From assembly GCF_012044895.1 (NCBI RefSeq), contig NZ_CP050695.1:3750501-3814500 (forward strand): DNA of 64,000 nt. The letters run 5' to 3'. Position numbers and translations under genes: made by a program. A model generated the notes under the pieces. The model was not told where the DNA came from. It searched no databases and worked only from the letters and a program-made list of their open reading frames with translations. The first letter of the stretch is position 1. Every line of letters starts with the position of its first letter. Positions 1-64,000 of the stretch are shown here, piece by piece. Source of the DNA: Aquisalimonas sp. 2447. Lineage in GTDB: Bacteria > Pseudomonadota > Gammaproteobacteria > Nitrococcales > Aquisalimonadaceae.

Positions 1-2564
1 TTCTGCTCCCGCATGCGCTCGCGCATGTCGCGCACTTCACGGCGAAGTTTGTCGGGGTCGCGCTCCCGGGTGAGCAGCTCCCGGCGGATGGCGTCAAATC
101 CCTCCCCCAGCGCCGGTGACCCGGCCACGAAGCGTGCCCGCACCAGGGCCTGATGTTCCCAGGTCCAGGCCTGCTCGCGCTGGTACTCGTGGTAAGCGTC
201 CAGGCTGGTCGCCAGCAGCCCTGCGCGACCACTGGGCCGCAGACGGGTATCCACCTCGTAGAGCACGCCGCCCGCCATGGTCGCCCCGAGGATGTGAATG
301 ATGCGCTGGGCGAGCCGCATGAAGAAGACGTTGTTGTCCACCTGGCGTTCGCCATCGGTGACCTGCCGCTCGCCGCGGCTGTCGTGGACGAAGACCACGT
401 CCAGGTCCGACCCGTAGCCGAGTTCCAGGCCACCGAGCTTGCCGTAGGCGATGATGGCGAACCCCGGGTGACAGGTCTCGCCATCCACCACGCAGGTGGG
501 TTTGCCGTGCCGGGATTCCAGATGACTCCAGGCGAGATCCAGCACCTCGTTGAGCACGACTTCGGCGATGTCCACCAGGTGGTCGCTGACCACCATCAGC
601 GGCGTCACGCCGGCCACGTCCGAGGCGGCGACACGCAGGGTATTGGCCTGCTTGAACTGCCGCAGCACCTCCATGCGCTGCTCCAGGTCGTCACCGGGAT
701 AGGCGTCCAGCCGCTCGCGCAGCTCCTGGGCCAGCGCCTGGCGCCGCAGGGGCGCATACAGGGTGCGCGGGTCGAGCAGTTCATCCAGGAGCATGGGGTA
801 GCGGGCCAGGTGGCGGGCGATCCAGGGGCTGGCCGAGCACAGTTTCACCAGCTGGGACAGTGCCATGGGATGCTCCACCAGCAGGGCCAGATAGGCCGTG
901 CGGCGAACGATGGCCTCCAGGAGGTCCAGCACCCGCGCCAGAGTCGCATCCGGGCGTTCGGCTGCGGCGGTGGCACCCAGCATCAGAGGCATCAGGCGAT
1001 CCAGTCGGCCGCGGCCGGTTTCCGTCAATGCGCGGCAATGGGAGCCGTTGCGGAATGCCTCCAGGCGCTCGAGGGACTCCGCGGGCCGGGCGAAACCGTT
1101 GGCCTGGAGCGCTTCGGTGGCGCGCTCTCCGGTGACGGCCTGGCCCCAGACGTCGCCGATGTCCACCTCGTCGTCGGTGCCGCCGCCGTCATGCTCGGCC
1201 TGGGGGGCGGCGAAGACCTGCTCGAAGTGGTCATGAACATGCCGGCGGACGGTGTCGAGGCGTTCCTTGAAGCTTTCCCAGCGATCGAAGCCCATGCCGT
1301 AGGCGATGCGCTGCTGCTCCAGCGTTTCTTCCGGCAGCTCATGGGTCTGTTTGTCGTTAATGGCCTGCAGGCGGTTCTCCGTGCGCCGCAGGAACTCGTA
1401 GCCCTCCAGCAGTTCGCGGACGGCAAACCCGGGAAGTTCATTATGCTGCCCGAGGTATTCCAGTACGCGGATGATGCTGCGCTCCTGCAGACCGCGCTCG
1501 CGGCCGCCGCGGATCAGCTGGAAGGCCTGGCCGACGAACTCCACCTCGCGGATGCCACCGGCGCCGAGCTTGATGTTGTGTTCCAGGCGCCGGCGTTTCA
1601 CCTCGGCGGCGATCATGGCCTTCATCTCGCGCAGGGACTCCAGCGCCCCGTAGTCCAGATAGCGGCGGTAAACGAACGGGCGAAGGGCCTTGAGCAACGC
1701 GTCGCCCGCCTCCTGGTCGCCACCGACGACCCGGGCCTTGATCATGGCGTAACGCTCCCACTCGCGGCCCTGGGACTCGTAATAGGTCTCCAGCTGATCG
1801 CTGTGCATCACCAGTGGCCCGGAATCGCCGTAGGGGCGCAGGCGCATGTCAACGCGGAAAACGAAGCCGCTCACCATGCGGGCGTTGAGGGAGTTGATCA
1901 GCTTCTGCCCCAGGCGGGTAAAGAACTGCTGATTGTCCAGCGGCTTGCGCTCGCCGTCCGTCTCACCCGGTTCGGTGAAGCCGAAGATCAGGTCAATATC
2001 CGAGGAATAATTCAGCTCGCGCCCCCCGAGCTTGCCCATGCCCAACACATAGAACCCCACGGGTTCGCCGTTGGCATCCCGCGGCGTCCCGTGCCGCTCC
2101 TCCAGCCAGGCCCGGTGCCAGGCCAGCGCACCGTCAATGCAGGCATCGGCATGATCGGACAGTTCGCGGAGAGTCTCCTGCAACCCGGCCCAGCCCGCCA
2201 GGTCACGCCAGGCGATGCGTACCATCTCCCGGCGTCGGAACCGGCGCAGGGCGCCGTTCAGTGCATCCTCATCGGCAACATCGCGGAGCTGCCCGGTCAG
2301 TCGCGCAGCGTACTCGCCGTCGTCGTAGTGGCGCTCGAGATCCCCGCTGGCCACCAGTTCCGCGAGCATGTCCGGATCCCGCATGCAGGCGGCGGCAACA
2401 AAGGGACTGCATGCCCAGACCGTCGGCAGGGACTGCAAGGCCAGGTCGGAGTCCGGCAGCTCGCCCACATCCTGATAGTCCGCCAGCCACTCGGCCACCT
2501 GCTTGCGCAGGTTCTGCGGCAGGCGGGACATGGCGCGGTCGATGAGTTCTCGGGTCTGGCTCAC
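1..2564 (-). CDS. glnE: Bifunctional glutamine synthetase adenylyltransferase/adenylyl-removing enzyme, 3' end outside window
   Basis: GlnE adds AMP to glutamine synthetase and removes it, under control of PII, and so tunes ammonium assimilation in the cytoplasm. About 854 codons are inside the window; the family is usually about 950 residues, so roughly the last 100 lie beyond the left edge. Both catalytic halves are visible: the N-terminal deadenylylase motif GMGKLGGRELNYSSDIDLIF begins at residue 175, and the second active site (AYGKLGGLELGYGSDLDVVF) is encoded near 385-450. I chose the GTG at 2564 because AGGAG (2572-2576) sits 7 nt upstream; ATG at 2531 is a weaker alternative. The gene is transcribed away from groEL and separated from it by a repeat and a terminator. 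A long antisense frame lies opposite but has no recognisable product. Confidence 0.95.
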   Translation of the reverse strand, partial: MSQTRELIDRAMSRLPQNLRKQVAEWLADYQDVGELPDSDLALQSLPTVWACSPFVAAACMRDPDMLAELVASGDLERHYDDGEYAARLTGQLRDVADEDALNGALRRFRRREMVRIAWRDLAGWAGLQETLRELSDHADACIDGALAWHRAWLEERHGTPRDANGEPVGFYVLGMGKLGGRELNYSSDIDLIFGFTEPGETDGERKPLDNQQFFTRLGQKLINSLNARMVSGFVFRVDMRLRPYGDSGPLVMHSDQLETYYESQGREWERYAMIKARVVGGDQEAGDALLKALRPFVYRRYLDYGALESLREMKAMIAAEVKRRRLEHNIKLGAGGIREVEFVGQAFQLIRGGRERGLQERSIIRVLEYLGQHNELPGFAVRELLEGYEFLRRTENRLQAINDKQTHELPEETLEQQRIAYGMGFDRWESFKERLDTVRRHVHDHFEQVFAAPQAEHDGGGTDDEVDIGDVWGQAVTGERATEALQANGFARPAESLERLEAFRNGSHCRALTETGRGRLDRLMPLMLGATAAAERPDATLARVLDLLEAIVRRTAYLALLVEHPMALSQLVKLCSASPWIARHLARYPMLLDELLDPRTLYAPLRRQALAQELRERLDAYPGDDLEQRMEVLRQFKQANTLRVAASDVAGVTPLMVVSDHLVDIAEVVLNEVLDLAWSHLESRHGKPTCVVDGETCHPGFAIIAYGKLGGLELGYGSDLDVVFVHDSRGERQVTDGERQVDNNVFFMRLAQRIIHILGATMAGGVLYEVDTRLRPSGRAGLLATSLDAYHEYQREQAWTWEHQALVRARFVAGSPALGEGFDAIRRELLTRERDPDKLRREVRDMRERMREQ

Positions 2565-2686
2565 GGACGGACTCCTGGTTGGGTCGGGGTGCGCAGGAGA
2601 CGGCGGCTCCATGCCTGGATCGTACTGGCCCGACTGCAGGGGAATCCACCCTTGGGCGGGGAATACGCCAGCGACACCGGTAGAAA

Positions 2687-2723
2687 CGTGGACTGCCGCG
2701 TCGCTTCGCTCCTCGCAGTGACG
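2687..2723. repeat. Dispersed repeat of the TGCGAGGAGCGAAGCGACGC type
   Basis: Read on the minus strand this stretch has the form TGCGAGGAGCGAAGCGACGC followed by GGCAGTCC, which I recognise as a short intergenic repeat seen in many unrelated bacterial genomes. It lies between the glnE start and the groEL terminator and has no coding sense. Only one copy is present in this window, so its repeat status rests on general knowledge. Confidence 0.5.
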
Positions 2724-2744
2724 GGTGGCGTGGTCGCCGCGCGC

Positions 2745-2774
2745 AAAAAAAAGCCCCGCCGGAGCGGGGCTTTC
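2745..2774 (-). terminator. Rho-independent terminator of groESL
   Basis: On the minus strand a 7-bp GC stem (GCCCCGC/GCGGGGC) with loop TCCG is followed by an eight-T run. It begins about 30 nt beyond the groEL stop, so it closes the groESL transcript. Confidence 0.9.
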
Positions 2775-2803
2775 AGGGCTACGGGCGCTGGGCGCCGAGC
2801 GGC

Positions 2804-4465
<1,662 letters not shown>

Positions 4466-4516
4466 TTATTCCTCTTGCGCTGCGTTATCCGGTAATACGG
4501 GTGGCGGCGTCTCGCC

Positions 4517-4807
4517 TCAGCCCTCGATCACGGCCATGACGTCTTCTTCACGCATGACCAGCAGGTCTTCACCCTCGACCTTGACCTCGGTGCCGGCGTA
4601 CTTGCCGAACAGCACCTTGTCGCCGACTTTCACGTCCAGCGGGCGGACCTCACCGTTGTCCTGGGCCTTGCCCTTGCCGACGGCCACGATTTCACCCTTG
4701 ATGGGCTTCTCGGCGGCACTGTCGGGGATCACGATGCCACCCGGCGTGGTGCGCTCTTCTTCCATACGCTTGATGATCACGCGATCATGCAAAGGACGGA
4801 TATTCAT
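4517..4807 (-). CDS. groES: Co-chaperonin GroES (10 kDa)
   Basis: GroES caps the GroEL ring during the folding cycle. The 96 residues are full length (E. coli 97). It begins [14 protein letters not shown] and carries the mobile-loop region around [15 protein letters not shown]. It is the first gene of groESL; the leader contains GGAGAGAGG just upstream of the ATG as a strong ribosome site. A promoter and CIRCE lie 55-110 nt upstream of its start. Confidence 0.99.
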
Positions 4808-4862
4808 CGACCTCTCTCCTAATGAGTTGGCGGGCGAATGCCCGTTTGCCTACCTAGTGTTG

Positions 4863-4889
4863 TTAGCACTCTATCCAAGTGAGTGCTAA
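4863..4889 (-). promoter_or_regulatory. CIRCE operator (HrcA-binding inverted repeat)
   Basis: The sequence is TTAGCACTC, nine bases, GAGTGCTAA, an exact match to the CIRCE consensus with its 9-bp spacer. It covers the expected transcription start of groESL, so HrcA bound here would block initiation until heat or misfolded protein titrates GroEL. hrcA itself is not in the window. Confidence 0.97.
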
Positions 4890-4916
4890 TGATAATCACG
4901 ACTGCCAGTCAGTCAA
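4889..4916 (-). promoter_or_regulatory. Sigma-70-type promoter of groESL
   Basis: On the minus strand TTGACT (4916-4911) and TATCAT (4894-4889) each match the consensus at five of six bases and are separated by 16 bp. The start point falls inside the CIRCE element, the classical arrangement for HrcA repression. A sigma-32 site was not recognised. Confidence 0.75.
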
Positions 4917-5038
4917 GGGTTCGGGCTGCGCCCGGCGCATCGGCATACCTCTAGCTGGCTGGTGGCGCAGTGATGGGGGCTGCACTGGTACAATTCAACG
5001 CCACACCGGAAACACGGCCTGCTGAGGAGGGACAGAAC

Positions 5039-5374
5039 ATGGACAGCGAACACTTGATGGCTTTCTGCACCTGCCCGAACCCCGAGGTAGCGAGCGAGAT
5101 CGCGGAGACCCTGATCGGCGACGGCCACGCCGCCTGCGCCAACATTGTCCCCGGCCTCACGTCCGTGTACGCCTGGAAGGGCGAGGTGCACCGGGACGCG
5201 GAGACGCTACTGATCATGAAGACCACCCGGGTCGCCTGGCGGCGGCTGGAGGAGACCATCCTGCGACTGCACCCGGACGAACTTCCGGAGATCATCGCGG
5301 TCCCTGTGACGCGGGGGCTGAACGATTACCTGGCCTGGGTGACCTATCAGACGGATGGCGGAAACAGGGACTAA
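5039..5374 (+). CDS. cutA: Divalent-cation tolerance protein CutA
   Basis: CutA is a small trimeric protein linked to copper and divalent-metal tolerance; its biochemical role is unsettled. The 111-residue product has the family pattern, CTCPNPEVASEIAE then HAACANIVPG.TSVYAWKGE, and the C-terminal LPEIIAVPVTRGLNDYLAW. The ATG at 5039 is chosen because GAGGAGG lies 8 nt upstream; an upstream in-frame start at 4970 lacks this and adds residues unlike the family. It is followed after only 6 nt by dsbD, a neighbour relation also found in enterobacteria, so the two are probably co-transcribed. It diverges from groES. Confidence 0.95.
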   Translation: MDSEHLMAFCTCPNPEVASEIAETLIGDGHAACANIVPGLTSVYAWKGEVHRDAETLLIMKTTRVAWRRLEETILRLHPDELPEIIAVPVTRGLNDYLAWVTYQTDGGNRD

Positions 5375-5380
5375 TAAAGG

Positions 5381-7219
5381 ATGAAGCGCGCGCTTGTCTT
5401 CCTGTGCCTGCTGGCACTGCTGCTCAGCACGCCTGTTGCGGCGCAGGAACGTGGCGGACTGGCCGGACTGTTCGGCGGTGGCGGCAATAGCGGCGGGCTG
5501 CTGCCGCCGGAGGAAGCATTCCCGTTCTCGGCGGAACTGGTGGCCGAGGACGTCATTGTCGCCCGCTGGGACACCGTTGAAGGCTACTACCTCTACCGTG
5601 ACCGCTTCGACTTCGAGCTCCAGGACAGCGACAACGACATCGCCGGCTTCGAGCTGCCCGAGGGCCATGTGGTGGACGACCCGAACTTCGGGCGCATGGA
5701 GGTCTACTACGAACCGGTGGAGGTCTACCTGCGTCTCGACAAGCCCGCCGGCGAGTCGCTGACCCTGACCGCCCACTACCAGGGCTGCAACGAAGACACC
5801 GGGGTCTGCTACCCGCCGCTGTCCAGTGACTTCTCCCTCGCCGGCGGTGTCAGTGATGCCGGCATCGGCGCGGGCGCCGGGGGCGGCGGCCCGCCAGCCG
5901 CGGGGGGTGGCGACCCGCTCAGCCAGCTCCTCTCCGGCGGCAACCTGTGGCTGATCCTTGGCGGTTTCTTCGTCGCCGGACTGCTGCTGGCGTTCACCGC
6001 CTGCATGTACCCGCTCATCCCTATCCTCTCGGGGCTCATCGCCGGCGAAGGCGAACGGCGCAGTGCGACCCGCGGCTTCTGGCTGTCCCTGGTGTTCATC
6101 CAGGCGACAGCCATCACCTATGCCATCGCCGGCGCCGCCGCCGGCATGACCGGCGCCGCCATCCAGGCGGACCTGCAAAGCCCCTGGGTGCTCGGCAGCT
6201 TCGCCGCGGTGTTCGTTCTGCTGGCCCTGGCCATGTTCGGGCTCTACGACCTGCGCATGCCGGCGGGCATTCAGACGCGGCTCGACGCCATGTCCCGCCG
6301 TCAGCGTGGCGGCAGCTTCCTTGGTGCCGGCGTCATGGGGATTCTCTCGGCCCTGATCGTGGGTGCCTGCTCGGGACCGGCACTGATCGCCGCGCTGGTG
6401 TTCATCAGCAACACCGGGGACGCCCTGGTGGGTGGCCTGGCGCTCTTCGCCATGGGGAACGGCATGGGCCTTCCCCTGCTGGTAGTCGGCACCGCGCTTG
6501 GCCGCTGGCTGCCGCGCTCAGGCCTCTGGATGGTGCGCATCAAGCAGCTCTTCGGGGTCGTCTTCCTGGCCGTGGCGCTGTGGATGGTGGACCGTTTCCT
6601 GCCCGGCCCCATCACCCTCGGCCTCTGGGCCGTGCTGCTCGTCGGCGTCGCCGTGTGGCTGGGTGTGCTGGACCGCAGCGACGGCGACGCCGGCCTGCTG
6701 CGCCGCGGTCAGCAGTTTGCCGGTGTACTGCTGGTGATCTGGAGTATCGCCCTGCTGCTGGGGGCCGCAGCCGGTGGTTCCCGCTTCTGGCAACCGCTGC
6801 AGCCATTGACCCAGGGGGCGCCAGCCTCTTCCGAGCAACAGAAAGCCGGGTGGGAGGACGTGGACAGCCTGGGCGAGCTCGAGGCCGCCATCAGCGAAGC
6901 CGGCGCCCGCGGGCAGGCCACGGTGGTGGATTTCTACGCCGACTGGTGTGTCTACTGCGTGCAACTGGAAGAGCGCACCTTCCCGGACCCGGACGTGGTC
7001 GCAGCGCTGGCCGACAAGCAGCTCCTGCGCGTTGACGTCACCGCCATGAACGACGACCACCGCGAGCTCCTGCAGACCCTGGACGTCTTCCTGCCGCCGG
7101 CGGTGCTGTTCTACGACACTGATGGCAATGAGCACCGTGAGCAGCGGGTGGTGGGCTTCCTGTCCCCCGACGATTTTGTCGATCGTACCCGCAACGCTTA
7201 CGGCAACAGCCAACCTTGA
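5381..7219 (+). CDS. dsbD: Thiol:disulfide interchange protein DsbD
   Basis: DsbD carries electrons from cytoplasmic thioredoxin across the inner membrane to periplasmic DsbC/DsbG and to cytochrome c maturation. The 612 residues (E. coli 565) show a signal peptide (1-22), an unusual Gly-rich linker (about 23-41), the N-terminal periplasmic domain with its cysteine pair C136/C143 in CNEDTGVCYPPL, a central eight-helix membrane domain with the FTACMYP and VGACSGP cysteines, and a C-terminal thioredoxin domain with WCVYC (C523, C526). All six redox cysteines are present. It sits between cutA and a TlpA-like thioredoxin, forming a short redox operon; the start has AAAGG immediately upstream. Confidence 0.97.
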   Translation: MKRALVFLCLLALLLSTPVAAQERGGLAGLFGGGGNSGGLLPPEEAFPFSAELVAEDVIVARWDTVEGYYLYRDRFDFELQDSDNDIAGFELPEGHVVDDPNFGRMEVYYEPVEVYLRLDKPAGESLTLTAHYQGCNEDTGVCYPPLSSDFSLAGGVSDAGIGAGAGGGGPPAAGGGDPLSQLLSGGNLWLILGGFFVAGLLLAFTACMYPLIPILSGLIAGEGERRSATRGFWLSLVFIQATAITYAIAGAAAGMTGAAIQADLQSPWVLGSFAAVFVLLALAMFGLYDLRMPAGIQTRLDAMSRRQRGGSFLGAGVMGILSALIVGACSGPALIAALVFISNTGDALVGGLALFAMGNGMGLPLLVVGTALGRWLPRSGLWMVRIKQLFGVVFLAVALWMVDRFLPGPITLGLWAVLLVGVAVWLGVLDRSDGDAGLLRRGQQFAGVLLVIWSIALLLGAAAGGSRFWQPLQPLTQGAPASSEQQKAGWEDVDSLGELEAAISEAGARGQATVVDFYADWCVYCVQLEERTFPDPDVVAALADKQLLRVDVTAMNDDHRELLQTLDVFLPPAVLFYDTDGNEHREQRVVGFLSPDDFVDRTRNAYGNSQP

Positions 7220-7240
7220 ACCACTGACCGCTGATAAACC

Positions 7241-7771
7241 ATGCCTGAGACCAGCACACCCCGCAGCCACCGCTGGCTGTTCATCGCAGCCATTGTCATC
7301 GGCCTGGCCGCCGCCGGCGGCGGCGTCGCCACCTGGCAGCTTTGGTTCCAGCCGGAGATTCGCCCCGCCTTCACGCTGCCGGATCTCGACGACGAACCGC
7401 GCAGCATCACGGAGTGGGATGGCGACCTGATCGTGCTGAACTTCTGGGCCACCTGGTGCCCGCCCTGCGTCAAGGAGATCCCGGTGTTCACGGCACTGCA
7501 GGAGGAGTACCAGGACCAGGGGGTGCAGTTCGTCGGCGTGGCCATCGACCGGCTGGAGGACGCGCGGGAGTTCTATGATGAACTCGACATGAACTACCCC
7601 AGCCTGTACGGCGTCAACGACGCCATGGACATCAACGAGGCCTACGGCAACGAACTGGGAACCCTGCCCTACACGGTGATCATTGGCCGCGACGGTGAGA
7701 TCCTGCACCGCTTCCCCCGGGAAGTGACCCGCGAAGAGTTTGAACCGGTCCTGAGGGAGTACCTCGAATAG
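7241..7771 (+). CDS. Membrane-anchored TlpA/ResA-like thioredoxin
   Basis: A periplasm-facing thiol reductase of the TlpA/ResA/peroxiredoxin-like group. The 176 residues begin with a cytoplasmic stub and one membrane anchor (about residues 11-31), followed by a thioredoxin fold with VLNFWATWCPPCVKEIP (C73/C76) and the cis-Pro segment GTLPYTVIIGRDG. The WCPPC active site and lone anchor fit proteins that reduce apocytochromes or oxidised periplasmic thiols. It starts 21 nt after dsbD, which could supply its electrons. The exact substrate cannot be read from the sequence. No gene or clear signal is seen in the 180 bp before aroQ. Confidence 0.9.
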   Translation: MPETSTPRSHRWLFIAAIVIGLAAAGGGVATWQLWFQPEIRPAFTLPDLDDEPRSITEWDGDLIVLNFWATWCPPCVKEIPVFTALQEEYQDQGVQFVGVAIDRLEDAREFYDELDMNYPSLYGVNDAMDINEAYGNELGTLPYTVIIGRDGEILHRFPREVTREEFEPVLREYLE

Positions 7772-7951
7772 GTTGCAGCCGCGCCGCGGGGAAAAACCGG
7801 GAACTGCGTCGAAAATCGCAAAATACGCCGGATCTCGTGGACACACGGGCGCCATTGATTCACAATCCGCCCCATTGCTCCCCGGCCGAATCGGATTCCG
7901 CCGGCCGAACGTCGTGATCGGCGCAGGAGCACACCGTCAGCGGGGGAACGG

Positions 7952-8401
7952 ATGGCTTCCATTCTGGTGCTCAACGGGCCCAATCTGAATCTGCTGGGCC
8001 AGCGGGAGCCCGGCCTGTACGGCACGGAGACACTGGCAGGCATCGAGCGGCGGCTGGCCGAACAGGCCCGCGCCGCCGGCGCTGAACTGGCCTGCATGCA
8101 GAGCAACCACGAAGGGGAACTGGTGGATCGGGTGCACCGGGCCGGCACCGACGGCACCGGCTTCATCATCATCAACCCGGCGGCCCTGACCCATACCAGC
8201 GTGGCATTGCGTGACGCCCTGCTCGGGGTCGGCATCCCATTCATCGAAGTTCATCTGTCCAACGTGCACGCCCGCGAGCCCTTCCGGCAGCACTCCTATC
8301 TGTCGGATGTGGCCGTGGGCGTCATCAGCGGCCTCGGGGCTCGCGGTTACGAGCTGGCGCTGCAGGCAGCGCTCGGACACATCACAGACAACGCGGGATA
8401 A
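7952..8401 (+). CDS. aroQ: Type II 3-dehydroquinate dehydratase
   Basis: AroQ dehydrates 3-dehydroquinate to 3-dehydroshikimate in the shikimate pathway. The 149 residues match the dodecameric type II enzyme: [18 protein letters not shown] at the N-terminus (catalytic Tyr), the [13 protein letters not shown] segment, [16 protein letters not shown], and the ..PFIEVHLSN.. strand before the catalytic His region ([15 protein letters not shown]). GGGGGA stands just upstream of the ATG. The stop is 4 nt before accB, giving the aroQ-accB-accC order common in proteobacteria. Confidence 0.97.
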
Positions 8402-8405
8402 CCAC

Positions 8406-8873
8406 ATGGACATTCGCAAGATCAAGCGCCTGATCGAGCTGCTGGAGGAATCCGGCATCAACGAGATCGAGATCAAGGAAGGCGAAGAGTCGGTGCGCAT
8501 CAGTCGTGGCGCGCCGGAAGCACCGCCGCAGATCCAGGCGGCAGCACCCCAGGCACCGGCCCCGGCGCCAGCATCTGCTCCGCAACAGGCGGCCGTGCCG
8601 GAGCCTGCGGAGGAACCAGCCAAGGATGCGCTGCCGGACGGTCATGTGGTGCGCGCCCCCATGGTGGGCACCTTCTACCGCGCGCCCAGCCCGGGCGCCA
8701 AGACCTTCGTGGAAGAGGGCCAACAGGTGAAGGTGGGTGACACCCTGTGCATCATCGAGGCCATGAAGATGTTCAACCAGATCGAGGCGGACAAGGCGGG
8801 CACCGTCGCCGCCATCCTGCTGGAGGAAGGACAGCCGGTGGAGTACGACCAGCCGCTGTTCGTGATCCAGTAA
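8406..8873 (+). CDS. accB: Biotin carboxyl carrier protein of acetyl-CoA carboxylase
   Basis: AccB carries CO2 on biotin between biotin carboxylase and carboxyltransferase in the first step of fatty-acid synthesis. The true start is ATG 8406 ([18 protein letters not shown]); the longer open frame upstream is read-through of aroQ in another frame. The 155 residues comprise an N-terminal helical part, an Ala/Pro-rich linker (about 38-75) and the biotinyl domain with [12 protein letters not shown]; the biotinylated lysine is K121. The gene is 4 nt after aroQ and 24 nt before accC. Confidence 0.98.
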
Positions 8874-8897
8874 CGCTGACTCCGGGGTTCCCTGCTC

Positions 8898-10241
8898 ATG
8901 CTGGAAAAAGTTCTCATTGCCAACCGCGGCGAGATCGCCCTGCGCATCCTGCGCGCCTGCCGCGAACTCGGCATCCGCACCGTCGCGGCGCACTCCACCG
9001 CCGACCGGGACCTCAAGCACGTGCGCCTGGCGGATGAAACAGTCTGCATCGGCCCGGCCTCGTCCACCGAGAGCTACTTGAACATCCCGGCGCTGGTGAG
9101 TGCCGCCGAGGTGACGGCGTCCGACGCCATTCATCCGGGCTACGGCTTCCTGTCGGAGAACCCGGACTTCGCCGAACGGGTGGAACACTCCGGCTTCACC
9201 TTCATCGGCCCGCTGGCGGAGACCATCCGCGTCATGGGTGATAAGGTCGCGGCCATCGAGGCCATGAAGGCAGCGGGCATCCCCTGTGTTCCCGGCTCCG
9301 ACGGCCCGCTGGATGATGATGAAAGCCGCAATCTCGAGCTGGCGCGGAACATCGGCTACCCGGTGATCATCAAGGCGGCAGGCGGCGGTGGCGGCCGCGG
9401 CATGCGGGTGGTGCACAAGGAGGCCGACCTCCTCGGCGCCATATCGGTGACGCGTAACGAGGCGCGCTCGTCCTTCGGCAACGCCACCGTATACATGGAA
9501 AAGTACCTGGAGAATCCGCGCCACATCGAGATCCAGGTCATCGCCGACCACCACGGCAACGCCATCCATCTGGGTGAGCGGGACTGCTCCATGCAGCGCC
9601 GCCACCAGAAGGTGATCGAGGAGAGCCCCGCACCCGGGCTGACCGAGGAACAGCGCAGTGAAATCGGCGAACGCTGTGCGCTTGCCTGCCGGGAAATCGG
9701 CTACCGCGGCGCCGGCACCTTCGAGTTCCTCTACGAGGACGGCAACTTCTACTTCATCGAGATGAACACACGCATCCAGGTGGAGCACCCGGTCACCGAG
9801 ATGGTCACGGGGGTGGATCTGGTGCGAGAGCAACTGCGGGTGGCATCCGGGGCGCCGCTGTCCTACCGGCAGGAGGACATCGTCGTGCGTGGTCACGCCA
9901 TCGAGTGCCGCATGAACGCCGAGGACCCACGCACCTTCGTACCTTCTCCCGGCAAGATTTCCCAGTACCATGCGCCCGGCGGCCCGGGGGTGCGAGTGGA
10001 TTCGCACATCTACTCCGGCTACAGCGTACCGCCCTATTACGACTCCATGATCGGTAAGCTGATCACCCACGGGGACAGCCGCGAGTCGGCGCTTGCACGC
10101 ATGCGCACGGCGCTGGCGGAGATCGTCATCGGTGGCATCAAGAGCAATATCGCCCTGCACCAGGAACTCCTGCTGGATCCGAATTTCCAGGCGGGCGGCA
10201 CCAACATTCATTACCTGGAGAAGCGCCTGGCGGAGCTCTGA
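8898..10241 (+). CDS. accC: Biotin carboxylase subunit of acetyl-CoA carboxylase
   Basis: AccC carboxylates the biotin of AccB with bicarbonate and ATP. The 447 residues equal the usual length (E. coli 449). It opens [20 protein letters not shown], has the ATP-grasp glycine loop [14 protein letters not shown], the metal/bicarbonate segment [16 protein letters not shown], and the C-terminal domain ending near [10 protein letters not shown]. It ends the aroQ-accB-accC group. The 113 bp before the next gene holds only a weak 7-bp inverted repeat with a long loop. Confidence 0.98.
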
Positions 10242-10354
10242 CGTCCACCGCCGACACTTGCTACCACCGGGGCGGTCGGCGTCTAATCGGCCTCGCCCGG
10301 GCGTGGCCGGCACTTGGCCACGCGTAAACCACGCTGATCAGGCAGGAGAGCACC

Positions 10355-10924
10355 ATGCTGCGTCGCGTCCTTCTGACGCTCGTTCTCCTGGGCACCGCAG
10401 GCAGCCTGCAGGCCCAGGAGCTGGAAATCGCCCTCAGTGACGAGATGGCGGAAGCGATCCTCGCCGATCGCACCTCGCAGGGACGCAATCAGAGCGCCCG
10501 CTACGGCGGTGGCGTGCTCTACAACGAAGACAAGGACCTCCTCGGCCACCTGTTCCTGACAGTGAACAACGAGGTGGAAGGGCGCTGGCAGCCGGTGACC
10601 TTCGGCGTGGGCGTCAAGCTGTACGGCGCCGATCTGGACCGCTCCGAGGAGACCGTGGCGGCGCTGGCCGTCGGCGGCAACGTCGGCATCGGCATCCCGG
10701 CCAACATCCCGCTGGCCGTGGTCCTTCAGGGCTACATTTCCCCCAACATCACCACCGGCGGCGATGCCGACCGCGTCACCGAGGGGCATGTGCGACTGGA
10801 GGCCGAGATCGTCAGCGGGGCCCACGCCTTCGTCGGCTACCGCCAGATCAAGTTCCACATGGACACCTTCCGCGACGAGCGGGTGGACGACGGGCTGCAT
10901 GCGGGGTTGCGGCTCCAGTTCTGA
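10355..10924 (+). CDS. YfaZ-like outer-membrane beta-barrel protein
   Basis: A small predicted porin-like barrel of unknown function. The 189 residues start with a signal peptide cut after LQA (about residue 20), followed by alternating hydrophobic and polar strands (VLYNEDKDLLGHLFLTV, FGVGVKLYGADL, AALAVGGNVGIGIP) and end in ...AGLRLQF, with the terminal Phe needed for outer-membrane assembly. The spacing of strands and the HAFVGYRQIKF stretch resemble the YfaZ family. GGAGAG lies 5 nt before the ATG. It converges with the TauE-type permease. Confidence 0.75.
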   Translation: MLRRVLLTLVLLGTAGSLQAQELEIALSDEMAEAILADRTSQGRNQSARYGGGVLYNEDKDLLGHLFLTVNNEVEGRWQPVTFGVGVKLYGADLDRSEETVAALAVGGNVGIGIPANIPLAVVLQGYISPNITTGGDADRVTEGHVRLEAEIVSGAHAFVGYRQIKFHMDTFRDERVDDGLHAGLRLQF

Positions 10925-10926
10925 GC

Positions 10927-10943
10927 CCGGTGGCCAACACCGG
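10927..10943. terminator. Hairpin between convergent genes
   Basis: CCGGTG-GCCAA-CACCGG forms a 6-bp stem in the 21-bp gap between the YfaZ-like gene and the TauE-type permease. There is no T run on either side, so termination is only plausible. Confidence 0.4.
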
Positions 10944-10945
10944 CG

Positions 10946-11737
10946 CTAACCAATCAGCAGGCGCAGGGCCACCAGCACCAGGAGGGCCGCGAACAGCCGG
11001 CGTAGCAGCTCGCCTGGCAGCCGATGTGCCAGGCGAGCGCCCAGCGGCGCGAAGAACACGCTGGCGAGCGCCAGGCCTGCCACCGCCGGCCAGTAAACGT
11101 AGCCCGTGGCCAGCGTCGGTAGCTCCGGGCGCCCCCAGCCGGTGATCATGAACCCGGCCGCCCCCGCCAGGGCGATGGGCAACCCGCAAGCGGCTGACGT
11201 TCCCACTGCGTGGCGCATGGTGACGCCGGCCCAGGTGAGAAACGGCACCGTCAGAGTCCCGCCACCGATCCCCACCAGCGCCGAGAGGCCACCGATCACA
11301 CCGCCAACACCGCTCAGCGCCGGCGTTCCGGGCATGCGCCCGGAAGCCCGCGGATTGAGTGAAAACGCCATCTTCACCGCCACGGCCAGGATGAAGACCG
11401 CGAAGACATTCTGAAGTGCGCCGGAGGACAGATGGTCCGCAACCCAGGCACCGAGAAACGCGCCCACCGCAATCCCGCCGACGAGGCGCAGGAACACCAG
11501 CCACAACACCCCGCCGAGCTGATGATGAGCGCGCACCGACGACAGCGACGTCACGACGATCACCGCCAGGGAACTGCCCACCGCCATGTGCATCATCACC
11601 GCCTCGGGCACACCCTGGGCAGTGAACACCAGCAACAGCACCGGCACCATCACCACGCCGCCACCCAGCCCGAACAGGCCGCCGATGAGCCCCGCCACGG
11701 CCCCGGCCAGCAGATAGATCAGCAATGCCTCCAGCAT
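10946..11737 (-). CDS. TauE/SafE-family membrane permease
   Basis: An eight-helix inner-membrane protein of the family linked to export or import of sulfite, sulfoacetate and related anions. The 263 residues begin MLEALLIYLLAGAVAGLIGG and carry the two family repeats, GLFGLGGGVVMVPVLL and SALVGIGGGTLTVPFL. The ATG at 11737 has GGGAGG 5 nt upstream; the open frame continues far upstream only because it is antisense to cca. It is divergent from the NDUFA9-like gene across 147 bp that should contain both promoters. Substrate unknown. Confidence 0.9.
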   Translation of the reverse strand: MLEALLIYLLAGAVAGLIGGLFGLGGGVVMVPVLLLVFTAQGVPEAVMMHMAVGSSLAVIVVTSLSSVRAHHQLGGVLWLVFLRLVGGIAVGAFLGAWVADHLSSGALQNVFAVFILAVAVKMAFSLNPRASGRMPGTPALSGVGGVIGGLSALVGIGGGTLTVPFLTWAGVTMRHAVGTSAACGLPIALAGAAGFMITGWGRPELPTLATGYVYWPAVAGLALASVFFAPLGARLAHRLPGELLRRLFAALLVLVALRLLIG

Positions 11738-11884
11738 GGACGCCTCCCGGTCCGAGATCAGCGCACAGGGTACTGACTTGCCGCGCCCCCTGCATGTGAA
11801 AGGACATCGAAGCCGACGCAAGAGCGTGGCTCTTGGTAGACTTGCGGCACACGATCCATCCTTCCGGAAGAGGAGCGGCAGTTC

Positions 11885-12844
11885 ATGACGCGCATGCAAC
11901 GGGTCTGCATCCTGGGCGGTAGCGGTTTTGTCGGCCGCCATATCGCCAATCGCCTGCACGATCGGGGCATCCATTCCCGTATTCCCACCAGTTACCGCGA
12001 GCGCACCAAGCAGATCCTGGTGGTGCCGGGACTGGAACTCATCCAGGCCAACGTTCACGAGCCGGACCGGCTGCGCGAACTCTTCGACGAGTGTGACGCG
12101 GTCATCAACCTGGTGGGCATTCTCAACGAGAAGGGCTTTGATGGCAGCGGCTTCCGTCGCGCCCACGTGGAACTCACCGACAAGATCATCGCCGCCTGTC
12201 GGGAAAGCGGCATCCGGCGGCTGCTCCACATGAGCGCGTTGGGGGCCGACGCCGAGAACGGGCCGAGCTACTACCAGCAGACCAAGGGCGAGGCAGAGCA
12301 GCACGTGCTTGCCGCCGACGATCTGGACGTCACGGTGTTCCGGCCGTCGGTGATCTTCGGCCCGGAGGACAACTTCTTCAACCAGTTCGCAAGGCTGCTC
12401 AAACTCTCCGCGGGGGTGTTCCCCCTGCCCACGCCGAAGGCGCGCTTCAGCCCGGTCTACGTCGGTGACGTCGCCGAAGCATTCGTCACTGCGCTGCAGG
12501 ACAGCGACACCTTCGGCAAAAGCTACGACCTGTGCGGGCCGGAAACGTACACCCTGGAGGAACTGGTGCGCTACACCGCGGAAACCGCCGGCATTCGCCG
12601 CGTCGTCTGGCCCTGCAGTGACCGGCTCAGCCGCCTGCAGGCGAAGGTGTTGCAGCGCGTGCCGGGCAAGCCCTACTCCATGGATAACTACCTGTCCGCC
12701 ACCGTGGACAACGTCTGCGCGGTGAATAACCTGCCGCAGCTCGGCATCGAGCCTACCGGCATGAATGCCGTCGTGCCCGGATACCTGGGCAAAAAGACCG
12801 AGCGACAGCGTTACAATCAGTTCCGGCAGATGGCCCGGCGCTGA
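11885..12844 (+). CDS. NAD(P)-binding NDUFA9-like (complex I subunit family) protein
   Basis: An atypical short-chain dehydrogenase/epimerase-fold protein of the NDUFA9 type. The 319 residues start with the Rossmann motif VCILGGSGFVGRHIANRL and show NLVGILNEKG, LLHMSALGAD and TVFRPSVIFGPEDNF, all typical of bacterial NDUFA9-like proteins. The canonical YxxxK of active SDR enzymes is replaced by YYQQTKGEAE, which keeps a Tyr and Lys. Bacterial members are soluble and of uncertain function; a quinone or redox role is inferred by homology. It is 3 nt upstream of cca, so the two are probably co-transcribed. A MidA/NDUFAF7 homologue, another complex-I-related family, lies 5 kb away. Confidence 0.85.
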   Translation: MTRMQRVCILGGSGFVGRHIANRLHDRGIHSRIPTSYRERTKQILVVPGLELIQANVHEPDRLRELFDECDAVINLVGILNEKGFDGSGFRRAHVELTDKIIAACRESGIRRLLHMSALGADAENGPSYYQQTKGEAEQHVLAADDLDVTVFRPSVIFGPEDNFFNQFARLLKLSAGVFPLPTPKARFSPVYVGDVAEAFVTALQDSDTFGKSYDLCGPETYTLEELVRYTAETAGIRRVVWPCSDRLSRLQAKVLQRVPGKPYSMDNYLSATVDNVCAVNNLPQLGIEPTGMNAVVPGYLGKKTERQRYNQFRQMARR

Positions 12845-12847
12845 ACC

Positions 12848-14062
12848 TTGGCTACGGGCAGGGACAGCAACACTGACGGCCTGGACGTCTACCTGGTGGG
12901 CGGGGCGGTGCGCGACGAACTCCTTGGCCGGGAGGTCACCGAGCGGGACTGGGTGGTCACCGGCGCCACCCCCGAAGACATGACCGCCCGGGGTTTTCGC
13001 CCCGTGGGCAAGGACTTCCCGGTGTTCCTCCACCCGGAGACCCACGAGGAATACGCCCTTGCCCGCACGGAGCGCAAGACCGGCCGCGGTTATCATGGTT
13101 TCAGCTTCCACGCCGCGCCGGACGTGACACTGGAGGAGGACCTGGCGCGGCGGGATCTCACCGTCAATGCCATGGCCCGGCACCCCGACGGCACCCTGGT
13201 TGACCCGTTCAAGGGCCACGACGACCTGCAGGCCCGGCGGTTGCGCCATGTCTCCGCGGCCTTCCAGGAAGACCCGGTGCGCATCCTGCGCCTGGCCCGC
13301 TTCACCGCCCGCTACGCGCCGCTGGGCTTCGCACCCGCCGACGACACCGTGGATCTGTGCCGGCGCATGGTGGACGACGGCGAAGTGGATCACCTGGTAC
13401 CGGAGCGCGTCTGGCAGGAACTGGACAAGGCGCTGACCGAACCCCGGCCTTCGGCGTTTTTCGGCGTCCTCCGGGGGTGCGGCGCCCTGGCGCGAATCAT
13501 GCCGGAGGTGGACGGGCTGTTCGGCAACATGCGCACCACACTCAACGGCGAGCAGATCGACGCCGGGCACTATGCCATGAAGGCACTGGATACCGGTGCC
13601 GCCCATGATAGCGATCCACAAGCCCTGCTCGCCCTGACTCTGCAGGATCTGGACGCCATCCACGGCGCCGGGGCCATCGCCGGTCTCGCCGACCGGCTGC
13701 GCATCCCCAACGCCTACCGCGACCTGGCCCAGGCGGCCGCCGCCCATTTGCACAGCGTCCACCGGGCCCGCAGCCTGACGGCGGGCGAGATCCTCGGCTT
13801 GCTGGAACACGCGGACGCCTTCCGCCGACCGGACCGCTTCCACCAGTTGCTGCGCACGGCGGAACTCGACGCCCGGGCAAGCCAGGTTGTGGTGCCGGAG
13901 ACAGGTTACCCGCCGCGACTGCTCCTGGAACGCTGCCTCCACTCGACCCGCCCCATCACCGGCGGCGAATTCGCCCGCCAGGGCCTCAAGGGCCCCGCCA
14001 TCGCCAACGCCGTCCGCGAAGCCCGCCAGCAGACCATCGAGGAGCTATTGGCCGAATCGTAG
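12848..14062 (+). CDS. cca: tRNA CCA-adding enzyme with degenerate HD domain
   Basis: Cca adds or repairs the 3' CCA of tRNAs. The 404 residues align along their length with the gammaproteobacterial bifunctional enzyme (412 residues): GGAVRD at 18-23, catalytic ERD at 32-34 (usually DRD), FPVFLHPETHEEYALARTER, RRDLTVNAMA and EDPVRILRLARF. In the C-terminal part the phosphohydrolase HD motif (CHDLGKG in E. coli) reads LQDLDAI and the following HHGH loop is deleted, so the 2'-phosphatase/phosphodiesterase side activity is probably lost. The only long start is TTG 12848, 3 nt after the preceding stop and without a clear ribosome site, so coupling is likely. A palindromic repeat begins inside the stop codon. 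Confidence 0.93.
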   Translation: MATGRDSNTDGLDVYLVGGAVRDELLGREVTERDWVVTGATPEDMTARGFRPVGKDFPVFLHPETHEEYALARTERKTGRGYHGFSFHAAPDVTLEEDLARRDLTVNAMARHPDGTLVDPFKGHDDLQARRLRHVSAAFQEDPVRILRLARFTARYAPLGFAPADDTVDLCRRMVDDGEVDHLVPERVWQELDKALTEPRPSAFFGVLRGCGALARIMPEVDGLFGNMRTTLNGEQIDAGHYAMKALDTGAAHDSDPQALLALTLQDLDAIHGAGAIAGLADRLRIPNAYRDLAQAAAAHLHSVHRARSLTAGEILGLLEHADAFRRPDRFHQLLRTAELDARASQVVVPETGYPPRLLLERCLHSTRPITGGEFARQGLKGPAIANAVREARQQTIEELLAES

Positions 14063-14082
14063 GGTGGGCCTTCAGGTCCACC
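14059..14082 (+). repeat. Palindromic intergenic repeat, single copy
   Basis: GTAG followed by GGTGGGCC-TTCA-GGTCCACC, one arm carrying a G-T wobble. It is a solitary member of the repeat family found in pairs near 16.0, 46.2 and 60.5 kb. It starts within the TAG stop of cca. The rest of the 280-bp gap (to 14342) is AT-richer and probably holds the promoter of the next gene. Confidence 0.8.
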
Positions 14083-14342
14083 AGCGAGCCCTTAAGAACC
14101 GCTGCATCGCGAGCACCCTCACCGCCCCAGCCGCCTGAATTGGCAACACGCCCCCCGAAACATCCTGCGTCATTCCTCATGCACCGCAACAAACACCAAT
14201 AGTGCCGCACTGCCGCATCACACAATCTTCTTGACTCATTGCTCAACGGACGTTTTAAATCGGACAGGATTTATTGAAACGGAATTCCGCCAAGCAGAAC
14301 AAAACCCTTTCAATACAGAACAAATCTCCGGAGGAGAACCAC

Positions 14343-15752
14343 ATGGTGGACAAGCGACTAGCCTCGGTATTCGGACTGGCAACCGTCAGCGCGCTTGCAC
14401 TGACGGGTTGTTTCAGTAGTAGTAGTGATGACGACGACACGGTGGAAACCGCGGAACGCGAACATGACGAGCGAAGCTTCAGTGTTGAAGAGTCTCTTTC
14501 TTTCGAGGGCGACGCCGAAGGAGCCAACGAAGCCGTACAGAGTGCGATGCGCTACTGGGGGACGTACGACGGCATTCAAGGGGAAGCGGGGTACACCGTG
14601 GAGATCCCCGAAGGCTGGGATGGCGACGGGCTGATCATGTGGACTCGTGGTTTCGGCGGTGAAGGCGAGGAGCTCCCCGGGGTCGTCCCCAGAGTGGCAT
14701 TCCGGAACGCCGTCATCGAAGCCGGTTACGCATGGGCGGCGTCGACCTATTCGGCGAATTTCTACGACGTCCGCGCGGCGATAGAGGATACCAACACTTT
14801 GGCCATCAACGTGGTCGATTTTATCGAAGCCGACGGTGGCCCATCTTACGACGAGCCGGCACAGTTTTTGATTGCCGGTAATTCTCTGGGTGGTCACACT
14901 GCTGCGGCCGCAGTCGAGCGGGAGACGCTCGAGAGAGCCGCCACGCCAGTGGCGTACGAGGGTGCACTACCCCTTTGCCAGGCGGAGCAGAACCAGTTCC
15001 AGTGGCTCGGCGACTACACCCGTGTCGCCCACCTACTGGCCGGCTTCGATGACGCCGAGCACCAGGATTTTCCGGAAGATCTGCCCATGGTCCTGGCGGC
15101 TCTTTTCGAACTCGACGGCGACAATAATCCGATTTTCTCCGAACCCACTGACCAGGGCGAACGGCTGAAGCAAGTCGCTAGAGAGCTGACAGGCGGTGAC
15201 CGGCCGATCTTCGAGGAAGGCTTCGCGCAGTCCACTTGGCAGTTCGCGGTCCTGGGAACCGGCGGCGGTGACGGCACGGTAACCGGCATCCTTGCCCGCA
15301 ACATCTACGACAACACCGATCGCACCTACGCCGACGAAGTAGTCGATATGGAAATCACCCGAGTGGCCGCCGACGACGGCGTCAATCCGCTTCGTGATGA
15401 CGGGGTACGCTGGCTGCCCCTGATTAAGGGCGAATTCGACGTACCGGTCCTAACCATGCATACGCTGGGTGACTTCTTCGTTCCCTTCGAGCATCAAAAA
15501 CTCTACCGGCAACGGGCCGAAGACAACGGTAACGGGGATATGCTGGTGCAGCGGGCCATTCGGGCACCCGGCCATTGCGATTTCGCTGATCCAGAGATCG
15601 AAACCGCCGTCGCTGACTTCCTCGGCTGGGTCAACGATGATGATGAGCCGGCCGGTGACCCGATGGACGAGGCGTCCATCGCCGACGATGATTATGGTTG
15701 CGAATTTACGGCGATCGAACGCCCGGGACTGCCACAATGTAGCGAGGGGTAA
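14343..15752 (+). CDS. Alpha/beta-hydrolase-fold lipoprotein
   Basis: A predicted surface or periplasmic lipoprotein esterase. The 469 residues start with a lipoprotein signal (ALALTGC, lipidated C23) followed by a Ser/Asp linker. The hydrolase core has the nucleophile elbow IAGNSLGGH (S181), the acid candidate in LTMHTLGDFFVPFEHQ, and a C-terminal APGHCDF that supplies the histidine, so a Ser-Asp-His triad is complete. The ATG at 14343 has GGAGGAG 6 nt upstream. Strongly acidic composition fits an exported protein of a salt-adapted cell. Substrate unknown; the nearest idea is a secreted lipase/tannase-like esterase. It stands alone, flanked by AT-richer DNA upstream and by repeats downstream. 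Confidence 0.75.
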   Translation: MVDKRLASVFGLATVSALALTGCFSSSSDDDDTVETAEREHDERSFSVEESLSFEGDAEGANEAVQSAMRYWGTYDGIQGEAGYTVEIPEGWDGDGLIMWTRGFGGEGEELPGVVPRVAFRNAVIEAGYAWAASTYSANFYDVRAAIEDTNTLAINVVDFIEADGGPSYDEPAQFLIAGNSLGGHTAAAAVERETLERAATPVAYEGALPLCQAEQNQFQWLGDYTRVAHLLAGFDDAEHQDFPEDLPMVLAALFELDGDNNPIFSEPTDQGERLKQVARELTGGDRPIFEEGFAQSTWQFAVLGTGGGDGTVTGILARNIYDNTDRTYADEVVDMEITRVAADDGVNPLRDDGVRWLPLIKGEFDVPVLTMHTLGDFFVPFEHQKLYRQRAEDNGNGDMLVQRAIRAPGHCDFADPEIETAVADFLGWVNDDDEPAGDPMDEASIADDDYGCEFTAIERPGLPQCSEG

Positions 15753-15778
15753 AATACCCAACCTCTTTGTAGGCGCGG

Positions 15779-15802
15779 CCGAGAGCAGATCGCTGCTCTC
15801 GG
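15779..15802. terminator. Hairpin downstream of lipoprotein gene
   Basis: CCGAGAGCAG-ATCG-CTGCTCTCGG is a perfect 10-bp stem with a four-base loop, 26 nt after the stop. No T run follows. The whole gap 15753-16297 has no gene; it holds this hairpin and two paired palindromic repeats. Confidence 0.55.
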
Positions 15803-15950
15803 TCAGCGTCTTCTGGCTCATGGGCCTTGCAACTCCTCTCCCCCTCAATGCTCAACAGCCACGGCAACTGTATTGGGCATCTAAGCAGTGTGCCTCCTGA
15901 TGCATTGGTGTGTCGTTCACTAACGTCATGAACAGACCGGCCAGGTAGCT

Positions 15951-16118
15951 GTAGGGCGGATCTTCAGATCCGCCTTCTTTCGTGCTACGACTTTGCCTCG
16001 CCAGGATCGGCGGTAGCACTTGGCCAACCAGCCGCCACATCTAATCCTTTCCAGAAGACACCGCCGTGAAGGCACCCCATGCGGGATCACACCCGGTGGA
16101 TCTGAAGATCCACCCTAC
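15951..16118. repeat. Inverted pair of palindromic repeats (REPIN-like), copy 1
   Basis: Left unit at 15951-15974 is GTAG then GGCGGATC-TTCA-GATCCGCC; right unit at 16095-16118 is GGTGGATC-TGAA-GATCCACC then CTAC, in the opposite direction. The two hairpins therefore face each other 168 bp end to end. Arm bases change together, which supports stem formation. Confidence 0.85.
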
Positions 16119-16167
16119 GGGTCTGTTCATCATCGCCGTAAGCGGCCGGGCTAGGTAGGGCGGACGC

Positions 16168-16258
16168 GTAGGGTGGACCTTCAGGTCCACCTTCCCCCGG
16201 CTTGCAAGCCAAGGCGGCTCATTGACGCATGCACGGTGGACCTGAAGGTCCACCCTAC
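16168..16258. repeat. Inverted pair of palindromic repeats (REPIN-like), copy 2
   Basis: Units at 16168-16191 (GGTGGACC-TTCA-GGTCCACC) and 16235-16258 (its inverse) span 91 bp. A broken extra end, GTAGGGCGGAC at 16155-16165, adjoins it, as if copies had inserted into or recombined with one another. Interior contains GGCTTGCAAGCCAAGGCGGC, similar to the interior of the copy at 46.2 kb. Confidence 0.88.
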
Positions 16259-16297
16259 GTCTACGTCGAATTTGTCAGCCGGTTGCTGTGTGGCCGG

Positions 16298-17359
16298 TCA
16301 ACGCTCGCCGGCGGTTGCCGGGGGATCCCCCTCGAGGCGGTAGAGGGTGATGGCCTCGTTGAGGCCGCGGATGTTGGCGGTGCGGGGCTCGATGCAGGTG
16401 AATTCGCCGCTGCCGTTGATGGCCTGGCGTACAGCCTCCGAGACGACGATGTCACCCGGGCTGGCCCAGCCGCACAGGCGGGCGGCGAGGTTCACGGTGT
16501 TGCCGATGACGGTGTAGTCGAGGTGCTCGCCGGTGCCGATGTTGCCCGCCACAACGGGACCCTCGTGGATGCCGATACCCAGGGGAATGGACAGCTCCTC
16601 GGCCTGCATGGCCTGGTTCGCCTGGATCATCTCCAGCGCGCAGGCGCAGGCGTCCTCGGCCATGGCGTTACCGTCGAACACCGCCATGATGCCGTCACCA
16701 CCGAACTTGTCCACGTAGCCGCCGTGGGCATAGACCGCCTCCACCTGGCTGCCCAGGTGACGGCTCACGGAGGCGAACAGCTGCGACGGCTGGATGCTCT
16801 GCGCCAGGGCGGTGAAACCGCGGATGTCGGAGAACAGAATGCACACGTGCTGCTGCTCCGGTGGCGGCAGGCCGGCGCCGGGTGAGGCCTCCTGGACGAT
16901 CTGCCGCAGCCGCGGCGAGACGTAGCGGGCCAGATTGGCGCGCACCCGCTCCAGTTCCTGAGCGTAGTCGGCCTTCTCCAGCAGGTTCACCAGCCGGGCC
17001 CGCACCACCACGGGTTCCAGCGGCAGGCGCAACAGGTCATCGCAACCGGCGGCAAAGGCCGTCTGCCAGGTGGCGCGATCGTTGGCGCTCGCCGTGAGCA
17101 GGATGGGTGACAGATAGTAGCCCGGCTCGTCGCGAAGCTGCCGGCACAGGGCGATCCCCTCCTCGCCGTGGTTTTCCACGTTCAGCAGGAAGGCGTCGTA
17201 GTTCTCACGTCGGGCGAGGTCCAGTGCCGAGTCCGGATCCGTGGCGTAGTCCACGAGGAAACCCGCCGGCTCAAGAATCTCTCTCGCCGTCGGACCGCTC
17301 TCCGTGGGCGCGCCGGCGAGCACGAGAACCCGGCGCTGGGACGCCGCTGCCATCATCAT
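16298..17359 (-). CDS. Class III adenylate cyclase with degenerate receiver domain
   Basis: A cytoplasmic cyclase predicted to make cAMP. Residues about 8-125 form a receiver-like domain and about 165-345 a class III cyclase domain. The catalytic set is complete: metal aspartates in FSDIRGF and FGGDG, adenine-selecting Lys in DKFGGDG and Asp in LDYTVIGNTVNLAARL, with the transition-state Asn and Arg. The receiver has Asn60 where the phospho-Asp should be (FLLNVENHG), lacks the acidic pair near its start and the conserved Lys before Pro, so normal phosphorelay control is unlikely. The start among three Met codons (17353-17359) is uncertain; AGGAAG lies just upstream. It follows midA on the same strand after 37 nt. 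Confidence 0.9.
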   Translation of the reverse strand: MMMAAASQRRVLVLAGAPTESGPTAREILEPAGFLVDYATDPDSALDLARRENYDAFLLNVENHGEEGIALCRQLRDEPGYYLSPILLTASANDRATWQTAFAAGCDDLLRLPLEPVVVRARLVNLLEKADYAQELERVRANLARYVSPRLRQIVQEASPGAGLPPPEQQHVCILFSDIRGFTALAQSIQPSQLFASVSRHLGSQVEAVYAHGGYVDKFGGDGIMAVFDGNAMAEDACACALEMIQANQAMQAEELSIPLGIGIHEGPVVAGNIGTGEHLDYTVIGNTVNLAARLCGWASPGDIVVSEAVRQAINGSGEFTCIEPRTANIRGLNEAITLYRLEGDPPATAGER

Positions 17360-17396
17360 CCGCTTCCTGTTGCCTCATGCCGTACTGTGACGGAGT

Positions 17397-18599
17397 TCAT
17401 AGACTTTCGAGGTGATTATAAAGCGAAAACCCCGATGGCGTCGGCATTCCTGATGTCCCCGCCGCCAGAACCCGGAAACGCTCGCCCATTCCGCCGGGCA
17501 ACAGCAGCGTCTTTGCCTGCTGGGCCATCTGCACCTGGGCCATGGCATCGCCCCCCTGCCGCGCCTCCATCAACGCCGTGACGCCGGCGCCCATCAGGAA
17601 GTGGGCCTGGGTGGCATAGCCCAGCACCGCCAGCCCGGCATCCTGCGCACCCTGGGCCGCTCCGGTGAAGTCGACGAAGGCGCTGACATCCTGCAGCCCG
17701 GGGACCAGAAGCGGATCCCAGTGGGCGCGGTGGCGGTAATGGCACACCAGGGTGCCCTGGCTGCGCTCGGCGCGGTAGTAGTCGCGGCGGGCATAGCCGT
17801 AATCCACCATCAGGAGCAGGCCGTCGGCGAGGCATTCCGCGAGGGTTGCCATGAATCCGGGCAACTGCAGGCAGAGCTCGGATTCGTAGCCCGTCGGCAG
17901 GGCGGCCCCCACGTCACGCTCGATGGCCTGGACGGCAGCGGCCACGGCATCCCGAGCGGGAACAACAGCCCAGCCGAAGGCATCCCCGCTGACGGTGACA
18001 TGGAATTCGGAGATACCACCGGCATCCCGGCGGAAGCGTACCACCGGCAGGGCGTCCATGACCTCGTTGCCCAGAATCACCCCACGCAGCGGGGCATCCG
18101 GCAGTGCATCCAGCCAGCGCACGCGGTCGACCAGATGGGGCACGCTGGACTGCAGCCGCTCGTGCTGCCGCTGCCGCAGGCTGCCGCTGCGCTCCAGCAG
18201 CCAGTACTCCCGCGGAAGCCGCCGCTGGCGCTCCAGCTCGGCCAGCAGGTCCGCCGCCAGCGCGCCGTCACCGGGGCCCAGTTCCAGGATGACGTCACCC
18301 TGACTCGCTTCCAGTGCTTCCGCGCACTGCCCCGCCAGGCTCCAGGCAAACAGGGGCGAAACCAGTGGGGCGGTAATGAAATCACCGGCAGCGCCGAACT
18401 TCTCCTGACCCGCGCTGTAATAACCCAACCCCGGCTCGTAGAGCACGCCCTCCATCCAGAGGTCGAAGGGCATCGATCCGCGTGTTTCCATGCGCTCGCG
18501 CAATCGCGCGGACAACTCCCGACTCAGGGCCAGAGCATCCGGATCGGGAGCCGGCCAGTCGGCGGGCAGACCGGTTTCAGCCTGAACACCCTGACTCAT
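17397..18599 (-). CDS. MidA/NDUFAF7-family SAM-dependent methyltransferase
   Basis: A class I methyltransferase of the family whose mitochondrial member NDUFAF7 methylates an arginine of a complex I subunit; the bacterial substrate is not established. The 400 residues contain the family's MPFDLWMEGVLYEPGLGYYS, FGAAGDFITAPLVSPLF, and the SAM-binding VILELGPGDGALAADLL. The start overlaps the folK stop by 4 nt (ATGA type), so translation is coupled to the folate genes. This folB-folK-midA order joins pterin synthesis to a protein methyltransferase with no obvious functional link. Confidence 0.9.
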   Translation of the reverse strand: MSQGVQAETGLPADWPAPDPDALALSRELSARLRERMETRGSMPFDLWMEGVLYEPGLGYYSAGQEKFGAAGDFITAPLVSPLFAWSLAGQCAEALEASQGDVILELGPGDGALAADLLAELERQRRLPREYWLLERSGSLRQRQHERLQSSVPHLVDRVRWLDALPDAPLRGVILGNEVMDALPVVRFRRDAGGISEFHVTVSGDAFGWAVVPARDAVAAAVQAIERDVGAALPTGYESELCLQLPGFMATLAECLADGLLLMVDYGYARRDYYRAERSQGTLVCHYRHRAHWDPLLVPGLQDVSAFVDFTGAAQGAQDAGLAVLGYATQAHFLMGAGVTALMEARQGGDAMAQVQMAQQAKTLLLPGGMGERFRVLAAGTSGMPTPSGFSLYNHLESL

Positions 18600-19096
18600 C
18601 CGGACTCCATGTCGTCCAGTGACACCCGGCGCAGCGGCTGGTCGCGGGCATCAAACGCTGCCCACAGCTCGGCATAGGTCCGTCCGAGCTCCGGGTGCTG
18701 TTCGTCGCCGGCGATGTCCGCCAGCGGGCGCAGCACGAAGGCGTAGCGGGTGATCTCGTCCCGGGGCAGGATCAGTCGCCCGGAGCGCACGGACTGGTCA
18801 CCATAGGTGAGCGCATCCAGGTCCAGGGTCCGGGCAGCGTAGCGCTCCGGACCGCGCACGCGTCCGTTGGCGTCCTCGATGCGCCGCAGGCGCTCGGCCA
18901 CTCCCTCCGGGGTATCGCCGGTATCGAAACCCACCACCAGATTGAGAAAGTCGTCGCCGTCGAAACCCACGGCAGCGCTGGCATAGACCGGAGACACCTG
19001 CAGTTCGTGGAACTCCCGGCGCAGGTCCTGCAGGGCCCGGCGCACATGACGGGCCGGCTGAATGTTGGAACCGACACTGACGTAGACACGCACCAT
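18596..19096 (-). CDS. folK: 6-hydroxymethyl-7,8-dihydropterin pyrophosphokinase
   Basis: FolK transfers pyrophosphate from ATP to 6-hydroxymethyl-dihydropterin in folate synthesis. The 166-residue product, starting at ATG 19096 (MVRVYVSVGSNIQPARH), has GSNI, the RYAARTLDLDALTYG catalytic segment and LPRDEITRYAFVLRPLADI. An upstream extension in the same frame is GC-rich noise inside folB. The start codon shares one base with the folB stop, and the end overlaps midA by 4 nt, so three genes are read as one unit. Confidence 0.95.
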   Translation of the reverse strand: MVRVYVSVGSNIQPARHVRRALQDLRREFHELQVSPVYASAAVGFDGDDFLNLVVGFDTGDTPEGVAERLRRIEDANGRVRGPERYAARTLDLDALTYGDQSVRSGRLILPRDEITRYAFVLRPLADIAGDEQHPELGRTYAELWAAFDARDQPLRRVSLDDMESG

Positions 19097-19455
19097 CACC
19101 GCGACTCCTCGCCGCGGGTAATGGACACCCCTACCGCCCGCGCCCCGGGCACGGCGCCGGGCTTGGCCACCCGGATGCGCAACCAGGGCACTCCGAAGGC
19201 GCGCTGCAGTTCCGTGGCCACCCCTTCGGCAACACCCTCCACCAGCTGGCAGCCCGCATTGGCCACCCACTCGGCGACGTGGCGACGCACGGCGTCGTAG
19301 TCGACGGCATCGTCCACCGCGTCGGTGGCCGCCGCTGCCGCAGCATCACAGCCGAGCTCCAGGTCGAGCACCAACGTCTGGCGCACCCGGCGTTCCCAGT
19401 CGCGCACACCAATTACGGTGTCCACTTTCAGTTCCTGGATAAAGACAACATCCAT
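19096..19455 (-). CDS. folB: Dihydroneopterin aldolase
   Basis: FolB splits dihydroneopterin to 6-hydroxymethyl-dihydropterin and glycolaldehyde, the substrate of FolK encoded next. The 119 residues begin MDVVFIQELKVDTVIGVRDWER, the standard N-terminus with the catalytic Glu in the family pattern, and contain VDYDAVRRHVAEWV and LVEGVAEGVA. The start at 19455 is set by the family N-terminus. It is divergent from plsY across 102 bp. Confidence 0.95.
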   Translation of the reverse strand: MDVVFIQELKVDTVIGVRDWERRVRQTLVLDLELGCDAAAAAATDAVDDAVDYDAVRRHVAEWVANAGCQLVEGVAEGVATELQRAFGVPWLRIRVAKPGAVPGARAVGVSITRGEESR

Positions 19456-19557
19456 CGTCCTGCTTCCGTCGTGGCGAACGGCGATGATAGCGCCCCGGCC
19501 GCCTCCCCGGCCACCGGCGACTTGACCCGGCCGGGCGCAACCCATTCAATACCGGCC

Positions 19558-20151
19558 ATGATCATTGATGCCGTCATCATCATCGCCGCCTACCTGTTCG
19601 GCTCCGTCTCGGCAGCCATCGTCACCTGCCGGGCCATGGGGTTGCCCGACCCGCGCAACGAGGGATCGCGGAATCCGGGCGCCACTAACGTGCTCAGGGT
19701 AGGCAACCGCACCGCCGCCGGAATCACCCTGCTGGGGGATTTCCTCAAAGGAGTGATCCCGGTGGTGCTTGCCGTGCTGCTGGGACTGGACCCCGTGACG
19801 GTTGCTCTGGCCGGACTGGCTGCCTTCCTGGGACACCTCTATCCCGTTTTCTTCGGTTTTCAGGGTGGCAAGGGTGTGGCCACTGGTCTGGGGGTGCTGC
19901 TGGCCTGGTCATGGCCGGCGCTTCTGCTGACGGTGGGCACCTGGCTGCTGATCGCCGCCCTGTTCCGCTACTCGTCGCTGGCCGCGCTGGTGTCGTTCCT
20001 GCTTGCGCCGTTCTACCTGGCCTATCTCGGCGCGCCGCAGGCCATCCTCTTCGGCATGCTCGCCGTTACCGTCATCACTTTCTGGCGCCATCAGGGAAAT
20101 CTGCAGGCGTTGTTGAACGGCACCGAGAAAAAGATCGGCGAAAAGGACTGA
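19558..20151 (+). CDS. plsY: Acyl-phosphate:glycerol-3-phosphate acyltransferase
   Basis: PlsY starts membrane phospholipid synthesis by moving the acyl group from acyl-phosphate to sn-glycerol-3-phosphate. The 197 residues are mostly membrane helices and have the three family loops: GSRNPGATNVLR, FGFQGGKGVATGLGVLL and the C-terminal TFWRHQGNLQALLNGTEKKIG. The ATG at 19558 gives the usual short N-terminus; the frame upstream is the folB antisense. It ends 30 nt before the convergent tsaD stop. Confidence 0.96.
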   Translation: MIIDAVIIIAAYLFGSVSAAIVTCRAMGLPDPRNEGSRNPGATNVLRVGNRTAAGITLLGDFLKGVIPVVLAVLLGLDPVTVALAGLAAFLGHLYPVFFGFQGGKGVATGLGVLLAWSWPALLLTVGTWLLIAALFRYSSLAALVSFLLAPFYLAYLGAPQAILFGMLAVTVITFWRHQGNLQALLNGTEKKIGEKD

Positions 20152-20181
20152 TCGGCGGGAACGACGCCCGGCGAACGGAAC

Positions 20182-21213
20182 TCAGCCGACATTCTCTCCC
20201 GCGGGCGGGATCAGCCCTTCAAGTGGCCAACGCGCCGTGACATCGAAAGCCGCGGCGGACCGCTCGCCGGCACTCAGACGCAGATAGCCGCAGTACGCGA
20301 TCATCGCGCCGTTGTCGGTACACAGCGCCAGACGCGGATAGTGGACTGTGGCATCCTCGGCCTGCGCCATGACCGCGAAACGCTCACGCAGTGCTCGGTT
20401 GGCACTGACTCCCCCGGCCACCACCAGCCTGCGCACGCCGGTCTCCCGAAGTGCTCGCCGGCACTTGATGGCCAGCGTGTCGGCCACGGCGTCCTGGAAC
20501 CCGCGCGCGATGTTGGCACGCACCTGCGGGTCATCGCCGGCATCGCGGACCAGATTCCGCGTGAAGGTCTTCAGGCCGCTGAAGCTGAAATCGAGCCCGG
20601 GGCGGTCCGTCATAGGACGCGGAAAACGGTACGTATCCGGCTCACCCCGGGACGCCAGACGCTCCAGCTGTGGCCCGCCCGGGTACGGCAGACCGAGGAG
20701 TTTGGCTGTCTTGTCGAAGGCCTCGCCGGCGGCATCGTCCACGGACTCCCCCAGCAGGCGATAGCGGCCTACCCCGGCGACCTGCACCAGCATGGTATGG
20801 CCCCCGGAAACGAGCAGGGCCACGAACGGGAACGCTGGCGGGTCATCCTCCAATAGCGGCGCCAGCAGATGCGCCTCCATGTGATGCACACCCAGCGCCG
20901 GCAGTCCTCGCGCCCAGGCGAGACTGCGCGCCACGGCAGCACCCACCAGCAACGCACCCACCAGCCCGGGGCCGCGGGTATAGGCGACGGCATCGATGTC
21001 CTCGCGCGCCAGGCCGGCCTCCGCGAGCACCTGCTCCGTCAGCGGCAGCACGCGGCGGACGTGGTCCCTGGAAGCCAGTTCGGGGACCACGCCGCCATAG
21101 GTGGCGTGCAGGTCCACCTGACTGTGCACCGCGTGGGCAAGGAGTCCGGCGCTGCCGTCGTAGATGGCAACACCGGTCTCATCACAGGAGGTCTCGATCC
21201 CCAGCACCCGCAT
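20182..21213 (-). CDS. tsaD: tRNA N6-adenosine threonylcarbamoyltransferase
   Basis: TsaD transfers the threonylcarbamoyl group to A37 of ANN-decoding tRNAs with TsaB and TsaE. The 343 residues begin [19 protein letters not shown] and show the metal-binding [10 protein letters not shown] and the VSGGHTMLV and [13 protein letters not shown] segments. Start 21213 is chosen from the family N-terminus, with GAGAGAG just upstream; 24 in-frame codons before it are not family-like. A minus-strand TAGAAT at 21250-21245 may be its -10 element. It is divergent from rpsU, the order usual in gammaproteobacteria. Confidence 0.97.
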
Positions 21214-21293
21214 CCAGGCTCTCTCTCGTTCCATGCCGGCGGGCATTCTAGCAGGCTCAAGCGATCCGTTGCGTGAGCGGGGCATTGCCCTTC

Positions 21294-21322
21294 TTGTGTT
21301 CGCCGCGGTTGCTGGCTAGAAT
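21294..21322 (+). promoter_or_regulatory. Sigma-70-type promoter of rpsU-yqeY-dnaG-rpoD
   Basis: TTGTGT (21294-21299) and TAGAAT (21317-21322) are separated by 17 bp, with a start near 21329, about 65 nt before the rpsU ATG. It is the only good -35/-10 pair in the tsaD-rpsU gap. Confidence 0.7.
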
Positions 21323-21393
21323 ACCGCGCCCGCTGTGGAATCACTGCATTCCACCGATGGTCCATACTGAATCGAAGGAAGGTGAGTCGCTGC

Positions 21394-21609
21394 ATGCCGA
21401 TCGTCAAGGTACGGGAAAACGAGCATTTCGAAGTCGCCCTGCGCCGTTTCAAGCGCTCCTGTGAAAAGGCGGGCATCCTCTCCGAGGTGCGTCGCCGCGA
21501 GCACTACGAGAAGCCCACCCAGGTGCGCAAGCGCAAGCAGGCTGCGGCGGTCAAGCGGCACGCCAAGAAGCTCCAGCGCGAACAGCAGCGCCGCGAGCGC
21601 ATGTACTGA
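21394..21609 (+). CDS. rpsU: 30S ribosomal protein S21
   Basis: S21 helps 30S subunits start on mRNAs. The 71 residues equal the standard length and read [20 protein letters not shown]... with the basic C-terminus [21 protein letters not shown] 21394 is supported by the family N-terminus and the AAGGAAGG upstream; an in-frame GTG 12 nt before is part of that ribosome site. First gene of the macromolecular synthesis operon. Confidence 0.98.
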
Positions 21610-21629
21610 ACACCGTCGGGATCGCACCC

Positions 21630-22085
21630 ATGACTGACAGCGCCCTGAAGGACCGCATCAACACGGCGGTGAAAGAGGCTATGCGCGCGCGTGACAGCAA
21701 ACGCCTGGCAACCCTGCGCCAGGTCACCGCGGGCATCAAGCAGCACGAGGTGGACCAGCGCACGGAACTGGCTGACGCCGACGTGATCGCCATTCTCAGC
21801 AAGATGGTGAAGCAGCGGCAGGAGTCCATCGAGCAGTATCGTACAGCGAACCGCGGCGATCTTGCCGAGCAGGAAGAGTACGAACTGGCGATCCTCCAGG
21901 AGTTCCTGCCCCAGCCGCTCAGTGACGACGAGGTGGATGCGCTCATCGACGAGGCCATCGCCGCGAGCGGGGCCGAATCCCTGCGGGACATGGGCAAGGT
22001 CATGGGGCTGCTCAAGCCGCGCCTGCAGGGCCGCGCTGATCTGGGTCAGGCCAGCGCGCGCATCAAGGCGCGCCTGCAGGGCTGA
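21630..22085 (+). CDS. GatB/YqeY domain protein
   Basis: A 151-residue protein made of the tail domain shared with GatB, the subunit that amidates mischarged tRNA. It reads MTDSALKDRINTAVKEAMRARDSKRLATLRQ and ends in the helical LRDMGKVMGLLKPRLQGRADLGQASARIKARL. Free-standing YqeY proteins are thought to interact with tRNA or tRNA complexes, but no defined reaction is known. Its place between rpsU and dnaG is normal outside the enterobacteria, and spacing (20 and 65 nt) suggests co-transcription. Confidence 0.93.
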   Translation: MTDSALKDRINTAVKEAMRARDSKRLATLRQVTAGIKQHEVDQRTELADADVIAILSKMVKQRQESIEQYRTANRGDLAEQEEYELAILQEFLPQPLSDDEVDALIDEAIAASGAESLRDMGKVMGLLKPRLQGRADLGQASARIKARLQG

Positions 22086-22150
22086 TCCGCACGGGCCTGG
22101 CACACCTCCGGGGTCCGCCCCACCAGTGTCCCGTCCCAGAGGTGCCCGCC

Positions 22151-23893
22151 ATGGCTGGACGCATTCCGGATCAGTTCATCGACGACCTGCTTGCCCGCGT
22201 GGACATCGTCGAGCTGATCGGCTCGAGGCTGGCCATCAAGAAAGCCGGGGCGAACTACCAGGCCCTGTGCCCCTTCCACACCGAAAAAACCCCGTCGTTC
22301 ACCGTGAGCCCGAGCAAGCAGTTCTACCACTGCTTCGGCTGCGGTGCCCACGGCACGGCCGTGCGCTTTCTCATGGAATACGACCGCATGAGCTTCCCCG
22401 AGGCGGTGGAGGCGCTGGCGCGGCAGGTGGGCATGGAACTGCCCAAGGAGGCGCGGGCACCGGCCAACCCGGAAGCCGCGAGCCTGTATCCGCTGCTGGA
22501 CAAAGCCGGCAATGCCTATCGCCAGTGGCTGCGGCAACACCCGGACCGGGAGCGGGCCGTGGCCTACCTGCGCCGCCGTGGTCTCAGCGGCGACATTGCC
22601 GCCCGCTACGGCATCGGCTTCGCGCCCCCGGGCTGGGACAACGTGTTGCGGGAACTCGGCCATGAGGAGGACCTGATCCGTGCCGGGCTCGCCATCCGCA
22701 AGGACTCGGGTAGTGTCTATGACCGCTTCCGTGACCGCATCATGTTCCCCATCCGCGACCGGCGCGGCCGCGTCATCGGTTTCGGCGGTCGCGTGCTGGA
22801 CGACGGCGAACCCAAGTATCTGAACTCCCCGGAGACGCCGGTCTTCCACAAGGGCCGGGAGCTCTACGGCCTCCACGAGTGCCTGGAAGCGCAGCGCCAC
22901 CCGGATCCGATCCTGGTCGTGGAGGGGTACATGGACGTGGTGGCACTGGCTCAACAGGGACTGCCCAATGCCGTGGCCACTCTGGGCACGGCGACCACCA
23001 CCGACCAGGTGGAACGCCTGTTCCGCGCCACCCGGAACGTAGTGTTCTGCTTCGACGGCGACCAGGCCGGCCGCCAGGCGGCATGGCGCGCCCTGGAGAA
23101 CACCCTGCCGGCGCTGCGGGACGATCGCCAGGCGCGCTTCCTGTTCCTGCCCGACGGCGAGGACCCGGACTCCCTGGTCCGCGAACAGGGCGCCGAGGCG
23201 TTCCAGGCGCTGGTGACCGACGCCGAATCCCTGTCGCAATTCATGCTGCGGGAACTCGGCCGCGACGCGGACCTCTACACCGTGGACGGACGTGCGCGGC
23301 TGGTGGAACGCGGCGCGCCGGTGATCGCTCGTGCACCACAGGGCGTGTTCCGCGACCTGCTGGTGGACGAGCTGGCGCGGCATGCCCGGGTTGACCGCGC
23401 TCACGTGGAACGCGCCGTGGCGGGTGATGCCGCGCCCGCCACGACATCACACACGCCGCGCCGCCAGGCACAACCGCAGCGCCGCACGGCCGTGCGGGTC
23501 GCCATCGCGCTACTGCTGCAGCATCCGGAACTGGCAGAAAAGGGCGGCGAACCCGAGCGTTTCCGCGACCTGGACCAGCCGGGCGCGGACCTGCTGGCGC
23601 AGGTCCTTGAATTGCTGCAGGAACAGCCGCATTTAAAGACTGGAGCAATACTGGAACGGTTCCGCGATGATCCGTTCGAGTCCGCCCTGTGGAAGCTCGC
23701 CGCCTGGGACCACCTGGTCCCCGAGGGAGGCGCGGAAGCCGAGTTCAAGGGGGCGATGAATCGTCTGGACGGATTGCTGAACGAACAGCGCCTGCAATAC
23801 TTGCATCAACAGTGGGAAAGCGGGCGGATGACCGAGGACGAGCAGGCGGAGTGGCTGGAGTTACTGCGTCGGCGCAAGGGGCCGACAACTTGA
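22151..23893 (+). CDS. dnaG: DNA primase
   Basis: DnaG makes RNA primers for the replisome. The 580 residues have the N-terminal zinc ribbon (CPFHTEKTPSF...FYHCFGCG, a Cys-His-Cys-Cys set near residues 37-62), the catalytic core with FGGRVLDDGEPKYLNSPETP, the Toprim motif VVEGYMDVVAL and the CFDGDQAG acidic site, and a C-terminal helicase-binding region. ATG 22151 (MAGRIPDQFI) is preferred to the in-frame GTG 9 nt earlier. The rpoD promoter overlaps its end. Confidence 0.98.
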   Translation: MAGRIPDQFIDDLLARVDIVELIGSRLAIKKAGANYQALCPFHTEKTPSFTVSPSKQFYHCFGCGAHGTAVRFLMEYDRMSFPEAVEALARQVGMELPKEARAPANPEAASLYPLLDKAGNAYRQWLRQHPDRERAVAYLRRRGLSGDIAARYGIGFAPPGWDNVLRELGHEEDLIRAGLAIRKDSGSVYDRFRDRIMFPIRDRRGRVIGFGGRVLDDGEPKYLNSPETPVFHKGRELYGLHECLEAQRHPDPILVVEGYMDVVALAQQGLPNAVATLGTATTTDQVERLFRATRNVVFCFDGDQAGRQAAWRALENTLPALRDDRQARFLFLPDGEDPDSLVREQGAEAFQALVTDAESLSQFMLRELGRDADLYTVDGRARLVERGAPVIARAPQGVFRDLLVDELARHARVDRAHVERAVAGDAAPATTSHTPRRQAQPQRRTAVRVAIALLLQHPELAEKGGEPERFRDLDQPGADLLAQVLELLQEQPHLKTGAILERFRDDPFESALWKLAAWDHLVPEGGAEAEFKGAMNRLDGLLNEQRLQYLHQQWESGRMTEDEQAEWLELLRRRKGPTT

Positions 23894-23928
23894 CACGGGC
23901 TGGAAAATTATGCGCGAAGCGCTATAAT
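23890..23928 (+). promoter_or_regulatory. Probable internal promoter of rpoD
   Basis: A perfect TATAAT (23923-23928) lies 55 nt before rpoD. At 17-bp spacing the -35 is weak (CTGGAA, 23900-23905); a perfect TTGACA (23890-23895), overlapping the dnaG stop, is 27 bp away and too far to pair with it. An AT-richer stretch separates them. The exact promoter structure is unresolved. Confidence 0.5.
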
Positions 23929-23982
23929 GGCCGGTTCATTTTGCGTGGGGCAATACGCCAACCATCCAGGTAGCGAGTGGGT

Positions 23983-25806
<1,824 letters not shown>

Positions 25807-25837
25807 GGCTGACGCCCGCAACACCCGACGCTATACT

Positions 25838-25865
25838 GCCGCCCTGCGGTTTTCCGCAGGGCGGC
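25838..25865 (+). terminator. Hairpin between rpoD and tRNA-Ile2
   Basis: A perfect 12-bp stem, GCCGCCCTGCGG-TTTT-CCGCAGGGCGGC, begins 32 nt after rpoD. There is no T run after it. A possible promoter (CTGACG, 17 bp, TATACT at 25832-25837) directly precedes it and would start transcription inside the hairpin, so it may serve the tRNA as well. Confidence 0.6.
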
Positions 25866-25908
25866 GTTGCGTCGGCCGCCCGCAAACGCCTCCGCGACAG
25901 GAAACGAC

Positions 25909-25984
25909 GGGCCTGTAGCTCAGTGGTTAGAGCAGGGAACTCATAATTCCTTGGTCGCTGGTTCGAATCCAGCCGGGCCCACCA
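25909..25984 (+). tRNA. ileX: tRNA-Ile2 (anticodon CAU, lysidine type)
   Basis: A 76-nt tRNA with encoded CCA. Acceptor stem GGGCCTG/CGGGCCC (one G-U pair), D arm GCTC...GAGC, anticodon loop CTCATAA, T arm GCTGG-TTCGAAT-CCAGC. The anticodon is CAU; the variable region and T stem (TTGGTCGCTGG) are those of E. coli tRNA-Ile2 rather than elongator or initiator tRNA-Met, so TilS would convert C34 to lysidine for AUA decoding. The 3' end is the integration site of the mobile element. Confidence 0.9.
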
Positions 25985-25985
25985 C
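25970..25985 (+). repeat. attL core of the integrated element
   Basis: CAGCCGGGCCCACCAC covers the last T-stem and acceptor bases and CCA of tRNA-Ile2 plus one base. The identical 16 bp recur at 35323-35338 in direct orientation. Confidence 0.88.
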
Positions 25986-26043
25986 ATTCGCGTTTCAAGC
26001 CATCCCCGAAAGTCCAAACCCCCACCTGAAAATCCCCTGAAAC

Positions 26044-26065
26044 CCCCGCCATGCGGGGATTCTTC
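26044..26065 (+). terminator. Terminator-like hairpin after tRNA-Ile2
   Basis: CCCCGC-CAT-GCGGGG followed by ATTCTTCGTT. It lies 60 nt past the tRNA, within the element's left end. Confidence 0.6.
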
Positions 26066-26111
26066 GTTCCAATGTATCCATTAGCGTCCCATGTAGTGTA
26101 GCCTCAAACAC

Positions 26112-26171
26112 GGGGTATCGCACAGGGGAAAAAGCCCATCTGCGAAGCCGATACCCCGGGAAAGGGTATCG
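26112..26171. repeat. GGGTATCG repeats between attL and int (possible arm sites)
   Basis: GGGGTATCG at 26112-26120, its inverse CGATACCCC at 26149-26157, and GGGTATCG at 26164-26171. A partial copy, AGGGGTAT, stands near the other end at about 35247. Their place beside the attachment site suits arm-type integrase or excisionase (AlpA) sites; this is inference. The stretch 25985-26325 has no gene. Confidence 0.55.
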
Positions 26172-26228
26172 CGTGAACGCCTCAATACCCCCAAACAAGG
26201 AACAGACGCCGGGCCCTGCAAAACGTGG

Positions 26229-26316
26229 GGTAACCGGGGTAACCAAGGTAACCGCCGCGCCATACGGGCGTTTCAGCGGTTACCCGAGAAAATGCCCCGG
26301 GGTAACCGGGGTAACC
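26229..26316. repeat. GGTAACC repeat cluster upstream of int
   Basis: Six copies of GGTAACC/GGTTACC in 88 bp: direct at 26229, 26238 and 26247 (9-bp steps), inverted at 26278, direct at 26301 and 26310 (9-bp step). They end 10 bp before the integrase ATG. A second cluster lies in the replication operon (31142-31230). Read in the integrase frame they would encode Val-Thr repeats, but the ATG at 26326 has a ribosome site and the cluster is better seen as protein-binding DNA. Confidence 0.8.
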
Positions 26317-26325
26317 GGAGGCAGT

Positions 26326-27567
26326 ATGGCCAGGGGACTGAACCAGCTAACGGCCGGGGAGTGTAAGGCGGCGAAGTGCCCGGCGGGACGCAAACAGGCG
26401 AAACTCTACGATGGTGGCGGGCTGGTCCTGGTGGTGAGGCCGGACGGGCGGAAGACGTGGCAACTCCGATACACCCGCCCCAACGGCAAGGCGACGGCGG
26501 CCGGGCTGGGGAGCTACCCCGAAACGACACTAGCGACGGCCCGGGAGAAACGCGACGAATACCGTGCCCTACTGGCCAAGGGTATCGACCCGGTGGCCAG
26601 CCGACGCGCTGAACGCCAGGCAACACGGCGCGCCCACGCCAATGACTTCGCCAGCGTGGCGGCCGAATGGTGGGACACCGTCTACCGTAAGAAAGTCACC
26701 GACTCCCAGGCCAAGCGGCAGTGGCGACGGCTGGAGCAACACGCTTTCCCGGAGTTTGGCCGGCGCCCGGTATCGGAGATAGAGCCGCCCATAGTGCTGG
26801 AGGCGTTGCGCAAGGTGGAGCGAACTGGACGGATAGAAACGGCCGTACGGGTGAAATCCGCCGTTTCCGCCGTCATGAAGTACGCCATTGCCACGGCGCG
26901 GGCCAAGCGTGACCCCACGCTAGACCTGCAGGGAATGCTAGCCACCCCGAGGGCAAACCATTACCCGGCGATTGTGGACCCCACCGAACTAGGGGCGGTA
27001 CTCCGCGCCGTGGACGGCTACCGGGGGCAGTACACCACAAGGGCCGCCCTGCAATTGTTGCCCATGCTGTTCTGCCGCCCTGGCGAACTCCGCAACATGA
27101 CGTGGGATTCGCTCGACCTGGAGGCGGGGACCTGGACCTATACGGTATCCAAAGGCGGCGAAGGCCGGGTAACCCCACTGCCGCCCCAGGTGGTGGCCAT
27201 CCTTAAGAGCCTCGACCCCATCACCGGGCGCGGGCCCTTTGTTTTCCCATCCGGACGCACCAGTGAACGCCCCATGTCGGAGAACACGCTAAGCGCGGCG
27301 CTGAAGCGTATGGACTACGGCGGGGAAATGGTCGCCCACGGATTCCGGGCGGCGGCGCGCACCATTCTGGTTGAGCGGTTGGGGTATTCGGCGGAACTGG
27401 TGGAGTTCCAGCTAGGCCATGCCGTCAGGGACATGCACGGCAGAAGCTACAACCGCGCGCATTGGATGGAGCAACGCCGGGACATGCTCCGGCATTGGGC
27501 GAGCTACCTGGACGAACTCCGCGACGGCGGGGGGACGGTGACTCCAATCCGAGGGAATTACCGATGA
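26326..27567 (+). CDS. P4-type tyrosine integrase
   Basis: The site-specific recombinase that inserts and excises the element at tRNA-Ile2. The 413 residues start MARGLNQLTAGECKAAK with the N-terminal DUF4102-type arm-binding domain (about 1-90), a core-binding domain and the catalytic domain: R251 in FCRPGELRNMTW, H338 and R341 in AHGFRAAA, H365 in QLGHAVRD and the nucleophile Y375 in GRSYNRAHWM. GGAGG (26317-26321) precedes the ATG; an in-frame GTG at 26173 would add a stretch made of the DNA repeats and is rejected. It is adjacent to attL and reads into the element, as in P4. Confidence 0.95.
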   Translation: MARGLNQLTAGECKAAKCPAGRKQAKLYDGGGLVLVVRPDGRKTWQLRYTRPNGKATAAGLGSYPETTLATAREKRDEYRALLAKGIDPVASRRAERQATRRAHANDFASVAAEWWDTVYRKKVTDSQAKRQWRRLEQHAFPEFGRRPVSEIEPPIVLEALRKVERTGRIETAVRVKSAVSAVMKYAIATARAKRDPTLDLQGMLATPRANHYPAIVDPTELGAVLRAVDGYRGQYTTRAALQLLPMLFCRPGELRNMTWDSLDLEAGTWTYTVSKGGEGRVTPLPPQVVAILKSLDPITGRGPFVFPSGRTSERPMSENTLSAALKRMDYGGEMVAHGFRAAARTILVERLGYSAELVEFQLGHAVRDMHGRSYNRAHWMEQRRDMLRHWASYLDELRDGGGTVTPIRGNYR

Positions 27568-27995
27568 CTTCCAGACCTTGCCGGGCACGCAAAAAATATC
27601 CAGAAGCCCGGCGGGACACTATGACACCCTTGGGGAAGGTGCTCACCGGGGCTGCAATAATCGCGCGGCACTACAACCTGTTGAGTTCATCTGTGATAGG
27701 CGCGCCGGAAAGACTGGCGGGCGGCACGAATACCACAACCTGTTGAGTGCGGCGATGGGACGCTAGCGCAAGCCTTGGGCAAAACCGGACGAGATGGAAT
27801 GTTCTACCATGCACCGCCGCCAGTGGGACGCTACAGAAAGTCTCGGCAAGTCGAGGGTAGTAACAAGAGTTAAGGCGCTGATAGTATCCGAGCTGTGCTT
27901 ACATACAGCACAAAGAGAAACCCCCGGACGGTGCTGCAACACCCCGGGGGAGACATGTAAACCCGCGCTAGGCGAGCGGATAGTTAGAACTAGCA

Positions 27996-28015
27996 GCGAT
28001 AACCTAGGTTATCGC
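27996..28015. promoter_or_regulatory. Perfect 20-bp palindrome
   Basis: GCGATAACCTAGGTTATCGC is perfectly self-complementary. Its halves, GATAACC/GGTTATC, resemble the GGTAACC repeats of the element with one base inserted. It lies 146 bp before alpA and is a candidate operator for a dimeric regulator. Confidence 0.65.
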
Positions 28016-28072
28016 ACTGAAGATGCTACCGCGACGGTGACGGCCGGAACAAGCACCTCTTGTTCTTTGGCG

Positions 28073-28112
28073 ACTAGTCGTGACTGGTCGCCAGTGGTCT
28101 GCACTGGTCGCG
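28073..28112 (+). promoter_or_regulatory. Four tandem 10-bp repeats upstream of alpA
   Basis: ACTAGTCGTG, ACTGGTCGCC, AGTGGTCTGC and ACTGGTCGCG follow one another without gaps. Exact 10-bp spacing puts each site on the same face of the helix, 48 bp before the alpA ATG, as expected for autoregulation or for cooperative binding by an AlpA/Xis-like protein. Confidence 0.65.
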
Positions 28113-28160
28113 GTGGCTCAACAACCGCCCTGCCTAGCGCCTTCAACTGGAGGCGTTTTC

Positions 28161-28379
28161 ATGCCTGAAAGGGTCGATCACCCAGCCACCCCCGACCGCA
28201 TCATGCGGCTGCCCGAAGTCTCGCACGTCACCGGTAAAGGCCGCTCCAGCATTTACCGGGACATGGACCAGGGCACCTTCCCCATTGGCATCAAGCTGGG
28301 GCCCCGTGCCCGAGGCTGGTGGGCGTCATCCATTTACGAATGGCTGGCGAACCGCCCCACTGCCGCGTCCGGCGAGTGA
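28161..28379 (+). CDS. alpA: AlpA-family excisionase/regulator
   Basis: A 72-residue winged-helix/HTH protein of the AlpA family, which in P4-like elements activates or assists integrase and excision. It reads RIMRLPEVSHVTGKGRSSIYRDMDQGTFPIGIKLGPRARGWWASSIYEWLANR, the usual MerR-like DNA-binding fold with the GWW/W ending. The ATG at 28161 has GGAGG 7 nt upstream; longer in-frame starts lie within the tandem operator repeats. It heads the operon that continues with the primase gene 12 nt later. Confidence 0.9.
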   Translation: MPERVDHPATPDRIMRLPEVSHVTGKGRSSIYRDMDQGTFPIGIKLGPRARGWWASSIYEWLANRPTAASGE

Positions 28380-28391
28380 GGGGGGCAAACC

Positions 28392-29303
28392 ATGAGAAAC
28401 GAAAACGCCCGGGGGGCACCGGGCGATAAGGGGAAGCTACGTGCTGATTATACCGCCCCTGACGCCCTGCCCGCCATAGCCCAGGCCATGGAAGCCTACG
28501 GCGTCACCCCCGCCAAAGGGGTGGACGCGCTAAAGGCTGACGGCCTCTTGCACCGCTACAGGGTAGACGGCGACAAGCCCGGCACCCTCAACGGCTGGTG
28601 CGTCATCCACCTGGACGGCATACCGGCTGCCGTGTTCGGGAGTTGGAAAGCGGGAGTCTCCGCCACCTGGCGAGCCCGTGCCCCGGGGACAGAAGCGGAG
28701 CGCGAACAGGCCCGTCAGCAAATGGCGGAGGCCCGAATGCAGCGGGACGCCGAACAGGCCGAACGCCACCGCCAGGCAGCCGACAAGGCCCGCCGTCTAT
28801 GGGCGAGGGCGAAGCCTGCCAACCCATCCCATCCTTACCTTGCCCGCAAGGGCGTACCACCGCTCAAGGCCCGCCAACTGGGGGATGCCTTGGTACTCCC
28901 GCTGTTCACCCTCGCCGGCGCCCTGGCGTCGCTGCAATTCATCGACGGCGACGGCGGGAAGCGCCTGCTATCCGGTGGCCGGAAGCAAGCATGCGCCATC
29001 CCCGTGGCAGGCAAAGGGGCCAACGCGCCCCGCCTGCTTATTACTGAAGGATGGGCAACAGCGGCGAGCGTTCACGCCCTGGAGCCGTACGCGCTGGTGC
29101 TGGCGGCCGTCGACGCCGGGAACCTAGCAGCCGTCGCAATGGCGGCCCGAAGCCGGTGGCCGGGGCTGCCGATTGTGCTATGCGCCGATGCCGACCCCGT
29201 GGGCGAGAAGGCTTCACGGGCGGCGGCGCGGGCAGTAGGCGGAACGGTGGCCATGCCACCGACCGGGGACTTCAATGACTACGCGCAAAGGGGGCAGGCA
29301 TGA
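28392..29303 (+). CDS. Toprim-domain primase-like protein
   Basis: A 303-residue protein resembling the primase part of phage and plasmid replication proteins (P4 alpha N-terminus, TraC-like). An N-terminal substrate/zinc-less primase part contains NGWCVIHLDGIPAAVFGSWK; a charged helical linker (about 95-140) is rich in Glu, Arg and Gln; the Toprim part shows PRLLITEGWATAASVHAL (conserved Glu) and VLCADADPVGEKASRAAARA (Asp-x-Asp). It overlaps the next gene by 4 nt (ATGA type). Together with the DUF927 ATPase and SSB it probably replicates the excised element. Confidence 0.87.
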   Translation: MRNENARGAPGDKGKLRADYTAPDALPAIAQAMEAYGVTPAKGVDALKADGLLHRYRVDGDKPGTLNGWCVIHLDGIPAAVFGSWKAGVSATWRARAPGTEAEREQARQQMAEARMQRDAEQAERHRQAADKARRLWARAKPANPSHPYLARKGVPPLKARQLGDALVLPLFTLAGALASLQFIDGDGGKRLLSGGRKQACAIPVAGKGANAPRLLITEGWATAASVHALEPYALVLAAVDAGNLAAVAMAARSRWPGLPIVLCADADPVGEKASRAAARAVGGTVAMPPTGDFNDYAQRGQA

Positions 29304-31090
29304 GCGAAGACGACCAGGGGAACGTGGCCCGCATCGAAGGGCACGACCCAACCGAGACCCCGCCACGTTATCCGTCCGAACCAGAGATAGAGCGGCCGGG
29401 GTACGCGGTGCATGACGACTGGTTCACCGTGAGCGGAAAGCGGCGACAGCCCGGCTTGTACTGGCACCAGCGCGGGCAGGGTGAAGACAGCGATCCCGTA
29501 GACACTTGGATTGCCCGGCCAATCCATGCTGTAGCGCGAACAGACGACGAAAACGGCTGTTCGGCCGGGCGGCTTCTGCGGTTCCTCGACGATTCCGGCC
29601 GGTGGCGGGAATGGGCCATGCCGAAGCGCCTTCTAGGGGGCGACGGCACCCGGATTCGCGAAGAGCTGTTAGACATGGGTTTTGACATCAACTATCGCCA
29701 CCGGGCGCGGTTCCTGGAGTGGTTGAGCGCCCAACACCCGCGTGACCGAATCATGGCAGCAAGCCGCACCGGCTGGCACGACATAGAGACCGGGCGTTGT
29801 TTCGTACTGCCCGGCCGCACCATTGGGGCGGAGAACGTCCGACACCAAACGGAAAGCCCCGGAGTTGACGACTTCCGTCAAGCCGGAACGCTCCAAGGAT
29901 GGCGGGAGACGGTGGCGGCGCCCTGCCGGGGTAACCCTGTCCTAATACTAGCGGTATCCGCCGCGCTGGCGGGCCCGCTGCTCAAGGCAGCCGCCCAACG
30001 CGACGCCGGAGGACACGGGTTTCACCTGGTGGGGGACTCCAGCAAAGGAAAGACCACCGCGCTACAGGCGGCGGCGAGCGTTTGGGGCGGCCCCGGATTC
30101 GTCCGCACCTGGCGAGCCACCGGGAACGGGCTGGAAGCTACGGCGGCGGCATTGAATGACGCGGCCATCATCCTGGATGAAATCAGCGAAGCCGACCCCG
30201 GCGAAATCGGGGGCGTTGTTTATGCCCTGGCCAACGGGCACGGGAAGCAACGTGCACGCCGGGAAGGCGGGAGCCGCCAGGCAGCGCGGTGGCGCGTTGT
30301 CGCCCTTTCGTCCGGGGAGCGAACCCTAGCCGGGCACATGGGCGAAGCCGGGGGCCGGGTGAAGTCCGGGCAAAGCGCACGACTTCTAGACGTTCCAGCC
30401 ACCTGGCAAAGCCACGGCGCCTTTGATGAATTGCACGGCCACCCGGACGGCCGGGCATTTGCCGACGCCCTCAAGCAAGCCAGCGAGCGCCACCACGGCC
30501 ACGCCGGGCCCGCGTTTGTTGAGTGGCTGATAGACCAGGATCACGACTTGCCTGAAAGACTAGCCCGAACCCAGGCGCATGAATGGTTTCAGGAACCCGG
30601 CGAGCTAGCAGGGCGGGCAGGTTCCGCGTTCGCGCTGGTGGCGACGGCCGGGGAGCTCGCCACGGAAGCCGGCATTACCGGCTGGAAAACGGGGGAAGCC
30701 CTGGAAGCGGCCGCGTTCGCGCTGGATGGTTGGGCGGACTTGCGCGGCGGGGGACACGGCGAAGACCAGCAAATCCTGAACGCCGTTCGCGACTTCCTGG
30801 ACCGCCACGGCGATGCCCGATTCTCCAGCCTCGATACGTCGGGGAGCGGGATACGGGACCGGGCCGGCTACTGGCGGGACACGGAAAACGGCCGCGTCTG
30901 GTACTTCACGGCCGGGGCGCTACGCGAGGCCGCCAGCGGATTCGAAACGCGCCGTATTGCAGACGCCTTAGAGGCAGCGAGGTGGCTGGCAGCGGCAGAC
31001 CCGGGCAAACGCTCGAAGCGCATCAAGGTGGAAGGCCGAACCGCCGCCCTGTACGCCATCGACCCGGAGGGCGGCGACGATGACGCTTGA
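29300..31090 (+). CDS. DUF927-domain ATPase, probable replicative helicase
   Basis: A 596-residue protein of the DUF927 family, common beside Toprim primases in satellites and islands. The N-terminal part (about 35-190) is the DUF927-specific region (GRLLRFLDDSGRWREWAMPKRLLGGDG, ASRTGWHDIETGRCFVLP). A P-loop ATPase core follows, with Walker A GDSSKGKTT (245-253) and Walker B IILDEIS (D293, E294). The C-terminal 100 residues include a small domain that resembles the DNA-binding tail of such proteins. It begins inside the primase stop and ends inside the next gene, so all are translated together. Helicase activity is inferred from family context. Confidence 0.87.
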   Translation: MSEDDQGNVARIEGHDPTETPPRYPSEPEIERPGYAVHDDWFTVSGKRRQPGLYWHQRGQGEDSDPVDTWIARPIHAVARTDDENGCSAGRLLRFLDDSGRWREWAMPKRLLGGDGTRIREELLDMGFDINYRHRARFLEWLSAQHPRDRIMAASRTGWHDIETGRCFVLPGRTIGAENVRHQTESPGVDDFRQAGTLQGWRETVAAPCRGNPVLILAVSAALAGPLLKAAAQRDAGGHGFHLVGDSSKGKTTALQAAASVWGGPGFVRTWRATGNGLEATAAALNDAAIILDEISEADPGEIGGVVYALANGHGKQRARREGGSRQAARWRVVALSSGERTLAGHMGEAGGRVKSGQSARLLDVPATWQSHGAFDELHGHPDGRAFADALKQASERHHGHAGPAFVEWLIDQDHDLPERLARTQAHEWFQEPGELAGRAGSAFALVATAGELATEAGITGWKTGEALEAAAFALDGWADLRGGGHGEDQQILNAVRDFLDRHGDARFSSLDTSGSGIRDRAGYWRDTENGRVWYFTAGALREAASGFETRRIADALEAARWLAAADPGKRSKRIKVEGRTAALYAIDPEGGDDDA

Positions 31091-31472
31091 ACAGGCCTTA
31101 GCCAAAGCCGCTAACCGTGAGCGGCCCCGGAGAGCCCGCCCAGTTACCCCGGTTACCCGAGGCTACCCCACTGAGGTAACCGAAAAACCACCGCAAAAAC
31201 AGCACAGTAACCCCGGTTACCCCAGTAACCCCGCAAACGTCACGGACGAAGCGGCAAACGCCGAAGGCGCCACCCTGCTAGCGGGACTGCAGAGCCTGGT
31301 GGCGGCGGCCAATCAAGCCGGATGCTGTGAGCCCCTGTCCACTATGGCGTGGGAGTTTCGCGAAGACCTGGAGCCCATGGGGCGCGGAGCGTGGCCGGTG
31401 GAGGCATTGGCCCTCGCGGTGGAGACGATTGGACGGGCGGACGGCTGGCAATTCAGGGGGACGTATGACTGA
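31080..31472 (+). CDS. Hypothetical protein carrying DNA repeats
   Basis: A 130-residue protein I do not recognise. The first third (residues 20-60) is low complexity, VTPVTRGYPTEVTEK... and NPGYPSNPANVT, encoded by the GGTAACC-type repeats. The rest looks folded (LLAGLQSLVAAANQAGCCEPLSTMAWEFREDLEPMGRGAWPVEALALAVETIGRADGWQF). It starts within the 3' end of the DUF927 gene (11-nt overlap) and overlaps the FinO/ProQ gene by 8 nt, so it is very likely translated. The coding sense may be secondary to the binding sites in its first part. Confidence 0.7.
   Translation: MTLEQALAKAANRERPRRARPVTPVTRGYPTEVTEKPPQKQHSNPGYPSNPANVTDEAANAEGATLLAGLQSLVAAANQAGCCEPLSTMAWEFREDLEPMGRGAWPVEALALAVETIGRADGWQFRGTYD
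31142..31230. repeat. GGTAACC-type repeat cluster in the replication operon
   Basis: Seven copies, some with one change: 31142 (AGTTACC), 31151 (GGTTACC), 31161 (GGCTACC), 31175 (GGTAACC), 31206 (AGTAACC), 31215 (GGTTACC), 31224 (AGTAACC). Steps of 9 bp recur. With the cluster before int, this makes thirteen copies plus single copies inside the element at 27166, 29930 and 31747. Iteron-like origin or partition sites are the leading idea. Confidence 0.75.
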
Positions 31473-31887
31473 ACAGACCCTAAGCAAACGACAGCGCAAG
31501 GCGGCGGAAATCGCACGCGCCCGCGAGTGGCTGGCGGAGCAGTTCCCGGCCGTGTTCGGCGGCAAAGGGGGCGTCCCCATTGCCATCGGCGGCCACCAGC
31601 AAGCACACGACGCGGCGAAGGCCGAAGACGGCCCGCCGTCATGGGCCATACAAGGGGCGTTGCGGAAGTGGACGCGCCACCCTGCCTATCTGGAGGCCCT
31701 GACCACCGGGGCAACCCGGTACAACCTCGACGGCACGCCAGGGGGTGCGGTAACCGCCAAGCAAGCCGAAAAGGCCGCTCATCAACTGGCGGAGTTTCGC
31801 CGGAGGTGGAAGGCAGAGAAGGCCGCCAAGGCAAAGAGCGGCGCCAAGCGGCCGTTTCTGACTCTGAAAAAGGGGGCGAAGCAATGA
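31465..31887 (+). CDS. FinO/ProQ-domain RNA-binding protein
   Basis: A 140-residue protein with a FinO/ProQ domain: WLAEQFPAVFGGKGGVPIAIGGHQQAH, then the signature ALRKWTRHPAYLEALTTGATRYNLDGTPGGAVTAKQAEKAAHQL, followed by a basic tail (KAEKAAKAKSGAKR). These domains bind structured 3' ends of RNAs and promote sense-antisense pairing, as in control of F-plasmid transfer. The ATG at 31465 follows AGGGGG; the longer frame upstream is a shadow. It overlaps its upstream neighbour by 8 nt and the ssb start by 4 nt. A role in an antisense-RNA switch for copy number or immunity is my inference. Confidence 0.88.
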   Translation: MTEQTLSKRQRKAAEIARAREWLAEQFPAVFGGKGGVPIAIGGHQQAHDAAKAEDGPPSWAIQGALRKWTRHPAYLEALTTGATRYNLDGTPGGAVTAKQAEKAAHQLAEFRRRWKAEKAAKAKSGAKRPFLTLKKGAKQ

Positions 31888-32288
31888 CAGCGCAACTTGC
31901 GGCATGGGGACGGCTGGGCAATGAGCCCCGGGCCCTGGAGACAAAAACGGGTAAGCCCATGACCGTGGCGTCACTGGCGGTGGAAGTCGCCGAAGGCGGC
32001 GAGGCTGAATGGTTCGGGCTGGTCGCATTCCGCAAACAAGCCGAGCAACTGGCCAGCCATTCCAAAGGCGACCGGCTGAGCGTGGCCGGGCGGCTCCAGC
32101 GGCAGGAGTGGAAGGGCCGCGATGGTGAGGACCGGCAACAACTCCAGGTCATCGCGGATTCACTGGTGAGCGCCCGCACGGTTCGCCCCGGAGGCAAGAA
32201 ACGCAAAGCGCCCGCTAATGGCGAGGGACTGGAACAGGCCCGGGAACTCTACCAGGCACCGGATTTTGACGACGAATTACCCATCTAG
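31884..32288 (+). CDS. ssb: Single-stranded DNA-binding protein
   Basis: A 134-residue SSB encoded by the element. The OB-fold part contains AAWGRLGNEPRALETKTGKPMTVASLAVEVAEGG, WFGLVAFRKQAEQLASHSKGDRLSVAGRLQRQEWKGRDGEDRQQLQVIADSL, and the acidic tail ends DFDDELPI, the protein-interaction tip typical of SSB. It starts within the FinO/ProQ stop (ATGA overlap) and closes the tightly packed replication operon. Confidence 0.9.
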   Translation: MTAQLAAWGRLGNEPRALETKTGKPMTVASLAVEVAEGGEAEWFGLVAFRKQAEQLASHSKGDRLSVAGRLQRQEWKGRDGEDRQQLQVIADSLVSARTVRPGGKKRKAPANGEGLEQARELYQAPDFDDELPI

Positions 32289-32329
32289 CGGGCGGTGCCG
32301 GCTTCAACAATTCTCAACAGGGTGCACCA

Positions 32330-32606
32330 TTGACCGAAACCATTAAGCTACCGGACCTGATGACGCCAGGCGAGCGGGCAGCGCATGACGCCCGCCACGC
32401 CGTGGTGGAGATAGCCGCGGCAACGGAACGGCTGCGCACGGCGAAGCGCCACGCCAGCGCGGGCGTAACAGTGGGAAGACTACTGCGAGCGGCTGGGGCT
32501 GCCGAAGGGCACCCAACGCCGATTCGTGCAGGCAGCGCGGAATCCGTGGCGTGTATTCCGGCAACGGGCCGGATGCCGCCTACTGAGCAAAAACGAGAGG
32601 CCCTAA
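32330..32606 (+). pseudogene. Small element gene with probable frameshift
   Basis: The first frame, from TTG 32330 (AGGGTG upstream), encodes LMTPGERAAHDARHAVVEIAAATERLRTAKRHA and then turns into unlikely sequence. In the +1 frame from 32472 a protein-like continuation follows, WEDYCERLGLPKGTQRRFVQAA then RNPWRVFRQRAG, ending at TAA 32606. A one-base gain near the GTGGG at 32471-32475 would join them into about 92 residues. I do not recognise a function. It may be a pseudogene, a sequencing error, or a site of frameshifting. Confidence 0.45.
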
Positions 32607-32710
32607 CAGTTGGGCCCCTGGCGTCACGGCGCTGGCCCGGGAGTGCGTCGCCACCATGGTTCGCGGCGGTTTATTGCCCTAAAAGAGGGCCAAAACCTGA
32701 AGAAACCTAA

Positions 32711-33935
32711 AACCGAACTAACTATGTGCGTGCCTCCCCTCAACGGTCCCACCAGTTTAGCCCTGAGAAATTTTCGGCAGCGGGAAGAAGGGACCCCGTT
32801 TCCCGTCGTCAGAAACGGGCAAAGACCGCCCCTTGAAGCAACCCCAAACCCTGGAGCGCGAGAGGGACCCCAAGCCATCACCCCGGCACCGACCACTTGC
32901 GGCTGTTCAGCCGTAACCATTACCGCCAGCCCACGGACTTTGGCCACGCCCATTGGTGCCAATGCTGGCAATCATCCGGGGGCCAGGGCCCGCAGGGGAG
33001 AGTAATCGTTTTTCACTCAGCGAACCTTTTTTCTCGTAAGAAAGCAAAGCGCGACCCTCACGCCGGTCTCATGGGCGCGAAGCTGGCGACTTCGCCACGC
33101 CCCTACCCCCGTACAGCCGGCACCAACTCGGAAAGTTATTTTGGAGACATCGAAGATTGACTCCCTCCAACGGTTTCCGGGGCATCGCGGTCATACTTTT
33201 GACCACCCCTGCCGGAACGTGATTTCCCGCACCGACGCGATGCCGGCACGGGCCTAACCTGAAGGTGCGTTGTTACCAGACGCAAAGGTACTTCTCATGG
33301 TTCGCCTTACTTGCCCCGGTCTCCCGGGGTTTTTTTCCTGAGCTTCCGGCGATTGCGGCTGAGGTGTTGGTTTTTGTTGGGATGACGACGCTTCGCCCGT
33401 GCGCGTACTGCGCCGAAAACCCCACAGGAAACAGAAACGCCCTGCCGGCGTTCTGTGGCTAGGGCGATAACGGCCCTCGAAGCACCCGCACGCCATCAGA
33501 CGCGGAGAGGACCCGAGTGTGCCCCCGGTTCCGATATCCCCGGGAGGCTGCACCAGACGCGGGCAGGTGTTCACGCGATGGCGGAAGCCGAACCGGCCGC
33601 GTGGCGTTGTCGTGAATGGCGGTGGGACTGCCCTCGAATACCCCGCAACGCTTGGCAAGGCGTCAAAGGACCCGCCCTTTTTTATCGAGCGGGAAAACTC
33701 GGTTTGTGGCCATGGGTGCGCCAATTAGACGTGATAACGTGAGGCCAATGGGGTGATCGTCTAAGTGACCAGTAGTGTGAAGCTCATGCTTGTAGCTTGT
33801 CGGAAAATTTAACACACAAGGCTTTCTGGCCAAGTCGACAAAGAAGCCAAAGCATTGTTTCTTGGGTAATTATATTTTCTTGTAGGGTTTTTGCATGCTG
33901 ATGAGATGGTGTCTTTTCCGCAGGAGATAAACAGA
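32711..33935. other. Gene-poor stretch of the element
   Basis: About 1.2 kb between the replication module and the methyltransferase with no frame I can support; the open frames are short, overlapping and compositionally random. It holds an intrinsic terminator (33314-33336), a GCGAAG/CTTCGC stem near 33078-33096 and, from about 33720 on, AT-rich DNA that should carry the methyltransferase promoter. A decayed gene, a non-coding RNA or a packaging site could be present. Confidence 0.5.
33314..33336 (+). terminator. Rho-independent terminator
   Basis: CCCCGG-TCTC-CCGGGG followed by seven T. It ends a plus-strand transcript that has no identified protein gene just upstream, so either the replication operon runs this far or a non-coding RNA ends here. 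Confidence 0.85.
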
Positions 33936-34937
33936 ATGAAAAATCGGTTCGAGTGCCCGGTTTGCCGGCGCCATGAATGGGCAGAAATCGAAAGCTATGA
34001 CTTATCGGTGCGCGATTCCCCGACGTTCTCAGCGAGAAGACGTAAGGTCGAGCTCGGCATGATTGCGGCACGTATTCTTTTCCTGGCGCGACCAGCAACC
34101 AAAAAAATAAAAAGAAGATTCTTAAGCAGGGGAGAGCGAATCCGTCAAGAGATCTATAGGGATACATGGAAAGGAGATGAAACATTAACATCCGTTCTCT
34201 GTGAATCCTGCGGATTCGTGTGTTATGCGCCTCGACCTACGACAGAAGATGTTGCCGCGAAATATAATCGGCTAAAGGAATACAATCCGAGCATCGGTGG
34301 TCAAGACCTCGGTGACCAGAAAATTATAAAAATGGACAGGGATCGCTCGTACGTCCTGTATCAAAAGCTTTCCTCGCACATGCCTGATGGCGCCGTTCTC
34401 GACTACGGTGGCGGAAACGGAAAACTCATGCACGCTTTTTTGGAGCACGGTAGAAGCTGCTACTTGGCGGACTACTCAGAGAAACAGTTGCCGGGGGTCA
34501 ATAAGATTGCTGACGACATAAGTAGCCTCGAGGGTACGTATTCTGCAATCGTTCTGAGTCATGTACTAGAACATGTTGCTGAACCGGGCGAGCTTGTTGC
34601 CGGTCTACATCGACACCTCAAAGACGATGGCGTGCTCTACGCCGAGATTCCAATTGATATGCTCGGTGGCTTACGCCTTGAAGGCGATCCGGTCACTCAT
34701 ATTAATTTCTTCACATACGACAGCCTAGGCTCATTACTCAATCATAATGGATACATTATAATTGATGGGCAGACGGAATTCGGCACTTACGGTAAGCAAG
34801 AGCTTGAAGTCGCTTGGGTAGTTGCGAAGAAGGGGAGCGAAGATCCAACATACAAACCGGAGTCCGCCAAGAAGCTCTTGTGGCCTTCTAGGCCGTATGC
34901 TTTCCGAAAACTTCTCGTGGAAGCAAGAAAAGGCTAA
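33936..34937 (+). CDS. SAM-dependent methyltransferase with zinc-ribbon pairs, element cargo
   Basis: A 333-residue class I methyltransferase. The N-terminal part has two Cys pairs, CPVCRRHEW and CESCGFVCYAPRP, likely one zinc site, then the SAM motif VLDYGGGNGKLMHAFLEHG, acidic DYSEKQLPG, and VLSHVLEHVAEPGELVAGLHRHLKDDGVLYAEIP. This layout resembles methyltransferases of sugar or polysaccharide pathways (Methyltransf_23 type). G+C is visibly lower than in the rest of the window, and codon use differs, so it was acquired separately. ATG 33936 has AGGAG 9 nt upstream. As the only sizeable non-replication gene it is the probable cargo; surface modification that changes phage adsorption is one speculation. 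Confidence 0.8.
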   Translation: MKNRFECPVCRRHEWAEIESYDLSVRDSPTFSARRRKVELGMIAARILFLARPATKKIKRRFLSRGERIRQEIYRDTWKGDETLTSVLCESCGFVCYAPRPTTEDVAAKYNRLKEYNPSIGGQDLGDQKIIKMDRDRSYVLYQKLSSHMPDGAVLDYGGGNGKLMHAFLEHGRSCYLADYSEKQLPGVNKIADDISSLEGTYSAIVLSHVLEHVAEPGELVAGLHRHLKDDGVLYAEIPIDMLGGLRLEGDPVTHINFFTYDSLGSLLNHNGYIIIDGQTEFGTYGKQELEVAWVVAKKGSEDPTYKPESAKKLLWPSRPYAFRKLLVEARKG

Positions 34938-34956
34938 CCGCAGGGTTACACTCACA

Positions 34957-34989
34957 ACGACGGCCCACTCTAGCAGAGTGGGCCGTCGT
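34957..34989. terminator. Perfect 15-bp hairpin after the methyltransferase gene
   Basis: ACGACGGCCCACTCT-AGC-AGAGTGGGCCGTCGT. No T run follows on either strand, but position and stability suit a terminator between the methyltransferase and the convergent small gene. Confidence 0.65.
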
Positions 34990-35033
34990 CCTAGAGACGG
35001 TGGGCATTGAAAGGCTACAAAGCACCCAAGGCT

Positions 35034-35195
35034 TCACCCTCTGTTTGATGGCAGAGCACTGCGGTCAGTTTGATTTTTCTCCGTAAACATTGCCTGTAGC
35101 ATTTCCAACGCCTCCTGGTAATGGCGGTAATCTGCCCTAGCGTATTCCCTATCTTGGTAGCCGTAGTGTTCGGCCCATTCGCTGAACGTGTGCAT
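35034..35195 (-). CDS. Small hypothetical protein
   Basis: A 53-residue protein, MHTFSEWAEHYGYQDREYAR... ALEMLQAMFTEKNQ, rich in aromatic and charged residues and predicted helical. No family recognised. The ATG at 35195 has AAAGGGGG about 6 nt upstream, which is the main reason to accept it. It lies at the right end of the element on the opposite strand to the other genes, a place where satellite elements often keep accessory or regulatory genes. Confidence 0.5.
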   Translation of the reverse strand: MHTFSEWAEHYGYQDREYARADYRHYQEALEMLQAMFTEKNQTDRSALPSNRG

Positions 35196-35322
35196 ACTGA
35201 CCCCCTTTCGCATGGTTTGAAGGCGACGCACCGGACATTCAGGGGTATTTTTTAGGGGATCGGGAAAGCCACCTTCACCATTTATTACTCTAATTCAGTG
35301 GCTTATAAACTTAATGTGAGGG

Positions 35323-35338
35323 CAGCCGGGCCCACCAC
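35323..35338 (+). repeat. attR core of the integrated element
   Basis: CAGCCGGGCCCACCAC, identical to the tRNA-Ile2 end at 25970-25985 and in the same direction. No tRNA sequence precedes it here, as expected for the distal end of an element that restores the tRNA on insertion. Confidence 0.88.
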
Positions 35339-35450
35339 CCTCGCTGCCCCCCTACCCGACCGGTTTCGCCCATCCGCGATCATGACTCCGCGGTGACGGC
35401 CTTGTATGGTGTGCGGGCGCACCAGGCGCTGCGATGGCATCACCGGACCG

Positions 35451-35855
35451 ATGACGCTTTACCGACGAGTATTCCCCCTCGAATCCCGCACGTTTCCCGG
35501 AAAACGCTGGGTGGAGACCGGTCTGCGCACTCTCCACCTCATCGGCACGGCGGGGATCGGCGGCGGCTTTCTATGGGGTGCGGATCCCTCGCAATGGATG
35601 CCGTTCCTGTGGCTGACCGTCGTCAGCGGCGCGGCCATGGCCGCTCTGCAAGTATGGGGAAACGGCATCTGGCTCATCCAGATCCGCGGTCTGGCGGTAT
35701 TCGCGAAACTGATCCTGCTCGCTGTCATGGCGCTCGCAGGCACCCGGGCCGACCTGTTCATCCTGGTGATCGTAATCTCGGGAATCGTCTCCCATGCACC
35801 CGCCAACCTGCGTTATTTCTCGCCATTGTTCATGCGGCGCATCGAGCATCTGTAA
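35451..35855 (+). CDS. Small integral membrane protein, function unknown
   Basis: A 134-residue protein with about four membrane helices (LHLIGTAGIGGGFLWG, FLWLTVVSGAAMAAL, LAVFAKLILLAVMALA, LFILVIVISGIVSH). The end, HAPANLRYFSPLFMRRIEHL, is cytoplasmic-like. No named family recognised with confidence. ATG 35451 is preferred for its protein-like N-terminus, though no strong ribosome site is seen; an in-frame ATG at 35406 is the alternative. It is the first chromosomal gene to the right of the element. Confidence 0.65.
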   Translation: MTLYRRVFPLESRTFPGKRWVETGLRTLHLIGTAGIGGGFLWGADPSQWMPFLWLTVVSGAAMAALQVWGNGIWLIQIRGLAVFAKLILLAVMALAGTRADLFILVIVISGIVSHAPANLRYFSPLFMRRIEHL

Positions 35856-35925
35856 GGGCGCTTGAGCGGGATGCCTGGCCTGATTCGGTATACTGGGATC
35901 TTGCTGACTCCGGAGGAAGTCGCCG

Positions 35926-36333
35926 ATGCTCGATCTCTTTCTCGAGTATCAAAACCTGTTCTGGTGGATGGCGGCAGCGTCGATGCTCATGCTGGTGGCC
36001 GGTGTGTTCATCGTGCCATGGGTCGTGGTGCGCCTGCCCGCCACCTACTTCGCTCACCGTCACCGCGATGAGCGCGTGGTCGGCCGGCGTCACCCAGTGG
36101 TAGGGGCTGTGATTCTGGTGATCAAGAACACGGTGGGGCTGGTCCTGGTCCTGGCCGGTATCGCCATGCTGGTACTCCCTGGCCAGGGCATCCTGACCAT
36201 TCTGGTGGGGCTGACGCTGCTCAACTTTCCGGGCAAATACCGCCTGGAACGGTGGATCGTGACGCGCCCGGCGGTGCTGGAGCCCATCAATTGGCTGCGC
36301 AGGCGCCGGGGGCGGCCGCCGCTGGAGTTCTGA
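35926..36333 (+). CDS. PGPGW-type transmembrane protein
   Basis: A 135-residue membrane protein with two to three helices; the middle contains MLVLPGQGILTILVGLTLLNFPGKYRLERW, the hallmark of the PGPGW family of short membrane proteins of unknown function. CCGGAGGAAG lies upstream of ATG 35926. It converges with the HDOD-GAF gene, the stop codons being 2 nt apart. Confidence 0.8.
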   Translation: MLDLFLEYQNLFWWMAAASMLMLVAGVFIVPWVVVRLPATYFAHRHRDERVVGRRHPVVGAVILVIKNTVGLVLVLAGIAMLVLPGQGILTILVGLTLLNFPGKYRLERWIVTRPAVLEPINWLRRRRGRPPLEF

Positions 36334-36335
36334 AC

Positions 36336-37784
36336 CTACGCTGTGATGTGCTCCAGCGCGAGATTCGCCTGATCGGAGAAGTGCAGCACGCTCTGCACCG
36401 CTTCGCCATCCAGCAGACGCCGGCTGGGAATGCGGTCGGTGTAGATGACGCCGATCTCCCGCTTGCGGATCACCAGGGGCGCCAGCACTGCATCCAGGCC
36501 ACCGATGCGGCGCTGGAACAGTTCTGCGTGATACCGTGCCTGTTCTTCGGTGCCCAGGTTCATCAATTGCAGCACGCTCTGGCCATGCAGTGCGGCGCGC
36601 ACGACGGCCATATCCGCGCCGGCGAGATCACCTCCCAGAGTCTCTGCCACAGCATCCACCTGGTCCCCCACCGCGTAACGCACCTTGAGCGCCGTCCGTT
36701 CCTGGTTGTAGATGGCGATGAGGGTGCGGTCCATACCGACGCCGCGGTGCAGACCTTCCAGAATCATCTCCAGCACGGTGTGGGTGCTGGGGCGCTCGCG
36801 CATCGCTACGGAGAGCTCCCGCAGGATCTTGAGCTGGAGCACCGGGGCGGGACGATGGACCCGAACCGCCGCCTCATCCTCCGCAGACGCGGCGGCAGTT
36901 GCCGGCGCCGCGGCAGCCTCCGGAATGCCAAAGGCCTCGGCGATGCGTACGCTCTCCTCGCGGGCCTGCCCCAGAAGAGAACGCACGCGCGCCGTGGTGA
37001 CGCCGCATTGGTCCACCACCACCTTGACCAGATCCGCAACCGCATTCGACTGCCAGCCGTGCTGGCGAACACCGGCCTCGATACGATGCCCAAGACGAAT
37101 GCAGCCAACCTGCCCCTTGGCGACATCGCGGCGGGACTGCAGGGTGTGCTCGATGAGATCTCCGAGGCGCCAGGAGCGTGCCAGGTAACCGGATAGCTCC
37201 TGCAGCCGGAACCCCAGCACCTCGCGCTCCAGCAACGCCGAGGGCTGATCCTCGCGCGCCAGCCCCTGCTCCATGGCGCGCGCCTCCGCCTCATCGCAGA
37301 AGCACCAGAAGGCCATTTCGCCAAGGCGCAGCAGCAGGGCGGCAACAAAGACCTGCTCGGTCCCGGCCATGCCCTGCTCCCGTGCCAGCAATCGCGCCTG
37401 GGTCGCGGCGAACACGGACTCCCGCATGATCCGCAGCAGGCGCTCCCGCGTGGAGCCGCGCAGCAGGGTATCGATCACCGACAGCGATATACCGATGGTG
37501 CGCACGGTGTCGAACCCCAGCAGCACCACTGAGCGGCTGATGGTGCTGATCTCCTGGCCGGTGCGGTTGAACAGGGCGCTGTTAGCCGTGCGCAGCACGC
37601 CGGACGTCAGCGCCGCGTCCTGCAGGACCACCGTGGCCAGTTCCTGGGTGGAGGCGTCGGTATCGGCGGCGATTTCGCACAGTCGCTGCACGGTCCGGTT
37701 GAGGATCGGCAGATCCTCGTTGTCCAGCCGTGCCAGCCAGCGCTCCAGTGCTTCAGTACTCGATATTTCGGTGGTGCGTGCCAT
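36336..37784 (-). CDS. HDOD-GAF signalling protein
   Basis: A 482-residue cytoplasmic regulator. Residues about 15-215 form an HDOD domain (LPILNRTVQRLCEIAAD, ANSALFNRTGQEISTISRSVVLLGFDTVRTIGIS, VFVAALLLRLGEMAF), an HD-like fold without catalytic metal ligands. An Ala-rich linker follows near 310-330, then a GAF domain (about 335-480; MDRTLIAIYNQERTALKVRYAVGD, IRKREIGVIYTDRIPSRRLL). Such proteins pass small-molecule or redox signals to c-di-GMP or stress pathways. Start 37784 (MARTTEIS) is an inference; the open frame runs further upstream. It is divergent from a diguanylate cyclase gene, a likely partner. Confidence 0.82.
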   Translation of the reverse strand: MARTTEISSTEALERWLARLDNEDLPILNRTVQRLCEIAADTDASTQELATVVLQDAALTSGVLRTANSALFNRTGQEISTISRSVVLLGFDTVRTIGISLSVIDTLLRGSTRERLLRIMRESVFAATQARLLAREQGMAGTEQVFVAALLLRLGEMAFWCFCDEAEARAMEQGLAREDQPSALLEREVLGFRLQELSGYLARSWRLGDLIEHTLQSRRDVAKGQVGCIRLGHRIEAGVRQHGWQSNAVADLVKVVVDQCGVTTARVRSLLGQAREESVRIAEAFGIPEAAAAPATAAASAEDEAAVRVHRPAPVLQLKILRELSVAMRERPSTHTVLEMILEGLHRGVGMDRTLIAIYNQERTALKVRYAVGDQVDAVAETLGGDLAGADMAVVRAALHGQSVLQLMNLGTEEQARYHAELFQRRIGGLDAVLAPLVIRKREIGVIYTDRIPSRRLLDGEAVQSVLHFSDQANLALEHITA

Positions 37785-37933
37785 GGCCGTATTGTATGGA
37801 GCCAAGAGCGGGGCGACCGGACCTGATTCACACCCGTGGCCGACAGAAGGCACGGGCCACCACCACAGCAACAGCGGTGTTACGCTGTTTATCCTGGTGG
37901 TATCACGGCATCCGATGAGGGCAGGCACCCGTA

Positions 37934-38854
37934 ATGATTCAGGCAAGCGACCCGCTGCTTCCACCGGGAGTCGCCGAGAGAATCCTGCAGCACACCTCGG
38001 AGGGCGTGCTGCTCAGCGATTACCGGCACCGGATCTATTGGGTCAACGAGGCCTTTACCCGCATCACGGGCTACCCGCTGGAGGAACTCCGGGGGCAGCC
38101 GATGACCATTTTTCGGAGCGGACACCACGACAGCGCGTTCTATGAGGCCATCTACGCGACCCTCATGCACCAGGGCTACTGGGAAGGGGAAATGTGGCGT
38201 CGCCGCCGCGACGGCCAGATCTCGCCGTTATTCGTCAACGTCACCCGAATCGAGGGAAAGACGCCGGAAGACACCTATTTCGTCGATTTCGTGACCGATC
38301 TCGCGGACTACAAGCGGCATGAGCGGCGTGTCGAATTCCTTGTGGGCCATGACGCGCTCACCGAACTCCCCAACCGTGTTCTGTTACAGGATCGCCTCGA
38401 GAGTGCTCTGGGGCGAGCTCACCGCCACGGCAGAAAACTGGCGATCCTCTTCGCTGACCTGGACAACCTCAAGGAGATCAATGACTCCTACGGACACGCT
38501 GTGGGTGACGCCGTGCTACGGGAGGCGGCCTCCCGGCTTCGCAAAGCAACACGGGAGGAAGACACCGTCGCCCGCATGAGCGGGGACGAGTTCGTGGTCC
38601 TGCTGGAGAATCTGGATAATCCCGCGGACGCGGAGCGTGTCTGCGAAACCATCCACCAGGCATTTACCCGTCCGCTGAAACATGAGGGCAACCAGCTGCG
38701 CATGGCCATCAGCATCGGAATCAGCCATTATCCCGGTGACGGCGCCGACACCGACACCCTCCTCGCCCACGCGGACGCGTCCATGTACCGGGCGAAGCGG
38801 GCCGGAGGTGATGGTTGGGATCGCGGCGCGCCGGAGACCAATAACCAGCAATAG
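37934..38854 (+). CDS. PAS-GGDEF diguanylate cyclase
   Basis: A 306-residue soluble enzyme predicted to make c-di-GMP. A PAS domain occupies about 14-130 (IYWVNEAFTRITGYPLEELRGQ, TRIEGKTPEDTYFVDFVTDLADYK) and a GGDEF domain about 140-300. The active-site motif reads SGDEF, a tolerated variant, and the product-inhibition site RxxD (REED) lies five residues before it. The metal Asp region FADLDNLKEINDSYGH is normal. The ATG follows a 149-bp gap shared with the divergent HDOD-GAF gene. The PAS ligand is not evident. Confidence 0.93.
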   Translation: MIQASDPLLPPGVAERILQHTSEGVLLSDYRHRIYWVNEAFTRITGYPLEELRGQPMTIFRSGHHDSAFYEAIYATLMHQGYWEGEMWRRRRDGQISPLFVNVTRIEGKTPEDTYFVDFVTDLADYKRHERRVEFLVGHDALTELPNRVLLQDRLESALGRAHRHGRKLAILFADLDNLKEINDSYGHAVGDAVLREAASRLRKATREEDTVARMSGDEFVVLLENLDNPADAERVCETIHQAFTRPLKHEGNQLRMAISIGISHYPGDGADTDTLLAHADASMYRAKRAGGDGWDRGAPETNNQQ

Positions 38855-38872
38855 CCCCAAAGGCGGAGAGCC

Positions 38873-40240
38873 ATGTCGGACACAGTCAAATTCCTCCTGG
38901 ATGAAACGCGCATCCCGCGCCACTGGTACAACATCAATGCCGACCTGCCGGAGCCCATGGCGCCGGTGCTCCACCCGGGCACCCAGCAGCCGGTGACGGC
39001 GGACGATCTGGCACCGCTATTCCCCTACGGCGTGATCGAACAGGAGATGAGCACCGAGCGGGAGATCGAGATTCCCGGTCCGGTGCGGGATGTCTACCGC
39101 CAGTGGCGCCCGGCACCGCTGTACCGCGCACGCCGCCTGGAACAGGCCCTGGGGACGCCGGCACGCATCTATTACAAGTACGAGGGCGTGAGCCCCACCG
39201 GCAGCCACAAGCCCAACACGGCCGTCGCGCAGGCCTTCTACAACAAGCAGGCGGGGGTGAAGCGCATCACCACCGAGACCGGCGCGGGCCAGTGGGGTTC
39301 GTCGCTGGCCCTGGCCGGCGCCATGTTCGGTCTGGAGATTGCCGTGTACATGGTCAAGGTGAGCTTCCAGCAGAAGCCCTATCGGCGCGCGTTAATGGAG
39401 AGCTTCGGCGCGACCTGCATCGCCAGCCCCAGCGACACCACCCAGGCGGGCCGCGACGTCCTTGCGGAGCACCCCGACAGCACCGGCAGCCTCGGGATCG
39501 CCATCAGCGAGGCGGTGGAGATGGCCGCCCAGCGGGACGACACCCGCTACGCCCTGGGCAGCGTGCTCAACCACGTCCTGCTGCACCAGACGGTCACCGG
39601 CCTGGAGGCAAAGGAGCAGCTGGCCATGGCCGGCGACGATCCGGACATGATCATCGGGTGCACCGGCGGTGGCAGCAACTTCGCCGGCATCGCCTTCCCG
39701 TTCATCGGTGAACACCTGCGCGGCGGCCGCCAACGCGAGATCATCGCCGTGGAGCCTTCGGCCTGCCCGACGCTGACCAAGGGCAAGTTCGCCTACGACT
39801 TCGGCGATACCGGCCATCTCACACCGCTGACCAAGATGCACACGCTGGGATCGGGGTTCGTGCCACCGGGCTTCCACGCCGGCGGTCTGCGCTACCACGG
39901 CATGGCACCACAGATCAGCCATCTGGCGCACCTGGGCTACATCAACCCGCGCTCCTACAACCAGCTGGAGTGTTTCGCCGCAGGCCTGGAATTCGCCCGC
40001 GCAGAGGGCATCATCCCGGCACCGGAGGCCAATCATGCCGTCAAGGCCACGCTGGACGAGGCCATCCGCTGTCGTGAGAGCGGGGAAAGCAAGGTCATCC
40101 TGTTCAACCTCTGCGGCCACGGCAATTTCGACATGCAGGCCTACACCGACTATCTGGCCGGCAACCTGAAGGACCTGGAGTACGCCGAGGATGAAGTCGC
40201 CATGGCGCTCTCCGGCCTGCCGTCGGTCAACAGTGGCTGA
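38873..40240 (+). CDS. TrpB2-type tryptophan synthase beta chain-like enzyme
   Basis: A PLP enzyme of the TrpB2 subfamily, which joins indole and serine and is thought to act without TrpA or to salvage indole. The 455 residues, longer than TrpB1 (about 400), contain [22 protein letters not shown] with the PLP lysine, the Gly loop [16 protein letters not shown], and the TrpB2-type N-terminal extension ([13 protein letters not shown]). GGCGGAGAG precedes the start. No trpA or other trp gene is nearby, which fits a stand-alone role. Confidence 0.93.
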
Positions 40241-40242
40241 TC

Positions 40243-40485
40243 ATGGCTGAATTACTGGTCATCGCTGCGATCCTGGCCGTTGGTGGCGTGGTCTTCTGGC
40301 TGCGCCAGCGCAGCGGCCGCGTGATCGACGAGCACAACGACGCCCTCACCCGCGCCTGCTCCGGTGACCGTGAGCAGGCGCGGCGCCTTGAGGATCTGGA
40401 GCACTCCCGGACCAGTGAGCCGCTGTCCCGCAAGGAGGCCCGACAACGCGCCCTGGAGCGGTTGATCGACGATCGCTCCATCTGA
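40243..40485 (+). CDS. Small membrane-anchored protein, unknown
   Basis: An 80-residue product with one N-terminal helix (LLVIAAILAVGGVVFWL) and a charged, helical cytoplasmic tail (ARRLEDLEHSRTSEPLSRKEARQRALERL). It starts 3 nt after trpB2 stops, so it is probably translated from the same message. No family recognised. Confidence 0.65.
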   Translation: MAELLVIAAILAVGGVVFWLRQRSGRVIDEHNDALTRACSGDREQARRLEDLEHSRTSEPLSRKEARQRALERLIDDRSI

Positions 40486-40487
40486 TT

Positions 40488-40525
40488 GTCTTCAAAGGTT
40501 CACGTAATCGTCACGGGCTTGTAAC
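40488..40525 (+). promoter_or_regulatory. PhoB-box-like array upstream of the Na/Pi symporter gene
   Basis: Pentamers GTCTT (40488), TTCAC (40499), GTCAC (40510) and GTAAC (40521) recur at exactly 11-bp steps, the period of PhoB half-sites, and the middle portion matches the E. coli phoA box at 12 of 21 bases. It ends 57 bp before the transporter start, so induction by phosphate limitation is likely. Confidence 0.6.
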
Positions 40526-40582
40526 GCGCACCCGTTTCGGGCACGCTTGCGGCGGCTCACGTACAAGGGTGCTCGACCACGC

Positions 40583-41794
40583 ATGGCCCACCCCGACTCG
40601 TCACTATCCGACCCTCTCGATTCCGCTCTGTCCCGCGCCCGGCAATCCCCCGAGGCGCCTGCCTGGATGCGGGGCCTGTACGCCGGCCTGTGCCTCTACC
40701 TGTTCCTGTCCGCGCTGAACATCATGAGCGGCGGTCTCGGCGTTTTCGGGGACCAGACCGATTTCATGGAGCGGATGTTCGCCTACGGCGAGAATCCCTT
40801 CATTGCGCTCATGGGAGCCGTACTGGTCACGGTGCTGGTGCAGAGTTCGTCCTTCACCACGGCACTGATCGTCACGCTGGTCGCCGGCGGCGACATGCCG
40901 CTGGGCACCGCCGTGTACGCCATCATGGGCGCCAACATCGGCACCTCGGTCACCGGGGTGATCGTCTCGCTGGCCAACATCCGCATCCGCAGCAACTTCC
41001 GGCGCTCGTTCACCGCCGCACTGCTGCATGACTTCTTCAACCTGCTCACGGTGGCCCTGCTATTCCCGCTGGAGTGGATCTCCAGCCTGTTCCACGAGCA
41101 AGGCAGGGGGCTGATCACGCGGCTCGCCAACACGCTGAGCGACTGGATCGGCATGGAGGAAGTGGCCAACCCCAACAGCCCGATCAAGGTGATCACCCGG
41201 CCCATGGTGAACCTGTTCGACTGGCTCACTGGCCTGGTCATGCCCACCACCATGGCCCATGGGCTGCTCATGGCGGGCCTGGGGCTGCTGCTGATGTTCG
41301 TCGCCCTGGTGTTCATGGTGCACAACCTCCGTGGCGCGCTGCTGCGCCGCATGGACGGCCTGTTCCGCACCTACTTCTTCCGCACAGATCTGCGGGCCTA
41401 CCTGGTCGGAGTGTTCTCGACGGTGATGGTGCAGTCCAGCACCATCACCAGCAGCCTGATGGTACCGCTGGCCGGCGCCGGGGTGGTGCCCATGATCCGC
41501 GTGCTGCCGTTCATGATCGGCGCCAATCTGGGAACCACCGTCACCAGCATTCTCGCGGCCACTGCGAACCCGGTATCAGCGGCCATGACCGTGGCGTTGT
41601 TCCATGTGTGCTTCAACATCATCGGCAGCGCCATCTGGTATCCGCTGCGCCGCATCCCCACCGGCATGGCCATGTGGTACGGCAACCTGGCCGCGGAATC
41701 ACCCAGGTACGCCTTCCTGTTCCTGGGCCTGATATTCTTTGTCATACCGGTTGCCGGCATTGCGCTGGTGGAACTGTATATAATCCACGGATAA
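40583..41794 (+). CDS. Na+/phosphate symporter (NptA/PNaS family)
   Basis: An inner-membrane sodium-phosphate cotransporter. The 403 residues have the two inverted-repeat signatures with QSS, VLVQSSSFTTALIVTLVAGG then IMGANIGTSVTGVIV, and VMVQSSTITSSLMVPLAGAG then MIGANLGTTVTSILA, and eight or more helices. ATG 40583 is chosen over an upstream TTG. The next gene, 19 nt on, encodes a PhoU-domain protein, the usual regulatory partner, and a PhoB-like array lies upstream. The N-terminal 30 residues are hydrophilic. Confidence 0.92.
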   Translation: MAHPDSSLSDPLDSALSRARQSPEAPAWMRGLYAGLCLYLFLSALNIMSGGLGVFGDQTDFMERMFAYGENPFIALMGAVLVTVLVQSSSFTTALIVTLVAGGDMPLGTAVYAIMGANIGTSVTGVIVSLANIRIRSNFRRSFTAALLHDFFNLLTVALLFPLEWISSLFHEQGRGLITRLANTLSDWIGMEEVANPNSPIKVITRPMVNLFDWLTGLVMPTTMAHGLLMAGLGLLLMFVALVFMVHNLRGALLRRMDGLFRTYFFRTDLRAYLVGVFSTVMVQSSTITSSLMVPLAGAGVVPMIRVLPFMIGANLGTTVTSILAATANPVSAAMTVALFHVCFNIIGSAIWYPLRRIPTGMAMWYGNLAAESPRYAFLFLGLIFFVIPVAGIALVELYIIHG

Positions 41795-41813
41795 TGCCCC
41801 GAGGGGTCACGGA

Positions 41814-42482
41814 ATGTTTCGACAGCTATATACGGCGCTGACATCGGACAACAGCCTGGATCAGGCCTTCTCCGAGCTCACCGAAATGCTCGACCACGCG
41901 TCGTGGATGTTCATCCGCGCCAACAACGTCCTGCACAACTCGGTGCCGGCGAAAGACGTGCGCGACAGCATCTACTCGCGGGACCGCGCCATCAATGAGC
42001 TGGAACGCTCCATCCGGCGCAAGATCCTGCGCCACCTCACCGTCAATCCCGGCTACGACGTGGCCATCAGCCTGGCGCTGATGAGCGTGGCCAAAGACGC
42101 CGAGCGCATCGGTGATTACTGCAAGAACGTCTTCGAGGTAGGCCAGTTCTACACCCAGGGCTTCCATGTGCCGAAGTACCAGGAGCCGCTGGACCAGGTG
42201 GCGGATCACACCATCGAGATGTTCCGCCTGGTCTCCCACGCCTGCCACTCCTCGGATGAATCCAAGGCCCGGGACGCCATCGCCAAGGTGCGGACCATCC
42301 GCCAGCAGTGCGACTGGGTGATCCAGGAGCTGTTCGCCGACGAGAACGAGATCGAGTTCCACGAGGCCGTCGCCTACTCCCTGCTCGCCCGCCACTACAA
42401 GCGCGTCGCAGCCCATCTGGCGAATATCGCCACGGCAGTGCTTGGCCAGCTGGAAGACCTGGACTTCTACGACGAGGACTAG
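41814..42482 (+). CDS. PhoU-domain regulatory protein
   Basis: A 222-residue all-helical protein with two PhoU repeats: SRDRAINELERSIRRKILRHLTVNP...LMSVAKDAERIGDYCKNVFEVG carries the E/DxxxD metal-binding pattern, and the second half (FHEAVAYSLLARHYKRVAAHLANIATAVLG) mirrors it. It follows the Na/Pi symporter by 19 nt with GAGGGG before its ATG, and probably restrains that transporter or signals phosphate status. Confidence 0.88.
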   Translation: MFRQLYTALTSDNSLDQAFSELTEMLDHASWMFIRANNVLHNSVPAKDVRDSIYSRDRAINELERSIRRKILRHLTVNPGYDVAISLALMSVAKDAERIGDYCKNVFEVGQFYTQGFHVPKYQEPLDQVADHTIEMFRLVSHACHSSDESKARDAIAKVRTIRQQCDWVIQELFADENEIEFHEAVAYSLLARHYKRVAAHLANIATAVLGQLEDLDFYDED

Positions 42483-42643
42483 TGTCCTGCGACCCGGGTT
42501 TGTTGCAGTCCAGCGCCTTCGCGGCGCCGGGGCATGGCGCGGCTCGATTGATTCCGTTGAGGGCGCCGATAGACCCACGCCATCAGGTTTGCCGATAGCA
42601 TCGAGACCCTTTACCGTATCCATCCACTGGCCGTTCTGGTTGC

Positions 42644-42669
42644 CGCCGGGTTTCCCCCTCTACCCGGCG
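42644..42669. other. Leader hairpin upstream of hemH
   Basis: CGCCGGGT, a 10-nt pyrimidine-rich loop, ACCCGGCG: a perfect 8-bp stem 60 nt before the hemH start. No T run follows. It could be the end of the PhoU transcript or part of the hemH leader. Otherwise the 246-bp gap shows nothing. Confidence 0.35.
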
Positions 42670-42728
42670 TCACCTCTCACTCCGACCGACGGCCGCATGC
42701 CAGAGCGCCACACCCACGGGAGCGACCC

Positions 42729-43829
42729 ATGCGCTACACCGCCAAACAAGGTTTCCGACACGATGACACCCCCCGACTCGGCGTGCTGGTTGCCAACCTG
42801 GGCACGCCGGATGCGCCGGATACCCCGTCACTGCGCCGTTACCTGGCGCAGTTCCTGAGCGACCCCCGGGTGATCGAACTGCCGCGGCTCTACTGGCGGG
42901 CGATTCTGCACGGCATCGTCCTGCGGACGCGGCCAAAGAAGTCCGCAGCCGCCTATCGCGAGGTGTGGACAGACGACGGGTCTCCACTGCTGATCACCGG
43001 CAGGGCACAGACCAAGGGCATCGGCGAACGTCTGGCGCAACGGCTGGAAGGACCAGTCGCGGTGGAGCTGGGCATGCGCTACGGCAGCCCTTCCATGGCC
43101 GAGGCACTCCAGACGCTGCGGGATGCCGGCGCCGAGAGGCTGGTGGTATTACCGCTGTACCCGCAGTACTCGGGCAGCACCACCGCATCCACCTTCGACG
43201 CGCTCGCCGACGAACTCAAGCAGTGGCGCTGGATCCCGGAACTGCGTTTCATCGGCCAATACCACGACGACGCGCGCTACATCCGCTGCCTTGCCAACAG
43301 CATCCGCGAGCACTGGGAGCAGCACGGCATGGGCGAGAAGCTGCTGTTCACCTTCCACGGCACGCCCAAACGTTACCTGCTGGATGGCGACCCGTACCAC
43401 TGCCAGTGCCACAAAACCGCCCGCCTGGTGGCGGAGGAGCTGGAGCTGCCCGACGACAGGTGGATGGTCTCGTTCCAGTCCCGGTTCGGCAACGAGGAGT
43501 GGCTCAAGCCCTACACCGACGAGACAGTGATCGACTTCGCCAAGGGCGGCATGAAGACCCTTGACGTCATCTGTGCCGGTTTCTCGGCCGACTGCCTGGA
43601 GACGCTGGAGGAGATCGAGGGCGAAAACGCCGAGTACTTCGAGGAAAACGGCGGCGAGGAACTACGCTACATCCGCTGCCTGAACGACCGGAGTGACCAC
43701 CTGGACATGCTCACCGAGCTGCTCATGGAGCACGTCCAGGGCTGGCCGGAGGCGGGCGGTCCGCCCCGGGGACTGCGCGACCCGGACGCAACCATGGAAC
43801 GGGCCAAGGCGCTGGGCTCCGAAGTGTGA
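42729..43829 (+). CDS. hemH: Ferrochelatase
   Basis: HemH inserts Fe2+ into protoporphyrin IX, the last step of haem synthesis. The 366 residues include RLGVLVANLGTPDAPDTPSLRRYLAQFLSDPRVIELP, the metal-site His in LLFTFHGTPKRYL, CQCHKTARLVAEEL, and the VICAGFSADCLETLEEI segment with the catalytic Glu. A Cys-rich stretch (HCQCHKT) is usual in proteobacterial members. The gene stands alone, with CGGGAG before the ATG. Confidence 0.96.
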   Translation: MRYTAKQGFRHDDTPRLGVLVANLGTPDAPDTPSLRRYLAQFLSDPRVIELPRLYWRAILHGIVLRTRPKKSAAAYREVWTDDGSPLLITGRAQTKGIGERLAQRLEGPVAVELGMRYGSPSMAEALQTLRDAGAERLVVLPLYPQYSGSTTASTFDALADELKQWRWIPELRFIGQYHDDARYIRCLANSIREHWEQHGMGEKLLFTFHGTPKRYLLDGDPYHCQCHKTARLVAEELELPDDRWMVSFQSRFGNEEWLKPYTDETVIDFAKGGMKTLDVICAGFSADCLETLEEIEGENAEYFEENGGEELRYIRCLNDRSDHLDMLTELLMEHVQGWPEAGGPPRGLRDPDATMERAKALGSEV

Positions 43830-43911
43830 TCAACGTCCCGCCGCCAGGACGAGACGCTTGCCCGGAACCGCGCTATGCAGGCACGCTTGCAGCGAATGTA
43901 AAGGATGGCCT

Positions 43912-44505
43912 ATGAACACTGGTTCTTTCGCAAAGCTGGCGGCATCGTTAATCCTTGGAGGCTGCGTCACAGCAGGGTCGGCAATGGCCGGGTCGCTCAC
44001 GGTGAGCGGCGGGCTGGCTGCCTACGAAGATGACGCTCTAACCGATGTCGTCTTCGGCCCCACACTCGCCATCAACGGACGCATGGATAACGGTCTGTAC
44101 CTGCGAGCTCAGGGCATGTATCTGGAGAACAGCCAGAACGAAGAGCGGTTCGACGACGACCGCGCCCAGGCGTTCCGCGGCGACATCGAGGCTGGCATCG
44201 CCCGCCGCGCCCACCCCTGGTTCGATGTGATCATGGCCCTGGAAGGCGCGCACATCGACCGGGACTGGGCACGCAGCCGCACCGATGGCGGTGCTTCCGT
44301 TGGTTTCCGTGCACAGCGCGACGATCTGGAAACCGAGGTACAGGCGCTCTATCGTTACCCGAACCGCGGCGACGAATCCGGCCAGGCGGGGATTCGCTTC
44401 CGTACTGGCGGCGTGATTCAGGACTCGGGCTGGGGTGCCGGCATCGAAGTCAGCTGGCTGACTGACGAAGTGTTCGGCTCCGCCGTTGTCCACCGGCGTT
44501 TCTAG
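43912..44505 (+). CDS. Small outer-membrane beta-barrel protein
   Basis: A 197-residue exported protein. The signal peptide ends near GSAMA (residue 26). The mature part alternates short amphipathic strands (LTVSGGLAAYEDD, LYLRAQGMYLEN, DIEAGIARRAHPWFDVIMALEGAHI, VEVQALYRYPNR) and ends FGSAVVHRRF with a C-terminal aromatic, the outer-membrane assembly signal. No family recognised with certainty. AAGGAT lies before the ATG. Neighbours give no functional hint. Confidence 0.65.
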   Translation: MNTGSFAKLAASLILGGCVTAGSAMAGSLTVSGGLAAYEDDALTDVVFGPTLAINGRMDNGLYLRAQGMYLENSQNEERFDDDRAQAFRGDIEAGIARRAHPWFDVIMALEGAHIDRDWARSRTDGGASVGFRAQRDDLETEVQALYRYPNRGDESGQAGIRFRTGGVIQDSGWGAGIEVSWLTDEVFGSAVVHRRF

Positions 44506-44535
44506 GCGCCTTCAAGCCGCGGAGTCCCGGAATCC

Positions 44536-45042
44536 ATGAAGTGGCTCACGCAGATGATGACCCTTGGGGCAGGTTTGCTCCTGGCGGCAACCGTATCGTC
44601 GCAGGTGTCGAAGAGCGATAGCACGCCTTCCCGCGACGACGCCCCCATCCTGACACTGATTCAGGACCGGGAACGCCACCAGCGCTCCCTCCGGGACATC
44701 GAGCGCGAACACCAAATGTACGATGTGGAACTCCGCCACTTCGAAGGCCTGGAAGGGGTCTTCACCGGCGTCAGGCTGGACCGGTTCCTGGAGGCCGAAG
44801 GCCTGGACGAGGCGCGGCGCATACGCTTCATTGCCGCCGACGAGTACACCATCTTCCTCACCCCGGAGGAGATCGCCGACAAGGGCTTCCTGCTGGTGAC
44901 CCGGTTCGACGGCGAGCCGCTGCCCGCCGACAACCTCGGCCCGCTGCTGCTGGTGGTCCCGGAGGAGGAAGAGGCCGTCCTCGCCGGCGAAGTCACGCCA
45001 ACACACTGGATGTGGTCCATCATCGAAATGCGGGCGCGCTAA
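44536..45042 (+). CDS. Exported protein resembling a molybdopterin-binding fold, no cofactor ligands
   Basis: A 168-residue secreted protein (signal 1-22). The part LEGVFTGVRLDRFLEAEGLDEARRIRFIAADEYTIFLTPEEIAD and LGPLLLVVP resembles the sulfite-oxidase-type molybdopterin-binding fold, but the cysteine that ligates Mo is absent and the domain is short, so it is probably a ligand- or protein-binding derivative. It is directly followed (0 nt gap) by a membrane diguanylate cyclase with a periplasmic sensor region; the pair likely forms one sensing unit. Confidence 0.65.
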   Translation: MKWLTQMMTLGAGLLLAATVSSQVSKSDSTPSRDDAPILTLIQDRERHQRSLRDIEREHQMYDVELRHFEGLEGVFTGVRLDRFLEAEGLDEARRIRFIAADEYTIFLTPEEIADKGFLLVTRFDGEPLPADNLGPLLLVVPEEEEAVLAGEVTPTHWMWSIIEMRAR

Positions 45043-46167
45043 ATGCGCTCCCCTGGCGCGTTCCGGGCAGCCCTGCTCGGCTGTTTCCTGTTGCTCACGG
45101 CGGTGGTGGTCACGGTCACCTGGCTGTTCGTGAGCAACGCCGGCAAGCACATGGGGGCGGATTACACCGCCTTCGCCAGCAACCTCGTACGCGGCCAGTA
45201 CGAGACGGCGCTGCTCAGGCGCTCCACCGAAGCGTTTCTCGATCACCCCAATGCGTTTCACCAGGAACGGATCCTCCGCACCCTGGATACCATCCGCAGC
45301 CGCGAGGGCACCACCCGCGGCAACCTGGAGCGGCGGGAGCTGGACCAGGAGCGGTATGAGGACATTCTGGCCGAGTTCGATCATGTCAACGAGCTGCTCC
45401 CCGAACTGCGCCAGCTCACTGAGGAAGCCCTCGCCGACCCCGATCGGCACGACGAGCTGGAGCTGGTGGCCATGGAGGTGGAAGACACCCTCGCCTTCAT
45501 CTACAGCCAGCTGCACGCCCTGAACCACGACGCCTCCGGACAGCACCTGCAACTGACGCGCTGGCTTTCGGCAACGGTAATCGGTCTGGCGGCCCTGGTC
45601 CTGGTGGTGATCGCCGGCCTGCTGTGGACCATGGACAAGGTGGTGCGTCAGCGCGCGGCGCTGGAACGGCTGACGGTGACCGACACCCTCACCAATCTGC
45701 CCAATCGCCGCGCGCTGCTCCAGCGCGTGGACGACGCCCTGGCACATGCCGAACGGGCCCGGGAACCGGTGAGCCTGGCGCTGATCGACATCGACTACTT
45801 CAAGGCCATTAACGACGCCCATGGCCATCCGGCGGGCGACGTCGTACTGCGACATTTCGCCGCACAGTTGCGGGACCTGGTCCGGCGCAGTGACACCGTG
45901 GCCCGCCTGGGCGGGGAGGAGTTCGGGCTGCTCATGCCGGACACCGACGAGCGCGGTGCCCGCGAGCTATGCGAACGCATCCGGCGACGGGTCGCGGAGA
46001 CACCCCTGCCACTGCCCGGCGCCGGTCAGGCGCTCACTGTCAGCATCGGCCTGGCCGCGGTTGGCCCGGGAGAGGCGGCGAGCTTCAACACACTTTATGT
46101 GCGCGCCGACCAGGCCCTTTACGAGGGCAAGCATGGCGGGCGGGATCAGGTGGTGACTCGGAGCTGA
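45043..46167 (+). CDS. Membrane diguanylate cyclase with periplasmic sensor
   Basis: A 374-residue c-di-GMP synthase. Two membrane helices (about 8-30 and 178-200) enclose a helical periplasmic domain of about 145 residues; the cytoplasmic GGDEF domain (about 215-370) has LTNLPNRRALL, LIDIDYFKAINDAHGH and GGEEF, with an inhibitory RxxD (RRSD) five residues upstream. Active enzyme is expected. It abuts the preceding exported molybdopterin-fold-like gene, whose product may bind the sensor domain. The transcript probably ends in the repeat hairpin just downstream. Confidence 0.92.
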   Translation: MRSPGAFRAALLGCFLLLTAVVVTVTWLFVSNAGKHMGADYTAFASNLVRGQYETALLRRSTEAFLDHPNAFHQERILRTLDTIRSREGTTRGNLERRELDQERYEDILAEFDHVNELLPELRQLTEEALADPDRHDELELVAMEVEDTLAFIYSQLHALNHDASGQHLQLTRWLSATVIGLAALVLVVIAGLLWTMDKVVRQRAALERLTVTDTLTNLPNRRALLQRVDDALAHAERAREPVSLALIDIDYFKAINDAHGHPAGDVVLRHFAAQLRDLVRRSDTVARLGGEEFGLLMPDTDERGARELCERIRRRVAETPLPLPGAGQALTVSIGLAAVGPGEAASFNTLYVRADQALYEGKHGGRDQVVTRS

Positions 46168-46180
46168 AGGTGGATGATCA

Positions 46181-46279
46181 AAGCCCGTCATGGTGGACCT
46201 TCAGGTCCACCATCGCGGGCTTTAGCGAGCCATCTTGGCAGGCATGTCGGAAGAAGGCGGACCTGAAGGTCCGCCCTAC
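46181..46279. repeat. Inverted pair of palindromic repeats (REPIN-like), copy 3
   Basis: Left unit GGTGGACC-TTCA-GGTCCACC (46192-46211) is enlarged by outer arms AAGCCCG (46181-46187) and CGGGCTT (46216-46222); right unit GGCGGACC-TGAA-GGTCCGCC then CTAC is at 46256-46279. The pair fills the gap between the convergent cyclase and small membrane protein genes and can act as a two-way terminator. Confidence 0.85.
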
Positions 46280-46282
46280 GAC

Positions 46283-46480
46283 CTACGGCTTCTGGCGGGT
46301 CAGGCGCAGGATGCCGGCCAGGGCGATGAACATGCCAACGAAGAGCGTGGCGTAGGCGCCCATGGAGAGGAACAGGCTGGCCGGCAGGGCGTCGGCAACC
46401 ATGGCCAGGAGAACCGCCAGCGCGGCCAGCGCCAGGGCGGTGCCCAGCAACAGTCGCAGGATACCCCCGAACACGAACAC
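46283..46480 (-). CDS. Small two-helix membrane protein
   Basis: A 65-residue protein with two membrane helices (LRLLLGTALALAALAVLLAMVADAL and LFLSMGAYATLFVGMFIALAGILRL). It starts with GTG 46480, 3 nt after the ABC ATPase gene stops, with GGGGG just upstream, so it may be the last gene of the transporter operon. No family recognised. Function with the transporter is only suggested by position. Confidence 0.55.
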   Translation of the reverse strand: MFVFGGILRLLLGTALALAALAVLLAMVADALPASLFLSMGAYATLFVGMFIALAGILRLTRQKP

Positions 46481-46483
46481 CCC

Positions 46484-47485
46484 CTACCGGTGCAGCCAGC
46501 AGGCGGAGTAATGCTGCCGCCGCGGCTCCAGCAGGCCCGGGTCGTGCACATCGCAGGTGCCACTCATGAACTGCGGGCAACGGGGATGGAAGCGGCAGCC
46601 CGCCGGCGGGTGCAACAGGCTGGGCGGCTCACCACTGGGCACATCCCGCATCTGCTGCGCGTTGGCCGCGTCCACATCGGCGATGGCCGCCAGCAACGAC
46701 TGGGTGTAGGGGTGCTGGGGATGCGCCAGCAGCTCGTCCACCTGGGCCTGCTCGACAATGCGCCCGGCGTACATGACAAAAATCCGGTCGGCGAAATGGC
46801 GCACGGTGGAGAGGTCATGGGTGATGAAGGCGAGCGTCAGCTCGCGCTCCGTCTGAATGCGCCGCAGGAGATTGAGGATCTCCACCCGCACCGAGGCGTC
46901 CAGCATGGAGACCGGCTCGTCGGCGATGATCATGGACGGTTCGAGCACCAGGGCGCGGGCAATCACCACCCGCTGCTGCTGACCGCCGCTCAGCATGTGC
47001 GGGAACTTGTTGAGAATGGTCTCCGCCGGCCCAAGCCGCACCTCGTCCAGCACCTGGCGGATGCGCCGCTCGCGCTCGCCGGCATCGGTGACGCCGTGCA
47101 CTTTCAGCGGCTCGCCCAGCAACCGGCGCACATCCATGAACGGCGGCAACGCACCGTACGGGTCCTGCTGCACATAGCCGACACTGGCGCGGTACCACTG
47201 CATATCCTTACCTTTGAGGCCTTGCAGCCGATGGCCCTGGAAGGTGACTTCACCGCCGGTGGGCCGGTGCAGGCCCAGCAGCGTGCGGGCCAGGGAGCTC
47301 TTGCCGCAGCCGGACTCGCCCACGAACGCCACTGACTCGCCCCGCGCCAATTCGAAGCTCACGCCGTCCACGGCGCGCACCGATCCCACCCGCAGGAACC
47401 CCCACTGGCGCAGCTCGAACCAGGTCTGGAGATCGCGGACGGACAGCAGTGGCCGGCTATCGGTCTGCGGTTGCGCTGCGCTCAT
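46484..47485 (-). CDS. Peptide-type ABC transporter ATPase (DppF/OppF family)
   Basis: One of two ATPases of a peptide/oligopeptide-type importer. The 333 residues include Walker A GESGCGKSSLARTL, the ABC signature LSGGQQQRVVIARAL, Walker B with IIADEPVSMLD, and the C-terminal oligopeptide/dipeptide extension with its Cys cluster (CRFHPRCPQFM, CDVHDPG), which in this group holds an iron-sulfur cluster. It overlaps the next ATPase gene by 4 nt. Note SM for the usual SA after the Walker B Asp-Glu-Pro. Confidence 0.93.
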   Translation of the reverse strand: MSAAQPQTDSRPLLSVRDLQTWFELRQWGFLRVGSVRAVDGVSFELARGESVAFVGESGCGKSSLARTLLGLHRPTGGEVTFQGHRLQGLKGKDMQWYRASVGYVQQDPYGALPPFMDVRRLLGEPLKVHGVTDAGERERRIRQVLDEVRLGPAETILNKFPHMLSGGQQQRVVIARALVLEPSMIIADEPVSMLDASVRVEILNLLRRIQTERELTLAFITHDLSTVRHFADRIFVMYAGRIVEQAQVDELLAHPQHPYTQSLLAAIADVDAANAQQMRDVPSGEPPSLLHPPAGCRFHPRCPQFMSGTCDVHDPGLLEPRRQHYSACWLHR

Positions 47486-48474
47486 CGGTTGCCTCCTCCG
47501 GCTGCCTGACTGCCCCGGGCGTGGAGCCAGCAGCGCACCGAATGCCGGTCACCCACGCGAATGGGTTCCGGGTCCCGGGCGCAGCGATCGAAACGCTGCG
47601 GGCAGCGGTCGGCAAACCGGCAGCCCCCAGGCAGATCCATGAGATCCGGGGGCTGGCCGGGGATATGCGTCGGCTCCTCCCGCTGGCGCAGCCGCGGCAC
47701 ACTGGCCATGAGCATCTGCGAATAGGGGTGGGCCGGGTCATGGAAGAACTCGTTCGCGTCGGCCACTTCCACCACCTGACCGGCATACATCAGCGCCACC
47801 CGGTCGGCGATCTCGCTGGAGGTGGCGACGTCATGGGTGATGAGCATGAAACTCGTACCCTGCTCGCGCTTGATGCGCTTGAGCACATTCATGATGCTGG
47901 CCTGGGTGAGCACGTCCAGCGCGGAGGTGGGCTCGTCGAGGATCACCAGCTCCGGCTCGGTGACCAGCGCCATGGCCAGCACCACCCGCTGGCGCATGCC
48001 GCCGGAGAGCTCGAAGGGGTAGCGCTGCAGGAAGTCGGTGGACACGCCCACCTGCTCGAAGGTCTGCGCCACGCGCTCCAGGGCACGCTGGCGCGACCAG
48101 CCCAGGTGCACACGCAACGGCTCGGCCACCTGCTCGCCCACCCGCACCACCGGGTTCAGGGAATTCATGGCGGCCTGCATGACCATGGACACCCGCGTCC
48201 ACTGCACGTCGCGGCGGAAGGCCTCCTCACTCAGGCGCATGATGTCCGTGTCGCCCAGCATCACCTGGCCGGAGAAGCGGTGAACGTTGCGCGGCAGCAG
48301 CCGCAGCAGCGCCTTGGCCAGGGAGCTCTTACCACAGCCGGACTCCCCCAGCACCACCAGCGCCTCGTTGGCGCGAATGTCGAAACTCACACCATCCACG
48401 GCCTGAGCCACGCCGCGCCGGGTCTGGTAGGCCAGGCGCAGGTCGTTCACGCTGAGCAGGGGCTTCTGCACCAT
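47482..48474 (-). CDS. Peptide-type ABC transporter ATPase (DppD/OppD family)
   Basis: The partner ATPase, 330 residues: Walker A GESGCGKSSLAKALL, signature LSGGMRQRVVLAMAL, Walker B VILDEPTSALD, and the C-terminal extension with CRFADRCPQRFDRC. Together with the DppF-like chain it energises transport at the cytoplasmic face. The permease gene upstream stops 2 nt before its start and its own end overlaps the DppF-like gene, so the operon is translated as a unit. Confidence 0.93.
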   Translation of the reverse strand: MVQKPLLSVNDLRLAYQTRRGVAQAVDGVSFDIRANEALVVLGESGCGKSSLAKALLRLLPRNVHRFSGQVMLGDTDIMRLSEEAFRRDVQWTRVSMVMQAAMNSLNPVVRVGEQVAEPLRVHLGWSRQRALERVAQTFEQVGVSTDFLQRYPFELSGGMRQRVVLAMALVTEPELVILDEPTSALDVLTQASIMNVLKRIKREQGTSFMLITHDVATSSEIADRVALMYAGQVVEVADANEFFHDPAHPYSQMLMASVPRLRQREEPTHIPGQPPDLMDLPGGCRFADRCPQRFDRCARDPEPIRVGDRHSVRCWLHARGSQAAGGGNR

Positions 48475-48476
48475 GG

Positions 48477-49808
48477 TTACTGCGTCCTCAGCCGCGGATT
48501 GAAGACACGGTCCAGGGCGAAGCCGAGCATGGCAAAGCCCAGACCGGTGAGCATGAGCAGCAGCGCCGGCGATACCACCCAGTAGTAGAAGCCGTTGTAG
48601 AGCGCGCTCTGCACCTGGGCGTCATTAAGCACCTTGCCCCACGTGGGCAGGATCGGGTCGCCCAGCCCCAGCACCGCCAGGGATGCCTCCAGGAACACGT
48701 AGGTGGGGATCAGGGTGACGAAGGTCGGGATCAGCACCGGCAGAATGCGCGGGATCATGTAGCGCATGATGATGCGCGTGTTGCTGGCGCCGTAGGCCCG
48801 TGCCGCCTCGATGTACGGTGCCTGGCGGATGGGCAGCAGCATGGCGCGGTACATCTTGATACCGGCGCTGAAGATGCCCAGCGCGATCACCACTCCCAGC
48901 ATCAGCCAGATGCTGGTGGAGTACAGCGTCCCCACCATGACAAGGATGGGCAGCAGCGGCAGAATGATGTTCACCTCGGTGAGCCGCTGGATGGTGGCGT
49001 CCACCAGGCCGCCGAACCACACCCCGGTGGCGGCGATCACCAGTGTGGTAATGGTGGTGCCCACCGCCGCCAGAAGCCCGAAGGCCAGCGCCACCGGCGT
49101 TCCCCAAAGCAGCGCTACCATGAGATCCCGCCGCTGGTGGTCGGTGCCGGCGATGCCGTGGACGCGGCCGTAGACCACCAGGTCCGCCTCCAGCGAGGCA
49201 TCCTCGCCGAAGAGAATCGCATCCACCACCAGGCGGTACTCACCGGGGACGGCGCGAGGGTCATCGGCAGTGGGGTCATCGGCCAGCAGGGCGATGTGCG
49301 GCGGCGCGCCCAGGCGGCCCTCCAGGGCCCTGTTCTGGGAGATGGACACCCGATCCTGCTGGGCCACGCGGCGGCCACCCAGGGGGATGGTGTCGCCATC
49401 GGGGGTTTGCCAGCTCAGGCGCACGAAGGCCTCGCGCTCCGTGTCCCTGGTCTCCAGGAACAGGTTGATCTCGCTGGGGAACTCGCCGTATGGGTAGTCG
49501 AAGGCCAGCGGCATGCGCACCTGGCGCCCGCCCTCGAACGGGGCGTCACGCACCGGTGCCTCGGCGCCGCTGACGGTGATGGTCTCGGGCTTGTCACCGC
49601 CCATCAGCCGGTCGGCCCACACAGGGCCGGCGTTCACCGGATGCTTGTTCCATTCGTCGCCGCCACGCCACAGCTCCAGGGCCTGGCTGTAGGGGATGGC
49701 AATCACCGTGTAGATGGACAGCGCCACCAGGAACACGATCAGCGCCATGCCACCCATGGCGGAGGGATACTGTCGCAGCTCCCGCAGACCTTCCAGCCAG
49801 CGCCTCAT
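48477..49808 (-). CDS. Peptide-type ABC permease (DppC/OppC family) with large extracytoplasmic insert
   Basis: The C-type permease, 443 residues against about 300 in Dpp/Opp. After the first helix (about 20-40) an added extracytoplasmic domain of about 185 residues, beta-rich (VRMPLAFDYPYGEFPSEINLFLETRD, REAFVRLSWQTPDGDTIPLGG), precedes the usual permease core with five helices and the EAA loop (APYIEAARAYGASNTRIIMRYMIPRI). Overlaps its permease partner by 4 nt. The insert may dock the outsized binding protein of this operon. A similar arrangement is known in some archaeal-like peptide transporters; that comparison is from memory. Confidence 0.88.
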   Translation of the reverse strand: MRRWLEGLRELRQYPSAMGGMALIVFLVALSIYTVIAIPYSQALELWRGGDEWNKHPVNAGPVWADRLMGGDKPETITVSGAEAPVRDAPFEGGRQVRMPLAFDYPYGEFPSEINLFLETRDTEREAFVRLSWQTPDGDTIPLGGRRVAQQDRVSISQNRALEGRLGAPPHIALLADDPTADDPRAVPGEYRLVVDAILFGEDASLEADLVVYGRVHGIAGTDHQRRDLMVALLWGTPVALAFGLLAAVGTTITTLVIAATGVWFGGLVDATIQRLTEVNIILPLLPILVMVGTLYSTSIWLMLGVVIALGIFSAGIKMYRAMLLPIRQAPYIEAARAYGASNTRIIMRYMIPRILPVLIPTFVTLIPTYVFLEASLAVLGLGDPILPTWGKVLNDAQVQSALYNGFYYWVVSPALLLMLTGLGFAMLGFALDRVFNPRLRTQ

Positions 49809-50917
49809 CGGTTATCCCCCTCGATGCCCACCCGCACCCGCGGGTCGAGAATGGCGTAGAGGATGTCCAGCAGGAACACGGTCACCGCCAGCAGGTAGGC
49901 AAAGATCACCACCGAGCCGATGATCACGGGGGTGTCCCGGTGGCCGATGGCCTGGAACAGCAGCGTGCCCAGGCCCGGCCAGTTGAACACCTGCTCCAGG
50001 ATGATGGCGCCGCTCCACAGGCCGATGAGCATGAGCGCGAAGCTGGTGATGATGGGCGACAGGGTCGGTCGCAGGATATAGCGTCGCTCGATCAGTCCCG
50101 AGGGCAACCCCTTGGCACGGGCCATCTCCACGTAGTCCTCGCTGGAGTGGATCAGGAAGAACGTGCGCCAGGAGTAGATGGAGATGAAGATGGACGACAC
50201 GAACATCGCCAGCACCGGCAGGATCATGTGCTCCATGACGCTGAGCGCGTACGCCCAGCGACTCTCCGGCGGCGGGATCTCTACCATCCCCCCCGGTGGC
50301 AATACCGGGATCAGGAAGGCGAAGATCAGGATCAGGAAAATACCGTAGAACCACCCGGGGGCCGCGGAACTCGGCGCCAGGGCGATCACGGAGCGATCGG
50401 TGGCGCTGCCGTAGCGGCGCGACAGCCACAGGGCCGCCCACACCGAGACGAAGAACACCAGCAGGTTGGCGGTGCCGAACAGCAGCAGCGTCGCCGGCAG
50501 GCGCTCGACGATGATCCAGTACACGTCGCGGGCGCCGCGGTCGCTGTGCATCTCCTCGGCGCGGCCCAGGTCCAGCACCATGGCCTGCTGCAGGTAGTCG
50601 ACACTCCTTAGCAGGAAAGGCTCGTCCAGGCGCCGGCGCTCCACCTCCCGCTGCACCTGGGTTTCGATGAGTTCGTTGCGCTCCTCCGACGGAAGATCGA
50701 AAAACGCGGGATCGGCGCGCACCTGCTCGGCGACGTTGGACCGGATCTGGATCTTGCGCAGGTCATCCACTTCGCCGCCCATGTTGGCGATGAAAATGGT
50801 CAGATAGACGCCGATCATCACCGTCAACAGGAGCGCGATCAGGCGTTTGCCGGTGAACACGACAATGCGCCGCAGATCGCGGAGCCAGCCGGTGCGTGCC
50901 GGTGCGGTGACCGTCAA
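49805..50917 (-). CDS. Peptide-type ABC permease (DppB/OppB family)
   Basis: The B-type permease, 370 residues. The first helix (about 22-46) is followed by an extended extracytoplasmic part of about 100 residues (helical, EERNELIETQVQREVERRRLDE), then the usual transmembrane core with the EAA loop (SEDYVEMARAKGLPSGLIERRYILRPTLSP). Overlap of 4 nt with both neighbours shows translational coupling. Direction of transport (import) follows from the binding-protein gene at the head of the operon. Confidence 0.92.
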   Translation of the reverse strand: MTVTAPARTGWLRDLRRIVVFTGKRLIALLLTVMIGVYLTIFIANMGGEVDDLRKIQIRSNVAEQVRADPAFFDLPSEERNELIETQVQREVERRRLDEPFLLRSVDYLQQAMVLDLGRAEEMHSDRGARDVYWIIVERLPATLLLFGTANLLVFFVSVWAALWLSRRYGSATDRSVIALAPSSAAPGWFYGIFLILIFAFLIPVLPPGGMVEIPPPESRWAYALSVMEHMILPVLAMFVSSIFISIYSWRTFFLIHSSEDYVEMARAKGLPSGLIERRYILRPTLSPIITSFALMLIGLWSGAIILEQVFNWPGLGTLLFQAIGHRDTPVIIGSVVIFAYLLAVTVFLLDILYAILDPRVRVGIEGDNR

Positions 50918-53436
50918 AGTTCGTCCTCCAGCGTCGCGGTACCGGGCGGCACGGTGGCGAAGGCGTGGGAGGCGAAAGCCGGCAGCGCCACCTGGGAGGA
51001 CGTCACCGCCACCTCCAGGCTGTTGGCCCCGGTGCCCAGCTCGGCCACCTCGTCGGCGCTGAGGTCAACATCCCAGCGGCCGTCGCTGCCGGGACTCGCC
51101 GTACCGCGGTGACGGAGTCTGCCCTCGCCGTCAAACAGCAGGTACTGCACCTGCTCGATATCGCCGGCATCGTAAGGGGCCCCCTCGAAGGTCACTTCCA
51201 GGCGAAACCGCGCCTCCTCGCCCATCTGCACCATCATCGGCCCGTCAAGACTGACCTCCGGAATCCGAGGCCGGGAAAAGCGGAGCCATTTGTCGGCAGG
51301 ATCCGGGAAGTCCTCGTAACGCCGCAGGACCACGGTGCGCTCCACCGGATAAACGGCATGCAGGTAGAAGGGACCATCGCCGACCCAGAAGTGGTTGCGC
51401 TGCTCGTACCAGTCGCGCACCGCGGCGTAGCGCTCCCGCGGCTCGTCATCGCGCAGGTAATCCTCCAGCACCTGGGCGTAGGGAACGAAACCACTCTCCT
51501 CGGCAGTTCCCAGGCGCCGCTCCAGGACGTTGAGGCTGGGCCCGGCAATCATGCTCATCCAGTCCACTTCCATGCGATCGGCCTTGTCCGAGGAGAACGC
51601 CAGCTCGCCGCTACGCTCGGCAAGAATCCCCAGCGAAAGGGTATGCCATGGCTGCGCGGAAGGCGTGCGCTGGGCAACGATGGTCTCCGCATCCGGGTAG
51701 ATCTGATCGCTGTAGATCTCGATCTCCAGGGGGGCCGTGGAAATGATTCGCCAGCCCCGGAAGTGGCGCTGAAACACCTCGAACAGCGGAACATGGCTGG
51801 GGTCAAAAAGGCTGCTGCTCTCGTCGGCACGGGCAAACGTCAATATCCAGGGCAGCACGACATCCGCCACGGACACCTGCGAGCCATCATGCCAGCGCCG
51901 CTCCAGGTAGCCATCCTCGTAGCGGATGCGGGTCCGGGTGCGGGCCGTGATGCCGTCCTGATGCTTCTCGCCGGCGGTGATGAACCGCCCGCGCTCACCG
52001 TCCCAGTCGATCCAGGTATCCTCGGGAACCGTAATCTCGGATTCGCGCTCCAGCGTCAACCAATCGTGGGTGCGCTCCACCGGCACGTCGTCCTGCACCG
52101 TCACCTCCGCGCCGGCGATGCGCTGAGGCCAGTAAAGGCCGGTGAACGGGTCCGGCAGCACGGCGGTGTCGCTCAGCGAGCGGTTGATCATGGAATCGAA
52201 TAGCCAGTTGCTGCCAGCCACCGGGTTCCAGGGCTCGGTGAGCAGACTGGGCGCGGCGAACACGACCCGTCCGCCGACCCGATCCCGGAAACGCAGCGTG
52301 TAGGGCCACAGTCGCGAGCCGGCGATGCCGCCGGCCAGGTCCGCAGCCATTTCCACATTGGCGGCCCGGGGGATCAGGTTGGTCTGGTCCACCAACCAGA
52401 TGCGCGCCGAGTCCTTCATGGCCAGTTCCATGCCCCGGGCCATCATCTCCTGGCGCTCTTCGCGGGTCGTGTAATCCCGCCGTTGCAGACGCTCGGCAAT
52501 CTCATCGAGTTCCGGATCCGGGTCATAGGCCTGCCACAGCGGGTCGGGCCGCCCGCGGGGGGTGTAGTAGAAGCTGAAGTTGTCGGAGACGTCGCGGTTG
52601 ATGGTGGTCGAGATCCAGCTGCCAGTGTAGACGTGCCAGCGCCCCGCACCGGGGTCGCTGCCGATCCAGATACGCGAGGCCTCCTCGGCGGTGCGGTACT
52701 GCCGCTCAACCCGAAATCCTTCGTCTTCCAGCAGGTTGGCCACATAGTCGCCAACCCGCTTCCGCGCATCCTCGGAGCGGATCAGCACCCTGAGGCGGAC
52801 GGGCCGGCCCTCGAACACCCATTGCCCGTTGTCCAGCTCGGCACCGAGTTCGCGCATCTCCTCGCGGATGACCCGCCGCGCACGCTCGGGGTTGTGTCCG
52901 TACTCCAGCTCCAGGGCACGGGCGGTGTCGGCCATGCGCGCGTAGTCGGGAAAGGCGGTGTTCACCGGCAGGAAGCGCGGCACTGCCAGGCCGCCGTACA
53001 GTTCCTCGGCCACGTGACGCCGGTTCACCAGCCAGTTCATGGCCTCGCGAATGGCGCGCACGGCAAAGGGGTTGAGATCGCCGTTGGCAAACTCCGGGCC
53101 GGCGGGGTTCAGCGTCAGCTCCACCGAGGTGCCATAGGCTTCCTCGTAATCCGCCTTGCTGGAATCACGCAGGCGGTGGAACACCGTGGTGTTGGTAATG
53201 CCCTGGGCGAAGACGTGGTGCGTGCCACCCTCGATGAGCCCGGCCACCTTGCCAACATCCGTCTCCTGGGTGAACACCACCTCATCCACCAGGGCGCCCC
53301 GCCGGTCGCTCAGGTCCCCGGCTTCACGCCCGGATTGCGCCGCGCCCTCATCCGGCCCCGAGGGACCACTCCCCAGCACCGCCGCGAGAATCACGGCGAC
53401 GAGCAGGGCCACGGTGAGGAGCAGAAAGGTTCGCAT
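50914..53436 (-). CDS. ABC substrate-binding protein, family 5, apparently circularly permuted
   Basis: First gene of the operon: an 840-residue membrane-anchored binding protein (helix 4-22), far longer than OppA (about 540). Segments of the family-5 fold occur in swapped order. Residues about 50-385 match the second half of a normal protein (NPFAVRAIREAMNWLVNRRHV, normally mid-chain), while about 390-715 match the first half (EPWNPVAGSNWLFDSMINRSL, RRWHDGSQVSVADVVLPW, GDGPFYLHAVYPVERTVVLRRYEDF). A beta-sandwich of about 110 residues closes the chain. Start 53436 is chosen for the hydrophobic N-terminus; an in-frame start lies 30 nt upstream. Ligand unknown; peptides are the default guess. 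Confidence 0.8.
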   Translation of the reverse strand: MRTFLLLTVALLVAVILAAVLGSGPSGPDEGAAQSGREAGDLSDRRGALVDEVVFTQETDVGKVAGLIEGGTHHVFAQGITNTTVFHRLRDSSKADYEEAYGTSVELTLNPAGPEFANGDLNPFAVRAIREAMNWLVNRRHVAEELYGGLAVPRFLPVNTAFPDYARMADTARALELEYGHNPERARRVIREEMRELGAELDNGQWVFEGRPVRLRVLIRSEDARKRVGDYVANLLEDEGFRVERQYRTAEEASRIWIGSDPGAGRWHVYTGSWISTTINRDVSDNFSFYYTPRGRPDPLWQAYDPDPELDEIAERLQRRDYTTREERQEMMARGMELAMKDSARIWLVDQTNLIPRAANVEMAADLAGGIAGSRLWPYTLRFRDRVGGRVVFAAPSLLTEPWNPVAGSNWLFDSMINRSLSDTAVLPDPFTGLYWPQRIAGAEVTVQDDVPVERTHDWLTLERESEITVPEDTWIDWDGERGRFITAGEKHQDGITARTRTRIRYEDGYLERRWHDGSQVSVADVVLPWILTFARADESSSLFDPSHVPLFEVFQRHFRGWRIISTAPLEIEIYSDQIYPDAETIVAQRTPSAQPWHTLSLGILAERSGELAFSSDKADRMEVDWMSMIAGPSLNVLERRLGTAEESGFVPYAQVLEDYLRDDEPRERYAAVRDWYEQRNHFWVGDGPFYLHAVYPVERTVVLRRYEDFPDPADKWLRFSRPRIPEVSLDGPMMVQMGEEARFRLEVTFEGAPYDAGDIEQVQYLLFDGEGRLRHRGTASPGSDGRWDVDLSADEVAELGTGANSLEVAVTSSQVALPAFASHAFATVPPGTATLEDEL

Positions 53437-53585
53437 CAATGAATCGGATCCTGACAGGCGGAGCATCGTTCCGTTGAACCGGATGCGGACACATTATCCG
53501 CACGGCGGGTATGGCGTCCATGCCCGGCACGCCAGCCCCGGACAAGCATTGCGCAATTCCCGGTCCGCGATGGTATTCTAAGGCC

Positions 53586-54032
53586 ATGAGTGAACGAAGC
53601 CACGGTTTTCCACTGGAGCGGAATGATATCAAGGCGATGCTGGAGCGCTTCGGCATTCAGCCGACGCAGCAGCGCATTGATATCGCCCACCTGCTCTTCC
53701 AGCGCCCGCAGCACCTGTCTGCCGACCAGGTTCTGGCCCAGGTGAATGCGGCCTACGGGCACGTCTCCAAGGCAACGGTGTACAACACCCTGAACCTGTT
53801 CGTGCACAACCGGCTCATCAAGGAAGTGCTGATCGAACAGGATCGCACGCTGTACGACTCGAATACCTCTGACCACCATCACGTCTACAACCTGGACACC
53901 GGCGAACTGTCTGATATACCGGCCGGCCGACTGGCCATCCGCGGCGATCTGGGCCTGCCGGAAGATACCGAAGTCGAAGGGATGGACGTCGTAGTGCGGG
54001 TGCGCAGCCGTCAGGAACAGGCCAGGGGATAG
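53586..54032 (+). CDS. Irr-like Fur-family transcriptional regulator
   Basis: A 148-residue Fur-superfamily protein closer to rhizobial Irr than to Fur: FGIQPTQQRIDIAHLLFQRPQHLSADQVLAQV, SKATVYNTLNLFVHNRLIKEVLIEQDRTLYDSNTSDHHHVYNLDTGEL. It has the HHH metal/haem-binding site but none of the structural Cys pairs of Fur or Zur. Such proteins report iron or haem status or peroxide. It is immediately followed by a classical Fur gene. Start ATG 53586 is from the family N-terminus. Confidence 0.85.
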   Translation: MSERSHGFPLERNDIKAMLERFGIQPTQQRIDIAHLLFQRPQHLSADQVLAQVNAAYGHVSKATVYNTLNLFVHNRLIKEVLIEQDRTLYDSNTSDHHHVYNLDTGELSDIPAGRLAIRGDLGLPEDTEVEGMDVVVRVRSRQEQARG

Positions 54033-54073
54033 CCGACGTTTGCCGCCCTCTCGCCAAAGCGGCTCAAATCCTC

Positions 54074-54086
54074 TAGACTGAGTCTA
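54074..54086. promoter_or_regulatory. Inverted repeat before fur
   Basis: TAGACT-G-AGTCTA, two perfect 6-base arms, lies 30 bp before the fur ATG in the 83-bp gap between the two regulator genes. It does not look like the classical 19-bp Fur box, so it may be an operator for the Irr-like neighbour or part of the fur promoter. Confidence 0.45.
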
Positions 54087-54115
54087 ACTTGCATTGGGCG
54101 AGCCGGAGTCGGGTC

Positions 54116-54577
54116 ATGGAATATCCCCAGCTGAAAAGAGCCGGTCTGAAAACAACCCTGCCGCGTGTCCGCGTGCTGGAGCTGTTGCAGTCGCTGCAGA
54201 ACGAAGACGGTCCGCATCACCTCACCGCCGAGGAGCTCTACCGGCGTCTGTCTGATGAGGGCTCGGATTTCAGCCTCGCCACTGTCTATCGCGTGCTCTC
54301 TCACTTCGAGACCGCCGGGCTGGTCAAACGCCACCACTTCGAGGGCGGACAGGCCCGCTTTGAACTGGCGGACGGTGAACACCACGACCACATTGTCTGC
54401 ATGCAGTGCGGCAAGGTGGAAGAGTTCGTCGACGACCTCATCGAAGAACGCCAGAAGCGCATTGCCCAGCAGCGCGAATTCGATCTGCGCGAGTATAGCC
54501 TGGTGCTTTACGCCAATTGCCTGCGGCGCTGCGACAACGAGGAAAAGGAGTCGGGGAGCGCGACAACCGGTCGCTGA
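54116..54577 (+). CDS. fur: Ferric uptake regulator-type protein
   Basis: A 153-residue Fur-type repressor: LKRAGLKTTLPRVRVLELLQSL, the recognition helix FSLATVYRVLSHFETAGLVKRHHFEGGQARFEL, the metal site HHDHIVCMQCGKVEEF with the first Cys pair, and a second Cys pair in ANCLRRC, as in Fur and Zur-like members. Length equals E. coli Fur (148). ATG 54116 (MEYPQLKRAG) is chosen. It is 83 nt after the Irr-like gene. The strong hairpin downstream separates it from the convergent peptidase gene. Confidence 0.9.
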   Translation: MEYPQLKRAGLKTTLPRVRVLELLQSLQNEDGPHHLTAEELYRRLSDEGSDFSLATVYRVLSHFETAGLVKRHHFEGGQARFELADGEHHDHIVCMQCGKVEEFVDDLIEERQKRIAQQREFDLREYSLVLYANCLRRCDNEEKESGSATTGR

Positions 54578-54664
54578 GCGCTCTGCACGCGCTGCATTCG
54601 GCGTCACGCCACGCCCAGTCCTTGCCTGCTTCACCCCCAAAACCGCAGTAGCCGCCAAACACCT

Positions 54665-54701
54665 CGGGTACGGGAACGACACACCGTCGTTCCCGTACCC
54701 G
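54665..54701. terminator. Perfect 16-bp hairpin between fur and the M42 peptidase gene
   Basis: CGGGTACGGGAACGAC-ACACC-GTCGTTCCCGTACCCG. Convergent genes lie on both sides, so it probably ends both transcripts, though neither side has a T run. Confidence 0.7.
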
Positions 54702-54708
54702 GTCGGTT

Positions 54709-55962
54709 TCACGAATCGCTTCCGTTCTCCGGCTTCGCCGATCCCTGATGCCCCAACGGGCTGGCCTGGTCCAGGCGCGGATGGTTGTCCAGGAACTCCC
54801 GATGGGGATCAGCCAGGGCATCCAGGGACTGGATGGTGTGGGTCAGCGCGTGGATGGCGGCAAGCACGTCACCGGTGTTCGCCGTCTCCGAAATGGTGTG
54901 CATGTTGCGGATGGGGAAACCCACCGAGGTGGCGGCGCAGTCCACCGAGGCCAGCACTCCGGCCATGCCGTCGGTGCCGGTATCCGCACCCACCATGTCA
55001 CGCTGCATGGGGATGTCGTACTCCTTCGCCGTACTCTCGATGACGCGGTTGAGCTGCTCGCTGGCGATGGACCCCACGGACATGGTGAAGCCCTTACCCA
55101 TCTCCAGCGGCGCCAGGCGCTTGTCGCCCATGCCCGGGGCTGCCACATAGTCGTGGTTGACGTCCACGCCGATGAGGGCATCGGGCTTGAGTTCGCCGGC
55201 CATCACCCGGCTGCCCAGGCGCCCGATCTCTTCGTAGGTGGCCATGGTGAACAACACCCGCACCTTCTCCGTACCACCGGCCTCGGCGATCAGCCGGGCA
55301 ATCTCGGCGGTGACGAAGCAGCCCAGGCCATTGTCCAGGTAGGCGCCGTAGAAGGTGTCCGGGCTGAAGCCGCGGCGGATGGGGCGGTCGAAGATGATGG
55401 AGTCGCCGGGCCGCACGCCCAGGTTCTCCACCTGCTGCTTCTTGTTCTCGCCGTGGATCTGCAGGTCCAGGTAGATCTGCTCCTTGGTCACGCCCTTCTT
55501 GCCGGTGCGTACCGCCTCGTCTGCAAAGTGGATGGCACCCAGCGCCTCCACGGTGCCACCCTCGATGACGCGGTAGCTGCCGGGGTTTTCCGGGTCCTCG
55601 CTGAACAGCTTCACCTCGTGACCGATGAGCACCGTGGGCAGGAAGGAGTCGGTGTTGATCCAGATCTTGCCGTCGTCGCCGATGGAGCGCACCTGCATGC
55701 GGATCTTGTCGGCGTGGCCGATGATCATCACCTTGAACATGTCGTCGCGGCCCGGGTGTGTGTCCAGCACCACGCCGGCGTGGCCCTTGAACTGGTGCAG
55801 ATGCCAGTCCTTGGGCGTGACGCGATCGAAATAGGGCTTCAGCACGCCATAGGTCATGGCGCCTTCCAGGCCAATGGGGCTGGGTGCGGCGAGAATCTCG
55901 CGCATCAGGGTGAACTGCTGCTCCGGCATGGGAGCCGCCCAGGGCTGCTTGTTGTCGCTCAT
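54709..55962 (-). CDS. M42-family metallo-aminopeptidase
   Basis: A 417-residue cytoplasmic aminopeptidase of the M42 (glutamyl aminopeptidase/FrvX) family, which forms large tetrahedral assemblies that trim peptides. Metal ligands are visible: IGHADKIRM (His), AYLDNGLGCF (bridging Asp), ATYEEIGRLGS (catalytic and ligand Glu), GVDVNHDYVAAPG (Asp) and MHTISETANTGDV (His). The ATG 55962 is preferred to an in-frame start 9 nt upstream. It could use peptides brought in by the ABC importer encoded upstream, but no operon links them. Confidence 0.9.
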   Translation of the reverse strand: MSDNKQPWAAPMPEQQFTLMREILAAPSPIGLEGAMTYGVLKPYFDRVTPKDWHLHQFKGHAGVVLDTHPGRDDMFKVMIIGHADKIRMQVRSIGDDGKIWINTDSFLPTVLIGHEVKLFSEDPENPGSYRVIEGGTVEALGAIHFADEAVRTGKKGVTKEQIYLDLQIHGENKKQQVENLGVRPGDSIIFDRPIRRGFSPDTFYGAYLDNGLGCFVTAEIARLIAEAGGTEKVRVLFTMATYEEIGRLGSRVMAGELKPDALIGVDVNHDYVAAPGMGDKRLAPLEMGKGFTMSVGSIASEQLNRVIESTAKEYDIPMQRDMVGADTGTDGMAGVLASVDCAATSVGFPIRNMHTISETANTGDVLAAIHALTHTIQSLDALADPHREFLDNHPRLDQASPLGHQGSAKPENGSDS

Positions 55963-56092
55963 TTGCCTCACTCTTTCACTGGTTGCGGGTCACTTCGTGA
56001 TGCCAGTCTGACAGATTCCGCACCCACCTGTGGACAGGCTTTACCGAAGCAGGCAGGCTCGTCGCTCGGCAGGCGCGGAGAGGGTCACGCCC

Positions 56093-56653
56093 ATGAGCAT
56101 ACAACGCTTCGCCTCGGTGCTGGCACTGGGCCTGGCCCTGAGTGCGTGTGCACAACACGGCGACCCGGAGGGCCGAGTGGTCAGCAACGACGCCAGCGCC
56201 TGGAGCCATCAGTCCGCGCCCCAGTGGCAGCCAGCCGGGCTTGCCGCCCAGCCGCGCCTGCAGGCACTGCGGGATGCGCTGCCGGACGATCCAGTCCACA
56301 CGCCGGAGGTCACCGACTGGGCGCCGGTAGGCGACGGGCATCCCGCCCGTGCGTTCGTGGCCGACGGGGCAACCGCCGACACACCCGCAGCATTACTGGC
56401 GCGGGTGGCCGACGTCCTGCCGGAGAACCGCTTCCTGGGCAAGGATATCTGGGAGCAGACACGGCGACTGCTTCGCGACGACGAGGGCCATGCCGTGGGC
56501 GTGGTCCTACACTGGGGCATGAAGGACGATGCCCTGGCGGGACGGGACTACCGGCTGCGCATGGAGCCCGACGGCGAGCAATGGCGGCTCATCGCGGTGG
56601 ACACGCGGCTGCAGTGCCGGAGAGGAATCAGTGACGAGGGCATCTGCCAGTGA
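56093..56653 (+). CDS. Hypothetical lipoprotein
   Basis: A 186-residue lipoprotein with signal ALGLALSAC (lipidated Cys about residue 17). The body contains DVLPENRFLGKDIWEQTRRLLRDDEGHAVGVVLHWGMKDDALAGRDYRLRMEPDGEQWRLIAVDTRLQCRRG; two Cys at the end could form a disulfide (LQCRRGISDEGIC). No family recognised. The ATG 56093 is chosen since it begins the signal peptide. Its stop overlaps the start of the EamA exporter gene (GTGA), so the two are coupled. Confidence 0.7.
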   Translation: MSIQRFASVLALGLALSACAQHGDPEGRVVSNDASAWSHQSAPQWQPAGLAAQPRLQALRDALPDDPVHTPEVTDWAPVGDGHPARAFVADGATADTPAALLARVADVLPENRFLGKDIWEQTRRLLRDDEGHAVGVVLHWGMKDDALAGRDYRLRMEPDGEQWRLIAVDTRLQCRRGISDEGICQ

Positions 56654-57558
56654 CCCCGGATCGGCGGCAGGAATTGCTGGCCGCCGGGGCGCTGAGCGCC
56701 GCGGTGCTGTTCTGGGCCGGTAACGCCGTGGTGGGCCGCGGCGTGGTGGGCGAAATTCCACCCGTCGCATTATCCTTCTGGCGCTGGGTGTTCGCCCTGC
56801 TCCTGTTGCTGCCCCTGGCCTGGCCGCACTTGGGACGCTCCCTGCCCGCGATCCGCCAGCACGTGGTGGTGCTCACCATACTGGGCGTTCTCAGCGCAGG
56901 CCTGTACAACACACTGCTCTATGGCGCCGCAGTCACCACCACGGCGGTAAACATCTCGCTGATCAGCGCCACCATGCCGGTGGTCATCGCCTTTGTCGCC
57001 TGGATCAGCGCCACCGAACGCCTCACCCGCCGGCAGGCGCTGGGTCTGGCCATCGCCCTGCCCGGCGTGGTCACCATCATCGCTCAGGGCTCGCTGGAGC
57101 GACTGCTGTCCCTCACCCTGGCACCGGGGGATCTGCTGATGCTGGTGGCGATCACCTCCTGGGCCCTCTACTCGGTGGTGTTGCGCCGGAATCCGCTGGG
57201 GCTGCACCCGGTGGTCCTGCTCACGTCTCTGGTGGCCCTGGCACTGCCGTTCATCTTCGTCATCTACATGATCGAAATTGCCGCCGGGGTGACTTTCACG
57301 CCAAAACTCAGCCACGCCCCGGCGTTCGTCTATGTGGCCATCTTCCCTTCCATCCTCTCGTACCTGGGCTGGAACTACGGGGTGCAGATGATCGGCCCGG
57401 GGAAGTCGGGCATGTTCCTGTACCTGATGCCGCTGTTCACCGCCGCGCTGGCACTGCCCCTGCTGGGCGAGCGGCTGCACGGCTACCATGCCGTGGGTGC
57501 GACGCTGATCCTGCTGGGCCTGTACCTGGCAACCTGGGGCAGCAGGCCGCGGGCATAG
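56650..57558 (+). CDS. EamA/DMT-family membrane transporter
   Basis: A ten-helix drug/metabolite exporter of the EamA family, 302 residues, two repeats: AVLFWAGNAVVGRGVVGEIPPVALSFWRWVFALLLLLPLA and its second-half equivalent, with SPG-like turn SKSGMFLYLMPLFTAALALPLLGERLHGYHAVGATLILLGLYLA. It starts with GTG 56650 inside the preceding lipoprotein stop. Substrate cannot be told; amino acids or their metabolites are typical. Confidence 0.88.
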   Translation: MTPDRRQELLAAGALSAAVLFWAGNAVVGRGVVGEIPPVALSFWRWVFALLLLLPLAWPHLGRSLPAIRQHVVVLTILGVLSAGLYNTLLYGAAVTTTAVNISLISATMPVVIAFVAWISATERLTRRQALGLAIALPGVVTIIAQGSLERLLSLTLAPGDLLMLVAITSWALYSVVLRRNPLGLHPVVLLTSLVALALPFIFVIYMIEIAAGVTFTPKLSHAPAFVYVAIFPSILSYLGWNYGVQMIGPGKSGMFLYLMPLFTAALALPLLGERLHGYHAVGATLILLGLYLATWGSRPRA

Positions 57559-57626
57559 GCCGTTTGCCATGCGCCGCAGGCTTAGTAGACTGAACGTTTA
57601 ACGGTCACTCCCCACGGAGAACAGCC

Positions 57627-58955
57627 ATGCGCCAGCAACCCACCCTCTTCGTCCTGTTCACTGCGCCCTTTGCCGCCCTGGCGGACGGATCGGAGCTGGT
57701 GGACCGCGAGCGCAATCTCCATATCCCGGCGGACGCGGATGCCCGGGACAGTCTTCATGTCGCCGCCACCTTCGACGACGACAAGTTCCGGCTCCACTAC
57801 CGCTACGAGACCGACAACCCGAGCTGGTACCACCAGTACTGGCGCTACGAGGATGGCGAGTGGGTGCGCTACGGCTCCGGCTCTCCCGGCCCCGACGCAC
57901 ACCGGCTCTACGAGGATCGCATTTCCATGATGCTGGACGATGGCTCCGTGGACGGCTTTGACCGCTACGGTGGCTGGATGCTCATCCATGAGGGTATGCG
58001 CACCCTGACCTCGGCAGCGGACGAAGAGCAGGTCACTGACCACCCGAAGCTCGGCGAGGAAATGGGACGCAGCGACGTACGCAAGTACCTCCCGCAGAGC
58101 CGGGACGTGGACGACCCCGGCGATCTGTCCTGGGATGCCATTCGCGATGACGACGAACTCGCCGAACTCCAGGACGACGGCGTATTTCTGGATCTGTGGC
58201 AGTGGCGGGCGCATCGCAGTCACCCCATGGGCGTCGCCGACAACGGTTATGTGCTGCACTACCGCCTCTCCTCCCAGGGGCGCAGCATGTTCACCGACAA
58301 CTGGGACGACGAGGCCGGGCAGCCCGCCTACATGTTCGACCCGGACACCACCGGTCGCCGCGCCCTGGACTGGGACGCGCTCGTCAACCGCGAGTACGGG
58401 CAGGACGACCCGTACTTCATCGCCGAGCACAACGCCGTCCCCTTCGACCCGGAGCACGACTGGCAGGAAGGCGACGTGATCCCGCAGCGGTTCCTGCGCC
58501 AGCCCGACGGCAGCCGCGGCGCCATCCGCGCTGACGGCGGCTACGAGGACGGCAACTGGCGGATCACCCTGACCCGCACCATGGAGGCGCCCAACCGCCT
58601 GGACAGCAAAACCCTGGCGCCCGGGGAGACCTACAACGTGGCCTTCGCGGTGCACTCGGGTTCGGTGGGCGCCCGCTGGCACCGGGTGTCACTGCCGCAG
58701 ACCCTGGGGCTGGATGTCGACGAGGCCGATGTGGTCGCCGTCAGGACCGACGGCGAGCCGGACGAGGACGCCCTGAAGTGGACTGAAATCCCACTGATCT
58801 ACCCCGGCCAGGTGACCTGGCAGTGGCTCCACGGCGACCACCCTGGCGGCGAGCAAGTCCGCGAGGGCGAGATCGGCGTGCGGGATTTCCACGACCTGGA
58901 CGAGCTCCAGCAGTTCATTCTCGACCTGGAGCGCCGCCGCGCCGGGCAGGAGTGA
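57627..58955 (+). CDS. Exported ethylbenzene-dehydrogenase-type haem-binding protein
   Basis: A 442-residue exported protein with the haem-binding domain of the gamma subunit of DMSO-reductase-type dehydrogenases. Supporting parts are LHYRYETDNPSWYHQYWRYEDGEWVRYG, DRISMMLDDGSVDGFDRYGGWMLIHEGMR, MEAPNRLDSKTLAPGETYNVAFAVHSGSVGARWHRVSLPQTLGLD, and the Met/His-type axial ligand region (LIHEGMR). An N-terminal signal (LFVLFTAPFAALA) is present. No molybdenum subunit lies nearby, so it may serve as a free-standing b-type cytochrome. The gene's last 41 bp overlap the end of the convergent monooxygenase gene. Confidence 0.8.
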   Translation: MRQQPTLFVLFTAPFAALADGSELVDRERNLHIPADADARDSLHVAATFDDDKFRLHYRYETDNPSWYHQYWRYEDGEWVRYGSGSPGPDAHRLYEDRISMMLDDGSVDGFDRYGGWMLIHEGMRTLTSAADEEQVTDHPKLGEEMGRSDVRKYLPQSRDVDDPGDLSWDAIRDDDELAELQDDGVFLDLWQWRAHRSHPMGVADNGYVLHYRLSSQGRSMFTDNWDDEAGQPAYMFDPDTTGRRALDWDALVNREYGQDDPYFIAEHNAVPFDPEHDWQEGDVIPQRFLRQPDGSRGAIRADGGYEDGNWRITLTRTMEAPNRLDSKTLAPGETYNVAFAVHSGSVGARWHRVSLPQTLGLDVDEADVVAVRTDGEPDEDALKWTEIPLIYPGQVTWQWLHGDHPGGEQVREGEIGVRDFHDLDELQQFILDLERRRAGQE

Positions 58956-60459
58956 TGTGCGGCGCCCGCGGACTGCCGCGCTCGACCCGGTAGGCGGCCA
59001 TGTCGAAGCGCCGCGTCTGGCGCCGGAACCGCCAGGTGAACTCCGGCCACAGCGTGACATTACGGCCACTGGCCGGGTGCAGGTACCAGCTGCGGCAGCC
59101 GCCGGTGTTCCACACCGCGCCGCTGAGGCGGCTCTGCACCCGGGCGTTGTAGGCGGACTCGGCTTCGGCAAGCACCTCGACGCTGGTGATCCGCTCCCGG
59201 TCCATGCGACGTAGCGCATCCATGACGTAGCGGATCTGCGATTCGATCATGTAGACCACGGAGCTGTGCCCGAGGCCGGTGTTTGGCCCCATGAGAAAGA
59301 ACAGGTTGGGGAAACCGGCCACGGTGGTGCCCTTGTACGCTGCCGGGCCATCCCGCCACAGTGTGCCGAGATCCTGACCGTCGCGACCGACAATCATGCC
59401 CTCGGGCACCGGATCCGCCGCATGGAAGCCGGTGCCGAGGATCAGCGCGTCCACCTCCCGCTCGTTACCGTCACCATCCACCACGCTGTGCTCGCGGATC
59501 TCACTGATTCCGGCAGTGATCAGATCCACGTTGGGCCGGGTCACCGCCGGGTAATAGTCGTCGGAGATCAGTACGCGCTTGCAGCCAAAGGTGTAATCGG
59601 GGGTCAGCCGACGCCTCAGCTCCGGGTCGGGCACCTGTCGGCGGAGATGCCGCAGTGCCTGGCGTTGCGGCAGGGCCATGAGACGCGGATTGATGGCGAA
59701 GGGCAGCACGCGCCCTTCGAGAACGCCGTAGATGGCGCCACGCACGAGCTTCTGCACAGCCGGCCAGCGCCGGTACAGCCGCTGCTTCCAGGCAGCGATG
59801 GGGCGATCCGGCTTGGGCACGATCCAGGGCGGCGTGCGCTGGTAGAGGTCCAGCCGCTGGACCAGTGGCTGGATCTGCGGCACGAACTGGATGGCCGATG
59901 CGCCGGTGCCGATCACCGCCACCCGCTCGCCGGCTGGATCGTAGTCGTGATCCCACTGCTGGGAGTGGAAAGTACGGCCGCGGAAGTGCTGGATGCCGGG
60001 GATGTCCGGAAGGGCAGGCCTCGACAGACCGCCCATGCCCGAGACCACGACATCCGCACTCCAGTGGCCGGCGTCCGTCTCCACCCACCAGCAGCGTCGC
60101 GACTCATCCCAGAGCAGCCGCTTCACGGCGGTACGCAGGCGCACGTGCCGGCGGACGTCGTACTTGTCGGCGCAGTGATTGAGGTAGTCACGGATCTCCG
60201 GCTGCGTGGCATACAGCCGTGACCACGCCGGGTTGAGTTCGAAGGAGAAGGAATACAGGTGCGACTGCACGTCGCAGGCACAGCCGGGGTAGCGGTTCAC
60301 CCACCAGGTACCGCCGATGCCGCCTTCCTGCTCGAGCACCAGGAAGTCCTCTTCGCCGTATTCCTTCAGGCGAATGGCGGTGCCCAGGCCGGAGAACCCG
60401 GAACCGATGATGATGACGCGGTGATGGCGCGGGGTCGTATCGGCCGTGGCGTGGTCCAT
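58915..60459 (-). CDS. Flavin-dependent Baeyer-Villiger-type monooxygenase
   Basis: A 514-residue FAD/NADPH monooxygenase. The FAD Rossmann motif VIIIGSGFSGLGTAIRL is near residue 15, the NADPH motif VAVIGTGASAIQFVPQI near 185, and the type I Baeyer-Villiger signature FRGRTFHSQQWDHD lies between (HxxxW[D]). Such enzymes insert oxygen next to a ketone or hydroxylate N and S atoms. Start ATG 60459 (MDHATADTTPRHH) is chosen as nearest the family. Its end overlaps the convergent haem-binding gene by 41 bp, and a REPIN-like repeat lies upstream. Substrate unknown. Confidence 0.88.
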   Translation of the reverse strand: MDHATADTTPRHHRVIIIGSGFSGLGTAIRLKEYGEEDFLVLEQEGGIGGTWWVNRYPGCACDVQSHLYSFSFELNPAWSRLYATQPEIRDYLNHCADKYDVRRHVRLRTAVKRLLWDESRRCWWVETDAGHWSADVVVSGMGGLSRPALPDIPGIQHFRGRTFHSQQWDHDYDPAGERVAVIGTGASAIQFVPQIQPLVQRLDLYQRTPPWIVPKPDRPIAAWKQRLYRRWPAVQKLVRGAIYGVLEGRVLPFAINPRLMALPQRQALRHLRRQVPDPELRRRLTPDYTFGCKRVLISDDYYPAVTRPNVDLITAGISEIREHSVVDGDGNEREVDALILGTGFHAADPVPEGMIVGRDGQDLGTLWRDGPAAYKGTTVAGFPNLFFLMGPNTGLGHSSVVYMIESQIRYVMDALRRMDRERITSVEVLAEAESAYNARVQSRLSGAVWNTGGCRSWYLHPASGRNVTLWPEFTWRFRRQTRRFDMAAYRVERGSPRAPHITPARRGGAPGRE

Positions 60460-60509
60460 CCCTTGTTCCTCCTCCGGGCCCCGGCCCGCCGGGTGTGTCC
60501 GCAGCATCC

Positions 60510-60580
60510 GTAGGGCGGACCTTCAGGTCCGCCGAAAAAAGACACGCAAGCCCAGGCCGCTTCCCGAAGCCCCGCCCTAC
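60510..60580. repeat. Palindromic repeat with degenerate partner (REPIN-like), copy 4
   Basis: An intact unit GTAG, GGCGGACC-TTCA-GGTCCGCC (60510-60533) followed 38 bp later by a broken inverse end CCGCCCTAC (60572-60580). Located in the 180-bp gap before the NAD kinase gene terminus, between two minus-strand genes. Confidence 0.8.
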
Positions 60581-60638
60581 GCCTTTGCCGCGTGTCTCGA
60601 GACTGTCCGTGGAAGCGACATCAACGCCTCGGACAACG

Positions 60639-61406
60639 TCAGGGCAGGAACTGCTCCTTGACGATGCGCTCCTCCAGGTTATGCTCCGGATCGAACCACA
60701 GGGTCAGGGCCCGCTCCGGGTCCTCGCGGATGCTCACGTAGCGCACGTCGCGCACCTCGGTGAAGTCTGCCACGGCACTGACCGGGCGCTTGGGGGTGTC
60801 CAGGATCTCGAACTCCACGTGGGCACTGTTGAGCAACACCGCGCCGCGCCAGCGCCGTGGCCGGAAGGCAACGATGGAGGTGAGTGCCAGCACGCCGCCG
60901 CGCAGCGGCAGTATGGGACCGTCGGCGGAGAGGTTGTAGGCGGTGCTGCCCGCCGGCGTGGCCACCAGCACACCGTCACAGGTGAGCTCTTCCAGGCGCA
61001 CCACCTCGTCCACCTTGATGCGAATCTTGGCCGTCTGACGGGTTTCGCGCAGCAATGAGACCTCGTTGATGGCGTATCCCTCACGCCACTCACCACCGGC
61101 GGTGTAGGCGCGCATGTGCAACGGCTTGATGGTCACCGGCTGCGCCTGGGCCAGGCGTTCATGCAGGCCTTCAATATCCAGGCGATTCATGAGAAAGCCG
61201 ACACTGCCGCAGTTGAGACCGAACACCGGCTTGCCCAGGTTCATGTACCGGTGAAGGGTTCGCAGCATGAGGCCGTCCCCGCCCAGGGCGATGAGCACAT
61301 CCGCCTCGCTGGGCGGCACCGTATCGTACCGCTTCAGGAGCTCTACCTCGGCATCCTGAGCATTCTCCGAGGTGCTGCTGATGATGGCGATACGCGGTTG
61401 TTCCAT
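60639..61406 (-). CDS. nadK: NAD kinase
   Basis: NadK phosphorylates NAD to NADP. The 255 residues are shorter than E. coli NadK (292) and have the short N-terminus seen in several proteobacteria. The phosphate-binding GGDG is in [15 protein letters not shown], followed by [24 protein letters not shown] and the NAD-binding [23 protein letters not shown]. The catalytic Asp and the GSTAY set are intact. It is 37 nt downstream of the MFS transporter gene on the same strand. Confidence 0.94.
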
Positions 61407-61442
61407 GTGATCCCCTGGGTGATTGCGATGCCCCGCATCACT

Positions 61443-62828
61443 CTAACCGATGCGGCCACCGTTGGCGGCATACTCGGCGTCCCACTGCCGTGCGGCCCTT
61501 TGCGCCCGGGCCTGATTCACGGGCAGGCAGATCATGATGGCGATGATGAACAGCGCCGCGCAGAACAGGATCGAGGCCTGCAGACCCACCTGGGCCTGCA
61601 GCAGCCCCAGACCGATGATTCCGAACATCCCGGCCGTCTTGTTCGCCAGACCCCAGAAACCGAAGAACTCCGCGGCCTTGGCCTCGGGCGAGAACAGCCC
61701 CACCAGCGTGCGGCTGGCGGATTGGCTGGACCCGAGACTCACCCCGGCCAGGCAACCCACCACCAGGAACAGGTGCTGGGCTTCCCAGTCCGCACCGAAG
61801 GTATCGTTCACCCATTCGGTCACCTCGGGCGTGCCCCAGATGGCCAGAATCGCCAGCACCCAGAGCGTCAGCGTGCCGATGTAGGTGGGCTTCGCGCCAA
61901 GCCGGTCCTGCAGGGCACCGAAGCCGAGCGCGCCGATGGCGGCGGTGATCTGGACGATGATGAACATGATATTGCGAATGTTCTCGTCCCAGCCGATCAC
62001 CTGGGCGCCGTAGATGAAGGCGAAGGTGATGATGATATAGATCCCGCCCATGGAGAACAGCACCGACGACAGAAAGATGGCGAGATCGCGGAACCGGGCG
62101 ATATCACGGATGGTGTCACCGATGCGCTTGAACCCCAGGGAAACGTAGCCGCGGTCAGTGGGCCGGGCCTGGGGCACACCCCGTTCACGCAGGAACAGGA
62201 ATGTGGGAATGGCCGCCAGCAGGAAGAACCCGGCGGCGAAGGGACCCACCCAGCGGATACGCTCGAAGTTCTCGGCAGTGGCGTCGCCGAGAAAGGCCAG
62301 GGTGAACGCGGCGGCAAACAGGCCGCCGATGTAGCCCAGCGCCCAGCCGAAGCCCGAAATCTTTCCCAGGGAACGCGCCGGGCCCAGTTCGGGCAGGAAG
62401 GCGGCGATGAAGTTCTCGCCGATGGCGTAGGCAAAGTTGGAGCAGATGATCAGGATCACGCCGAGGATGATGTACCCGGGCTCCACGAAATAGAGCAGCG
62501 CCGTGGCGGTGACCGTTGCGATGTAGCTGGCAAAAAGGAAACGCTTCTTGCTGGCGGAGTAGTCCATGATGGCGCCACAAACCGGACCGGACACCACCAC
62601 CAGGAAGTAGCTTACCGCCAGGGACAGGCTCCACAGCAGGTTGCCCAGGCGGTAGTCATCCCCCCGGTCGCCGACGATCACCGTGGTGAACATATCGCCG
62701 AAGACCACGGTGATGATCAAAAGCGTGTACGCCTGGTTGGCGAAATCGAACATGGCCCAGCCGAAGATCTCGCGCTTGGGCGCCAGGGGCCTCTCTGTTG
62801 TTCCCGTCGCGCTCTCCGCACTGCTCAT
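61443..62828 (-). CDS. MFS transporter (UMF1/Atg22-like family)
   Basis: A 461-residue membrane transporter with about twelve helices, related to UMF1 and the vacuolar effluxer Atg22: GWAMFDFANQAYTLLIITVVFGDMF is the family's N-terminal helix signature, followed by GNLLWSLSLAVSYFLVVVSGPVCGAIMDYSASKKRFLFA. ATG 62828 gives the usual N-terminus; an upstream in-frame stretch is not family-like. Substrate unknown; amino acids are suggested for the yeast relatives. It precedes nadK in the same direction, 37 nt apart. Confidence 0.85.
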   Translation of the reverse strand: MSSAESATGTTERPLAPKREIFGWAMFDFANQAYTLLIITVVFGDMFTTVIVGDRGDDYRLGNLLWSLSLAVSYFLVVVSGPVCGAIMDYSASKKRFLFASYIATVTATALLYFVEPGYIILGVILIICSNFAYAIGENFIAAFLPELGPARSLGKISGFGWALGYIGGLFAAAFTLAFLGDATAENFERIRWVGPFAAGFFLLAAIPTFLFLRERGVPQARPTDRGYVSLGFKRIGDTIRDIARFRDLAIFLSSVLFSMGGIYIIITFAFIYGAQVIGWDENIRNIMFIIVQITAAIGALGFGALQDRLGAKPTYIGTLTLWVLAILAIWGTPEVTEWVNDTFGADWEAQHLFLVVGCLAGVSLGSSQSASRTLVGLFSPEAKAAEFFGFWGLANKTAGMFGIIGLGLLQAQVGLQASILFCAALFIIAIMICLPVNQARAQRAARQWDAEYAANGGRIG

Positions 62829-62859
62829 TCGTGTTCTCCGGGCATCGTCCTGGCTGGCA

Positions 62860-63915
62860 TCAGATTGCGCTCCTTTCGCCGTTATCCCCCATGCGGTACC
62901 GCTCCCAGTCCGAATCCTCGTCGGCACGGCACATGCCGTAGCGGAACGGGTTGCTCATGCCCTCCAGGCGGAAGCGGAGATCCTCGAACACCACGCACTG
63001 ATCCCCGTTGCGCGTGTCCACCGCGCGCAGGGACGGATAGCTGGCAAACCAGCGGAAGAACGCCATGTCGTCCGTGGCCATGACTTCCCGCGCCAGTTCC
63101 TGCTCCTGGTTGTCGGCCCCGTAGCGATGGAAGGTCTCCCAGTCCGCCTGTTCCACCGGCACGTAGGCGCTCCAGAGCCGCAGGAACAGGAAGGCGTCGT
63201 CGCCGAAATCGTGCGGAGGTCGGTCCCGGCGCAGGTTGGCCAACGCCATGTGGTAACGGTCGCCGCGATCCACCACCAGTTTCCAGTTGAACGGCGACCA
63301 AGGCTGCGGATAGGCCTCCGCCACGTAGTCGGTGATGCCCTGCGACTGCGCCCAGTCCCGCGCTTCCGACACCGCCGTACGGTACTGACTGTACTGGAAC
63401 AGCACCAGCGCAGTGACCGCTGCCAGTCCCAGTGCCGCACCGGTGCGCGGCCGCCAGTAGAGGCTCGCCAGCAGTCCGGCAAGGAGCACCCCACTGAACC
63501 AGGGATCAATGATGAAGGTGGTGTTGAATCCCGGCGCCCAGTTGGTGAACGGCGCCAGAATCTGGGTGCCGTAGCTGGTGATGAGATCACCCAGAATGTG
63601 GATGAACAATGCCAGCAGAATGACCCCGTAATACGCGCGCCAGGGGTGGCGCCGCCCCAGGGCCAGCGCGGCCAGCGCAGCCAGCAGCCATGCCCACACC
63701 GGCATCAGCAGCAGGGAATGGGTGATGCCGCGGTGGTTCTCCATGTAGGGCACATGCCCGCCCAGGGTAAAGAGGATATCCAGGTCGGGTGCGGCGCCGG
63801 CAAGGCCGCCGACCCAGGTGCGCTCACGCAGGGAGAGCTGATCAGGACGGGGTTTGCGCGGGGCGCTGGCTCGCGCGGCCAGCACCCCGCTCAGGGCGTG
63901 GGTCAGAGTATCCAG
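62860..63915 (-). CDS. YdjM-like metal-dependent hydrolase (DUF457), CTG start likely
   Basis: A 351-residue membrane protein of the YdjM/DUF457 family: several helices, and conserved acidic/His sites in PDLDILFTLGGHVPYMENHRGITHSLLLMPV and FIHILGDLITSYGTQ. The family normally starts M-D-x-x-T-H-A-L-S-G; here that motif (DTLTHALSGVLAARA) begins at a CTG codon (63915), with AGGAG 7 nt upstream. The first canonical start, GTG 63885, would remove the conserved His. The gene is separated by 31 nt from the MFS gene on the same strand. Confidence 0.82.
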   Translation of the reverse strand: MDTLTHALSGVLAARASAPRKPRPDQLSLRERTWVGGLAGAAPDLDILFTLGGHVPYMENHRGITHSLLLMPVWAWLLAALAALALGRRHPWRAYYGVILLALFIHILGDLITSYGTQILAPFTNWAPGFNTTFIIDPWFSGVLLAGLLASLYWRPRTGAALGLAAVTALVLFQYSQYRTAVSEARDWAQSQGITDYVAEAYPQPWSPFNWKLVVDRGDRYHMALANLRRDRPPHDFGDDAFLFLRLWSAYVPVEQADWETFHRYGADNQEQELAREVMATDDMAFFRWFASYPSLRAVDTRNGDQCVVFEDLRFRLEGMSNPFRYGMCRADEDSDWERYRMGDNGERSAI

Positions 63916-63952
63916 AGGGGGGCTCCTTTACCAACCTTTCCAGGAAGTGTTG

Positions 63953-64000
63953 TCAGGCACGGGCGTCGGTGGATTCGTCGGCGACGTTCTCGGGCCGCAG
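63953..64000 (-). CDS. C-terminal end of a gene continuing past the right edge
   Basis: Fifteen codons and a stop (LRPENVADESTDARA) in frame on the minus strand, ending 37 nt before the YdjM-like start. Acidic composition and tight spacing favour a real gene terminus, but no family can be told from this length. Confidence 0.4.
   Translation of the reverse strand: MRPENVADESTDARA

Follow-up and report, generated by a model that had tools for sequence, protein, structure and literature searches.

A satellite-like integrative element in a tRNA gene of Aquisalimonas sp. 2447 with a ProQ/FinO gene among its replication genes and two separated iteron arrays

The stretch of 64,000 nucleotides of Aquisalimonas sp. 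2447 analysed here (the window; contig NZ_CP050695.1, positions 3,750,501 to 3,814,500) contains a segment of 9,353 bp bounded by 16-bp core repeats, the left end of which is the 3' end of a tRNA gene with a CAU anticodon (Table 1). The core, CAGCCGGGCCCACCAC, is present in exactly two identical copies in the whole 3,972,634-base genome, and a search of the window allowing up to two mismatches retrieves two matches against 0.21 expected, which bears out the boundaries proposed in the first-pass annotation. ARAGORN also places the tRNA and its 3' end where that annotation had put them, with the integrase gene beside it; the program labels the tRNA as Met (anticodon CAT), and we take it, from its sequence, to be of the Ile2 (lysidine) type.

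Table 1. Features of the element and of its integration site, in coordinates of the window.
Feature	Coordinates	Strand	Evidence
tRNA, CAU anticodon, integration target, 3' end kept at attL	25909..25984	+	ARAGORN; Rfam RF00005, 73.6 bits
attL core, 16 bp, CAGCCGGGCCCACCAC	25970..25985	+	repeat search, genome and window
Iteron array A, +++ - ++ of GGGTAACC, upstream of integrase	26228..26316	+	word and layout scans
Tyrosine integrase (Arm-DNA-bind_3, Phage_int_M, Phage_integrase)	26326..27567	+	Pfam
AlpA-type regulator/excisionase	28161..28379	+	PF05930, 1e-14
Toprim_3 primase	28392..29303	+	PF13362, 4.6e-12; phrog_2249 DNA primase
DUF927 protein, predicted initiator helicase of Rep/Cch type	29300..31090	+	PF06048, 4.3e-83; predicted model vs 5dgk, 8tch
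Small ORF, no known domain, contains array B	31080..31472	+	ORF and Pfam
Iteron array B, mirror of A, -- + ---	31142..31231	-	scans, partly read by eye
Element-type ProQ/FinO-domain protein, 140 aa	31465..31887	+	PF04352, 3.2e-20
Single-strand DNA-binding protein (SSB), PICI type	31884..32288	+	PF00436; 63% to L096 SSB, 51% to EcCICFT073 SSB
ORF of uncertain status, without family match	32330..32710	+	ORF list, Pfam, PHROGs
Terminator-like hairpin and T run, possible RNA end (candidate)	33313..33336	+	terminator scan; Rfam below threshold
Class I methyltransferase, lower GC	33936..34937	+	PF13489, 1.3e-18; GC
Small ORF, weak phrog_4273 match (8e-4)	35034..35231	-	PHROGs
attR core, 16 bp, CAGCCGGGCCCACCAC	35323..35338	+	repeat search, genome and window

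The identities that had been read from the letters for the integrase, AlpA, primase, DUF927, FinO/ProQ and SSB genes all have Pfam matches, and the frames of these six genes are open. The four stop/start overlaps described earlier, which join primase, DUF927 gene, small gene, ProQ gene and SSB gene, are present at 29300, 31080, 31465 and 31884. The integrase is 64% and 62% identical to those of two related loci (L094 and L092, respectively). The methyltransferase gene has, as had been noticed, a lower GC content (0.489) than the element (0.619) or the window flanks (0.658 and 0.655), and is a probable cargo of the element; a defence function was considered for it and dropped, PADLOC yielding only a weak methyltransferase match (mad2 at 6e-6). 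Structural, terminase and conjugation families, said to be missing in the initial reading as far as structural and conjugation genes are concerned, had no match among 10 chosen ORFs (Pfam, NCBIfam and PHROGs), nor, with Pfam alone, among nine further mechanically taken ORFs of the gene-poor parts. The scanned ORFs of a stretch of about 1.2 kb around the candidate hairpin are likewise without Pfam match. A broken gene was suspected at 32330-32710, where a second frame seemed coding; neither piece matched relatives, the first having been searched with an M at what is probably a TTG start, and we do not propose a broken gene here.

Two findings support the first proposal that the segment is an integrative element, namely the core repeat and the sites in the same genus from which it is missing. 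The draft genome G003 has an intact tRNA and the right-flank gene on one contig, with the element absent, the rpoD side and the right flank lying on two contigs that have the tRNA end in common; this is the element-free site that the annotation had suggested looking for. In a second genome of the genus, G002, a decayed 3' fragment of the tRNA is joined to the right flank. No DUF927 match was found in the four same-genus genomes (drafts, one of them 82% complete) among the 54 genomes of the order searched. Relatives have modules in common with the element, but no full-length counterpart of it was found at a different site. Two candidates for attachment sites in other genomes were discarded as chance: a 15-mer occurring twice, 14 kb apart, in a member of the same family (G006), and a single copy of it in G011, all inside ORFs with no tRNA near.

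The DUF927 protein is 41% identical over 95% to that of AH14b, a Pseudomonas helper-dependent satellite, and Foldseek matches its predicted model to Cch of SCCmec (5dgk, 2e-23) and to the SaPIBov1 Rep initiator (8tch, 2e-21), so that on the model the protein is an initiator helicase with the Cch/SaPIBov1 Rep fold. At 1e-3, neither ProQ nor SSB is matched in any of 66 viral DUF927 loci; thus, ProQ is not required for DUF927-type replication.

Two iteron arrays, not described in the first-pass annotation, accompany these genes. Array A consists of six sites of GGGTAACC, one of them with one mismatch, with start gaps of 9, 9, 32, 22 and 9. Array B, whose gaps are 9, 23, 32, 9 and 9, starts 52 bp past the DUF927 stop, within the small gene; its sites at 31142 and 31174 have one mismatch, and those at 31206 and 31224, with two mismatches, were read by eye from the sequence, so that the mirror relation to A is partly a reading by eye of an array that fails the layout scan. 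Array A and the annotated origin repeats of P4 both fit the layout at 0 mismatches, the spacing of the array being that of the P4 origin. Single clusters of at least four words also occur in two of four control stretches of the window, and for this reason we rely on layout rather than on clustering. Two-cluster words appeared in 0 of 100 shuffles of the window, and in 2, 5 and 8 of 100 for the related loci L094, L096 and L084.

When the layout was scanned for in class genomes with DUF927, all of them loci outside those from which it was set, arrays were found in 6 of 23 (0/350 shuffles), with words differing from GGGTAACC. Among viral DUF927 loci of at least 35% identity, 24 of 34 match, again with differing words (0/330 shuffles), and 17 of these 24 arrays lie 41-58 bp after the DUF927 stop. 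Taking into account that AH14b is one of the records from which the layout was set, and that 19 of the 34 loci are its DNA relatives (18 of which match, at 77-90% DNA identity), the fully separate viral count is 6 of 15. At the thresholds used, a layout array is therefore absent from 17 of the 23 class genomes and from 9 of the 15 viral loci unlike AH14b; L093, L096, L081, L082, L141 and L091 gave no match, and L092 matched only with four mismatches. The spacer range was first 40-45, which missed EcCICFT073, and was widened to 40-47, giving one array with three mismatches there. The layout itself is observed; from it we infer that A and B are origin-like arrays and putative DUF927 binding sites.

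The ProQ/FinO protein scores 72.5 bits against PF04352, with a curated cut-off of 27, and belongs to that domain family. Proteins of its type, with E values of at most 1.1e-43, were found in 5 of the 54 order genomes, and the remaining 35 matches reach 1.8e-20 at best. The proteins of the element type form one separate clade with a support of 100/100. This tree includes 27 of the 35 weaker, chromosomal-type matches and leaves out two plasmid and six distant rows; an earlier tree with the plasmid ProQs was set aside for its long branches. In the class, the ProQ protein used by itself as query also retrieves chromosomal ProQs; in a profile search (E <= 1e-20), the element type came up in 1 of 369 genomes, the window's own. 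Each gene of this type adjoins integrase/primase genes or, in the case of G027, genes of ParA type and weakly matched ParB genes; a Rep gene guessed by eye on that contig gave only a weak HTH in Pfam. The 3'-nucleotide pocket (RocC I51, G52, Y87 and R97; roles according to PMC9674577) is kept in all five element proteins, by our reading of the residue pairing, and the window's protein and that of G025 have Gln in place of the Arg that contacts the hairpin (RocC R75). The ProQs of Vibrio plasmids are only distantly related, with 33-35% over some 60% of the query.

An RNA partner for this protein was also sought in the element. Terminator-like sites are at chance level (14 against 11.8 expected), ncS54 was rejected at 20.4 bits against an Rfam threshold of 43, and three non-coding stretches were not conserved in nine relatives, with one 30-base match (E 0.007). 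Most likely, by analogy with FopA and PcnR, plasmid FinO-domain proteins described as acting on plasmid Rep genes and setting copy number (PMC9977716), the element ProQ tunes replicase expression through RNA.

Four observations support the satellite-like, self-replicating nature suggested at first sight: the genes stand in PICI order, the SSB is of PICI type, the predicted fold of DUF927 is that of an initiator helicase, and the iteron arrays are of origin type. Taken together, it is likely that the element is an integrated satellite with a PICI/AH14b-like backbone, replicating through DUF927 and its arrays under ProQ control of the replicase, and transferred by a helper. The integrase would insert the element into the tRNA 3' end, the 16-bp core restoring the tRNA gene, and would presumably also serve its excision, and AlpA, judging from work on PICIs, would turn the element on. 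DUF927 would then bind the two mirrored arrays, one 3' of its own gene and the other upstream of the integrase gene, and load there; the Toprim primase and the SSB encoded by the element would take part in replicating the excised circle. ProQ, whose reading frame lies between those of the small gene with array B and of SSB, would most likely govern how abundant the replicase is: like FopA and PcnR in the control of plasmid copy number, it would keep hold of an element RNA, or pair it, by way of the 3' end of that RNA. Packaging and transfer would be carried out by a helper phage. No helper is apparent, since no packaging gene was matched in the element and no phage portal of PF04860, the only portal family searched, was found in the host genome.

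These same two findings also speak for the segment being a common genomic island or a satellite in decay, formerly mobile and now fixed, which carries the methyltransferase and retains the replication genes as remnants; the 1.2 kb of ORFs without Pfam match, the uncertain ORF and the presence of the core as one pair only point the same way. We regard this as distinctly unlikely, the six gene frames being open with intact overlaps, the core repeats identical, and array A in agreement with the layout at 0 mismatches. It is quite improbable that the element is instead mobilised by a conjugative plasmid, with its ProQ acting on transfer genes in the manner of FinO. This is favoured by FinO being best known from the control of conjugation (PMC9977716) and by the ParA-type and weak ParB genes that share a contig with the related ProQ of G027; relaxase and transfer genes are, however, unmatched in the 10 ORFs, the backbone and SSB are PICI-like, and the nearest experimentally described DUF927 relative, AH14b, is packaged in virions (PMC4936722).

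A further possibility, unlikely in our opinion, is that the protein acts on helper-phage or host RNAs, as a global chaperone replacing the host ProQ, and not on replication of the element. ProQ can bind many RNAs according to PMC9977716, and in one genus (g10) a chromosomal-type ProQ is matched in none of nine genomes and the element type in four. However, the window's host retains its chromosomal ProQ (C1:734549), and the element-type gene follows replication genes of differing primase types.

Beyond this, we put forward, as a tentative and rather doubtful proposal taken as a whole, that the satellites of the order own a dedicated FinO/ProQ lineage which, with an element RNA, sets the initiator level and hence quiet integration versus replication, and that satellites from P4 to PICIs share an origin code that keeps the spacing constant (pair, about 41-46, inverted site, 22, pair) and exchanges the iteron word, the mirrored halves being here pulled apart around the integrase-replicase operon. 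If true, post-transcriptional control by an RNA chaperone, here in an integrative element with a ProQ gene inside its replication operon, would join the ways in which phage satellites regulate themselves. The array layout offers a sequence-only route to the origins of satellites with differing iteron words, and makes testable the loading of one hexameric initiator per six-site array.

Regarding known systems, the element shares with Gram-negative PICIs the order integrase-AlpA-primase-initiator-iterons-SSB, all rightward, the only minus-strand gene being the small ORF with a weak match; an iteron origin immediately 3' of rep, as in PICIs, is provided by array B. The terS and/or capsid-morphogenesis genes, carried by some PICI members only according to PMC6092414, have no match in the scanned ORFs of the element by Pfam, NCBIfam and PHROGs. 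Compared with EcCICFT073, an experimentally tested PICI (PMC6092414), identities are 51% over 113 aa for SSB, 40% over 52 aa for AlpA and 24% over 417 aa for the integrase. EcCICFT073 has its iterons just 3' of the replicase (the array found by scan and a mirrored second read by eye) and a D5_N-type primase as replicase, whereas the element has Toprim plus DUF927, one array 4.9 kb away upstream of the integrase gene, ProQ between array B and SSB, and a tRNA as integration site. AH14b, described as a mitomycin C-induced satellite present in virions (PMC4936722), has integrase, AlpA, Toprim (47%) and DUF927 in the same order and the same array layout, but is 16.8 kb long, with both arrays adjacent downstream of DUF927 and no ProQ or SSB match.

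P4 alpha is a primase and helicase fused. P4 resembles the element in having an integrase, an AlpA-like gene and iterons in two regions apart from each other (ori and crr), the layout of crr differing from that of the arrays; of the components listed for P4-like satellites, namely psu, delta, sid and epsilon with integrase, alpA and alpha (PMC8628076), the first four have no match among the 10 ORFs. SCC elements are defined by Ccr large serine recombinases with Cch (PMC7581432), whereas the element has a tyrosine integrase and only the predicted helicase fold in common with them, and the relaxase or conjugation genes of ICEs and IMEs have no match in the 10 ORFs. The Vibrio satellite-plasmids cf-PISP/PISP are described as plasmids with ParA/RepA and capsid genes, unlike the element (PMC13230959). 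FopA and PcnR, like the element ProQ, are FinO-domain proteins encoded on a replicon, and act on the replication of that replicon, as the element ProQ may do by analogy. The gene set had been thought impossible to match to a named type; by sequence comparison the backbone is that of the Gram-negative PICI/AH14b-like satellites, a kind of element already known, and the earlier opinion stands for two features, the gene for ProQ and the arrangement of the arrays as a split pair. The new part of the element is thus its ProQ lineage and its two separated arrays.

The boundaries proposed in the first-pass annotation were confirmed: the 16-bp core repeat is exact and has only two copies in the 3.97-Mb genome, the left one forming the 3' terminus of a tRNA with anticodon CAU. 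The gene list and its stop/start overlaps also proved correct, with int, AlpA, Toprim primase, DUF927, a small gene, ProQ and SSB all oriented rightward in this order. After SSB, near the right end, lies the methyltransferase gene described as lower in GC, at 0.489 against 0.619 for the element (the window's flanks are at 0.658 and 0.655).

Coordinates of the element, its features and two loci used for comparison
Feature	Sequence	Position
Candidate satellite bounded by the 16-bp cores	window	25970-35338
Array A, iterons upstream of the integrase	window	26228-26316
Array B, iterons inside the small gene	window	31142-31231
Element-type ProQ, 140 aa	window	31465-31887
Decayed tRNA 3' fragment	G002:C282	3150-3199
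Ectothiorhodospiraceae MAG element	L096	2736-10838

An empty target site in related genomes, suggested as a check, was sought with the left flank in 40 genomes, including its own, and with the right flank in nine. The expectation held for two genomes of the genus: G003 has a complete tRNA followed about 230 bp further by the right-flank gene homologue, both on one contig, and in G002 what is left of the tRNA, a decayed 3' piece matching at 90% over 50 bases, is joined to right-flank sequence. It did not hold for G001, where other genes lie between tRNA and right flank; G004, with tRNA and right-flank homologue on separate contigs, speaks neither for nor against it. DUF927 was not matched in these four same-genus genomes. 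The first bases of the G003 tRNA contig are identical to the last ones of the contig on the rpoD side, which suggests that the two adjoin. The end of G003:C250 and the start of G003:C242 have the bases around the tRNA in common, and C250 ends exactly at the tRNA CCA end, as if the assembler had met two continuations; a population mixed for occupied and empty sites is possible. The G002 fragment resembles a scar left at this site by a previous integration; upstream of it are signalling-type ORFs, judged by eye.

The word GGTAACC has 12 of its 15 window copies in the element, and two-cluster words appeared in 0/100 element shuffles and 0/4 control stretches. Array A has the orientation +++ - ++, with start gaps of 9, 9, 32, 22 and 9; array B, separated from it by 4.9 kb and beginning 52 bp past the DUF927 stop, is its mirror (gaps 9, 23, 32, 9, 9; two sites with 2 mismatches). 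The identical layout, with other words, is present in the comparison records L094 and L095, in AH14b and in the annotated origin of P4. From these four and the window, ranges were derived for a layout scan: two sites 8-11 apart, then an inverted site at a distance of 40-45, then, 20-23 further on, another two sites spaced by 8-11. The scan matches array A and P4 with 0 mismatches, and it gave no match when each of 12 sequences was shuffled 30 times.

Among genomes not used for the ranges, the layout was found in 6 of 23 other DUF927 class genomes (G048, G207, G174, G234, G159, G367), in four of them at most 160 bp after the DUF927 ORF. The array of G207 lies 1.8 kb before the ORF end and that of G367 inside the last 320 bases of the ORF; G048 has a full mirrored pair. 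The order genome G025 matches with 4 mismatches, and the order genomes G417 and G033 gave no match. Among plasmids, the layout is matched in pTAO100, L. fallonii plasmid III and Salmonella p118, with no match in pHS87b or the related U10. In viral contigs, 24 of 34 loci with at least 35% DUF927 identity have the layout (15/22 clusters at 90% identity), as do 6/32 weaker loci. Nineteen of the 34 align with AH14b DNA over at least 1 kb, 18 of them with the array, compared with 6/15 of those lacking such alignment; in AH14b-like loci the iteron word varies (GGGGAACA, GTGGGAAC, TGGCAACA) and the layout is constant. In the three viral relatives L171, L172 and L174 an array likewise precedes the DUF927 end by 4.1-4.3 kb; that of L172 falls at the 3' terminus of an integrase-like ORF. 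Shuffles of loci not used for the ranges gave 0/350 and 0/330 matches, and a control scan of 106 other loci (383 kb) returned one match, the window element itself. Titles listed in a mainly open-access literature on iterons with satellites or P4 included none on a layout common to P4 and DUF927 elements.

DUF927 has the predicted fold of an initiator. The AlphaFold2 model (20-row alignment; pLDDT 82, pTM 0.71) matches SCCmec Cch 5dgk (2e-23; TM 0.65, normalised to the query) and 8tch, the initiator of SaPIBov1 (2e-21, TM 0.53).

A ProQ profile search of 54 order genomes gave five strong matches (E <= 1.1e-43; next best 1.8e-20) and 35 weaker ones, called chromosomal-type by score, with gene context checked for the window's own copy only. 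Beside the window element, the strong matches are in G025 (int-AlpA-Toprim-DUF927-ProQ, the contig ending soon afterwards), Halorhodospira neutriphila G031 (int, fused Toprim-DUF927, ProQ), the uncultured Ectothiorhodospiraceae MAG G406 (int adjoining tRNA-Arg, AlpA, DUF3987 primase, ProQ, SSB, terminase small subunit) and G027 (ParA-type ATPase, weak ParB_N, ProQ). Since the five loci carry different neighbours, ProQ follows differing replication genes. G406, whose SSB is 63% identical to that of the window, ties the ProQ-SSB pair to a packaging gene. The five proteins group as a single clade apart from 27 chromosomal-type ProQs (support 100/100), and all five keep the predicted RNA 3'-end pocket residues, whose roles are taken from PMC9674577. 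Element-type ProQ had no match at 1e-3 in 50,697 phage records, nor was ProQ matched in any of 66 viral DUF927 loci; four Vibrio plasmids match at 33-35%. None of the titles listed in the literature searched dealt with an integrative satellite carrying ProQ.

The L096 element, in an uncultured Ectothiorhodospiraceae MAG, adjoins tRNA-Arg(CCT) and carries ProQ, SSB and a Terminase_2 small subunit, and 15 copies (0-1 mismatch) of GATTAGCC stand in triplets after its DUF3987 primase; it is a stronger satellite candidate than the window element. In genus g10 (G027, G029, G019, G025, G031, G035, G033, G406, G407; completeness 77-100%), chromosomal-type ProQ is matched in 0/9 genomes and element-type ProQ in 4/9; the host proQ seems to have been lost, leaving the element type as sole ProQ. 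The Vibrio plasmids p1J502 (L098) and pVS14 (L099), of 14-17 kb and typed non-mobilizable, carry RepA, ParA, tape-measure and ProQ/FINO genes, resembling recently described Vibrio satellite-plasmids.

The analysis shows the two ends of the element, its gene content, the predicted fold of its initiator, the layout of its arrays and the ProQ clade; on this footing a course of events may be proposed. AlpA would induce the element, the DUF927 initiator would bind the arrays, and the excised circle would replicate; ProQ could act by way of RNA to control the replicase, on the model of FopA and PcnR (PMC9977716), and a helper phage would package the element. No PF04860-family portal was detected in the host genome.

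The element type is already known, a PICI/AH14b-like satellite, here in variant form. In PMC6092414, Gram-negative PICIs are described as unidirectional, int-alpA-pri/rep-ori, with an origin of iterons immediately 3' of rep. The tested PICI EcCICFT073 matches the layout at 3 mismatches, its spacer being 46 bp. Compared with the window element, its SSB has 51% identity over 113 aa, its AlpA 40% over 52 aa and its integrase 24% over 417 aa; the primase belongs to the D5_N type and not to DUF927. Two small Pseudomonas aeruginosa elements, pHS87b (L082) and vB_Pae_U10 (L081), one recorded as plasmid and the other as phage, have the same Toprim-DUF927 region, together with a capsid gene of P2 type. 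Of the relatives encountered that have been described experimentally, AH14b is the closest by DUF927 (41% over 95%); according to PMC4936722, mitomycin C induced this Pseudomonas satellite, and capsids of another prophage packaged it.
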